Shown piece by piece: positions 1-47,247 of a DNA stretch of 47,247 bases; within the stretch, counting starts at the first letter, position 1; each line of letters opens with the position of its first letter. The stretch is from Myxococcus sp. (lineage in GTDB: Bacteria; Myxococcota; Myxococcia; Myxococcales; Myxococcaceae), in contig JACSRE010000204.1 of the NCBI GenBank assembly GCA_014879945.1, positions 1 through 47,247 on the forward strand, given 5' to 3'. The notes beneath the pieces were generated by a model. That model searched no databases. It saw only the letters and a list, made by a program, of their open reading frames with translations, and was not told where the DNA came from. The translations under genes were made by a program, and so were the position numbers.

Positions 1-167
1 ATCATGCCTTCTCCACCCTCGTCGATCCCCTTGACCTCAGGAGCGTTCCTCAATCTGGGCGTGCACCCATACCGCAATCCGCGTTGATCCGATGTCAGCC
101 CCCCGTGCTACGCCTTCGCTCACCTGACCCGCGACGGGTCGGTTCTCGAAACGAAAGGCAGGCTCAC

Positions 168-632
<465 letters not shown>

Positions 633-652
633 TCAACACTAGGGTGCGGTCA

Positions 653-678
653 CCGTTTGAACGCGCGACGTCAAACGG
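653..678. other. Inverted repeat downstream of ssb
   Basis: A perfect 8-bp inverted repeat (CCGTTTGA / TCAAACGG) with a 10-nt GC-rich spacer lies 20 bases after the ssb stop. There is no T-run after it, so it could be a weak terminator or mRNA-stabilising hairpin for ssb, or a protein-binding palindrome in the leader of the next gene. Function is inferred only from position. Confidence 0.45.
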
Positions 679-821
679 GGCGAAGAAACGGGCCGGTCGC
701 TTCGAGTCAGCACTTGACGAGGCGGTCGGCCTTCTGTTTTGAGCGCCGCCCTTCGGACATCACCTTTCACCACACCGCCGCCTGGCCCGGAGGGCGTCGG
801 ACGCAGCAGGAGTCTCATCGA

Positions 822-2459
822 ATGAAGATGCAAGCCCTCGCCCTCGGAGCCGCCCTCGGCTTCTTCGTGGCCATCGCCCCCTCGTGTGGTCCCACCCAGT
901 GTAGCCCTGCCAACTGCGACGGCTGCTGCAAGGGCACCACCTGCGTGGCGAAGCCGAACAACCAGAACAACACCACCTGCGGCGCTTCGGGCAATGCGTG
1001 CGTCGACTGCTCGGCCTCTGGAACGGCGTGTGACTCGACGACCCTGACGTGCGGCACCGGCGGCACCGGCGGCGGCGCGGGCGGCGGCACGGGCGGCGGT
1101 ACGGCGGGCGGCAGCACGGGCTGCGATGGCTGCCGGCTCGCGAACGGCACCTGCCAGCCGCGCGGCTCCACGCGTCAGAACAACAACATCTGCGGCGCCA
1201 ACGGCGAGACCTGCCGCGCCTGCCCCGCGGCCACCCCGGCCTGTGACGACGGCATCTGCATCGCCCCGCCCAAGAAGGTCGGCGACTCGTGCATCGCCGA
1301 CACCGACTGCCAGGGCTCGCTCGGGCCGAACGCGGCCTGCAAGCAGCAGAACCTCAACGGCGCCATCACCTACGCCGGCGGCTTCTGCACCATTCTCGGC
1401 TGCGGCGCGAGCGGCACCGACGACTGCCCCATGGGCAGCTCGTGCCTCAACTTCCCCCGCATCTTCGGCGAAGAAGTGTCGATGTGCTTCGTGACGGGCT
1501 GCAGCGCGGCCGCGCCCTGCCGCGCGGGCTGGTCGTGCTTCAACCTCGGTGACAGCACGACCGGCTGCCTGCCTCCCGACATCAACAACCCGATGCTCGA
1601 GCGCGACACCGCCGCCTCCATCGGCGACCCCTGCGAGTTCAACAGCCAGTGCCGGGCTCCTGCTCCGGGCGCGCCGGCGGCCGGTGGCGCGTGCCTGGCT
1701 GAGGTCATTCGCCGCGCTGACGGCGGCATCGTGCTGGGTCGTGACGGCGGCCCCCAGTACACCGGCAACCCCGGCGGCCAGTGTACGCGCCTGTGCCGCA
1801 TCGACGAAGACTGCTCCGATAACGGCCGCGAGAACCTCGGCGACGGCGTGTGCCTGGGCGTCTCGCAGACCCAGCAGTTCTGCTTCGCTGGCTGCGCCGC
1901 CCCGAACCAGGGCCAGTCGAACTGCCGCACCGGCTACGTCTGCGAGCAGCTCACCCAGACCTTCGCCGACGGCGGGCGCACCACGCTGTCCACCGGTTAC
2001 TGCGAGGGGCGCTGCGACCTCCCCGGCGGCGGCTGCGGCACCTTCACCGACGGTGGCGCGCGCCTCTGCCAGGCCGACGGCTATTGCCAGGCCGTCCGCG
2101 ACTACTTCGACGGCGGCGTGGTCGACGCGGGCAGCCCTGACGCCGGCGACATGGACGCGGGCGCCGGTGGTGGCTCGGCCGGCGGTGGCTCGGCCGGCGG
2201 TGGCTCGGCGGCTGGTGGCTCGGCCGGCGGTGGCTCGGCCGGCGGTGGCTCGGCCGGCGGTGGCTCGGCCGGCGGTGGCTCGGCCGGCGGTGACGCTGGC
2301 GGCTCGGCGGCTGGCGGCTCGGCGGCTGGCGGCTCGGCGGGCGGCTCGGCGGGCGGCTCGGCGGGCGGCGCGGCTGGCGGCTCGGCCGGCGGCGACGCTG
2401 GTGGTTCTGCGGGCGGCGCGGCTGGCGGCTCGGCCGGCGGCACCGGCGGCGGCAACTAA
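822..2459 (+). CDS. Cys-rich secreted lipoprotein-like protein with Gly/Ser/Ala tail
   Basis: The 545-residue protein starts MKMQALALGAALGFFVAIAP followed by SCGPTQC, a hydrophobic signal segment with a Cys at its end that could be a (non-ideal) lipobox. The body carries many paired cysteines in short modules (for example CDGCCKGTTC, CDGCRLANGTC, CRTGYVC, CDLPGGGCGTF), as in secreted disulphide-rich myxobacterial proteins. Around residue 440 come 'DAG' motifs (DAGSPDAGDMDAG). From about residue 447 to the end the protein is almost pure Gly/Ser/Ala. No enzymatic domain is recognised; a cell-surface or extracellular role is inferred. The ATG at 822 is preferred over a codon in-frame upstream because it opens a signal sequence. 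Two terminator hairpins follow the stop. Confidence 0.8.
   Translation: MKMQALALGAALGFFVAIAPSCGPTQCSPANCDGCCKGTTCVAKPNNQNNTTCGASGNACVDCSASGTACDSTTLTCGTGGTGGGAGGGTGGGTAGGSTGCDGCRLANGTCQPRGSTRQNNNICGANGETCRACPAATPACDDGICIAPPKKVGDSCIADTDCQGSLGPNAACKQQNLNGAITYAGGFCTILGCGASGTDDCPMGSSCLNFPRIFGEEVSMCFVTGCSAAAPCRAGWSCFNLGDSTTGCLPPDINNPMLERDTAASIGDPCEFNSQCRAPAPGAPAAGGACLAEVIRRADGGIVLGRDGGPQYTGNPGGQCTRLCRIDEDCSDNGRENLGDGVCLGVSQTQQFCFAGCAAPNQGQSNCRTGYVCEQLTQTFADGGRTTLSTGYCEGRCDLPGGGCGTFTDGGARLCQADGYCQAVRDYFDGGVVDAGSPDAGDMDAGAGGGSAGGGSAGGGSAAGGSAGGGSAGGGSAGGGSAGGGSAGGDAGGSAAGGSAAGGSAGGSAGGSAGGAAGGSAGGDAGGSAGGAAGGSAGGTGGGN
2161..2456 (+). repeat. In-frame GGTGGCTCGGCCGGC-type tandem repeats
   Basis: About 300 bases of near-perfect 15-base and 9-12-base repeats encode Gly-Gly-Gly-Ser-Ala-Gly style units at the C-terminus of the Cys-rich protein. 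They stay in frame, so length variation would only change the tail length. The antisense strand of this array is open over a long distance, but that is a by-product of the repeat composition. Confidence 0.85.
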
Positions 2460-2475
2460 GCGCTGAGCACGTGAA

Positions 2476-2495
2476 GGCCCCTCTCGCGAGGGGCC
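2476..2495 (+). terminator. Hairpin after the Cys-rich gene
   Basis: A perfect 8-bp stem (GGCCCCTC / GAGGGGCC) with a TCGC loop begins 16 bases after the stop of the Cys-rich gene. The following bases are CTCCT, so the U-tract is poor. It is probably a terminator or 3' stabiliser. Confidence 0.6.
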
Positions 2496-2505
2496 CTCCT
2501 GACCG

Positions 2506-2542
2506 GGGCGGTTCCGCGAGAGCGGGGCCGCCCTTCGTCGTT
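2506..2542 (+). terminator. Rho-independent terminator, insertion site of a group IIC intron
   Basis: The stem GGGCGG/CCGCCC (2506-2511 with 2528-2533) is continued by CCGC/GCGG around a GAGA loop and followed by TTCGTCGTT. The intron 5' end starts directly after this tail. Class C group II introns are known to insert just downstream of terminator hairpins, which supports both calls. Confidence 0.75.
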
Positions 2543-2765
2543 GTGTGCCCAGCACGGGCGTGGATCGGAGGTGAGAGTCCTCTCGGAAGCAGGTCGAAGC
2601 GACCGACACGAACCGCAAGGCGACCCTCGCGAGGGTGTGGATCCGCCATCGCCTGCGACAGGTGCAACTGACACAGTGGAAACGAGGGAAGACCATCTCT
2701 GCCGAACACGTACTTCGACGCCGAAGGGTCCCTCGGCTTGCGAACTGACCTCCTGCCACACCGCC
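2543..2765 (+). mobile_element. 3'-truncated group II intron (class C), domain I remnant
   Basis: The segment opens GTGTGCCCAGCACGGGC, the 5' signature of class C group II introns. It continues with the blocks GGTGAGAGTCC, GAACCGCAAGG and GAACACGTACTTCG in the order found in domain I. From memory these match blocks of the Oceanobacillus iheyensis group IIC intron (start GTGTGCCCGGC, then GGTGAGAGTCC, then GAACACGAACTTC); no alignment was run. It sits immediately 3' of a terminator hairpin, the usual target of this class. Resemblance fades near 2760. Neither a reverse-transcriptase/maturase gene nor a domain V is present before hslO starts at 2860, so this is a relic that should not self-splice alone. 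The exact 3' boundary is uncertain. Confidence 0.75.
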
Positions 2766-2859
2766 GGACATGCGGGTCCGCATCCGGCGATTCGAAGAGT
2801 TGGACTGACGGCGATCTGCCGTCACCCCGATGTCGTTCAGAAGAAGGGAGCAACATTCG

Positions 2860-3747
2860 ATGAGCGAGCGTGACGTCATCATCAAGGGGTTGATGGAGGG
2901 CGTGGACCTGCTCGTGGCGGTCGCCTTCGTGCCCACCGTCGCGCAGGAGGCCCGCGAGCGGCACGCGCTTCGGCCGGTGTCTGCGGCGCTCCTGGGCCAG
3001 GCCTTCGCGGCGGCGGGGGTGTTGACGGCGCTCCAGAAGGGCGAGGGGCGCGTCAACCTGCAGCTCGAGTGTGACGGAGTGCTGCGCGGGCTCTTCGTCG
3101 ACGCCGGCGGTGACGGCACCATGCGCGGCTACGTGAAGAACACCCTCGTCGAGATCGAGCTGGGCGAGGCGTTTCGCTGGCGCGGCGCGTTCGGCAACTC
3201 AGGCTCGCTCTCGGTGCTGCGCGACATCGGCCACGAGTACTACCGCTCGTCGATCGACCTGCAGGCCTTCTCCCTCGCGGGCGACCTCAACCGGTACTTC
3301 GACCTCTCGGACCAGGTGAAGACGCAGGTGGCCATCGGCGTCGCGGGGCCGCCTGACGAGCCGCTGCTGAAGGTGGCGGCGGTGCTGGTGCAGGCGCTGC
3401 CGACCGGCGACGTGAAGGCCCTCGAGGCGCTCGGCGCGACGCTCCAGGGCGCTCTCGACGCGGCCCTCGCCCACCCGGCCATCACCGGCGCCGACGCCCT
3501 GTTCGAGCGGCTCTTTCCCGGCCTGAAGGTGACCGAACGGACGGCCGCCGCCTTCTCGTGCTCCTGCTCGAAGGAGCGCATGATCGAGGTGCTCGCCTCG
3601 CTGGGCAAGGCGCAGGTGCAGGACATCATCGACACCGCCGGGAGCACCTCGATCACCTGCCGCTTCTGCGCGACGAAGCACGAGATCTCCCTCGTCGACC
3701 TCTACGCGCTGCTCGAGCGGCTCAACGCCGACGCGCTCAAGAACTGA
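2860..3747 (+). CDS. hslO: Hsp33 family redox-regulated chaperone
   Basis: The protein has 295 residues, usual for Hsp33, a cytoplasmic holdase switched on by oxidation of a zinc-cysteine centre. The zinc site is visible as C234-x-C236 and C267-x-x-C270 (FSCSCSKE ... CRFCATKH), giving the CxC-x30-CxxC spacing of the family. The N-terminal body contains conserved pieces such as RGYVKNT and the 'VVGxxGxLxVxRD'-like stretch SGSLSVLRDIG. The ATG at 2860 is preferred over one at 2830 because AAGGGAG lies just upstream at good spacing and MSERDVI matches the family start. Its 5' leader contains a 7-bp hairpin (2806-2824) and sits downstream of the intron relic. It converges on the OmpA-family gene with only 12 bases between stops. 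Confidence 0.93.
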   Translation: MSERDVIIKGLMEGVDLLVAVAFVPTVAQEARERHALRPVSAALLGQAFAAAGVLTALQKGEGRVNLQLECDGVLRGLFVDAGGDGTMRGYVKNTLVEIELGEAFRWRGAFGNSGSLSVLRDIGHEYYRSSIDLQAFSLAGDLNRYFDLSDQVKTQVAIGVAGPPDEPLLKVAAVLVQALPTGDVKALEALGATLQGALDAALAHPAITGADALFERLFPGLKVTERTAAAFSCSCSKERMIEVLASLGKAQVQDIIDTAGSTSITCRFCATKHEISLVDLYALLERLNADALKN

Positions 3748-3759
3748 GCGGCCGACGCG

Positions 3760-4629
3760 TCACTTCGTGCTGCCGTCGAGCTTCTTGAGCTCGTCGAAGC
3801 CGGGCAGGGTCGACAGGTCGGGCACGATGATGATCTCGATGCGCCGGTTGAGGGCGCGGCCCTCCTGGGTCTCGTTGGTGGCCACGGGCTTGTGCTCGGC
3901 GAAGCTCGCGGCCGAGACGCGCGAGGCCGGCAGCCCCGCCTCGACCATCGTCTTCGTCACGGTGGTGGCGCGGGCGGCCGCCAGCTCCCAGTTCGAGGGG
4001 AACTGCGCGCTGGCGATGGGCACCGAGTCGGTGTGGCCCTCGATCTGGAACATGCGCTTGGGAATTCCGGCCAGCACGCCGGCGACCTCGACGATGGCGG
4101 CGGCGCCGTCCTTCGAGAGGCTGGCCGACCCCGAGCCGAAGAGCACGTCGGTGGCCAGCACCACCACCATGCGGCCGTCGACGATGCGCACCTTGAGCTT
4201 TCCCGAGTCGATGAGGCTGCGGAACCGGGCGAGCAGGCTGCGGAACTCCTGCACGCGGGCCTCGGCCTCGGCGCGGCGCTTCTCGAGGTCGGCGAGCGCC
4301 GCCGTCATCTGCTCCACGCTGCCCTGGAGCTTCGACTTGTCGCGGGTGAGCGCGGCGAGGTCGCCCACCAGGCGATCGATGCGGGCGCCCAGCTCCTTCG
4401 CCTTGTCCTTCTCGTCGGCGAGCGCGGCCTCGAGCTCGACGATGCGCGCGTCGCGGCGCTTGAGGGTGCCCTCGGCGGCCGAGAGCGCGGCGTTCTTCTC
4501 GCCCAGGGTGCCGTCGAGCGCGTCACGCTCGCTCTTGAGCGCGTCGAAGGTCTTCTGCGTCACGCAGCCCGTCGAGAGCGCCGCGAGCACGACGTACGGC
4601 GCCAACCACTTCAAGGGAGGTCCGTTCAT
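3760..4629 (-). CDS. OmpA/MotB-family peptidoglycan-binding lipoprotein with coiled coil
   Basis: The 289-residue protein begins MNGPPLKWLAPYVVLAALST followed by GC, a lipoprotein signal with Cys at about residue 21. Residues ~25-135 are a long charged coiled coil. The C-terminal ~120 residues are an OmpA-like domain with FQIEGHTDSVPI and the NWELAAARA helix that bind peptidoglycan. It likely tethers envelope parts to the cell wall. I chose the ATG at 4629 over an in-frame GTG nine bases upstream because an AGG lies at suitable distance. No partner genes are adjacent, so a specific system (motility, secretion) cannot be assigned. Confidence 0.85.
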   Translation of the reverse strand: MNGPPLKWLAPYVVLAALSTGCVTQKTFDALKSERDALDGTLGEKNAALSAAEGTLKRRDARIVELEAALADEKDKAKELGARIDRLVGDLAALTRDKSKLQGSVEQMTAALADLEKRRAEAEARVQEFRSLLARFRSLIDSGKLKVRIVDGRMVVVLATDVLFGSGSASLSKDGAAAIVEVAGVLAGIPKRMFQIEGHTDSVPIASAQFPSNWELAAARATTVTKTMVEAGLPASRVSAASFAEHKPVATNETQEGRALNRRIEIIIVPDLSTLPGFDELKKLDGSTK

Positions 4630-4751
4630 GGCGCGCACCTTCGCACGCTCGCGCGGCGTGGCGAAGCGAGACCGGCCGGGGCGAATCGGCTTTCGCTCGT
4701 GAGCGACGCGGCTACCCTGCGCCCACGACCGCCCCCTCGAAGGAGCACCGC

Positions 4752-6380
4752 ATGGACCCGTTGAAGCGAATCGTGGAGCTGCTCGACGACCCGACGCCCC
4801 GCAAGCGCATCGCCGCCGCCGTGGTGCTCGGTGAGCTGAAGGTGAGAGACGCGGCCGTCGTGGCGCGCCTCATCGAGCTGGCCAGGCACGAGCTCGACGC
4901 GTACGCCGAGGCGGCCATCGCGGCGCTCGGCCAGCTCCACGCGGTCAAGGCGCTCCCGGTGCTGCTCGACAGCCTCAACCGCGGGCGCGAGGTGCAGGCC
5001 GCCGCCCGCGCGGCCATCGCGGCGCTCGGAGAAGCCGCGCTGCCCGAGCTCAAGGGCCGCCTGGCCGCGGCGACGCCCGAGGCGCGGGCGGTGCTCTCGC
5101 AGCTCCTCCCGGCCGTCGGCGGCAAGCAGTCGTTCGAGCTGACCCTCGAGGGCCTGCGCGGTCAGCCCTTCGACGCCATCAACAAGGTGGCGCTCTCGGT
5201 GCGCCACGAGGCGCGCGAGATGAGCGAGGCGCAGCGCCGGGTGCTCAAGACCCAGGCCCTCAAGTTCCTCGAGAAGAAGAAGAACCTCGAAGACGAAGAC
5301 GCCACCCGCGGCGCCCTGAAGATCCTCGGGTTCCTCGAGCTGCCCGAGACGCAAGACGATCTGCTGGCGTTCCTCTCGCCGAAGCACGCCCCCCTGGTGC
5401 GCATGGAGGCCGCCACCGCCATGCGCTTCGCCTGCGCGAAGGGCCCGTCGAAGAAGGCGCTGCGTAAGCTGATGGAGCTGCTGGAGGACCCGAACGTGCA
5501 CGTGGCCCGCGGCGCGCGCGACTCGTTGACGGTGATGAAGATCGGCGTCGAGTTCGCCGACGAGCTGGCCGAGCTCTGCGCCTCGAAGGACAGCTCGGTC
5601 GCCCTGTGGGCCATCGAGCACCTGGGCACCCTGGCCGTCGAAGAGAAGGGCGCGGCGGCGAAGCTGGCGGCGCGCACCCTGCTGCCGGTGGCCCGCTCCG
5701 GCGACCGCGCGCACGCCGAGGCCGCCGCGAAGGTGGTGGTCGCCCTCGAGGGCGGGGAGTCGTTGCTGGCCGAGGCGCTCGCCGACGCCGAGGTCGAGGC
5801 GGGCGCGCAGGTGCTGGCCGACATCCTCTCGCCGCTGGCGCAGAAGCTCACCCGGAAGGACCTCAAGCGCCTGCTCGACGCCGGCGGGAAGAACCTGGGC
5901 GACGCGCTGGCGGTCGCGCGCAAGCAGCTCGAGCCGGTGCGCGCCGCCGACCCCGAGGCCTGGGCCGAGCTGCTGCGTGAGAAGGCGAAGGCCCTGGGGA
6001 AGAAGGACCCGGCGCGCGCCGAGGCCCTCGGGCAGCTGCTCGGGCGCTCCACCGCGGCGACCCCCGACGACCGCTTCGGCGTGGTGGTGCAGCAGCTGCT
6101 TCACCACTCGCTCGACCCCCACCCGCGGGCCCGTCAGCGAGACCCGTCCCTGGCCGAGCTCGAGCGGCTCCACCAGGAAGGCTTCGCGGTCGCCGAGCAG
6201 GTGATGAAGGCGAAGGCGCTCAGCGACGAGGCCCGGTACTACGTCGGCGTGCACTTCGCCGAGAAGCCCCAGTTCGAGCTCAAGAACGTCGGCGCCGAGG
6301 TGCTCGAGCAGCTCTCGACGAAGGGCAAGGGCAAGCTCGCGAAGGCGGCGAAGAACAAGATGAAGCTGCTCGAGCTCTGA
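4752..6380 (+). CDS. HEAT-repeat protein
   Basis: A 542-residue, Ala/Leu/Glu-rich, all-helical protein without signal peptide. It has successive ~30-35-residue helical pairs (for example RKRIAAAVVLGELKVRD, AYAEAAIAALGQLHAVKA, PLVRMEAATAMRFACA, HVARGARDSLTVMKIG) typical of HEAT/PBS-lyase-like repeats, which form curved scaffolds for protein or nucleic-acid binding. No catalytic motif is evident. GAAGGAG precedes the ATG at good spacing. The stop is 9 bases before the AlkD-like gene, so the two are probably co-transcribed. The partner of the scaffold is unknown. Confidence 0.8.
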   Translation: MDPLKRIVELLDDPTPRKRIAAAVVLGELKVRDAAVVARLIELARHELDAYAEAAIAALGQLHAVKALPVLLDSLNRGREVQAAARAAIAALGEAALPELKGRLAAATPEARAVLSQLLPAVGGKQSFELTLEGLRGQPFDAINKVALSVRHEAREMSEAQRRVLKTQALKFLEKKKNLEDEDATRGALKILGFLELPETQDDLLAFLSPKHAPLVRMEAATAMRFACAKGPSKKALRKLMELLEDPNVHVARGARDSLTVMKIGVEFADELAELCASKDSSVALWAIEHLGTLAVEEKGAAAKLAARTLLPVARSGDRAHAEAAAKVVVALEGGESLLAEALADAEVEAGAQVLADILSPLAQKLTRKDLKRLLDAGGKNLGDALAVARKQLEPVRAADPEAWAELLREKAKALGKKDPARAEALGQLLGRSTAATPDDRFGVVVQQLLHHSLDPHPRARQRDPSLAELERLHQEGFAVAEQVMKAKALSDEARYYVGVHFAEKPQFELKNVGAEVLEQLSTKGKGKLAKAAKNKMKLLEL

Positions 6381-6389
6381 AGGCCGCGC

Positions 6390-7100
6390 ATGGCCCTCGC
6401 CCCCACCCCGCGCATGCTCACCAGCGCCGAGGTGCGCGCCGCGCTCGCGCCCCACGCCCGCCCTGACAAGGCCGAGGGCATGCGCGCGTACCTCAAGTCC
6501 GAGCTGCCCTGCCTGGGCGTCCGGGTGCCGACGGCGCGCGCCGTCGCGAAGGCGCTCTTCGCGTCGAGGCCCTTCACCGCGCTGCCCGCGCTCGAGCGGC
6601 AGGTGCGCGCCCTGTGGGACCGCGCGCGCTACCGCGAGGAGCGCTTCGTCGCCCTCAACGTGCTGCGCCTGTCGCCCCACCGGCGGCTCCTCACCGCGAA
6701 GGCCGCGCCGCTGCTCGAGCACCTCATCCTCACCGGCGCCTGGTGGGACCTGGTGGACGAGCTGGCGACGCACGTGGTGGCCACCGCGCTCGAGAACGAC
6801 CCCGCCGCGATGACGAAGGTGGTGAAGCGGTGGGCCGCCTCAGACGCGCTGTGGCTCAAGCGCGCGGCGCTCGTCTGTCAGGTGGTGCGGGGCGACGACA
6901 CCGACCTCGAGCTGCTCGCCTTCGCCATCGAGCACGCCGTCGACGGCCAGGACTTCTTCCTCCGCAAGGGCATCGGCTGGGCGCTGCGCGCCGTCGCCCG
7001 TCGAGACCCGAAGGCGGCGCGCGGCCTGCTCTCGCGGTGGCGCGGCCGACTGAGCCCGCTCTCGGTGCGCGAGGCGCGCAAGGGCCTCGGCGGAACGTAG
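6390..7100 (+). CDS. AlkD-like DNA alkylation repeat glycosylase
   Basis: A 236-residue all-helical protein of the DNA alkylation repeat family, which excises N3- and N7-alkylpurines without base flipping. The catalytic and DNA-contact residues of Bacillus cereus AlkD (Trp109, Asp113, Arg148, Trp187) appear here at a constant offset of ten: W119 and D123 in GAWWDLVDELATHVV, R158 in WLKRAAL, and W197 in FLRKGIGWALR. All key residues are therefore retained and activity is likely. It follows the HEAT-repeat gene by 9 bases. Confidence 0.9.
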   Translation: MALAPTPRMLTSAEVRAALAPHARPDKAEGMRAYLKSELPCLGVRVPTARAVAKALFASRPFTALPALERQVRALWDRARYREERFVALNVLRLSPHRRLLTAKAAPLLEHLILTGAWWDLVDELATHVVATALENDPAAMTKVVKRWAASDALWLKRAALVCQVVRGDDTDLELLAFAIEHAVDGQDFFLRKGIGWALRAVARRDPKAARGLLSRWRGRLSPLSVREARKGLGGT

Positions 7101-7191
7101 CGGTGGCACTGGAATGCCGGCGCCTCCGCGTTTGCGCGTCGTCGCCACCGTGCGTTATGCGCCACGCCAAAGGGCTGGTAGGCGGAGCGTC

Positions 7192-10100
7192 ATGCGCGGT
7201 CGGTTCATCGTCGGGGTGGTGCTGGTGTCGCTCGGCTGCGGCCGGGAGACGCGCATCATGAACACCATCGACGCGGGGCCGCCGCTGCCGATGGTCAGCT
7301 GCCTCGACGCCGACGGCGACGGCGTTCCCGGCACGGGCAGCTGCGAGGGCGAGCCGCGGGTGGACTGCAAAGACAACGATCCGCTCGCGTACCCGGGCGC
7401 CTCGGAGCTCTGCAACGGCCGCGACGACGACTGCGACGGTGAGGTGGACGAAGGGCTGCCGCGCACCCGCTACTACCGCGACGACGACCTCGACGGCGTC
7501 GGCGCCGCGCCCGCCGGCGAGGGGTGCATGGCGCCGCCCGAGGGCACCGTCACCGCCAGCGGCGACTGCAACGACGCCGACGCCGCCGTGCGCCCCGGCG
7601 CCGCCGAGCAGTGCAACGGCGGCGACGATGACTGTGACGGCGCCATCGACAACGGGCTCCCGTTTCAAGACTTCTACCCAGACGCCGACGGCGACGGCTT
7701 CGGCGACCCCGCGGGCATGGCGGTGTCGAGCTGCCGCGCGACGGTGCTGGGGCGGGTGCCCAACCGCAGCGACTGCAACGACCGCAACCCCACCGTGAAG
7801 CCGGGCGCCAGCGAGCTGTGCAACCGCGTTGACGACAACTGCGACGGGCAGGTGGACAACGGCATCACCTTTCAGAGCTACTACGCCGACGTCGACGGTG
7901 ACGGCTTCGGCGCGGGCGGGCCCGAGTCGAGCTGCGCCCCCGTGCCGGGCAAGGTGACCAACGACGCCGACTGCGACGACAACAACCCGTCCATCAAGCC
8001 GGGCGCGCCCGAGGTCTGCAACGGCGTCGACGACAGCTGCGACGGGCAGATCGACGAGAACCTCACCTTCACCACCTGGTTCCTCGACGGCGACGGCGAC
8101 GGCTTCGGCGCCATGGGGACCGGGGTCAGCGCGTGCGCCCCCCAGGCGGGCCGCGTCACCAACGGCACCGACTGCAACGACGGCGACCCGATGGTGAAGC
8201 CCGGCGCGCCCGAGCGGTGCAACGGCGCCGACGACGACTGCGACGGGCTGGTCGACGAGGGGCTCACCTTCGTCTCGTATTACGCCGACCAGGACGGCGA
8301 TGGCTTCGGGGCCGGCGCGCCGCTGAGCGCCTGCCTGCCCATCGCCGGGCGCGTCACCAACGCCAATGACTGCAACGACGGCGACCCGACGGTGAAGCCG
8401 GGCGCGCCCGAGCGCTGCAACGGCGTCGATGACGACTGTGATGGCACCCCTGACGACGGGCTGACCTTCACCAACTACTACGTCGATGGAGACGGCGACG
8501 GCTACGGCCAGGCGGGCTCGACGCCGATCAACGCCTGCGCCGCCGTCACGGGCCGGGTCACCAACGCGACCGACTGCAACGACGCGAACGCCTCCATTCG
8601 TCCCGGCATGGCCGAGGCCTGCAACCAGGTGGACGACAACTGCAACGGGCAGGTCGACGAAGGGCTCGCGACGACGGCCTGGTACCCCGACGTCGACGGC
8701 GATGGGCGCGGGCGGCTGGGGTCGACGCCGGTCAACCGGTGCAACGCGCCTGCTGGGCACGTCTCGTCGAACGACGACTGCAACGACCTGAACGCGGCGA
8801 TTCGCCCCGGCGCGGTCGAGGTCTGCAACGGCGTCGACGACAACTGCGACGGGCTCATCGACAACGGCGCGATGGCGCAGAACTACTGGGTTGACGGCGA
8901 TTCAGACGGCTTCGGCCGGGCCGGCTCCACGTCGCAGAGCTCGTGCGCGCCCGTCAGCGGGTGGGTGACCAACGCCGCGGACTGCGACGACGCCAACCCC
9001 GCCGTGCGGCCGACCGCCACCGAGGTGTGCAACGGCCTCGACGACAACTGCAACGCGGCCATCGACGAGGGCCTGACGTTCTTGACCTACTACGTCGACG
9101 CCGACGCCGACGGCTTCGGGCGGCGCATGTCGGCGGGGCTGTCGAGCTGTCAGCCCATCTCAGGGCGCGTCACCAACGACTCGGACTGCGACGACGCGGT
9201 CTTCGCCGTTCGGCCCGGCGCGACCGAGGCGTGCAACGGCGTCGACGACAACTGCAATGGGTTGGTGGACGAAGGGCTGCCCACGCAGAACTGGTGGGTG
9301 GACGCCGACGTGGACGGCTATGGCCGCGCGACCGCGCAGGCGGTGGCGTCGTGTGGCGTGGTGGCGGGGTCGGTCACCAACAACCTCGACTGCAACGACG
9401 CCAGCTTCGCGGTGAAGCCCGGCGTGGCCGAGAGCTGCAACAACGTCGACGACAACTGCAACGGGCTGACCGACGAGGGCAACCCGGGTGGGGGCGCGTC
9501 GTGCCTGACGGGGCAGGCGGGGGTGTGCAACGCGGGCACCCAGACGTGCGTGACGGGCGCGCTCTCGTGCGTGCGCAACGTCAACCCCTCGCCGGAGCGC
9601 TGCAACGGGCTCGACGACGACTGCAGCGGCGCGGCCGACGAGCCGTTCCCCGGCGTCGGCGCCAGCTGCTCGGCCGGCGTCGGAGCCTGTCAGCGGACGG
9701 GCTCCATCGCGTGCAACGCGGCGCAGACGGGCACCCAGTGCAGCGCGGTGGCGGGAGCGCCGACGGCTCCGGCGTGCGACGGCCTCGACAACGACTGTGA
9801 CGGCGTCACCGACGAGCCGCTGCTGGTGGACACGGTGAACGTGGGCAGCACCGCCTGGCAGGACGTCGAGGTGCAGCCCTTCTACTACTCCGACGGCGGG
9901 TGCCGGGGCGGGCAGGGCACCGGCACCGACGCGCTGGTGGGCGGCGCGATGGTGATGGCGACGGGCTCGAGCGGGGCGAGCTACCAGCGCCTCGACGCGC
10001 AGGGCGTGCCGGCGGGCGCGCTGGCGCAGTTCACCTCGCTGACGTACCAGGACGTCGCGCTGGCGCAGGCCGGAGACGGCTTCGTCGTCGCGGGCGTGTG

Positions 10101-11097
10101 GAACCTCAGCCCTGAGATCGATCTCTTCTACGTCAACGCCGCTACCGGCACGACGCGCACCTTCCTGTACTCGCAGTACAACGCGGGCTCCGGGGCCACC
10201 ATCGACTCGCTGCGGGTGGTGCGGGGGAGCGGGCGGCACGTGGTGGTGGTGTGGCGGCAGACGGGCGGCGCGGCGAACAACGGCGTGCGCATGGCGCGGT
10301 ACCGCGTCGACGGAGACGGCGGGGCGACGCCCTTCAGCATCGTCAACACCAACGCGTGCGGCGGGGCGTGCACCCTCTCGCCGAGCACCACCTTGCCCTT
10401 CGGCGTGGGCGCCGACTCGAGCGTCGACGACTGGAGCGTCACGCAGACCTGCTCGGCCGCGCTGCGCAAGGTGGGCATCAGCTACCTGACGACCGGCCAG
10501 AGCCTGAACTTCTTCGAGGTGAACGAAGACGGCACCGGCAAGTGGGCGGCGGAAGAGGTCGTCTACACGGTGTCGAGCCCGCGGCTGATGGCCGAGCCCG
10601 ACGTGTCCTTCTATCCCTCGCCGAGTGGGCGCAGCCCGTGGGTGGTGGCGTACGTGACGAAGGACCCGGGCGCGTCGCCGGCGAACGCCGACCTCACCTT
10701 CGGGACGCGGGTGGTGCCGGCGGCCGGGGCGCCGTACTGGTCGTGGGGCTACGCGTGGCTGGCGTACGCGACCGAGAACGGCGTCGACTCGGTCACGCGG
10801 CCGCGGGTGACGGCCTCGTCGAGCCAGCTGTGGTTCGCCGGGCACCGCTTCGTGGCCGACGCCTCGGGGCTCAAGCGCCAGGTGATGACGCGGTTCACCG
10901 ACCTGACGGGCTCCCGGCAGCCGTTCAGCAGCGCCGTCGAGGTGCCGGTGACGAGCGGCGCGTGCGGAGGCGACGTGGACTGCCGCCCCGGCAACAAGCT
11001 GGGCCTCGCCTCGTGGGCGCCCTTCGGCAGGCTCTATTACTCGGCCAGCGGCTCCACCCCGGTCGGGAGCTACGGGAGTCGGTTGACGTGCAACTGA
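7192..11097 (+). CDS. MopE-like lipoprotein with 13 putative metal-binding repeats
   Basis: The 1,301-residue protein starts MRGRFIVGVVLVSLGCGRET, a lipoprotein signal with Cys at residue 16; GGCGGAG is just upstream of this ATG, which rules out the longer in-frame start. Residues ~35-880 contain about 13 imperfect ~60-residue repeats. Each has a CNG(V/A/L)DD(N/D)C(D/N)G-x-(V/I)D core, a 'YYVDGDGDGFG' acidic turn and an 'xDCNDxNPxVKPGA' segment. This is the putative metal-binding motif found in MopE-type proteins; the D-x-D-x-D-G loops resemble calcium sites. The last ~420 residues lack repeats and look beta-rich, possibly a propeller. Role inferred: surface calcium- or metal-binding adhesin or structural protein. 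No transporter is adjacent. Confidence 0.82.
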   Translation: MRGRFIVGVVLVSLGCGRETRIMNTIDAGPPLPMVSCLDADGDGVPGTGSCEGEPRVDCKDNDPLAYPGASELCNGRDDDCDGEVDEGLPRTRYYRDDDLDGVGAAPAGEGCMAPPEGTVTASGDCNDADAAVRPGAAEQCNGGDDDCDGAIDNGLPFQDFYPDADGDGFGDPAGMAVSSCRATVLGRVPNRSDCNDRNPTVKPGASELCNRVDDNCDGQVDNGITFQSYYADVDGDGFGAGGPESSCAPVPGKVTNDADCDDNNPSIKPGAPEVCNGVDDSCDGQIDENLTFTTWFLDGDGDGFGAMGTGVSACAPQAGRVTNGTDCNDGDPMVKPGAPERCNGADDDCDGLVDEGLTFVSYYADQDGDGFGAGAPLSACLPIAGRVTNANDCNDGDPTVKPGAPERCNGVDDDCDGTPDDGLTFTNYYVDGDGDGYGQAGSTPINACAAVTGRVTNATDCNDANASIRPGMAEACNQVDDNCNGQVDEGLATTAWYPDVDGDGRGRLGSTPVNRCNAPAGHVSSNDDCNDLNAAIRPGAVEVCNGVDDNCDGLIDNGAMAQNYWVDGDSDGFGRAGSTSQSSCAPVSGWVTNAADCDDANPAVRPTATEVCNGLDDNCNAAIDEGLTFLTYYVDADADGFGRRMSAGLSSCQPISGRVTNDSDCDDAVFAVRPGATEACNGVDDNCNGLVDEGLPTQNWWVDADVDGYGRATAQAVASCGVVAGSVTNNLDCNDASFAVKPGVAESCNNVDDNCNGLTDEGNPGGGASCLTGQAGVCNAGTQTCVTGALSCVRNVNPSPERCNGLDDDCSGAADEPFPGVGASCSAGVGACQRTGSIACNAAQTGTQCSAVAGAPTAPACDGLDNDCDGVTDEPLLVDTVNVGSTAWQDVEVQPFYYSDGGCRGGQGTGTDALVGGAMVMATGSSGASYQRLDAQGVPAGALAQFTSLTYQDVALAQAGDGFVVAGVWNLSPEIDLFYVNAATGTTRTFLYSQYNAGSGATIDSLRVVRGSGRHVVVVWRQTGGAANNGVRMARYRVDGDGGATPFSIVNTNACGGACTLSPSTTLPFGVGADSSVDDWSVTQTCSAALRKVGISYLTTGQSLNFFEVNEDGTGKWAAEEVVYTVSSPRLMAEPDVSFYPSPSGRSPWVVAYVTKDPGASPANADLTFGTRVVPAAGAPYWSWGYAWLAYATENGVDSVTRPRVTASSSQLWFAGHRFVADASGLKRQVMTRFTDLTGSRQPFSSAVEVPVTSGACGGDVDCRPGNKLGLASWAPFGRLYYSASGSTPVGSYGSRLTCN
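7300..9830 (+). repeat. Internal ~180-bp coding repeats of the MopE-like gene
   Basis: Thirteen copies of a roughly 180-base coding unit are arranged head to tail. Copies differ by point changes and small indels, but the Cys and Asp codons are preserved, indicating selection on the protein. The last two units are shorter and lack the long acidic turn. Confidence 0.8.
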
Positions 11098-11102
11098 TCG
11101 GC

Positions 11103-11131
11103 TTGACACTCAGCCGTCAGGCGGGCACAAG
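11103..11131 (+). promoter_or_regulatory. Possible promoter of tRNA-Pro
   Basis: A perfect -35 hexamer TTGACA (11103-11108) lies 46 bases before the tRNA. At 17-bp spacing the -10 candidate is a poor CACAAG. The position fits a short leader before the tRNA; the -10 match is weak. Confidence 0.35.
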
Positions 11132-11154
11132 AGCGCCCGTCAGTCTCGCTGCAT

Positions 11155-11229
<75 letters not shown>

Positions 11230-11234
11230 TGATG

Positions 11235-11280
11235 GAAGGCCCTGATTCTGTTCGGGAAACCGAATGGGGTCAGGGCCTTC
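11235..11280 (+). terminator. Hairpin terminator after tRNA-Pro
   Basis: An 11-bp outer stem (GAAGGCCCTGA / TCAGGGCCTTC) encloses an inner stem TTCGG/CCGAA with a GAAA loop, starting 7 bases after the tRNA. The tail GACTTTCC is only weakly T-rich. It is a likely terminator or processing hairpin. Confidence 0.6.
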
Positions 11281-11327
11281 GACTTTCCGGCCGTTCGTGG
11301 CGAACGCGCTGGGGGAGCCGCATCCGC

Positions 11328-11942
11328 TCAACACCGCCCCCGCACGCCCGGCACCCCGAACGGCTGCCGCGCCTCGACGTCATCGGCCATGGCCTCGAAG
11401 CGCGCCGCGTTCGGGTCTTCGGTCACCTGGGCGAGGTGCCTTCGCAGCGCGCGCGCCTCGAGGTTCGACGGCGCCACCAGCACCACGGCGTCGACCAGCG
11501 TCGTCGCGGCGGCCACCTCACCCTGCTCGAGCTGGTGGTGCGCCATGGCCAGGTGGCAGGCGAGGTCGGTCTCGCCGATGCGCGAGAGCTGGGCATACAG
11601 CGCCGGCACGAGGGCAGAGCCGGTGGGCTCGTCGCACAGCCGCGTGCGCGCGCCCCGGCAGACGTCGCGGAAGGCCCGGGTGATCGCCGGGTGCACCGGG
11701 TCGAGGCGGGCCGCGTGGCAGATGGCCTCGACCGCCTCGGTGGGCTCACCAAGCTCGTGGTGGGCGATGGCCGCGCACCAGGCCAGGTAGGCCGAGTCGA
11801 TGCCCTGCGCGGTGGCGCGCGCCTTCAGCTCGGCCGTCTTCGTGCGCAGCGTGCTCCAGTCGCCCGCCTCCACCAGCTCCTTGAGCTTCGGGCTCTCTTG
11901 CTGAAGGCGCTTCAGCGCCGCGCGATCGATGGGCGCCGGCAT
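11328..11942 (-). CDS. TPR-like helical protein, paralogue of its upstream neighbour
   Basis: A 204-residue Ala/Leu-rich helical protein without signal peptide. Pairs such as YLAWCAAIAHHELGEPTEAVEA and DLACHLAMAHHQLEQGEVAAA look like divergent tetratricopeptide units. It aligns along most of its length with the gene just upstream: AxAHHELGEPTEAVEAI against NLDRLGDLAMAFETI, RLDPVHPA against RLDPLSPS, PALYAQL against PTLYGLL, and CHLAMAHH against THLAMVRH. They are therefore tandem paralogues, two bases apart and surely in one operon. Function unknown; TPR folds usually mediate protein contacts. Confidence 0.7.
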   Translation of the reverse strand: MPAPIDRAALKRLQQESPKLKELVEAGDWSTLRTKTAELKARATAQGIDSAYLAWCAAIAHHELGEPTEAVEAICHAARLDPVHPAITRAFRDVCRGARTRLCDEPTGSALVPALYAQLSRIGETDLACHLAMAHHQLEQGEVAAATTLVDAVVLVAPSNLEARALRRHLAQVTEDPNAARFEAMADDVEARQPFGVPGVRGRC

Positions 11943-11944
11943 GG

Positions 11945-12565
11945 TCAGGCGCCTTTCCCCTTCGTGGTGATGGGCGCCAGCGGCAGCTCGTCGAGCTCCC
12001 GCACCCGCGCCTCGGCCTCGAACCCGGCCGCGCCCGCCTCGTCACCGCCGAGCCTGGCGACGTTCGCGCGCGCCAACCACGCGTCACGGCTCGCCGGGGC
12101 CAGCAGCGTCACCGCCTCGGCCAGCGCCGCCGCGCGCTCAAGCTGCTTCGTCGCGGCGAGGTGTCGCACCATCGCCAGGTGCGTCGGCACGTCGGCGTCG
12201 TCGGTCTGCTGAAGCAACCCGTACAGCGTCGGCACCGACGCGTCGGTCGGGGCGGCGTTCGCGATGGCCTCCCGGAGCCGGTTCGCGATGACCTCGAACG
12301 ACCGCAGCGCCGACGGGCTCAGCGGGTCCAGGCGCAGGGAGGCTTGAATCGTTTCAAAGGCCATCGCGAGGTCTCCCAGTCGGTCGAGGTTCACCGCCGT
12401 TCCCCAGGCGGCCCAGCCAGACGTCAGGCCCACGCCTTCGAGCCTGGCGGTCACTTCCCTGAACGAGGCCAGCGAGCGCTGGTGCTGCTTCTCGTGCAGC
12501 TCCTCCGACGCCCGCCCGGCGACATCGAACAGGCGGCTCATTCGGGCATCGGCGTACGTAATCAT
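11945..12565 (-). CDS. TPR-like helical protein, first of a tandem pair
   Basis: A 206-residue helical protein starting MITYADARMSRLFDVAGRA. It shares the TPR-like organisation of its downstream paralogue (AWGTAVNLDRLGDLAMAF, PTHLAMVRHLAATKQLERAA, DAWLARANVARLGGDEAGAA). It leads a two-gene minus-strand operon and is divergent from the NERD helicase gene, with a ~146-base shared intergenic region. A short Lys/Gly tail (TKGKGA) ends it. No catalytic motif is seen; function unknown. Confidence 0.7.
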   Translation of the reverse strand: MITYADARMSRLFDVAGRASEELHEKQHQRSLASFREVTARLEGVGLTSGWAAWGTAVNLDRLGDLAMAFETIQASLRLDPLSPSALRSFEVIANRLREAIANAAPTDASVPTLYGLLQQTDDADVPTHLAMVRHLAATKQLERAAALAEAVTLLAPASRDAWLARANVARLGGDEAGAAGFEAEARVRELDELPLAPITTKGKGA

Positions 12566-12711
12566 CGCTCCCCCTCGTCACTCGAAGACCTGGAAACCTG
12601 ACAGCCCCGCCACCTCGCTGAGGTCTCTTGTCTCACGCGCGCCGGACACCCGAGGTCACACGCCGCCGCGCGGGTCTGAAACGCGCGCCGTTCGTGCGAG
12701 GCTCGGCGCCG

Positions 12712-14355
12712 ATGCTCCTGTTCCCACCGAACCGGCCGCGCCCCACCACCAGCCACGCCGAGCGCACCCTCCACGAGGCGTTCTCCACCTCGGCCCTGGA
12801 GTGGACGGTGTTCCACTCGCTGCGCCTGCGGTCGCGCACCGGCTGGGAGGGCGAGGGCGACTTCGTCATCGCCAACCCAACCGGCGGGCTCCTGGTGCTC
12901 GAGGTGAAGGGCGGCGCCATCGAAGCGCGCGGGGGCCTGTGGTTTCAGAACGGGCGCCCGCTCGACCGCCCACCACGCGACCAGGGCCTCACGTTCGTGA
13001 AGCGGCTCATCGCCGAGCTCAAGGCGCAAGGCCTCGACACGCCTCCCTACGGCGTCGCGACCGCCTTCCCCGACTGTGAGTTCTCGGCCCCGCCGTCGAA
13101 CGGCGACCTGCAGGGGTTGGTGCTGGGCCGGCGTGACCTGCCGTACCTGGACGAGGCCATGCGGGCCATCTTCGCGCGCGCCGTGCCCGCCGGCCGGGTG
13201 CCGTCGAGCCGAAAGTGGGTGACCCAGCTCGAGGCGTGGTGGGGCGACAGCTGGGTGCCGTCGGTGACGCTGACCGACCGGGTCGAAGACGCCGCGCAGA
13301 AGGCCATCGCGCTCGACGCCCAGCAGTTCGAGCTGCTCGAGATCGCCGGCGAGAACGCGCGCGCGCTCGTCGAAGGGCCCGCCGGCAGCGGCAAGACGCT
13401 GGTGGCGACCGAGCTGTGCCGGCGCCGCGCGCGCCAGGGCCAGCGCACGCTCTACCTCTGCTTCACCGACGCCCTCGCGAGGGCCGTGCAGACCCAGTTC
13501 CAGGACGCGGCGCTGCCCGAGCCGCGCCCGCGCGCCATCTCGATTCGCCAGCTCGCCGTCGACCTGCTGCGCACCTCGGGCGCGGCCATCCCTCCGCCCG
13601 ACAAGGCCTTCTGGGATCAGGTGTCTTTCACCGCGGCCGTCGACGCGCTCCCGCCCGAGGGCGAGCGGCCGGCCCTGGTGGTGGTGGACGAGGCCCAGGA
13701 CTTCGAGACGAGCGACTGGCTGCTGGTCGAGCAGCTCGCCGGCAAGCGCGGCCTGTGGGTGTTTCGCGACGAGCGCCAGGCCTTCTGGGCCGACCGCGCG
13801 CTGCCCGAGTCGGTGGCCTCGACGCTGACGACGAAGCTCAAGCTGCAGGTGCGGTACCGCTGCCCGCCCGGCCTGGCCGCGTTCGCCGAGTGCTTCGCGA
13901 CGGGCGAGGTGCCCACGAGCCTCCCGCCACCCGACGAGGTGCGCGTCGTGCCCTGCGCCGTCGAAGACACCGTCGAGCGCGTGCGGCACCTCGTCGAGGA
14001 GCTGCGCAAGGGCGGCGCCCGCCCAGCCGACATCGCGGTGGTGAGCCTCGCCGGGCAGACGCGCAGCGAGCTGTTCAAGCGCTCCGCCCTCGGCTCGACG
14101 CCGCTGGTGCACGCCGACGCGCCCGGCGCGAAGGACGGCGTGGTGATGGAGACGTTCCTGCGCTTCAAGGGCCTCGAGCGGCCCTTCGTCATCATCTGCG
14201 AGACCGGGGGCGCGCACCTCACGCACTTCGCCACCCGCATGCACATCGCGCTCACCCGCGCGACGGTTCAGGCCCTCATCGTCGCCAGCCCCGACGCGCT
14301 CGCGCAGCCGCAGCTCGCGGCCTGGCGTGAGGCGGCGCCGCCCGGCGGCTCATGA
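12712..14355 (+). CDS. NERD-domain SF1 (UvrD-like) helicase
   Basis: A 547-residue fusion. The N-terminal ~190 residues are a nuclease-related (NERD) domain: HAERTLHEAF, GEGDFVI and LLVLEVKGG resemble the E...D...ExK core of PD-(D/E)xK folds. Next comes a superfamily-1 helicase: Walker A GPAGSGKT at residues 222-229, Walker B VVVVDEAQDF near 322-330, then QVRYRCPP and a C-terminal FATRMHIALTRAT, the motif VI-like arginine helix. It probably unwinds or remodels DNA; whether the NERD part cuts is unknown. The ATG at 712 bases into kb 12 is chosen because upstream in-frame sequence has no domain character. Its stop overlaps by 6 bp the end of the convergent AddA-like gene. Confidence 0.87.
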   Translation: MLLFPPNRPRPTTSHAERTLHEAFSTSALEWTVFHSLRLRSRTGWEGEGDFVIANPTGGLLVLEVKGGAIEARGGLWFQNGRPLDRPPRDQGLTFVKRLIAELKAQGLDTPPYGVATAFPDCEFSAPPSNGDLQGLVLGRRDLPYLDEAMRAIFARAVPAGRVPSSRKWVTQLEAWWGDSWVPSVTLTDRVEDAAQKAIALDAQQFELLEIAGENARALVEGPAGSGKTLVATELCRRRARQGQRTLYLCFTDALARAVQTQFQDAALPEPRPRAISIRQLAVDLLRTSGAAIPPPDKAFWDQVSFTAAVDALPPEGERPALVVVDEAQDFETSDWLLVEQLAGKRGLWVFRDERQAFWADRALPESVASTLTTKLKLQVRYRCPPGLAAFAECFATGEVPTSLPPPDEVRVVPCAVEDTVERVRHLVEELRKGGARPADIAVVSLAGQTRSELFKRSALGSTPLVHADAPGAKDGVVMETFLRFKGLERPFVIICETGGAHLTHFATRMHIALTRATVQALIVASPDALAQPQLAAWREAAPPGGS

Positions 14356-17300
14356 CACCAGCTCGACGACCCGGCCCAGGACAGCGAGGTGAATGAACCG
14401 GCCGCGGCAGGGCTTGGCGAGGGCCACCTCGAGCGCGCGGGCGTAGGCGTCGAGCTGGCCCTTGAAGCCGCGCGCCTTCTCGACGCCCTTCGCCTCGTCG
14501 CCGGGGAAGGACTTGTGGTCGACCAACCAGAAGCCGGCGTCGTCTTCGAGCACCAGGTCGGCGACGCCGCGCAGCTGGCTCTCGTCCTCCAGCACCTGGC
14601 TGACGGGGAGCTCGCGATGCCACCGGGCGGTCGGCGCGAGCCCCGCGGCCCAGCGGTGCAGCGCGTCCGAGGCCTTCACCAGCAGGTCGGGCCGAACGGC
14701 GCCGCTCTGGCCCCACTGCGCAAGGCTCTCGCGCGCGAGCGTCTTGCGTTCGTCGACGGTGAGCTCGGGGCGATCGACCGCGAGGAACCCGTGCACCGCC
14801 TGGCCCACCTCGTTCATGTCCACCTCGCCCGTGACGAAGAGGCGCTCCGCGAGCTCGGTGACGCGCACCTCGCCTGCAGACCCCTCGGCCTCTGAAGGAG
14901 CGCGGAAGGCGAGCGGCCGCTCGATGGGCCCCAGCGCGATGGGGAGCTCGTCAGCCACGGCCGGCGCGGGCGCGACCGCAGCGGCTTCGCACTCGCGCAC
15001 CTGCACCTCGAGGGTGTGGCCCTTCCACGCGAGCGGCCCGCTGGCGGTCGGCGCCGGCGGCTCGAGGGGCGCGAGCATCCACTGGCCGTCTCCGGCGGCG
15101 AGCACCAGGCGATCGCGCGCCCGGGTCCAACCGACGTAGAGGAGCCGCAGCTCCTGCTTGTCGGCCTCGAGGCCCTCTGCCTCGGCCTCGGGCGCGGCCT
15201 CCATGCGCGTGCGAAGCTCGGTCGTCTGGGCCGGGTGAAACGGGTTGGGCCAGAACCGGAGCCAGCGGCCCTCGAGCGGCGCGCTCAGCGAGAAGGCCGA
15301 GGCCGTCGTCTTCACCGCGAAGCCAAACCGCGGCGGGGCGCGATCGCGGCCGGCCAACGCGAGCACGGTGATCGGCCACTCGAGGCCCTTGGCGCGGTGC
15401 CAGGTGGACACCACGACGGCGTCGGCGCCCGGCAGCGTGGCCTGCGCGTCGAGCGCCTGGTCCTCGAGGAACTCGAAGTACGCGATGAGGCCCGCCGGCG
15501 TCGCGGCGCTCCCGTCGGCGTCGGCGCGCCCGACGTAGTCCACCGCGTGGGCGCGCAGGGCGTCGAGGTTGGCGTAGCGGTGGTGCGAGGCGCCCCACTG
15601 GGCGACCTTTTCGCGCAGCTCCAGGGCGTCAACCGCGGCGTCGAGCGCGGCCAGCGGGCCCGCCGCGGGGAACAGTGCCCGTGCGTCGCGGAGCCGCTCG
15701 TGGAAGCCGAGCGAGCTGAACGGGAGCGCCGCGGGGTCCTCGAGCACGGCGTCGAGCCAGCCGTTGGGGTCGTCGGGGTACCGAATGAGGCGCGCGAACT
15801 CGGCGGCGGCGAGGCGGTCGCGCTCGTCGATGAAGAGGCGCAGGCCGAGCACCGCCGCGCGCGCCTCGGGCGTGGCGAGCAGGCCGGCCCTGCGAACGGT
15901 GGCGGCGGTGCCCACGAGGGCGAGCTGGTCGGCCAGCGCGCGGCACTGGGCGTTGGTGCGGCACAGCACGGCGACGTCGCGCGGCGTCGGCCGCCTGAGG
16001 GTGCCGTCGACGCGGTCGCGCACCCGCGCCGTCTCGTCAGCGAGGAGCTGGACGATGCCCTTCGCCGTCGCCGCGAACCGCGCCTCCAGGTTCTTGCCGG
16101 TGATCGGCCACCACTCGAGCGGGGGACCGAGCGCGGCGTCGTCGGGCCCGGCCGCGGTGAGCGCGCCCCGGGTGGCGGGCAGGCCGTGCGCCTCGAAGGC
16201 GTCGCCGAAGAGCTTCGAGGTGAGCGCGACGAGCGGCGCGCGGCTGCGGAACGACGTCGAGAGCGTCTCGGGCTCCTGGCCCCCGAGGACGGCGTCGATG
16301 GCGGCGTCCATCAGGGCCGGGTCGGTGCCGCGAAACCCGAAGATGGACTGCTTCTGGTCTCCGACCCACACCGACCGCTTCGCCAGGCGCGCCAGGCGGG
16401 TAAAGAGCTCGAGCTGCAGCGGGCTGGTGTCCTGGAACTCGTCGACCAGCACCAGGTCGAGGGTGCCCTCGAGGCGCTTCGAGAGGGCCTCGTTCTGCAG
16501 CAGCTCGAGCGCGAGGGTCTCCTGGTCGACGAAGTCGAGGACCCCGAGCAGCGCCTTCTCTTCGCGCCAGGCCTTCATCACGCGCGAGGTGACGTCGAAG
16601 GTGAGCGTGACGGCGCTCTCGAGGTCGCTGCGGAGGCGGGGGTGGGTGTCGACCTCGCCGGCCATCGCCCGGAGCGCGTCGAAGGCGCCGTCCGACTTCT
16701 TTCCGGCGATCGCGCCCTTCACCTTGGCCCACTGCATCCACTTGGCGGGGCCGCCCCTGAGGGTGGCGAGGAGCTCCTGGGCCTTGGCGACGGCGTCGCG
16801 GGTCGTCTTCGTCGAGTCCTTCGGGTCGACCTCCTGCAGGTGCCGCTCGAGCGCCGCCACCATCGCCTGGTCGCGCGCGGCAGGGGCTCCTTCCGAGGCG
16901 GGCAGAAACCCGAGCAGCCCTTTGACGCTGCGGCGCTTCGACGCCTCGAGGCCTGCCTCGTCGAGCAGGTTCGTGCGGGCATGGACGAGCAGGCGCTCGA
17001 CGTTCTGCTGCCAGTCGAAGTCGCTGAAGCGCGAGGCGAGCTCCGAGAGGCGCTCTCGTTCGGCGTCGGTGACGACGCGCGTGATGACCCGCCGGAGCGC
17101 GACCGCCGCTTGGTCCTCGTCGATGACGCGCAGCTCAGGCGACAGCCCGAGCTCGAAGGCGAAGTCGGCCACCAGCCGCCCGCACACCGAGTTCACCGTG
17201 CCGATGCGGGCGCCCTCGAGCCGCATGGCCTCGTCGTGGAGCCCGGCGCGGAACAGCTCGCTCCGCGCGCGCTCTTTGAGCTCGTCGGCGGCCTTGTTGG

Positions 17301-17427
17301 TGAACGTCGTCGCCAGCACGCACTCGGGCCGCGCGTCACCCGACTGAACCCGCTCGCGCAGCTCCCGCGCGATGCGCGTCGTCTTTCCGCTCCCCGCGCT
17401 CGCCGAGACGACCTCGATGTTCGTCAT
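14350..17427 (-). CDS. addA: AddA/RecB-like helicase-nuclease
   Basis: A 1,025-residue UvrD-family helicase fused to a C-terminal PD-(D/E)xK nuclease, the AddA layout for processing double-strand DNA ends before recombination. Motifs seen: Walker A SASAGSGKT (residues ~8-16), motif II LVLVDEFQDTSPLQ (~327), motif III VWVGDQKQSIFGFRG, motif V STWHRAKGLEWP, and motif VI LLYVGWTRARDRLVLA. The nuclease core near residue 950-985 shows VADLVLEDD, LVDHKSF and GQLDAYARAL. The ATG at 17427 overlaps the stop of the AddB-like gene by four bases (ATGA), indicating translational coupling. It is shorter than Bacillus AddA (~1,230), mostly in inter-motif regions. Symbol by similarity. Confidence 0.88.
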   Translation of the reverse strand: MTNIEVVSASAGSGKTTRIARELRERVQSGDARPECVLATTFTNKAADELKERARSELFRAGLHDEAMRLEGARIGTVNSVCGRLVADFAFELGLSPELRVIDEDQAAVALRRVITRVVTDAERERLSELASRFSDFDWQQNVERLLVHARTNLLDEAGLEASKRRSVKGLLGFLPASEGAPAARDQAMVAALERHLQEVDPKDSTKTTRDAVAKAQELLATLRGGPAKWMQWAKVKGAIAGKKSDGAFDALRAMAGEVDTHPRLRSDLESAVTLTFDVTSRVMKAWREEKALLGVLDFVDQETLALELLQNEALSKRLEGTLDLVLVDEFQDTSPLQLELFTRLARLAKRSVWVGDQKQSIFGFRGTDPALMDAAIDAVLGGQEPETLSTSFRSRAPLVALTSKLFGDAFEAHGLPATRGALTAAGPDDAALGPPLEWWPITGKNLEARFAATAKGIVQLLADETARVRDRVDGTLRRPTPRDVAVLCRTNAQCRALADQLALVGTAATVRRAGLLATPEARAAVLGLRLFIDERDRLAAAEFARLIRYPDDPNGWLDAVLEDPAALPFSSLGFHERLRDARALFPAAGPLAALDAAVDALELREKVAQWGASHHRYANLDALRAHAVDYVGRADADGSAATPAGLIAYFEFLEDQALDAQATLPGADAVVVSTWHRAKGLEWPITVLALAGRDRAPPRFGFAVKTTASAFSLSAPLEGRWLRFWPNPFHPAQTTELRTRMEAAPEAEAEGLEADKQELRLLYVGWTRARDRLVLAAGDGQWMLAPLEPPAPTASGPLAWKGHTLEVQVRECEAAAVAPAPAVADELPIALGPIERPLAFRAPSEAEGSAGEVRVTELAERLFVTGEVDMNEVGQAVHGFLAVDRPELTVDERKTLARESLAQWGQSGAVRPDLLVKASDALHRWAAGLAPTARWHRELPVSQVLEDESQLRGVADLVLEDDAGFWLVDHKSFPGDEAKGVEKARGFKGQLDAYARALEVALAKPCRGRFIHLAVLGRVVELVS

Positions 17428-20021
17428 GAGGGCTCGACCTCGATTCGGCCGTAGCGACGGCCGCAGATTCCGGTGAAGTCGCAATAGTGACACGGCGGCT
17501 GCAACGTCAGCGCGCCCTCGTCGTCGACGGCCGTCTTCGGCGTCGCCTTCTCGTCGACCACCCCGGGGGCCGCCAGCGCGCCGGTCGCGACGCGCGCCCA
17601 GCCAGCGCGGTACGCCTGGTCGAAGAGCGACCACGTCTCGGTCGGCGTCCGCACGGCCTTCAGCGCGCCGGCCGAGCCTGCGAGCCCGGTCGAGGCGGTG
17701 ATGAGGGTCTGGCTGGTGAGGATGAAGTACGCGACCTCGCTCTTCGTCGCGCCGGTCTGCCCCAGCAGCTGCGCGTAGGCGGCGAGCTGAAAGGCGAGGC
17801 CGTCTTCGAGCGAGCGGCGGCGGTACCCTCCGCCGCTCCACTTCAGGTCGACGATGGCGCGCACGCCGGCCTTCTCGACCACCAGGTCGGGAATGCCCTC
17901 GAACGCGGCGCCGAACGCCTCTCCGAGAATGGGCGCCTCGGTCGACTCGACCTTCCACCCCCGGTCGACCAGCTCGAACAGCGCGCGCGCGGAGGCCGCG
18001 ACGACCTGCTCGGCGATGCCGCGCTCACCGGTGCCGCCCGGGAGGAAGAGCGGGGCCGCGAGCGCCGGCCCCTCGGCCGCGAAGACGCGCCGCGCCTCGT
18101 TCGCCAGGGCGTCGGCGGTGGACCCGTTCGACCTCAAGACGCGCTCGAGGAGCACGTGGTGCGCGAGCGAGCCGAGCAGCTGGTCTCCTGACGGCAGGCG
18201 CGCCGAGGCGCCGCTGCGCAGGCGGGCTGGGTAGGTGAGCGCCCACTGGAGCGAACAGCCCAGCAGCAGCTCGACCGACGACGGCGACTCCTTCGCGCGC
18301 CGCTCGATGGGCCGGGCGGTCTTCCAGTCAGCGACCGGCGCCGGAATCGGAATGAACGCCGCCACCTTCGTCTTCACCGGGCTCAGCAGCAACGGCTCGC
18401 TGCGCACCAACCGCTCGAGGAGCTGGCTGCGCTTGACGCGGGCGGCCACCTCGTCCCACGACGGGTGCGGGGTGGCCTCGTCTCCGTTCGCCTCGTGGCG
18501 CGGGGCCACCAGCCAGAGGCTCTCGGTCGCGCGAAGGAACGGGCGCCTGGCCTGCATCGCCTGCTGGCGGGCGAGGTCCGCGGAGGAGGGGAGCCGCACC
18601 CCCGCCGCCTCGAGGGCCGCGCGCTCCTCGGCCCAGAGCCCGGGCAGGCGCGGCGCTGGCGCGCTCGTTCGCGTGTAGTTCCACCACACGACGCGCGAGA
18701 TCGGCCCCACCACGCCGCCCGGCGAGGCCACCGCGTGAACGCCAGCCTGTCGCGGGAAGGCCGGCGACGTCGCCATGCCGCGGTGGGCCTCTTCGAGGAA
18801 GCGGCGCACCTGGGTCATCGACAGCGTCGGCTCCGAGGTGCGCTCCACCAGGTTCTTGAAGAGCGCGGCTTGGCTCGAGGCCGCCCGGTACCGGGCCTGC
18901 TCCTCGGGGCGCGCGCTGGTCTCGATGCGCCCGTGGAGCCACTGCTGGAGGAACCCCACGCGCTCCAACAAGACGGAGGTCGGGTACGCCGCCGGCGCCC
19001 GCACGTCGCCGCCAAAGACGCGCGTGACCCGGGTCGCGGCCTTCGCCCGCGCGTCGTCGTCGTCGAGCTCGGCCAGGGCCGCGGCGAGGTGCTCGTGCCA
19101 CGCGGGGCTGCCGACCGCGGGCCACTTCTGGAGCGCGTGAACGAGCTTCCTGGCGACGCGTGGGTGAATGAGCCCGCCCGGCATGGTGAGCAGCTCGAGC
19201 GCGCGCTGCGGGTCGGCGGGCGAGAGGCCGAGCTCGACGAGGAGCGGGAGCAGCTCTCCGATGACGTTGTCGTGGGGCGCCTGGGGCGCGCCGGTGGTCG
19301 CCACGCCGTAGCGTCGCAGCGCCGCGTCGAGCACCGGGTCGCTCCCGATGATGACGGTGGGGGTGTGCTGCGACGCCGCCAGCGCGGCCGCGACGACGTC
19401 GGCCGCGACGAGCGGACCATGCGGGCGAAGCAGCTGCAGCGCGCGCTCGCTGGTGTCGGGAACGAAGCCGGCCCGCTGCGCGCTCTGCAGCCCCTCGGCG
19501 GCGGTCGCCGGCTGCGCGAGCGTGGTGGTAGCCGTCGCCGAGGCCGCCGCCTGGAGCGCCCGTTGCCAGACGACCGGCAGGGCCCGGGGGTCGGCGAAGA
19601 GCTCGAGCTCGAACCGCACGTCGCTGAACCGCTCGAGCCGCTCCACGACGCGCCGCAGGCGCTCGGCAGGGCCCGGGTCGACCGCCTCGAGCGCGGCCCA
19701 CAGCGCCGAGAGGCGCGCGCCACCCTCGCCGGCCCACCCCTCGAGGCGCAGCCAGTCGGCCCACTGGAGCAGCTCGCGCGCGGTCGACAGCCCATCGACC
19801 TCGAGGGAGGCCTTCCAGAAGCCGTCGGGCGCCTCGAGCAGGCCGCGCAGTGCCTGGCCGACGCGAACCCCGGCCCCCACCGGGCGCGCCGAGAGCCCGA
19901 GCAGGCCCTCGAGCGCCCCCAGGGTGCCCAGCGGGCCCAGCCACGAGTCGCCCGCGGTCGCGGGAGCGGCGCCCGCCCAGACGCCGCCATCGAAGGCCGG
20001 GTCGAAGTGGAGCCGCCTCAC
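17424..20021 (-). CDS. addB: AddB-like PD-(D/E)xK nuclease with Fe-S cysteines, no Walker A
   Basis: An 865-residue partner of the AddA-like protein. The C-terminal nuclease core (about residues 700-750) has GIPDLVVEKAGVRAIVDLKW and LAFQLAAYAQL. Four cysteines match the iron-sulphur 'staple' of AddB-type nucleases: one before the core (LLLGCSLQW, ~586) and three after it (CHYCDFTGIC, ~841-850). Unlike Bacillus AddB, I see no GxxxxGK(S/T) at the N-terminus, so the helicase part is probably structural, perhaps for recognition. The gene starts with GTG at 20021, overlapping the WYL gene stop (GTGA), and overlaps addA at its end. Symbol by position and architecture. Confidence 0.8.
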   Translation of the reverse strand: MRRLHFDPAFDGGVWAGAAPATAGDSWLGPLGTLGALEGLLGLSARPVGAGVRVGQALRGLLEAPDGFWKASLEVDGLSTARELLQWADWLRLEGWAGEGGARLSALWAALEAVDPGPAERLRRVVERLERFSDVRFELELFADPRALPVVWQRALQAAASATATTTLAQPATAAEGLQSAQRAGFVPDTSERALQLLRPHGPLVAADVVAAALAASQHTPTVIIGSDPVLDAALRRYGVATTGAPQAPHDNVIGELLPLLVELGLSPADPQRALELLTMPGGLIHPRVARKLVHALQKWPAVGSPAWHEHLAAALAELDDDDARAKAATRVTRVFGGDVRAPAAYPTSVLLERVGFLQQWLHGRIETSARPEEQARYRAASSQAALFKNLVERTSEPTLSMTQVRRFLEEAHRGMATSPAFPRQAGVHAVASPGGVVGPISRVVWWNYTRTSAPAPRLPGLWAEERAALEAAGVRLPSSADLARQQAMQARRPFLRATESLWLVAPRHEANGDEATPHPSWDEVAARVKRSQLLERLVRSEPLLLSPVKTKVAAFIPIPAPVADWKTARPIERRAKESPSSVELLLGCSLQWALTYPARLRSGASARLPSGDQLLGSLAHHVLLERVLRSNGSTADALANEARRVFAAEGPALAAPLFLPGGTGERGIAEQVVAASARALFELVDRGWKVESTEAPILGEAFGAAFEGIPDLVVEKAGVRAIVDLKWSGGGYRRRSLEDGLAFQLAAYAQLLGQTGATKSEVAYFILTSQTLITASTGLAGSAGALKAVRTPTETWSLFDQAYRAGWARVATGALAAPGVVDEKATPKTAVDDEGALTLQPPCHYCDFTGICGRRYGRIEVEPS

Positions 20022-21055
20022 GCGTCGGCCCCGTACGTCTTCATCAGGTACCCCGCGTGGGCCAGCAGCTCTTCACGCAGCTTCTTCGGCTCGACGACGC
20101 GCACGTGCTCCCGCCACGAGGCGACCCAGTTGCTCACCTCGTACGAGGGCGTGCACTGGAAGCGGAGCAGGAGCCCACCGTCGGCCTGCGGCTCGCGCAC
20201 CTCGCTGGGGTGCCAGACGCGCTCCTCGATGTACGGGCGCGCGAAGGCGTCGAAGTGGAGCACGTACTGCTCGGTCGTCTTGCCGATGAAGACGCCGAAG
20301 GCCGAGCTCTCGAGGCGCCTGGGGTCGTAGTCGGGCGGCAGCGGCTCGGTCTCGTCGAGCACCTCGAGCTTCTTGAGCCGCTGCAGGTTGAGCAGCAGCA
20401 CCGTCTTGAAGTGGGCCTGCCAGGCGTGCAGGTAGAGCGCCCCGTTGTTGACGATGAGGCGCAGGGGCAACACGCGAAACGTCCTGTCCTTGTTGCCGCT
20501 GCTGGGCGCGCGGTAGGTGACGACGCAGGCGTTGCGGTTGGTGATGGCCGACACCAGCGGCCAGACGACGTCGGGCGGCGCGTCGCGCCAGGCGAACTTC
20601 TCCCAGCTGAAGAAGCACTGGTCGAGCTCGCTGAGCTGCTTGCGGCCCTTGGCGCCGAGCGCCTTCTCGACGCGGCTGGCGAGGTCTTCGAGGATGGAGA
20701 AGAGCGCCTCGTTGCGCCGGACGTAGGTGGACTCGTCCATCGCCAGGCGGAGCGCGAGGAAGTGCGAGGCCTCGAGGAGCGCGGTGACGCGGGTGCTGGC
20801 CTCGGCGTCGAGGCGCCAGCGCTTCTTGCTGTCGTCGCCGGTGTCGCTGACGAGCGGAATGCCGGCCTCTTGAATGGCCTCGAGGTCGCGGCGAATGGTG
20901 CGCGTGGTGGTGCCGCTCTCTTCGGCCAGCTCGTAGATGGTGCGGCCGCCGAGCCGGTCGAGCTGGTGAAGAATGCGGAGGATTCGGACGACCTGCTCGT
21001 TGCGCGCCGCGCTCGCCTGCGCCGCACGCGGGGTCTGCTTTGGTTTCCTGGTCAC
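20018..21055 (-). CDS. HTH-WYL transcriptional regulator
   Basis: A 345-residue regulator with an N-terminal winged helix (ILRILHQLDRLGGRTIYELA, TTRTIRRDLEAIQEAGIPLV) and a central WYL domain (VVTYRAPSSG, RTFRVLPLRLIVNNGALYLH). A C-terminal extension of the WCX type follows. WYL proteins commonly sense nucleic acid or nucleotide ligands and control DNA-repair or phage-defence operons. A GTG start at 21055 is preferred because GGAGG lies about ten bases upstream and the preceding open frame is unrelated. It is 35 bases downstream of the FHA gene and overlaps addB, so it probably autoregulates or controls the repair operon. Confidence 0.88.
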   Translation of the reverse strand: MTRKPKQTPRAAQASAARNEQVVRILRILHQLDRLGGRTIYELAEESGTTTRTIRRDLEAIQEAGIPLVSDTGDDSKKRWRLDAEASTRVTALLEASHFLALRLAMDESTYVRRNEALFSILEDLASRVEKALGAKGRKQLSELDQCFFSWEKFAWRDAPPDVVWPLVSAITNRNACVVTYRAPSSGNKDRTFRVLPLRLIVNNGALYLHAWQAHFKTVLLLNLQRLKKLEVLDETEPLPPDYDPRRLESSAFGVFIGKTTEQYVLHFDAFARPYIEERVWHPSEVREPQADGGLLLRFQCTPSYEVSNWVASWREHVRVVEPKKLREELLAHAGYLMKTYGADA

Positions 21056-21090
21056 TGCGGGATCCCCTCCGCGGGGAATGGTAGCCACGT

Positions 21091-21990
21091 TCACTGCGCG
21101 GCGCTCCAGGTGAAGCTCGAGTTGCCCAGGCTCAAGCAGTCCTGGTCTCGGAGCGGTTGACAACGCACCTCTTCGCCCAGGAGCCAGAGCCCGTTGGTGC
21201 TGCCGGCGTCGATGACGTGGGGCACCCCGTCGACCGAGAGCAGCACCGCGTGCACCCTCGAGACGCCGTGGTCGTGAGCGAGCTGAACGCCGCACCGCGG
21301 AGCGCGACCGACCAGCACGCCGCGCTCGAGGGCCTCCATGTCGAGCGCGTAGTGGGTGAAGGCCCCGGGCGTGGACACCGAGAGCATGCCGCTGGGTCTG
21401 CGTCTCGACGGCGGCCACAGCCGGCGCACCCACGAGTCCGGCCTGACCGCGGCGTGGGCGTCGAAGCAGTCCCACGCCCGCTCGAGGTCGTCAGGGAGCA
21501 CGGCGCCGGGGCCGGTGGGCACGCAGAACAGCGAGAAGGGGCCGGTGCGGAACGAGAGCGGCGCCTGGCCCTCGAGGAGGTGGGCGGGGCGCTCGTCGGC
21601 GGCGATGAGGCCGTTGGGCGTGTCGAGGTCGACGACCGAGAAGCGAACGCGCGCCTCATGGAGCCGCACCACGAAGAGCGCCTGTCGCAGCGAGAGCTCG
21701 TCGTGAAAGGCGAGCTGGAGATCGACCATGTCGTGCCGGCCGATGACGCCGCCGCGCACCTCGTCGGTCGCCTTGAGCCAGAGCCGGCCGACCTGACCGA
21801 GGCCGTCCGCCGCGACGAAGACCAGGAGCCCCGGCGTGGGCTGCTCGGCCACCGCGGAGCGCAGGCTGGTGTGCATGCGCGCCAGCTGCGACCGCCGGTG
21901 GTCGGCCCTGCGCATGGTGCCGAGCACGGTGTGCGGCGCGGCCGAGACGACGTGGTCGATGCGCCTGGCGACGCGGGTGAAGTCGCTCAT
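21091..21990 (-). CDS. FHA-domain protein with two FHA-like segments
   Basis: A 299-residue protein ending in a canonical FHA domain (~215-299): GVLVGRAPRCG, the GVSRVHAVL stretch with the conserved Ser-Arg-x-His, and DAGSTNGLWL. FHA domains bind phosphothreonine peptides, so this protein probably reads Ser/Thr-kinase signalling, abundant in myxobacteria. Residues ~75-160 look like a second, degenerate FHA (GVIGRHDMVDLQL, DLDTPNGLIAA) lacking the S-x-x-H core. The ATG at 21990 overlaps the stop of the small upstream gene (ATGA). No kinase is encoded nearby. Confidence 0.87.
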   Translation of the reverse strand: MSDFTRVARRIDHVVSAAPHTVLGTMRRADHRRSQLARMHTSLRSAVAEQPTPGLLVFVAADGLGQVGRLWLKATDEVRGGVIGRHDMVDLQLAFHDELSLRQALFVVRLHEARVRFSVVDLDTPNGLIAADERPAHLLEGQAPLSFRTGPFSLFCVPTGPGAVLPDDLERAWDCFDAHAAVRPDSWVRRLWPPSRRRPSGMLSVSTPGAFTHYALDMEALERGVLVGRAPRCGVQLAHDHGVSRVHAVLLSVDGVPHVIDAGSTNGLWLLGEEVRCQPLRDQDCLSLGNSSFTWSAAQ

Positions 21991-22289
21991 CGGGAGGCCT
22001 TTCTGGCTGGCAGTGACTGGCAGAGCTGCTGAGCGTCGATGGAGAAGATCTCGCGAACCCAGCCCACGCTCGAGCGGGTGAAGAGGGCGCGAAAGGCCGC
22101 GGTCGCCAGCGCGGTCGCCTCCTTCTCGGTGGTGGCGTCGCCGGTCCACGTCCATGAGCGCGGCGTCGGCGGGCGGTCGCGCGCCAGGTCGTAGGTGGGC
22201 TCGGTGAACCAGAGGTGGACTGACCAGGTGGGCATGGTGGGCGCCGCGATGCAGCGAGTGGGCCAGCGAGGTGGGGAGGGTGAGGTCAA
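21987..22289 (-). CDS. Small hypothetical protein coupled to the FHA gene
   Basis: A 100-residue frame read from TTG at 22289. An AAAGGA lies 8 bases upstream of this TTG, whereas the internal ATG at 22235 has no ribosome-binding site. The stop overlaps the FHA start by four bases, typical of a real coupled gene. The sequence has several Trp (WSVHLWF, WTWTG, VGWVREIF) and an Ala-rich helix; no domain is recognised and there is no signal peptide. It would lead the FHA-WYL-AddB-AddA operon. Confidence 0.55.
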   Translation of the reverse strand: MTSPSPPRWPTRCIAAPTMPTWSVHLWFTEPTYDLARDRPPTPRSWTWTGDATTEKEATALATAAFRALFTRSSVGWVREIFSIDAQQLCQSLPARKASR

Positions 22290-22451
22290 ACGGGCCGTCC
22301 TTTCGCGCTCTCAGAGCCGATGAGCAGAGCGTCCCTGACAGGTGGGACGCGTGGGGTCCGAGCGGGGCAGAAGGTCGCGGTCGCCGGGTCCGGCTGACTT
22401 GGGGTCGGTCGTCGCGGGGAGCCGCCGGCCTGGCCGTGCGAGGCTCGAGCG

Positions 22452-26483
<4,032 letters not shown>

Positions 26484-26573
26484 GCAGCGGCGTTGTACCT
26501 CGGAGGGCTGACAGCGGGCGGCGCCGGTATCGACCGTGCTGGTGCGCTGCGCGCGGAGCGTCGTGGGTATCGG

Positions 26574-26602
26574 TTGACGGATGTTGTCGTGGCGCGTACC
26601 AA
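26574..26602 (+). promoter_or_regulatory. Weak promoter candidate before the beta-helix lipoprotein
   Basis: TTGACG at 26574-26579 is followed after 17 bases by TACCAA. The -35 is good and the -10 poor. It lies in the 209-base region between divergent genes, about 90 bases before the lipoprotein start. Confidence 0.25.
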
Positions 26603-26692
26603 CGATCCGTCGATGGTCACGCGGTGTGCGCGGGCCTGTCTCACTCCACCCATCACCCCAGGGAGTTCCATGCGCGCTTCGTCCGCCATCCC

Positions 26693-28411
26693 ATGTCTTT
26701 TCTCGCCGCCACCCTGTTCCTGGCCTGCGGCCCTGCCCAGACGACCCCGTGCGTCGCGCAGGAGCTCAAGAGCGCCGACCTCGCCGGTGGCAAGACGTTG
26801 CCGGCTGGCTCCTGCTACCTGGTGAAGACCAACCTCTCGCTGTCCAACGGCACGCTGGTGGCCGAGAAGGGCGTGTTGATCTCCTTCTCGACCGACGTGG
26901 GCCTGAGCGTCACCGGCGCGGGCCGGCTCAAGATCAACGGCACCAGTGACGCCCCGGTGCGCTTCACCGGCGCCGACCCGGCCGTGAAGTGGAAGGGCGT
27001 GCGGCTCGACGACAGCCAGGGCGCGGACAACACCTGGGCCTGGTTCGAGATCTCCAACGCCGGCAGCGAGAAGTGGACGGGCGCGGCCTGGTCGTCGGCG
27101 GCGCTCTTCCTCGACGGCTCCTCGGGCGTGGTCGCCGACCACCTCACCGTGCGGAGCAGCGCCAGCCACGGCCTGTTGATGACCGCGGCCGTCACCAACA
27201 CCTTCACCAACCTCACCCTCGCGGGCAACCTGACGCCCGCGTACGTGCACCCGCAGGTGGTCGATCAGCTCCCGGCCGACACGACGTTCGAGGCCAACAC
27301 CACCCCCTCGGTGCGCGTGGTGTTCGGGAACAACGACGGCGTCGAGGGAACGCACACCTGGCCGGCGTTCACCTACCAGATGGAAGACCGCTCCTTCGTG
27401 AAGGGCGCGCTCACCCTGGCACCCGGCGCGACGCTGAAGTTCGCGCAGAACGCCTCGCTCGTGGTCGAGACGGCCGCCACGCTCACGGCCCAGGGCACCG
27501 CCACCGCGCCCATTACCTTCACGCGCGCCGACACCGGCTTGTGGAAGGGCCTCTCGGTGGGCGGTGGCTCGGCCGGCGCCCCCTCGGTGCGGCTCGCCTT
27601 CTGCGTCATCGAGTACGCCGCGGGCGAGAACTGGAGCGGCAACGCCGAGTCGAAGGCGGCGCTCTACCTGGAGGCCGCCGCGGCGGCGCAGGTGACCGAC
27701 ACCACCTTCCGAAACAACGAGCGCTACGCGGTGTGGGCCAGCGGCCGGGCCGCGCTGCCGGGCTTTGGGCGCAACACCTTCACCGACAATGGGCGGGTGA
27801 TGCTGCTGCACCCCGACCGCGTGGGCGACCTGGGCGTCGGCAACACCTTCACCGGCAACACCATCAACGGCCTTCACCTGGTGTCCGGCAACAACGACGC
27901 GGTGACCGCGCCGGCCACGTGGAAGGACCAGGGCGTGCCGCTGCTCGTGCGTGACCGCTTCTTCGTGAACGCCGCGCTGCAGCTCGACCCCGGCGTCACC
28001 CTGCAGTTCGCGCAGAACGCCAGCCTCGAGGTGGCCACCACGGGCTCGCTGAGCGCCAACGGTACGGCGACGGCGAAGGTCACCTTCGAGGGGCAGTCGG
28101 CTGACGCGGCGGGCTTCTGGAAGGGCCTGCGCTTTCAGTCGAACCTGCCGGCGAACGTGCTCACCCAGACAATCGTGCGCCACGCGGGCTCGGCGCGGTG
28201 GACTGGCGACTCCGAGTCCGACGCCGCGCTCTACCTCGACGCCAGCGCGCAGGTCACCTTGTCCAACGTCACGGTGGGGCCCAACGGCGGCTACGGCGTC
28301 TTCCGCGAAGCGGCCAGCAGCAACCTCACCTGCACGGCGGCGGCGTTCTCGAGCAACGTCAAGGGCGCTGTGTACGACGACGACAACGCGGTGACGGTGC
28401 CGGGCTGCTGA
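26693..28411 (+). CDS. Secreted right-handed beta-helix lipoprotein
   Basis: A 572-residue protein whose start MSFLAATLFLACGPAQTT reads as a lipoprotein signal but lacks the usual N-terminal charge and has no ribosome-binding site. An ATG at 26670, just after GGGAG, lies one frame away and would supply MRASSAI; a one-base lesion near 26690 may have separated the two. The mature part has at least three related modules (LAPGATLKFAQNASLVVE, LDPGVTLQFAQNASLEVA; FWKGLRFQS, LWKGLSVGG) of short beta coils with Asn and Gly turns, as in parallel beta-helix (pectate-lyase-like) proteins. No catalytic residues are identifiable; an adhesin or polysaccharide-binding role is a guess. Confidence 0.72.
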   Translation: MSFLAATLFLACGPAQTTPCVAQELKSADLAGGKTLPAGSCYLVKTNLSLSNGTLVAEKGVLISFSTDVGLSVTGAGRLKINGTSDAPVRFTGADPAVKWKGVRLDDSQGADNTWAWFEISNAGSEKWTGAAWSSAALFLDGSSGVVADHLTVRSSASHGLLMTAAVTNTFTNLTLAGNLTPAYVHPQVVDQLPADTTFEANTTPSVRVVFGNNDGVEGTHTWPAFTYQMEDRSFVKGALTLAPGATLKFAQNASLVVETAATLTAQGTATAPITFTRADTGLWKGLSVGGGSAGAPSVRLAFCVIEYAAGENWSGNAESKAALYLEAAAAAQVTDTTFRNNERYAVWASGRAALPGFGRNTFTDNGRVMLLHPDRVGDLGVGNTFTGNTINGLHLVSGNNDAVTAPATWKDQGVPLLVRDRFFVNAALQLDPGVTLQFAQNASLEVATTGSLSANGTATAKVTFEGQSADAAGFWKGLRFQSNLPANVLTQTIVRHAGSARWTGDSESDAALYLDASAQVTLSNVTVGPNGGYGVFREAASSNLTCTAAAFSSNVKGAVYDDDNAVTVPGC

Positions 28412-28781
28412 GCCGTCGGGTGGCGCGGCGACCGCCGTCGCACCACCTTCCGCGAGCCGCGACGTCCTCCGGCCGACGACGAGGGGCGGCGGTGATCCGG
28501 GCCGGCACCGCTGGGCGGGCACCGGCCAGGTTCGCTCGAACCCGTCTTCGGCCCAGGCCAGGAGCTTCGTCCGCTCCAGCCAGACCTCGCGCAGCCGGGC
28601 GGTGACGCGGCGGCACGGGAAGACGCCGGCGACGCTGTCGGCGACGCCCGCGTCCTCTGAGGGACGTGCCTTCGCGTCAACCGCGGGACGTATCCGCGTG
28701 CCTCAGCGCAAGCGCGAGCGCCATTGGCCGGCGCGGCGAGCGGCGTGGGGGCTCGGTGAGGCCGACCCTCACGAGCGGCCG
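28412..28781. other. 370-base stretch without a confident gene
   Basis: No gene passes scrutiny here. On the minus strand an open frame (about 28500-28690) reads LREVWLERTKLLAWAEDGF and looks protein-like, but it has no credible start and runs antisense into the neighbouring gene. It may be a decayed gene remnant. A short hairpin (28756-28772, GTGAGG/CCTCAC) near the end could stop transcription of the minus-strand gene that ends at 28782. Confidence 0.4.
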
Positions 28782-30017
28782 TCAGCGGCCCACAGCTCGA
28801 GCCCACAGCCGGCCCGTCTCGCCGGGCGCGCCGTTGACGGTGGTGGTGACGAGCACGGTGATGCCAGTTGGCCCGGTGGCGAGCGCAGGCCAGCCCACCT
28901 GTTCGGGGACCGTGACGTCGGCGCCCCGGCTGCTGCCGTCGGGGCCGAGCTCTCGCACGCGCAGCCGCCACTCGACGCGCCGCTGGCGCTGCGGGTTCTC
29001 GACGCCGGCCACGAAGGCCACCACGCTCGAAGGCGCGACCGCGGGCGTCAGCACCTCGCGCGCGCCACCGTCGTCGCGAAACGACACCAGCGTCACGCCC
29101 GCGTCGAGCCCTGACGGCGCGCTCACCAGCCCGTTGTGCGCCGCCAGCCCCAACACACCGCGGCCGCGGAAGTCGGTCCACGACACCAGCACGCCCCCGT
29201 CGGGGAGCGCCGCGAGCGTCGGGTTCCACACCCGTGACTGGGGCGCCGGCATCGCGCGCGCGGCCGGCGCCAGCACCTGGCCGGTCGCCGTGTCGACCAG
29301 CGCGCGCGTCACCTCGATCTCCTGGCCATTGCCGCTGTTGCCGGCCCAGCCGACGTACGCCTGGCTGCCCAGCACGGCGACGCGCACGCCCTGGGCGTAG
29401 GCCCGCGAGAGGCTCGCGTGCGCCAGGTCTTCGCCGGCGGTCCATCGGCGGGCCTGGCTCAAGCGCAGCGGCGCAGCCGTGGGCATGCCCGAGGCGTCGA
29501 GCAGCCGGGCGCGCGCCTCGGTGCCCTGGCCGCCCTCGACGGCCTGCGCCCACGCCACGATGAAGCCGGTGGGCGTGGCCGCGACGTCGGCCATGCGGGC
29601 GCCCGGCTCGGTCGAGAGGAGGAGGCCTGCGGGGTCGAGCGCAGCGCCGTCGGGCGAGAAGCGCGCGCCGTAGACCGTCTGGGTGTCGTCGCGCAGGTCG
29701 CTCCACACCACGAAGAGCACGCCGTGCCCGAACGCGACCGCTGGCTCGAAGCGGCCACCGGGGCCCTCGGCGAGGGTGAGGCCCGAGGCGTCGCGAGACT
29801 GGCCGCCGGCCTCAAGCCGCGCGCCGCGAATGCGCGCGTTGCGCCCGGCGCCGGCCTGCCACACCACGAAGAAGCCGGTGTCGGTGCCCACCACGCGCGC
29901 CTGACTTTGTCCTTCTTGGGTCACCCCGGGCGTGACGGCGAACGCGGGCCCCAGCATCGGCTCGGCCCGACCGGGCAGCGCCACCAGGCAGGCGACGACG
30001 AGGAGCGCGCGAGTCAT
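28782..30017 (-). CDS. Secreted beta-propeller-like protein
   Basis: A 411-residue protein with a cleavable signal peptide (MTRALLVVACLVALPGRAEP). The mature part repeats a hydrophobic strand pattern: GFFVVWQAG, LFVVWSDLRDD, GFIVAWAQA, QAYVGWAGN, GVLVSWTDFRG. This spacing suggests propeller blades. The only cysteine I see is in the signal, and no catalytic motif is visible. Its ATG overlaps the stop of the upstream lipoprotein gene (ATGA), so the two are translated together and probably act together at the cell surface. Confidence 0.7.
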   Translation of the reverse strand: MTRALLVVACLVALPGRAEPMLGPAFAVTPGVTQEGQSQARVVGTDTGFFVVWQAGAGRNARIRGARLEAGGQSRDASGLTLAEGPGGRFEPAVAFGHGVLFVVWSDLRDDTQTVYGARFSPDGAALDPAGLLLSTEPGARMADVAATPTGFIVAWAQAVEGGQGTEARARLLDASGMPTAAPLRLSQARRWTAGEDLAHASLSRAYAQGVRVAVLGSQAYVGWAGNSGNGQEIEVTRALVDTATGQVLAPAARAMPAPQSRVWNPTLAALPDGGVLVSWTDFRGRGVLGLAAHNGLVSAPSGLDAGVTLVSFRDDGGAREVLTPAVAPSSVVAFVAGVENPQRQRRVEWRLRVRELGPDGSSRGADVTVPEQVGWPALATGPTGITVLVTTTVNGAPGETGRLWARAVGR

Positions 30018-31300
30018 CGGAGCCTCCGCAGCATCACCAGGCGCGGCCACACGGTGTAGCCGAAGTAGCCGTTGCCCGAGTCGTCGAAGGCCAGCGTCGC
30101 GGGCCAGGTGCCGAAGAGGCTGTTGCGCACGCCGTCGCCGAAGCACCACTCGAGGAGCTCGTCGCCCGCGTCGCTGGGCGCCCGGCACAGGCTCTCGACG
30201 ACGCCGCGGTCTGGGTCGTAGCGGCGAAAGGTGCGGCCATCACCGGCGCCGATGTACACGAAGCCCTCGGCGTCGATGCTCAGCCCCGCGGGGTTGGCCA
30301 TGTCGAGGCGGGCGACCGGCCCGTCCGACAGGTACTGAATCGGGTCGCGGGTGCCCTGCGCCTCGGGGTTGAGCCACTCGATGGCGCCGCCGTCGAGCGA
30401 CCAGCGATAGAAGGCGCCCGACTTGCGGTTGCGGTCGAGCCCGTAGGCGACGCCGCGGCGCTCATCGACGACGACGTAGCCGATGGGCCCGCCGCCATCG
30501 GGGTGGTGGAGCGCGCGCGCCTCGACGCCACCGTCGGGCGCGATGACGTCCATGAAGGCGGGCGCGAAGTCGGTGACGTAGAGGTTGCCCGACTCGCGCC
30601 CGACCGCGAGCGCCCGCAGGGTTCGGCCGAAGGGGCGGGGCACGGTCGAGGCCTCGCCCGTCTCGACGTCGACGCGCCGAATCGCGAAGGGCGAGGTGAA
30701 GAAGAAGTGGCGCTGGTCGGCCGAGAGCCCGAGCCCGCCGTTCTGGTAGAAGTTGGTCTCGAACTGCGCGACGGCCGCGGGGCCATCGACCTCGCCGGGC
30801 CAGCCCAGGCCAGAGAGCGTCTCGACGCGCCCGGTCGTCACCTCGACGCGCACCACCACCGAGCCGTCGACGACGTAGAGGTATCGGCCGTTGCGTGAGG
30901 CGACCAGGAGCTCGAAGCGGCCGAGGGCCGCGCGCCCCACCGCGTCGCGGCTGCTGAAGGGCGCGTCGATGGCGTGGCCGGCGATCGTCTCGGCCCGGTA
31001 GAGGCGCTGCGGGCCGGGGGCGAGGGCGACGCAGGCGCGGGTCGTCGAGTCACAGCGCTGGCCCGACGGGCAGCCGGCGGTGAGGCACCCCAGCTGCTGG
31101 CACTGGCCGGTCGTCACCTGGCACGCGCCGCCCGCGTCGCAGTCGGCGTCTCGGGTGCAGCCAGGGTCGAGCGGCCCGGCGTCGAGGCGCGCGCCGCCGT
31201 CGTCGGCCGGGCCCGGGGCCAGCACGCCGGTGCACGAGGCGCTCACGCAGATGGCCAGGAGGGTGGCAGACACGAGCACCTGGGCGACCCGTCGTTGCAT
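30014..31300 (-). CDS. Cys-rich lipoprotein with NHL/propeller-like domain
   Basis: A 428-residue protein beginning MQRRVAQVLVSATLLAICVS then ASC, a lipoprotein signal. A short disulphide-rich module (CTRDADCDAGGACQ, CLTAGCPSGQRC) follows. The remainder repeats strands such as GRYLYVVDGSVVVRV, GNLYVTDFAPAFMDV, GVAYGLDRN and GFVYIGAGDGRTFRRY, resembling NHL or SMP-30-like propellers that bind ligands or proteins. It heads a two-gene operon with the secreted propeller-like protein. No enzyme residues assigned. Confidence 0.75.
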   Translation of the reverse strand: MQRRVAQVLVSATLLAICVSASCTGVLAPGPADDGGARLDAGPLDPGCTRDADCDAGGACQVTTGQCQQLGCLTAGCPSGQRCDSTTRACVALAPGPQRLYRAETIAGHAIDAPFSSRDAVGRAALGRFELLVASRNGRYLYVVDGSVVVRVEVTTGRVETLSGLGWPGEVDGPAAVAQFETNFYQNGGLGLSADQRHFFFTSPFAIRRVDVETGEASTVPRPFGRTLRALAVGRESGNLYVTDFAPAFMDVIAPDGGVEARALHHPDGGGPIGYVVVDERRGVAYGLDRNRKSGAFYRWSLDGGAIEWLNPEAQGTRDPIQYLSDGPVARLDMANPAGLSIDAEGFVYIGAGDGRTFRRYDPDRGVVESLCRAPSDAGDELLEWCFGDGVRNSLFGTWPATLAFDDSGNGYFGYTVWPRLVMLRRLR

Positions 31301-31351
31301 GAGGGCCGACCCTAGTCTGGACTCGAGCGCGCTGATTGAGCTCTCGGAGGT

Positions 31352-33115
31352 GTGGTGGCCGCGCGTAAGCAGAAGCCGAAGCCCCCGACGTGGGACGAGC
31401 TGGCCGGGTCGCGCGACGACGCGCACGTCGGGGCGCTGGTCGCGCAGCTCGAAGACACCAGCGCGCCGAAGCTCGAGGCGCGGTTCCTGTCGCTGGCCAC
31501 GTGGCCCAAGACGCCGGTGTTCGCCGCTGCTGCGGCGTCGTACCTGCGCCGCTTTCCCCTGCGGTTTCGGGAGCAGCTCGGCACCGGCGTCGCGGCGCTC
31601 GGGGTCTTCATCGTTCACGAAGGACAAGCCGCTGCCCTGGAGCCCCTCGAGGTCGTCGACGCGCCCAACGACGTGGTGCCCGCCTGGCGCGATCAGGTGG
31701 TGGAGGCGACGCGGACGTTCCTGGGCCGCGCGCCGACGCCTGTCCCCCCGGGGCGCGTGCCGTCGGCGCTGCCCAGGGGTCCGCGCGACGCGCTGCAGGC
31801 GGCGTGGCTCGAGCTGGCCGCGACCCGGTCGTCCGGGGCCGTCGCGCTCCTGCTCGAGCGGCTGGCCGAGGGGCCGGGCGTCGACGTCACCGCGCGCGCC
31901 CGGGCGCTCCTCGCCTTTCCGCCCGACCCGCGAATCGCAGCCGCGGCGGCGGGGTTGATCACCCGGCCCATCGTTCGGGTCGACGCGTCGAACCCGCTCT
32001 TCGTCATGGCCGCGCTGCTGTTGCTGGCGCACGGTGACGCCTCACATCTTCCGGCCGCGCGCGCGCTCGCTGAGCAGGTGCCCGGCTTTGGGTGGCTCGA
32101 GCTGGTGGCGCCCACGCACGCGCCGCCTTCGCGCGCGCCGGTCGTGGAGCGCGCGACGCCAGCGAGCGAGGCCGACTTCCTCGAGTGGCTCGCGAAGGCG
32201 CCGGCGGACCTCGCGCGTCGCCACGCGTTCGCCGACTGGCTGCTCGAGGGCGGAGACCCGCGCGGTGAGTTCATGGCGCTCCAGTTGGCAGCGCGCGCGC
32301 TCACCCCGAAGGCGTCGGCGCGGGTGACGGCGCTCCAGAAGAAGCACCAGAAGCACTGGCTGCGGAGCTTCTGGAAGAGCGTCGTCAAGGGCTCGGCGGT
32401 GTTCTCGCGCGGGGTGCTGTCGTCGGTCGGCCTCTCCAGCTGGGGCCCCGGGGGCACGCTTCCGCGGCCTGACGAGCCGCAGCTCGCGACGCTCGAGCGC
32501 CTCTCTGTGACGGGCGGCCAGTCGGTCGCGCTGGCGGCGCTGCTGGGCTCCCCGCTTCTGATGGGCCTTCGGGAGCTGCGCCTGCAGGCGGTCATGCTGC
32601 CGGCCGTGCCGACGGCGCTGCTGGCGCGGCTCGAGGTGTTGGGGCTGCTGGTGCAGTGGGCTCCGGCGGCCTTCTCGTTGGCGCCCGCCTCGGCGCTGCT
32701 CGACGCGATGGACCTGCGCTCGGTTCGGAAGGTGTCGCTCGGCGACAACCTGCGCGCCGATGAGGCCGCCCTCGTGCGCGCCGCCACCTGGCTCCGTGGG
32801 CGCGACGCCTTGCAGGTAGACACCAACGCGCCCGACGCGTGGTTCGCCGCGGTGCGAGCGCACGGCCTGTCGGTGGTCGAGGTTCGTCAGCCCAGCCATC
32901 TGGGCCAGGCGCGGTGGTGTTTCACCCGCGACGCCGACGCCTGGCGCCTCGACGTCTCGGTCGCCGAAGAGAAGGACGTCGCGTTCGTCGTCGAGGTGCT
33001 GGGCCGCCTCGAGCCAGCGCTGCTCCGCGCGACGGCGGTGGCGCTCGCAGCCGACTGCACGGCGGCTGCGCGCAAGGAGCTGGCCTCGCTCGGCGTGCAG
33101 GTCTCGCCCACCTGA
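31352..33115 (+). CDS. TIGR02996-domain (repeat-companion) protein
   Basis: A 587-residue cytoplasmic protein. The centre has RRHAFADWLLEGGDPRGEFMALQLA followed by HQKHWLRSFW: this is the 'repeat-companion' domain seen in myxobacteria and planctomycetes next to repeat regions. The flanks are helical or leucine-rich-like (LATLERLSVTGG, LRELRLQAVMLP, LLARLEVLGLLVQ), as expected for the companion repeats. Molecular function is unknown in the family. Two adjacent GTG codons (31352, 31355) could start it; GGAGG ends at 31350, so the second is slightly better spaced. Confidence 0.78.
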   Translation: MVAARKQKPKPPTWDELAGSRDDAHVGALVAQLEDTSAPKLEARFLSLATWPKTPVFAAAAASYLRRFPLRFREQLGTGVAALGVFIVHEGQAAALEPLEVVDAPNDVVPAWRDQVVEATRTFLGRAPTPVPPGRVPSALPRGPRDALQAAWLELAATRSSGAVALLLERLAEGPGVDVTARARALLAFPPDPRIAAAAAGLITRPIVRVDASNPLFVMAALLLLAHGDASHLPAARALAEQVPGFGWLELVAPTHAPPSRAPVVERATPASEADFLEWLAKAPADLARRHAFADWLLEGGDPRGEFMALQLAARALTPKASARVTALQKKHQKHWLRSFWKSVVKGSAVFSRGVLSSVGLSSWGPGGTLPRPDEPQLATLERLSVTGGQSVALAALLGSPLLMGLRELRLQAVMLPAVPTALLARLEVLGLLVQWAPAAFSLAPASALLDAMDLRSVRKVSLGDNLRADEAALVRAATWLRGRDALQVDTNAPDAWFAAVRAHGLSVVEVRQPSHLGQARWCFTRDADAWRLDVSVAEEKDVAFVVEVLGRLEPALLRATAVALAADCTAAARKELASLGVQVSPT

Positions 33116-33146
33116 CCGGCCGAGGCTTGCTGACGGGCCCTGGGTC

Positions 33147-33416
33147 GTGTTGGCTGGGTCGGTGGACGAGAACCTGGTGGAAGTCGAGAGCGGTGTGGTG
33201 AAGACGTTCGACGGCGAAGCGATCGAGGTGCGGGGGGGCGCGTACCTGTCTCCCGAGGGCGTGCTCCGCACGACGGCCGAGCTCCAGCGGCTGCGCTCGA
33301 GGGTCATCGAGCAGGACGAGCTCCCCAGCCTGCTGCCGATCGTCGCCTGCACCACCGCGCTGGCGGGCCTGGCGCTCGGCTACTGGCTGGGGCGTCGGCG
33401 CTCATCGGACGACTGA
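33147..33416 (+). CDS. Small protein with C-terminal membrane anchor
   Basis: An 89-residue frame with a charged N-terminal part (ENLVEVESGVVKTFDGEAIE), a short helix (RTTAELQRLRSRVIEQDE) and one C-terminal transmembrane segment (LLPIVACTTALAGLALGYW) ending GRRR. This topology is coherent, which favours a real gene. Start is uncertain: GTG at 33147 or at 33162, neither with a clear ribosome-binding site. It follows the TIGR02996 gene by 31 bases and may be co-transcribed. Unknown function. Confidence 0.5.
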   Translation: MLAGSVDENLVEVESGVVKTFDGEAIEVRGGAYLSPEGVLRTTAELQRLRSRVIEQDELPSLLPIVACTTALAGLALGYWLGRRRSSDD

Positions 33417-33431
33417 AGGGCAGGCGGTCGG

Positions 33432-35624
33432 TCACGGCCGCCAGGTGTAGGTCGCCTTCACCACCAGCCGCTGCTCCGACGGCGGCGCGCCGGGCGCCTG
33501 GAACGCGGTGCGGGTGTCGGTGAAGACGACGTACACGAACGACAGGGGCAAGAACTCCCACGCCAGCCGCGCGTTCAGCAGGCCCACGTTGCCGGCGGTG
33601 TCGCGCTGGTAGCTGCCGATCAGCTGCAGCCGCGGCGTCACCGCAAGCCGGCCCTCGAGCTGCACCAGGTGTGACGACACGCCGCCTGGCCGCACGCCTT
33701 CGCCGTCGAAGCGGTTGAGCTCGTAGTTCAAGAAGAGCCCGACGTGCGGCACCGGCGAGAACCCCACCTGCCCCTGCGCGCGCACGAAGTCGGCGAGGAA
33801 GTAGCGGCCCACCCCGACGTTGCCGCCCGCCGAGAAGAGCCGGCTCTGCTCGCTGTAGGCCGCCACGCCGATGCGGTCGAAGACCGAAGTCCCCGCGGGG
33901 AACGAGACCCCGGGCACCGGCGCGAAGGGCGCGTCCAGCGACTGCCAGGTGCGCTGGCCGTAGATCCACCCGCGGTCTCCGCCCTGCAACGTCACCCAGA
34001 GGGCCTCGAGGTACGCGTTGGCCTCCTGGAAGCGGCCGTCTCGGGTGCTCCAGACCGCGCTGGTGTCGAGGTACTGCTGAATGCTGCGCACCCAGCTCGG
34101 CAACCACGCGGGCCGGTAGTCGAGGTACCAGTTGCCGGTGAGCAGGAACGCCGCCTCGCGCGACACGAAGCCCGAGCGCGTCTTGTAGCCGGGCGAGAGG
34201 CCCGAGCCGCGAACCCACAGCCGGCCCCACGAGCCCTGCACGCTGCCCTCGAGGGAGCCGGTGAGGCCGGTGGTGGCGGTGGCGCCGTCGTGCGTCTGGT
34301 CGAAGCTCCCCGACGCCATCGCCGACAGCGACGCGATGCCCTTGCGCAGCAGCACGTCCACCACCGGCACCAGGTTGGTCGCGGACGCGGTGGGGCCCGC
34401 CTCGAAGTCGTGCCGCGCCACCAGCATCGCGCCCGCGCGGCTCTCTCCCAGCAGGTGGTGGGAGTAGCGCGCCACTCCGAAGAGGCTCGACCGCTGCATC
34501 GACGTCGGCAGGGTGTGCACCACCATCGCGCCGAAGCTGCGCTCCGAGGAGCGGTAGACGAAGCGCCCGCCCGCCGAGAGCGGCTGCGGCTGGCCGTTGG
34601 AGAGCCCGATGGTGCGGCTGAAGAACGGCTGCACCAGCCCGGCCGGCATGGTGAAGAGCCCCGCGTTCTCGAGGAAGAACTGCCGCCGCTCGGGGAAGAG
34701 CACCGAGAAGCGCGAGAGGTTCACCACCCGCCGGTCGACGTCGACCTCGGCGAAGTCGGTGTTGCCGGTGAGATCGACGACGCTGTTGGGTGAGGGCGCC
34801 CACGTCACCTCGCCGCCTGCGTTCGGCCGCACCCCGAGGGCGCCGTCACCGGCGCGATCGAACCGCACGATGCCGTAGGGCCGCAGCTGCAGGTTGAGGC
34901 CCGCGCGCGTCGAGGGGGGCTCGGTGAAGGCCAGCTCGCCGGCGTACGGCATGCGAAAGGGGCCGAAGTTGCGCGGGAAGGGGCTCCACGCCGAGCGCTC
35001 CATGGTGCGGCGCACGGCGCGCGCGGCGTTGAAGCCCCACACCAGGCGCTCCGCGTCGAGGCGCAGGCTCTTCCACGGGAGCTTCAGCTCGACGGTGTAG
35101 CCCTTCGCGTCGCGCGACACCGCCGCCTGCCACACGGTGTCCCACTGCGTCTCGACGATCTCGTCGTCGATGACCTGCACGTCGTGCTGGCTGCCCCAGG
35201 GGGTGACGAAGAAGCCGAAGGCGTTGCGGCCGTCGCCCAGCGGGTCGAGCACCACGCCGAACCAGTCGAAGCCGCGCGAGAGCGAGAAGTCACGGCGCAG
35301 GTCGGTCTGCTGAATGCCCGACGGGCCCGCGTCATCGTCACAGCGGGCGGCGACCCACAGCGCGTCGTCGGTGGCCAACAGCCGAACGCGGGTGCCGTGC
35401 GCCGCCGGCGCGAGCAGCTCGGGGTCGATCTGCACGAAGGGGTCGAGCAGCGCGGCCTCGCGCCAGGCCGCTTCGTCGAGCACGCCGTCGAGGGTCAGCG
35501 CCGCCTGGGTGCGGGTGACGGTGACGCGCGGGCGCACGGCGGGGGGCTCGAAGTCGCGCGCGGGCGCCGTCAGCGCCGCCGAGGAGCTGAGCAGAGCCAT
35601 GAGGCTGACGAGACGGGGGCGCAC
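33432..35624 (-). CDS. DUF5916 outer-membrane protein with CBM9-like domain
   Basis: A 730-residue exported protein. The signal (GTG start at 35624 giving Arg residues before MALLSSSAALTAPA) precedes a ~200-residue domain with LDGVLDEAAWREA and FDWFGVVLDPLGDGRNAFGF, typical of family-9 carbohydrate-binding-like modules. The remainder is a DUF5916 beta-barrel: DFAEVDVDRRVVNLSRFSV, LFPERRQFFLENAGLF, then alternating strands ending VVKATYTWRP with a C-terminal aromatic-rich strand. Such proteins are outer-membrane and of unknown substrate. An ATG at 35600 is possible but would lose the basic n-region. Confidence 0.83.
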   Translation of the reverse strand: MRPRLVSLMALLSSSAALTAPARDFEPPAVRPRVTVTRTQAALTLDGVLDEAAWREAALLDPFVQIDPELLAPAAHGTRVRLLATDDALWVAARCDDDAGPSGIQQTDLRRDFSLSRGFDWFGVVLDPLGDGRNAFGFFVTPWGSQHDVQVIDDEIVETQWDTVWQAAVSRDAKGYTVELKLPWKSLRLDAERLVWGFNAARAVRRTMERSAWSPFPRNFGPFRMPYAGELAFTEPPSTRAGLNLQLRPYGIVRFDRAGDGALGVRPNAGGEVTWAPSPNSVVDLTGNTDFAEVDVDRRVVNLSRFSVLFPERRQFFLENAGLFTMPAGLVQPFFSRTIGLSNGQPQPLSAGGRFVYRSSERSFGAMVVHTLPTSMQRSSLFGVARYSHHLLGESRAGAMLVARHDFEAGPTASATNLVPVVDVLLRKGIASLSAMASGSFDQTHDGATATTGLTGSLEGSVQGSWGRLWVRGSGLSPGYKTRSGFVSREAAFLLTGNWYLDYRPAWLPSWVRSIQQYLDTSAVWSTRDGRFQEANAYLEALWVTLQGGDRGWIYGQRTWQSLDAPFAPVPGVSFPAGTSVFDRIGVAAYSEQSRLFSAGGNVGVGRYFLADFVRAQGQVGFSPVPHVGLFLNYELNRFDGEGVRPGGVSSHLVQLEGRLAVTPRLQLIGSYQRDTAGNVGLLNARLAWEFLPLSFVYVVFTDTRTAFQAPGAPPSEQRLVVKATYTWRP

Positions 35625-35665
35625 GGAGCCGCGGGCCCATAGTCGCGCGCCTCGCGAAAGGCACG

Positions 35666-37546
35666 TCACTCGAGCAGGGGGCTCTTCGCGCCGGCCCAGG
35701 CCAGCACCAGCCGGTGGGAGGCGCGCGTCATCGCGGTGTACAGCCCGCGCCGTGCGTCCTGGGTGTTCGCCCACGTCGTCGCGCCCGCGTCGGGCAGCAC
35801 CGCCAGGTCGAACTCGAGGCCCTTGATCTCGGCGACGCAGGTGACGACGACGCCGGGCTTGAAGGGGAAGTCGCCGTCGAGCGCCAGGGTGGTGGTGACG
35901 CCGCGCAGGCGCTGGTGCACCCGCTTGGCCGCCTCGGGCGTTCGGCAGATGACGGCCACGCTCGCCGACGCGTCGTCGCCCATCAACGCGCTCAAGGCGT
36001 CGCTCAGCCACACCGAGAGGTGGAACGGGGCGGCGAAGGGCGCCCAGGTGACGGCGGGTGTCGGGGCCAGCGGCACGGTCGGGTCGAGCACGTGGCGGGC
36101 CAGGTTCGTCACGTCGGGCGGGCAGCGGTAGTTCACCTCGAGCCGCAGCTGCCGCGCGCCCGGCACGCCCAGCTCGGCCATCACCCCGTCCCACCCGGTG
36201 AAGACCGCCGTGGGGTCGACCTGCTGGGCCGCGTCGCCGGCCACCACGAAGACGCCGCCGCGCCGCAGGGCGCGCGCCATCACCGCCAGCTCGATGGGCG
36301 CGAACTCCTGCGCCTCGTCGATGAACACCACGTCGTAGGCCCCCAGCGGCATGGGCGGCTTCCGGCGCTGCAGGGCCCGCAGCCGCTCGAGCTCGAAGAG
36401 CACCGCGTGGTCCTCCGGGTCGATGGAGTTCGCGTCCTCCAGCGGGGTGCCCTCGTCGAGGCCGCGCCCGTCGACCGCGGTGCGCGCGTCGAGATCGACG
36501 TGGCTGTAGCGCGCGTCGCTGGGGTCCATGAACTGCACCTTGGTGTGCTGGGCGATGGCCTCGACGACGTTGGGGAAGAGCGTTCCCTTCGTCCGCTCCA
36601 CCACGGGCCGCATCAACGCGCGATCGCCGAAGAGGTGCTCGAGGTCGGCGCGCGAGGCGAGGGCGTTGCTGCGGCGCGGCCGGTCTTCGTCTTCCATCGG
36701 CCTGGGGTGGGCTTCGACGAACGCCTCGAGCGTGGGCCGCAGGGCGGGGTGGCGCTTGAGCTGAATGATGGGAGAGGGGGTGTTCTCGGAGAGCCGCCGC
36801 GGCAGGTCTCGGAAGGCCCGTCGCGCCTCGTCGGTCACCCACTCATCGAAGGTCCACACGTCGACGTCGTGCACGTCGCGGCGCTCGAGCATGAGGGTGG
36901 TCAGCCGCCGCAGGCCCTCGGTCGGCACCAGCACGGCGCCCCGGAAGCGGCGCTCGCCGCCCGCCAGGTGTCTCTCGCGCAGCGCGAGCAACCGGTGGAG
37001 CGCCACCGTCGTCTTGCCGAAGCCCGCCTCGCCGAGGAGGAGCAGGTGTTCGTGCCTCGGCAGGTCGACCGCGCGCTGCTGCGCCGGGTCGAGCGTCACC
37101 TCGAGCGGAGACCGGAAGGCCTGTCGCGCGCTGGCCGGCCTGCCCTGAATGGAAGGGGGCCTGGCGTCGGCGGCCGGGTGCCAGCCATCGTGGCGACGGA
37201 CGAAGACCTCGTCGGGCGTGACCACCCGCCGCAGCGCGCCGCCCTCGAAGGCCAGCAGGTGCTTCTCGAGCAGCCGCCCCGACACCGGGCGCCCATCGAC
37301 CTCCACCTCGTAGACGTGGCCCTCGTCGGTGGTGAAGAAGATCTCGGCCATCGGCGCGGCCTCGGCGTCGATGATGGCGACGGCGCTCTCCACCTGGGTG
37401 GCGTCTCCGAGGAAGACGTCGGTGACCCGGCGCGAGGTCTCGAGCTTGAGGTGCCCGACGAGCCGGCGGCCAGGAGCGGCGCGTTGGGCCTGCTCCACGG
37501 CGCGCTCGAGGGCGCGGAGCCTGTCTGGCCAGGGAGACGTCTGCAT
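35666..37546 (-). CDS. SF1 UvrD/HelD-like helicase
   Basis: A 626-residue superfamily-1 ATPase. Residues ~1-150 are a family-specific N-terminal region (VFLGDATQVESAVAIID, FFTTDEGHVYEVEVDG). Walker A is GEAGFGKTT (~177-185), motif II VVFIDEAQEF (~408-416), motif III FVVAGDAAQQVDP, motif IV-like LEVNYRCPPDV, motif V CVAEIKGLEFDLAVLP, motif VI LYTAMTRASHRLVLAW. All ATPase motifs are intact. It likely translocates on nucleic acid or remodels a nucleoprotein complex; HelD-type RNA polymerase recycling is one option. The substrate is not determinable from sequence. Neighbours do not indicate a pathway. Confidence 0.85.
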   Translation of the reverse strand: MQTSPWPDRLRALERAVEQAQRAAPGRRLVGHLKLETSRRVTDVFLGDATQVESAVAIIDAEAAPMAEIFFTTDEGHVYEVEVDGRPVSGRLLEKHLLAFEGGALRRVVTPDEVFVRRHDGWHPAADARPPSIQGRPASARQAFRSPLEVTLDPAQQRAVDLPRHEHLLLLGEAGFGKTTVALHRLLALRERHLAGGERRFRGAVLVPTEGLRRLTTLMLERRDVHDVDVWTFDEWVTDEARRAFRDLPRRLSENTPSPIIQLKRHPALRPTLEAFVEAHPRPMEDEDRPRRSNALASRADLEHLFGDRALMRPVVERTKGTLFPNVVEAIAQHTKVQFMDPSDARYSHVDLDARTAVDGRGLDEGTPLEDANSIDPEDHAVLFELERLRALQRRKPPMPLGAYDVVFIDEAQEFAPIELAVMARALRRGGVFVVAGDAAQQVDPTAVFTGWDGVMAELGVPGARQLRLEVNYRCPPDVTNLARHVLDPTVPLAPTPAVTWAPFAAPFHLSVWLSDALSALMGDDASASVAVICRTPEAAKRVHQRLRGVTTTLALDGDFPFKPGVVVTCVAEIKGLEFDLAVLPDAGATTWANTQDARRGLYTAMTRASHRLVLAWAGAKSPLLE

Positions 37547-37720
37547 GCCCGGCGCTTCATAGCGGGGCTCGGCGCGACGGTGTCAGGGGAAGAAGCCCGG
37601 CTCGAAGGAGTCGGAGAAGTCGTTGCACGCGGGGGTTCACCGGCAAGCCGAAGATGCGCTCCAACGACTTGACGTACGAGCTGCGGGTCACGCTGAGCCG
37701 GGCTGGAGTAGCCGCGATTG

Positions 37721-39078
37721 ATGGCTGCTGTCGTTCGTTCTCCTCTCGTGCCTCGACACCCAACTGCCGCCGGCGCCGGTCGAGGGCCCGGGCACGGTGC
37801 GCGCCACCCTCGTCACCGCCATCCCCAACCGCCAGGAGCGCGTTCCCGCGAAGGGCGCCACCGTGACGCTGGTGGGCACCACGCTTCGGGCGGTGGCCGA
37901 CGACGATGGCAACGTGCTGCTCAGCGGGCTGACGGTGCGCGCCGGGCGCCTGCTCTTCTCGTTCGATGCCGACGGCGATGGCGTGGCCGAGCAGACGAAG
38001 GTGGTGACGCTCGAGTCCGCGCGCGCGGGCTTCGGGAAGGACGTGAACCTGGGGCTGCTCCTCCTGGACCGCAACGCGACGCTGGTGGGCGTGGTGAAGC
38101 GGGGCGACCGTGCTCAGCTCACCGCAGGGCATGGCGGCATCACGGTGTTCCTGCCGGAGCTGCCCCAGCTCGCGTACACCGGCGACGACGGGAGCTTCAC
38201 GCTGGGCGGGGTGCCCGAGGGCAACGTGGTGCTCTCGGCGTTCGCCCAGGGCTACGATGGCGCCGCGACGACACTCCAGGTCGGCGCCGGCCGTGAGGAG
38301 CGCGTCGGCCAGTTGACCTGGTGCCCAACCCGGGAGGTCCCGCAGTCGGGCAGCTGAGCGGCCGGGTGCTCCAGCCTGATGGGGCGCCGATCGACGCCGT
38401 GTCGGTCCGCGCTGCCGCGCGTGGCGTCGAGCAGAGCGCCCAGACGGACGCCGAGGGCCGCTTCTCGTTCGCTACCCTCGGCGTCGGCGTCTACTCCCTC
38501 GCGCTCGAGAAGGTCGGCCTCACTCCGCTGAAGGTCGACTCGGTGCTCGTGAGCGCCGCGCGCAATGAGGTCGGCCCGTACACGATGACGCCCGGCGGCG
38601 GTGCTTCGGTCGCGCTCGATGGTGGGCCCGCGGGTCCCCCGACGCCGGCAGCGGTGGCGGTGCAGCCGGTGGAAGCGCAGCCGGTGGAAGCGCAGCCGGT
38701 GGAAGTGCAGCCGGTGGGAGTGCAGCCGGTGGGAGTGCAGCCGGTGGGAGCGCAGCCGGTGGAAGCGCAGCAGGTGGAAGCGCAGCAGGTGGAAGCGCAG
38801 CCGGTGGACGCGCAGCCGGTGGACGCGCAGGCGGTGGAAGCGCAGCCGGTGGAAGCGCAGCCGGTGGAAGCGCAGCCGGTGGAAGCGCAGCCGGTGGAAG
38901 CGCAGCCGGTGGTGTGGTGCCCGTCGCCGTCGTTGGCGCGCCTCAAGTGGTGACGCCCGGCGCGCAGGTGGCCCTCAGCGGCTCCTCCAGCACCGGCGAG
39001 CTCCCGCTGCGCTACACGTGGACCCAGCTTCCCGGGAGCCCCGCGGTCACCCCCGGTGGCGCATCGCCGCCCGGGTGA
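37721..39078 (+). pseudogene. Broken lipoprotein gene with carboxypeptidase-regulatory-like domains
   Basis: One protein is spread over three frames. From the ATG at 37721 a single base must be added to enter the lipoprotein frame WLLSFVLLSCLDTQLPPAPVE and the domain frame that runs to ~38318. There, at TTGACCTGG, the frame shifts to QLSGRVLQPDGAPIDAVSV, a second regulatory-like (CNA-B/carboxypeptidase-like) repeat. In the CCCCC run near 38637-38641 it shifts again to a DAGSGGGAAGGSA tail, then a partial PKD-like segment (VALSGSSSTGELPLRYTW) ending at 39078. In the intact form this would be a surface lipoprotein. The lesions are three single-base events, either gene decay or assembly errors; the PKD part also ends early. 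Confidence 0.75.
38652..38912 (+). repeat. GGTGGAAGCGCAGCC tandem array
   Basis: About 17 copies of a 15-base unit. In the frame expected for this protein family it encodes Gly-Gly-Ser-Ala-Ala units, matching the tail of the Cys-rich gene at 2.2 kb. In the frame left by the upstream shift it reads Gln-Pro-Val-Glu-Ala, which is not natural for these proteins. This mismatch is the evidence for the frameshift just upstream. Confidence 0.8.
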
Positions 39079-39102
39079 TTCGCTGAGCCGCCGCCGGGCC
39101 CC

Positions 39103-39753
39103 TCAGCGAGGCAGGGCCCGCACCGCCGCGCCGAGGTCGCTCCTCCACTGCGACACGCTGCGCGCCGACGCCTTCCACGACAGCACCTTCTGGCCGGCGG
39201 CGTCGAAGACGAAGGTGTCGTGCTTCACCGCCCCCGCCTCGAGCTGGCTCCACGCCGTGCGCGCGGGCGACGGGTCGCGGAACAGGGGCATCGTCAGCGC
39301 CGGCGAGGGCGGTGAGGTGAGGAACCAGCTCGCGTTGGAGTCAGACAGCGCCACGAACTGCACCGTACGGCCTTCGCTCTTCAGCTCGCTCCACAACGAC
39401 TCGGCGATCCCAGCCTGGGACCGACAGTTCGTTCAAAACCCCTCTATCAACACCACCACGAGCGGCCGGCCCGCGAAGGCCGAGAGGCCGTAGGTCTCGT
39501 TGGCGCGGGGGCTCAGCGGCTGCAGGTCGGTCAGCGTCCACGTCGGGTACATCGCGGCGAGCGCCATGCCGCCCGCGGCGTTGCCGACCGAGCCTCCGGC
39601 CGCGCCGCCACCCTGGCCCGCCGCTCCGCCCGCCGTCGCGTCGGGAGCGCCACCGCCCGTGCGCTGGCCCAGCCCGGCGTCGACCGCGCCGCCGTCATTC
39701 ACCGCCGCGCCGCACGCCACCAGCACTCCATGAACCAACCGTGTTGACTTCAT
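39103..39753 (-). CDS. Thioredoxin-like lipoprotein with in-frame TGA: candidate selenoprotein (UxxC)
   Basis: Reading the TGA at 39433-39435 as selenocysteine (Sec) gives a 216-residue protein. MKSTRLVHGVLVAC is a strong lipobox (Cys14). A Gly/Ala linker follows, then a thioredoxin-like domain: YPTWTLTDLQPLSP, GRPLVVVLIEGF, Sec107-Thr-Asn-Cys110, RSQAGIAESLWSELK, QFVALSDSNASWF, HDTFVFDAAGQKVLSW. The TGA sits where the first Cys of a CxxC redox motif belongs, and the frame is open and family-like on both sides. A hairpin of bacterial SECIS geometry starts 11 bases after it. The ATG overlaps the stop of the upstream thioredoxin-domain gene (ATGA). The alternative is a Cys-to-stop nonsense mutation. 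Conventional calling would split it into 39433-39753 and 39103-39396. Confidence 0.78.
39395..39435 (-). promoter_or_regulatory. Bacterial SECIS-like element after TGA (lipoprotein gene)
   Basis: After the TGA there are 11 bases, then stem GTCCCA/TGGGAT (one G-T pair), loop GGC (39413-39415). The loop starts 17 bases after the TGA and begins GG. An outer stem AACGA/TCGTT (39429-39433 with 39395-39399) further supports folding. E. coli fdhF has the same 11-base spacer and 17 bases to its G-containing loop. Confidence 0.7.
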
Positions 39754-41000
39754 TGCAGGGCCTCTTTCACGACTGCTTCGACTCGGAAGACCTCATCACC
39801 CACCAACCGCGCCGCCAGCGAGCCGTCGGCGCGAAACACCTGTACCAGCGGCAACCCGGTCGCGCCCGGCACCAGCGCGTCGAGCTCCTCGGGCGACAGC
39901 TTCGACGCGTCGACCCGCTTCACCACCACGCGCGGCTCCTTCGCCTCGAGCGCGTCGAGCACCGGCGACAGCTTCAGGCAGGGTGCGCACCAGGTCGCCC
40001 AGTAGTCCACCACCGTCACGCGGCCCGCCGTCGGAGCGGCGCTCACCTGCGGGGGCGGGCGCAGCACCTCCCACGCGCCCGCCACGCCCGCGAACACGCC
40101 CGATGACGGAACGAACTGCAGGCCCTCGGTGCGCTGCGCCACGGGCAGACGCGCCGCCACGAAGAGGGCCAGGGCGTCGACGACGCGGACCTGCGCCGAC
40201 GGCGTCGCGGTCAGCCACAGCCCGCCGGTGTTCACCGAGGGCAGGCGCGCCGAGGTGAAGGGGTCGATCTCGCTCGACTGCGCGCGCCACTGCGTCTCGA
40301 GCCCGAGCGCGAACGAGAGCCGCTCGACGACGGGGCCGAAGGTGACGCCGGCGGTGGCCCGCACCTCGGGGCCCCAGCGAAAGCCGTCGCGCGCGTCGGC
40401 CACCGCGACGCGGCCGGTGGAGGTGGCGAAGACGCCGAAGCGCGCGGGCAGGGTGAGGCGAAGGTCGACGTCGGCGAGCGCCCAGGTGGTGCCTCGCCCG
40501 AGCGTGAGGTACCGGGCGTTCTCGATGAGGGCGAGCTCTCCGCTGCGCGCGGTGTACGCGCCCGTCGGCAGCGCGGCGCCGGCCATCACCTGCCACCTCA
40601 GGCTGCCTACGCGCCCCAGGTACCGAACGCGCGCCTCGAGGTCGCCCGCGCCCACGTCGAGCTGCTGCCCGTTCACGATGTCGGAGCGCGCGATGGCGCC
40701 GATCGGCAGCTGCGCCTCGAAGCCCAGGCCCTCGCCGCGCCCGAAGCTGGCGAGCACGGTGGCGAGCCCGAGATCGAGCCGCGCCTTGGTGGGGTCGTCG
40801 ACGGTGACGCCGCTGGCCTGCCGGGTGGGAAACGGAATCCACCCGGCGACGAGCTGCGCGCCCACCGCCCAGGCGTCGGCCCGGGCGCTCAAGCTGATGC
40901 CGTCGGCTCCCACCGGGAGCGCAGGGTTGACTCAGGTGGTGCACTGCCCCCACCCCATCGAGGGGAGGAACAGCAGCACGGTAAGGAGTGACCAGCGCAT
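39750..41000 (-). CDS. Secreted outer-membrane-like protein with thioredoxin domain and CxxU: candidate selenoprotein
   Basis: Reading the TGA at 40932-40934 as Sec gives 416 residues. MRWSLLTVLLFLPSMGWG is a signal peptide; the mature protein begins Gln-Cys20-Thr-Thr-Sec23-Val-Asn-Pro, a CxxU redox motif. The middle (~30-310) is beta-rich and barrel-like (RADAWAVGAQLVAGW, ARVRYLGRVGSLRWQVMAG, VRVVDALALFVAARLPV). Residues ~315-416 are a thioredoxin domain with VVDYWATWCAPCLKL (Cys338, Cys341). Without readthrough the remaining frame from 40931 has no signal peptide, which makes termination at TGA implausible for an envelope protein. A hairpin of SECIS geometry follows the TGA. It is coupled by ATGA to the lipoprotein gene. 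A nonsense mutation remains the alternative. Confidence 0.78.
40906..40934 (-). promoter_or_regulatory. Bacterial SECIS-like element after TGA (thioredoxin-domain gene)
   Basis: After the TGA come 11 bases, then a perfect 6-bp stem GCTCCC/GGGAGC (40915-40920 with 40906-40911) and loop GGT (40912-40914). The loop starts 17 bases after the TGA and begins GG. Spacer, stem length and loop type are identical to those of the downstream gene, although the two coding sequences are unrelated here. Confidence 0.75.
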
Positions 41001-41130
41001 GGGCCCGGTTACGTCGCGTTGAATCACTTGGTTACCAGACCGTCCACGGCGCACAATTCTGCACCCCCGGGCCGCCGTCCGGGTCACGCTCACGACGTTC
41101 CACACCCACACCCACCCAGAGGCCACCCCC

Positions 41131-41484
41131 ATGAAGAAGCTGCTCGTCGCCGCCATCGCCATCGCCGCGCTCCCCGCCTTCGCCGCCGACTACAAGTGCA
41201 ACAATGGCCGCGTCGAGAAGGGCGGGAGCACCAAGTTCACCTACAAGGAGTCGTCGTCGGAGATCGTGATCGAGAAGGGCGGCTCCACCAAGGGCAAGGC
41301 CGTCAAGCGCGGCTCCAAGTGGCACGTCGAGATCGGCGGCAGCACCCAGGCCACCTTCGAGAACGGGAAGATCGAGAAGGGCGGCTCCTCGTGGACGACG
41401 GTGAGCCAGGCGCAGCGCACCTTCGACTGCAACGCCGACGTCGCCGCCACCCTGTGGGTGCTCGAGCAGAAGGACGCGATCTAA
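41131..41484 (+). CDS. Small secreted protein with repeated KGGST motif
   Basis: A 117-residue protein with a clear Sec signal peptide (MKKLLVAAIAIAALPAFA, then ADYKC). The ~98-residue mature part repeats a short strand-turn unit: RVEKGGSTKF, VIEKGGSTKG, VEIGGSTQAT and KIEKGGSSW. It contains two cysteines (YKCNN and TFDCN) that could form one disulphide. The pattern suggests a small beta structure; no family is recognised. It is divergent from the selenoprotein operon, with 130 bases between starts, and ends 8 bases before the convergent acyl-CoA dehydrogenase gene. Confidence 0.8.
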   Translation: MKKLLVAAIAIAALPAFAADYKCNNGRVEKGGSTKFTYKESSSEIVIEKGGSTKGKAVKRGSKWHVEIGGSTQATFENGKIEKGGSSWTTVSQAQRTFDCNADVAATLWVLEQKDAI

Positions 41485-41492
41485 CCTTCGCC

Positions 41493-43262
<1,770 letters not shown>

Positions 43263-43324
43263 GCCGGGTGTCGTAGCCGGGTGGCTCGTTTCACGCTGGC
43301 AGAAATCGGAGTACGCCCGTCGCC

Positions 43325-44212
43325 GTGCGTCGCGCCGTGGCCCTCCTCGTCCTTGCCTCCTGCGCCCCGGCGCCGTCCAGCGCCGATGGCAGCGTAGACG
43401 CGGGGCCCGTGCGGGAGCTCACCGACGGTGGCGTCGACGCCGGCGCGCCGCCGTGCAGCCTCGAGGGCGAGCGGCTCTCGTGCGCGCACCGGACCTTCGA
43501 GCTCACCGTCGCGCAGCCCATCGCCCTCACGCGGCTGGTGCACGTGGGCGTGCCTCGCGGCGCCGCGCCGCCGGCCGGTTGGCCCACCGTCTTCCTGTTC
43601 CAGGGCTCGCTCTTCAGCGCCCAGCGCACGTGGAGCGCGGTGCCGGCCGACCCCTTCGGCGCCCTCTGGCAGACCTCGACGGTGCAGGCGCTGCTCGACG
43701 CGGGCTTCGCGGTGGTGACGCCCGAGGTGCGGCTCTTTGGCGCCTCGTACTGGGACACCAACGTGCCCCAGTGGTCGGTGATGTGGAGCAACGCGCCCGA
43801 CCACCACCTCATGCTGGCGCTCTTCGACGGCCTCTCGACCGGCGCGCTCGGGCCGCTCGACGGCGCGCGCCTGTACGCCGGCGGCATCTCGAGCGGGGGC
43901 TACATGACCAGCCGCATGGCGCTCTCGTACCCGGGGCGCTTCAAGGCGCTCGCGGTGCACTCGGCCTCGTGGGCCACCTGCGGCGGGCCGGTGTGCGTGG
44001 TGCCCGACGCGCTCCCGAGCGACCACCCGCCGACGGTGTTCCTCCACGGCGCGCTGGACGCGGTGGTGCCGATCGCCACCATGCGCGCCTACGAGGCGAA
44101 GCTGCGGGCGCAGGGCGTCGAGGTGCGGGTGGTGACGGCGCCCGACAAGGCGCACGAGTGGCTCGAGCTGGGCGTCACCGAGCTGCCCGCCTTCTTCCGC
44201 GCCCACCCATGA
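43325..44212 (+). CDS. Alpha/beta-hydrolase lipoprotein (depolymerase-like esterase)
   Basis: A 295-residue hydrolase read from GTG. The start MRRAVALLVLASCAP is a lipoprotein signal with Cys at residue 13, followed by 'DAG' type linker (DGSVDAGPVRELTDGGVDAG). The fold shows WPTVFLFQGSLFS, nucleophile Ser189 in the elbow GGISSGGYMTSRMAL, FLHGALDAVVP with the likely acid, and DKAHEW with the likely His. This resembles PHB-depolymerase and feruloyl-esterase type enzymes. The substrate is unknown. Its stop overlaps the ATG of the ABC-2 permease by four bases, an unusual partner. Confidence 0.83.
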   Translation: MRRAVALLVLASCAPAPSSADGSVDAGPVRELTDGGVDAGAPPCSLEGERLSCAHRTFELTVAQPIALTRLVHVGVPRGAAPPAGWPTVFLFQGSLFSAQRTWSAVPADPFGALWQTSTVQALLDAGFAVVTPEVRLFGASYWDTNVPQWSVMWSNAPDHHLMLALFDGLSTGALGPLDGARLYAGGISSGGYMTSRMALSYPGRFKALAVHSASWATCGGPVCVVPDALPSDHPPTVFLHGALDAVVPIATMRAYEAKLRAQGVEVRVVTAPDKAHEWLELGVTELPAFFRAHP

Positions 44213-45012
44213 GCCTGCGCGCGCTGCCCACGCTGCTGAAGGTCGGCTTCGCCGAGGCCGCCGCGTACCGCACCGAGATGGTGGTGTGGGTGCTCTCGAC
44301 GACGATGCCGCTGGTGATGATGCTGCTGTGGACGAGCATCGCCGACGTCGCGCCGGTGGAAGGGCAGGGTGGCGCGTCGTGGAGCAGCGGCAGCTTCGTC
44401 GGCTACTTCCTCTGCGTCTTCATCGTGCGCCAGCTGGTCGCCGCGTGGGCCGCCTGGGAGATCAACTTCGAGGTGCGCCAGGGCACGCTCGCGATGCGCC
44501 TGTTGAAGCCGCTGCACCCGCTCATCGCGTTCGCCACCTCGAACCTGGCGTACCTGCCGCTGCGCGCGCTGGTGACGCTCCCGGTGGCCGTCTTCCTCTT
44601 CGTCGCGCACCGTGACGCGCTGTCGGGTGACTGGCGGCTGTGGCTCCTCTTCCCGCTGAGCATCTTCGGCGCGTGGCTCATCACCTTCTTCGTCAACGTG
44701 GCCGTCGGCGCGCTCAGCTTCTCGGTCGACAGCTCGCTGCGCGTGATGGACCTGTGGTTCGCGCTCTTCTTCGTCTTCTCGGGCTACCTGGTGCCGCTCG
44801 ACTTCTTCCCGCCGTGGCTGCGCGAGGTGAGCGCGTGGCTGCCGTTTCGCTACGTGCTCTCGCTGCCCGTCGAGCTGATGACCGGTCGGGTCCCGTTCGA
44901 CGCGGCGCTGGGGCTGGTGGCGCGGCAGGCGCTCTTCGCGCTCGGCCTGGGCGCGCTCTCGCTGACGATGTGGACGCGCGGCGTCTCGCGCTTTCAGGCC
45001 TTCGGCGGATGA
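44209..45012 (+). CDS. ABC-2 type transport permease, first subunit
   Basis: A 267-residue membrane protein with about six transmembrane segments (for example MVVWVLSTTMPLVMMLLWTSI, VGYFLCVFIVRQLVAAWAA, LWLLFPLSIFGAWLITFFVNVA, DLWFALFFVFSGYLVPLDFFP). The 'MRLLKPLHPLIAFATSNL' cytoplasmic loop and the 'FPPWLREVSAWLPFRYVLSLPVEL' segment are typical of ABC-2 exporters of the DUF990-like kind. It needs an ATPase subunit, which is not in the window. It is translationally coupled both to the esterase gene and to the second permease. Confidence 0.87.
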   Translation: MSLRALPTLLKVGFAEAAAYRTEMVVWVLSTTMPLVMMLLWTSIADVAPVEGQGGASWSSGSFVGYFLCVFIVRQLVAAWAAWEINFEVRQGTLAMRLLKPLHPLIAFATSNLAYLPLRALVTLPVAVFLFVAHRDALSGDWRLWLLFPLSIFGAWLITFFVNVAVGALSFSVDSSLRVMDLWFALFFVFSGYLVPLDFFPPWLREVSAWLPFRYVLSLPVELMTGRVPFDAALGLVARQALFALGLGALSLTMWTRGVSRFQAFGG

Positions 45013-45815
45013 GCGGCGCCCTGCGACGCACGGGGGCGCTGCTCTCGGTTCAGCTCAAGGCCTCGGCGATGCTGGCGCTGGCCTACCGCCTCGACTTCGT
45101 GCTCGACCTCGTCATCGGCCTCTTCTGGACGGTGGCCGCGGTGCTGCCGCTCTTCGTGGTGTACGGCGGGCCCGCGTCGCGCGGGGTGCCCGGCTGGAGC
45201 TTCGGCGAGACGCTCCTCGTCGTCGGCTGCTTCATCACGCTCCAGGCCGTCATCGACGGCGCCATCTCGCCGTCGCTCTCGTCGGTGCTCGACCACGTGC
45301 GCAAGGGCACCCTCGACTTCGTGCTCCTCAAGCCCCACGACGCGCAGGTGCTGGTGTCCACCGCGCGCTTTCACCTCTGGCGCGCCGCCGGCCTGGTGCA
45401 CGCGGCCATCGTCTTCGCGCTGGCGTTTCGCGAGCTGGGGCAGGGGCCGTCGCTGCTGGGCGTGCTGCAGGCCCTCGCGCTCCTCGTGCTGGCGACCTCG
45501 ATGCTCTACTCGTCGTGGCTGCTCATCGTCAGCGTCAGCTTCTACGCGGTGAAGGTGGACAACCTCAGCACGCTCTTCACCAGCATCTTCGACGCCGCCC
45601 GGTGGCCCGCCAGCGTGTTTCGCGGGGTGTTCAGGCTGATCTTCACCTTCGTGATTCCCCTGGTGGTGATGACGACGCTGCCGGCCGAGGCGCTGCTCGG
45701 GAGGCTGCCGTGGTCGTCGCTGGGCGCGAGCACGCTGGGGGCCGCGGCCTTCGCCGGCGTCGCCCGCGCGGTGTGGCTCTCGAGCCTGCGCCGGTACACC
45801 TCGGCCGGCGGCTGA
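45009..45815 (+). CDS. ABC-2 type transport permease, second subunit
   Basis: A 268-residue membrane protein with about six transmembrane segments (LDFVLDLVIGLFWTVAAVLPL, LLGVLQALALLVLATSMLYSSWLLI, FRLIFTFVIPLVVMTTLP). It shares the RKGTLDFVLLKPHDAQVLVST loop with its neighbour's RQGTLAMRLLKPLHPLI, showing that the two are homologous halves of a heterodimeric exporter. The ATG overlaps the previous stop by four bases (ATGA). Substrate unknown. The ATP-binding subunit must be encoded elsewhere. Confidence 0.87.
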   Translation: MSGALRRTGALLSVQLKASAMLALAYRLDFVLDLVIGLFWTVAAVLPLFVVYGGPASRGVPGWSFGETLLVVGCFITLQAVIDGAISPSLSSVLDHVRKGTLDFVLLKPHDAQVLVSTARFHLWRAAGLVHAAIVFALAFRELGQGPSLLGVLQALALLVLATSMLYSSWLLIVSVSFYAVKVDNLSTLFTSIFDAARWPASVFRGVFRLIFTFVIPLVVMTTLPAEALLGRLPWSSLGASTLGAAAFAGVARAVWLSSLRRYTSAGG

Positions 45816-45819
45816 CACG

Positions 45820-47247
45820 TCAGAACGTCGCCGCCACCTCGAGCCAGAAGGTGCGCCCGTACTGGGGAATGACGCCCGCGCCCACCTCGCTCACCACTGG
45901 CAGCAGGAAGCGCTGGTCGAGCAGGTTCTGCACGCCGGCGAAGTAGCGCACCGGGCCGTAGTTGCCCGAGAGCCCGAAGTTCAACACCAGGGCCTCGCCG
46001 AGGCTCCGGCCTGACGCCGGGTCCACGCGGCCCGACTGGTAGGTGCCCTGCCCCGAGAGGCGCACCAGGCCCTCTTTGAGGGGGATCATCGCGCGCGCCG
46101 AGGCCAGGTGCGTGGGGTAGGCGGGCGCGTCGCCGAGGCCAGGGCCGCCGAGCGTGACGAAGGAGTAGGTGCCCTCGACGAGGGTGAAGCGGCCCGGCTG
46201 CCACCGCAGCTGCGCCTCGGCGCCGAGCGCCGTCAGCCTGCTGGTGGTGTTGGTGTACGCGAAGCACTGGGTGGCGTTCTGGCAGGCCGGCACCTCGTCG
46301 GCGTCTTCGGCCAGCACCACCAGGCGATCGATGAGGTTGTAGTAGCCGCCCACCGTCGCGCGCAGCTCGGGCGTGAGGTTGTGCGAGTGCTCGAGCTCGA
46401 AGGTGGTGATGTACTCGGGCGTCAGGGTGCCCGGCAGCGGCGCCCGCTGCGACTCTCCGGCGTTGTTGAAGTACAGCTCGTAGATGGTGGGCGCGCGGAA
46501 GGCGCGGCCGGCGACCAGCTTGGTGAGCCCCCTCTCGTACAGCCGCGCCACCACCGCGCCGCGTGGTGAGAGCGCGAACTCGCCGATGTCGTTGTACTTG
46601 TCGACGCGCACGCCGGCCTGCAGGAAGAGCCGGTTGTCGAGCAGCTGCCACTCGTCGAGCAGCGTGCCCGAGAAGAAGGTGCGCGTGTGGTTCTCGCGGG
46701 CCACGAAGCCGTTGGGCTGCTGGTAGGCGAACTGGGCCTGCCCTTCGACGCCGAGGGTCAGCCGGTTGCCCTCGAACAGAAACAGCCCGCCGCGCACCTC
46801 GGCCGAGAGCCAGTCGCCGCCGCCCGAGTCGGTGCTGCGCGAGGTGTCACCGGTCTCGTCTCGGCTGGCGAAGTACCCGCGGTAGCGCGAGGCGTCGTAG
46901 GCGACGCGCGCGGTGAGGGTGAGGCGCGAGAAGAACTCCTGCTCGTAGCGCAGCTCGGTGAAGCCGCGCGCGTCGGTGTACTCGGAGCCGGGCACCCCGA
47001 CGGTCGCCGGCAGCGGCGCGGTGGGGATCTGCTTCTTGCGCTGGTTCCACTTCGCGGTGAGCGTCAGGCCTTTGTACCTGGCCTTCGCGTTCGCCCCGAT
47101 GGCGCGCTCGCCGTCGAGGCCCTGCACGGTGCCGGCCGAGCCCAGGTCGGTGAGCTCGGCGCCCGTCGAGGTGAAGCCCGCGGCCGAGATGATGGCCGAC
47201 ACCTCGTCGTTGCCGAGGCTGCCCGTCGCGCGCGCCTTCACCCCGCC
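45820..47247 (-). CDS. TonB-dependent outer-membrane receptor, C-terminal part
   Basis: The visible 475 residues are the barrel end of a TonB-dependent receptor; the frame is open to the window edge, so the plug and TonB box lie outside. Characteristic pieces: LDEWQLLDNRLFLQAGVRVDK, LVAGRAFRAPTIYELYFNN, LTPEYITTFELEHSHNL, FAGVQNLLDQRFLLPV, and the terminal strand GRTFWLEVAATF ending in Phe. Such receptors import siderophores, cobalamin or other nutrients; the substrate cannot be deduced. A two-Cys loop (ACQNATQCF) is in an extracellular loop region. It converges with the ABC-2 permease gene, 4 bases apart. Confidence 0.9.
   Translation of the reverse strand, partial: GGVKARATGSLGNDEVSAIISAAGFTSTGAELTDLGSAGTVQGLDGERAIGANAKARYKGLTLTAKWNQRKKQIPTAPLPATVGVPGSEYTDARGFTELRYEQEFFSRLTLTARVAYDASRYRGYFASRDETGDTSRSTDSGGGDWLSAEVRGGLFLFEGNRLTLGVEGQAQFAYQQPNGFVARENHTRTFFSGTLLDEWQLLDNRLFLQAGVRVDKYNDIGEFALSPRGAVVARLYERGLTKLVAGRAFRAPTIYELYFNNAGESQRAPLPGTLTPEYITTFELEHSHNLTPELRATVGGYYNLIDRLVVLAEDADEVPACQNATQCFAYTNTTSRLTALGAEAQLRWQPGRFTLVEGTYSFVTLGGPGLGDAPAYPTHLASARAMIPLKEGLVRLSGQGTYQSGRVDPASGRSLGEALVLNFGLSGNYGPVRYFAGVQNLLDQRFLLPVVSEVGAGVIPQYGRTFWLEVAATF

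Follow-up and report, generated by a model that had tools for sequence, protein, structure and literature searches.

Two adjacent genes in a Myxococcus sp. genome (assembly GCA_014879945.1), here called A and B, form a coupled operon for two predicted selenoproteins of the cell envelope: a candidate outer-membrane channel with a redox motif at its mature N-terminus and a lipoprotein redoxin. Both lie in the window, i.e., the whole 47,247-nt stretch of DNA that was analysed (contig JACSRE010000204.1). The analysis draws on sequences and predicted structural models throughout. Comparison with homologous loci shows both internal TGAs, to the extent that sequence allows, to be selenocysteine (Sec) codons with SECIS elements. 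The support for Sec coding is decisive because TGA is found in eight loci and Cys in three, because the hairpin is confined to Sec sites and because its stem carries compensatory changes.

Selenocysteine coding in a coupled gene pair

Translation with TGA read as Sec bears out what the first-pass annotation had described, namely two genes coupled through ATGA with one TGA each, in a CxxU motif in A and a UxxC motif in B. The single internal in-frame TGA lies at 40932-40934 in A (Sec23, context QCTTUVNPALP) and at 39433-39435 in B (Sec107, context EGFUTNCRSQ). Routine annotation is likely to truncate both genes here. The junction of the A stop and the B start reads CAATGAAG, and the layout is as follows:

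39750..41000, minus strand: gene A, predicted selenoprotein of 416 aa (translation with TGA as Sec; 10 homologous loci; AlphaFold model)
39103..39753, minus strand: gene B, predicted selenoprotein lipoprotein of 216 aa with a redoxin/TlpA-like fold (translation with TGA as Sec)
39750..39753, minus strand: stop of A and start of B overlapping as ATGA (9 of 11 loci overlap; the other 2 have a gap of 18-27 nt)
40932..40943, minus strand: redox motif CxxU in A, C20-T-T-U23 (eight loci have TGA, three a Cys codon)
39424..39435, minus strand: redox motif UxxC in B, U107-T-N-C110 (eight loci have TGA, three have Cys)
40906..40920, minus strand: SECIS-like hairpin of A with a 6-bp stem and a GGU loop, beginning 11 nt past the TGA (absent at Cys homologues)
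39405..39423, minus strand: SECIS-like hairpin of B with an 8-bp stem and a GGC loop (covariation versus slid controls)

A general reassignment of TGA is ruled out because both genes also terminate at a TGA; neither terminal TGA has a hairpin at SECIS distance. An Rfam scan of the window returned a tRNA-Pro as its sole match. On the plus strand, at 37797-39079, the window also holds a secreted-looking gene that is apparently broken across three frames (37797-38357, 38321-38953 and then a GGSAA-repeat frame ending in TGA near 39079), which suggests frameshifts or assembly errors; a short repeat occupies approximately 38640-38910.

The hairpins follow literally the scheme of 11 nt, a 6-bp stem and a GGY loop that had been reported for both genes: TGA + 11 nt + GCTCCC-GGT-GGGAGC in A and TGA + 11 nt + GTCCCA-GGC-TGGGAT in B, where the stem can be extended to 8 bp. 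When a longer stretch was folded freely, the B hairpin was part of the minimum-energy structure, whereas that of A was seen in a shorter stretch only. The chance level in the window is 2.1%, a comparable hairpin lying at the same distance from 19 of its 912 TGA trinucleotides. Among synonymous recodings of the genes' own peptides, 33% (range given 5-39%) folded equally well for A and 4% for B. The A hairpin is thus not improbable given the peptide of A and is by itself weak evidence, and we therefore relied on the contrast between Sec and Cys sites and on covariation.

In both genes the in-frame UGA aligns with a Cys of homologues. All 16 Sec sites (both genes of eight Sec/Sec loci; -8.7 to -13.1 kcal/mol) have a hairpin, and none of the six Cys sites does (three Cys/Cys loci; best -3.9 kcal/mol). 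The bSECIS model, as set out in PMC13188914, has a loop of 3-9 nt with a G in its first two positions, located 16-37 nt from the UGA, and an energy of at most -7.5 kcal/mol; the hairpins at all 16 Sec sites of A/B pairs fall within these limits, their loops starting 16-17 nt from the UGA. For B aligned with its TUGYCR relatives, 100% of the stem cells are paired, with compensatory changes and a covariation of 0.494 compared to 0.00-0.20 in slid controls. The corresponding values for the channels related to A (see below) are 93.8% paired and 0.352 compared to 0.01-0.07. Several of the stem changes are synonymous on both arms, e.g., Leu CTC/CTT/CTG against Gly GGG/GGA/GGC.

Downstream of the TGA, both genes are under purifying selection, with dN/dS values of approximately 0.26 in A and 0.41 in B (against L010/L024). 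The source genome encodes SelA (568.7 bits), SelB (316.2 bits) and SelD (383.1 bits), all above cut-off, and a tRNA-Sec with anticodon TCA that likewise exceeds its cut-off (72.9 bits). The assembly is fragmented into 448 contigs, and two sequencing errors or nonsense mutations in pseudogenes might on this account be suspected. This explanation is refuted by comparison with the homologous loci and is vanishingly improbable, since the same TGA codons recur at seven other loci in independent assemblies and since the selection after the TGA, the SECIS covariation and the complete Sec machinery all speak against it.

Predicted structures of the two products

The features that underlie the structural predictions are:

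40062..40871, minus strand: predicted 12-stranded outer-membrane barrel of A, residues 44-313 (AlphaFold model; PDB match 4rl8_C)
39978..39992, minus strand: WCAPC active site in the C-terminal thioredoxin domain of A (PF00085, E 6.5e-8; WCxxC invariant in 12 sequences)
39712..39714, minus strand: lipobox cysteine of B, C14, VLVAC (invariant column in an alignment of 11)

Both products are predicted to be exported, A by a signal peptide and B by its lipobox, and the C-terminus of A contains the further CxxC thioredoxin domain; on these points the first-pass annotation was accurate. It had not mentioned the COG4313-type channel body of A, the position of CxxU at the mature N-terminus or the wider [CU]xxU family. 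The N-terminus of A reads MRWSLLTVLLFLPSMGWGQCTTUVNPALP..., and in most A homologues the signal peptide ends AxA-Q, so that mature A would start with QC-x-x-U. The AlphaFold model of A (m5a5188614c54, 12 sequences; mean pLDDT 81.5) consists of a 12-stranded barrel followed by a thioredoxin domain. Its best match among solved structures is the COG4313 channel 4rl8_C (Z 25.8; 254 residues superposed with an rmsd of 2.4 A), followed by FapF (5o65, Z 24.6), and sequence identity to these COG4313/PF13557 channel structures is 12-14%. We therefore predict for A an outer-membrane channel with the 12-stranded COG4313/FapF fold, preceded by CxxU at the mature N-terminus and followed by a C-terminal thioredoxin domain.

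Searched by sequence against the PDB, A matched through its thioredoxin domain only, and neither A nor B passes any curated full-length family model. PF13557 does not match A of the window; L020 is the sole homologue above the cut-off of 22 (24.4), L014 reaching 13.5. Beyond the thioredoxin domain and this marginal PF13557 match, the barrel of A and of the related channels is not covered by Pfam or NCBIfam (NCBIfam June 2026).

The tail of A (residues 1-29) has pLDDT values below 50 in the model. The structural alignment spans A26-310 and begins with the first residue of 4rl8, 4rl8 residue 1 corresponding to A residue 26, which would place CxxU (20-23) just ahead of the plug, at the tip of the segment. 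In COG4313 channels, the first residues of the mature chain reach from the periplasm into the lumen and leave the barrel almost closed (PMC4493636). Given this fold and the even number of strands, both ends of A are likely to face the periplasm. A resembles Pput2725 (4rl8) and FapF (5o65) in its predicted 12-stranded barrel and may likewise have its N-terminal segment at the periplasmic mouth; unlike A, Pput2725 has no described Sec, CxxU or thioredoxin domain, cysteine receiving no mention in PMC4493636.

B is composed of the lipobox, a Gly/Ala-rich linker and a thioredoxin fold with pLDDT mostly above 90. In the model (mfedb802794fe), helix 108-126 follows strand 98-103 and the redox pair opens the first long helix. 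The closest structural match is the DsbE/ResA-type protein 3gl3_A (Z 17.4), and B also resembles peroxiredoxins (AhpC, Z 16.5-16.7); its AhpC-TSA match (E 2.8e-5) is slightly under the cut-off, and a PDB sequence search with B gave no match. We predict that B is a lipoprotein with a TlpA/DsbE/ResA-type thioredoxin fold and a UxxC active site.

The TUGYCR redoxins are homologues of B (hhalign 98.9%), which is, like them, a lipoprotein redoxin with UxxCR. B differs in its motif, GF-U-xx-CRSQ (GFUTNCR) instead of TUGYCR, in having the channel partner A, and in scoring far below the NF053656 cut-off of 100 (26.9 bits; 18.9-36.6 for B homologues). A true TUGYCR redoxin selenoprotein lipoprotein is encoded elsewhere in the source genome (contig C129, L076:1426-1947; NF053656, 171.5 bits), and similar single-TGA genes occur in seven other genomes (L070-L072, L074, L075, L077, L078).

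Conservation of the pair and the wider channel family

To find homologous pairs, we combined a search of phylum genomes with a scan of GTDB contigs; the latter used two short peptide patterns and will miss distant relatives. The A-B pair was found at 10 further Myxococcota loci, i.e., at 11 including the window, and most of the homologous loci come from metagenome assemblies. Eight of the 11 pairs are Sec/Sec (window, L038, L039, L040 Archangium sp., L041, L045 and L047 Kofleriaceae, L046 'Deltaproteobacteria'), three are Cys/Cys (L042, L043, L044 Labilithrix) and none is mixed. The pair is thus conserved outside the source genome, as the first-pass annotation had proposed to check, and TGA recurs in these other loci, so that the case it named as refuting does not apply. 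Its suggestion that Sec and Cys might swap together agrees with the lack of mixed pairs, but in either tree a single supported branch holds all three Cys pairs (100/99 for A, 100/98 for B), which hence count as one event. The concordance is therefore probably due to one joint change or to inheritance of the whole operon and not to repeated parallel swaps. One genome (G135) has both a Sec/Sec pair (L039, contig C116) and a Cys/Cys pair (L043, contig C108), paralogues on separate contigs.

The distribution is patchy, with the pair in 6 of the 195 phylum genomes searched, source genome counted. It is therefore not a core envelope function. Nor does the pair maintain Sec use, since tRNA-Sec scored above cut-off in 19 of 20 sampled genomes. 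A and B are adjacent on the same strand in all 11 loci, and an all-against-all comparison of the flanks found no other gene common at a consistent place, with the exception of the near-identical species L038 and L039. Comparison thus shows the pair to be an apparently self-contained, conserved two-gene unit in varied genomic places. Apart from close relatives, no conserved neighbours that would name a substrate were found besides A and B themselves, or thioredoxin and channel in paralogous operons. Matches at L017 and L019 were rejected as other, unrelated thioredoxin-domain proteins with the TGA upstream of the domain. In another family of the phylum, Cys-type relatives of A are encoded at L054:980-2512 and L053:1474-2568 (CATCGNPALTAGA, one with thioredoxin); the motif in L054 is CATC. 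No B was found next to either, and a B-like Cys protein (L069) is encoded on another contig.

The tail of A defines a superfamily with the signature [CU]xxU-x-NPxLP, for which we found 24 further loci, many with UxxU. Weak matches had led to channels that open straight after the TGA with UAGUSNPNLPVGG or CAGUSNPNLPVGG. A model of these related channels matches 27 of the 195 genomes, a few of them (e.g., G131 and G135) via the thioredoxin part of A only. The best 25 loci, all from Myxococcota (L079-L103), comprise 13 UxxU, 9 CxxU and 2 CxxC tails and 1 unresolved. The hairpin and its spacing recur in Sec-type members (-6.2 to -11.9 kcal/mol). Either a C-terminal thioredoxin is fused, as in A, or a thioredoxin lipoprotein is encoded directly upstream, with an ATGA overlap of lipoprotein and channel in the source genome (G000) and in G136. 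The related channels also have conserved HHRDET and HQH motifs. Homology between A and these channels extends over tail, barrel and thioredoxin (hhalign 99.8%), which places them in one superfamily. What its members have in common appears to be a channel whose mature N-terminus forms a redox-active tail, together with a thioredoxin, to which the pair in the window adds B as a second predicted selenoprotein.

The source genome itself has a second coupled operon on contig C180 (L061/L109; L061:1168-1785 and 1785-2792), in which a thioredoxin lipoprotein with the metal-site-like Cys/His repeats CDHRVPEGACVKHHP and WCGEHGVPESQCLECHP is followed, through ATGA, by a channel with two putative Sec residues (DAUAGUSNPNLPVGG). 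Since related channels are also found in single-contig genomes (G043), tractable strains may exist, and the [CU]xxU-x-NPxLP channel family is worth its own study.

Possible functions of the pair

A and B may together constitute one envelope thiol/selenol redox module. The CxxU tail of A would sit where the N-terminal segment plugs COG4313 barrels and would give the channel a redox-active element at its periplasmic mouth, alternating between selenenylsulphide and thiol/selenol and trading electrons with A's WCxxC thioredoxin domain and with the UxxC of B. The redox state of the tail might open or close the channel, or the tail might act on a compound on its way out. The A-B operon contains no canonical DsbD/CcdA partner, and electrons would be supplied by a general periplasmic reductant of this type encoded outside the locus. 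We consider such a relay at the channel mouth, made up of the A tail, the A thioredoxin domain and the UxxC of B, moderately probable. It is supported by the fusion of A's channel to a thioredoxin, by the fused thioredoxin or ATGA-coupled thioredoxin lipoprotein of related channels, and by A and B being the only genes common to 11 otherwise unrelated neighbourhoods. The first-pass annotation had read the genes as an electron-transfer pair, possibly for disulphide or peroxide chemistry. Its genuine, conserved and coupled two-selenoprotein envelope operon stands, whereas electron exchange between A and B and either chemistry are merely putative; B lacks PxxxTxxU.

Because the N-terminal segment plugs the barrel in COG4313 channels, the tail might form a redox-active and possibly gating plug. 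A CxxU selenenylsulphide or UxxU diselenide would then act as a switch, set by the fused or coupled thioredoxin and here also by B, and would represent a general Myxococcota device found at approximately 35 loci in two subfamilies. This proposal is tentative and, in our view, rather doubtful; we found no experimental precedent for redox gating of such a channel. If true, Myxococcota put Sec, even Sec-x-x-Sec, at the tip of an outer-membrane channel beside a thioredoxin, and redox control of outer-membrane permeability becomes directly testable.

Other roles for the two proteins have to be weighed against the relay. Dsb-like reduction or isomerisation of disulphides in exported or outer-membrane proteins, with the barrel merely an anchor, would suit the TlpA/DsbE fold of B, its lipoprotein anchor and the thioredoxin domain in A. 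We regard it as unlikely, since it does not account for the constant association of the redox tail with a channel, which holds in two subfamilies and invariably at the mature N-terminus. Detoxification of peroxide or organic hydroperoxides, with B as a selenol peroxidase that A would reduce at the outer membrane by means of the thioredoxin domain and CxxU, draws on the redoxin/peroxiredoxin-like fold of B and on the fact that Sec favours peroxidase chemistry. However, the active site of B reads VVVLIEGFUTNC, i.e., UxxC, and lacks the selenoperoxiredoxin signature PxxxTxxU given in PMC13188914; the top structural match is of the DsbE/ResA type, and a peroxidase does not need a channel. This makes a peroxidase system quite improbable. 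We also give little credence to a role in which thiophilic metals or metalloids (Cu, Hg, As, Se) are bound or reduced as they pass the channel, with CxxU/UxxU as the ligand. The Cys/His repeats of the thioredoxin lipoproteins and the conserved HHRDET and HQH of the related channels would fit such a role, but the repeats occur in neither A nor B and the flanks contain no conserved metal-efflux genes. The relay remains our preferred reading.

Parts of this arrangement belong to kinds already known. A catalogue of 2026, with 119 families or subfamilies of prokaryotic selenoproteins, includes two-selenoprotein operons, redoxin selenoproteins and a CxxU barrel (PMC13188914). A channel selenoprotein like A or its relatives is not described in the catalogue rows consulted, although prior mention elsewhere is possible. 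The CxxU barrel is the TonB-dependent receptor of the FCYXU type (NF049945), which shares with A an outer-membrane barrel with a CxxU Sec motif but is of a larger barrel class, and no pairing with a redoxin is described for it in those rows. In the same source, adjacent selenoprotein genes whose products are thought to cooperate are known from grdA-grdB, prdB-prdC and Prx with SelW-like or AhpD-like proteins; like A-B these are two-selenoprotein operons, but they belong to other families, none with an outer-membrane channel (PMC13188914).

The MtrB/PioB barrels, likened to A by description only, are outer-membrane barrels with a CxxC near the N-terminus. They are much larger, sheathe a cytochrome and are not known to have a fused thioredoxin. 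The GSU2204 family is catalogued as a selenoprotein in PMC13188914, and C42 of S. oneidensis MtrB is required for iron reduction (PMC12175506).
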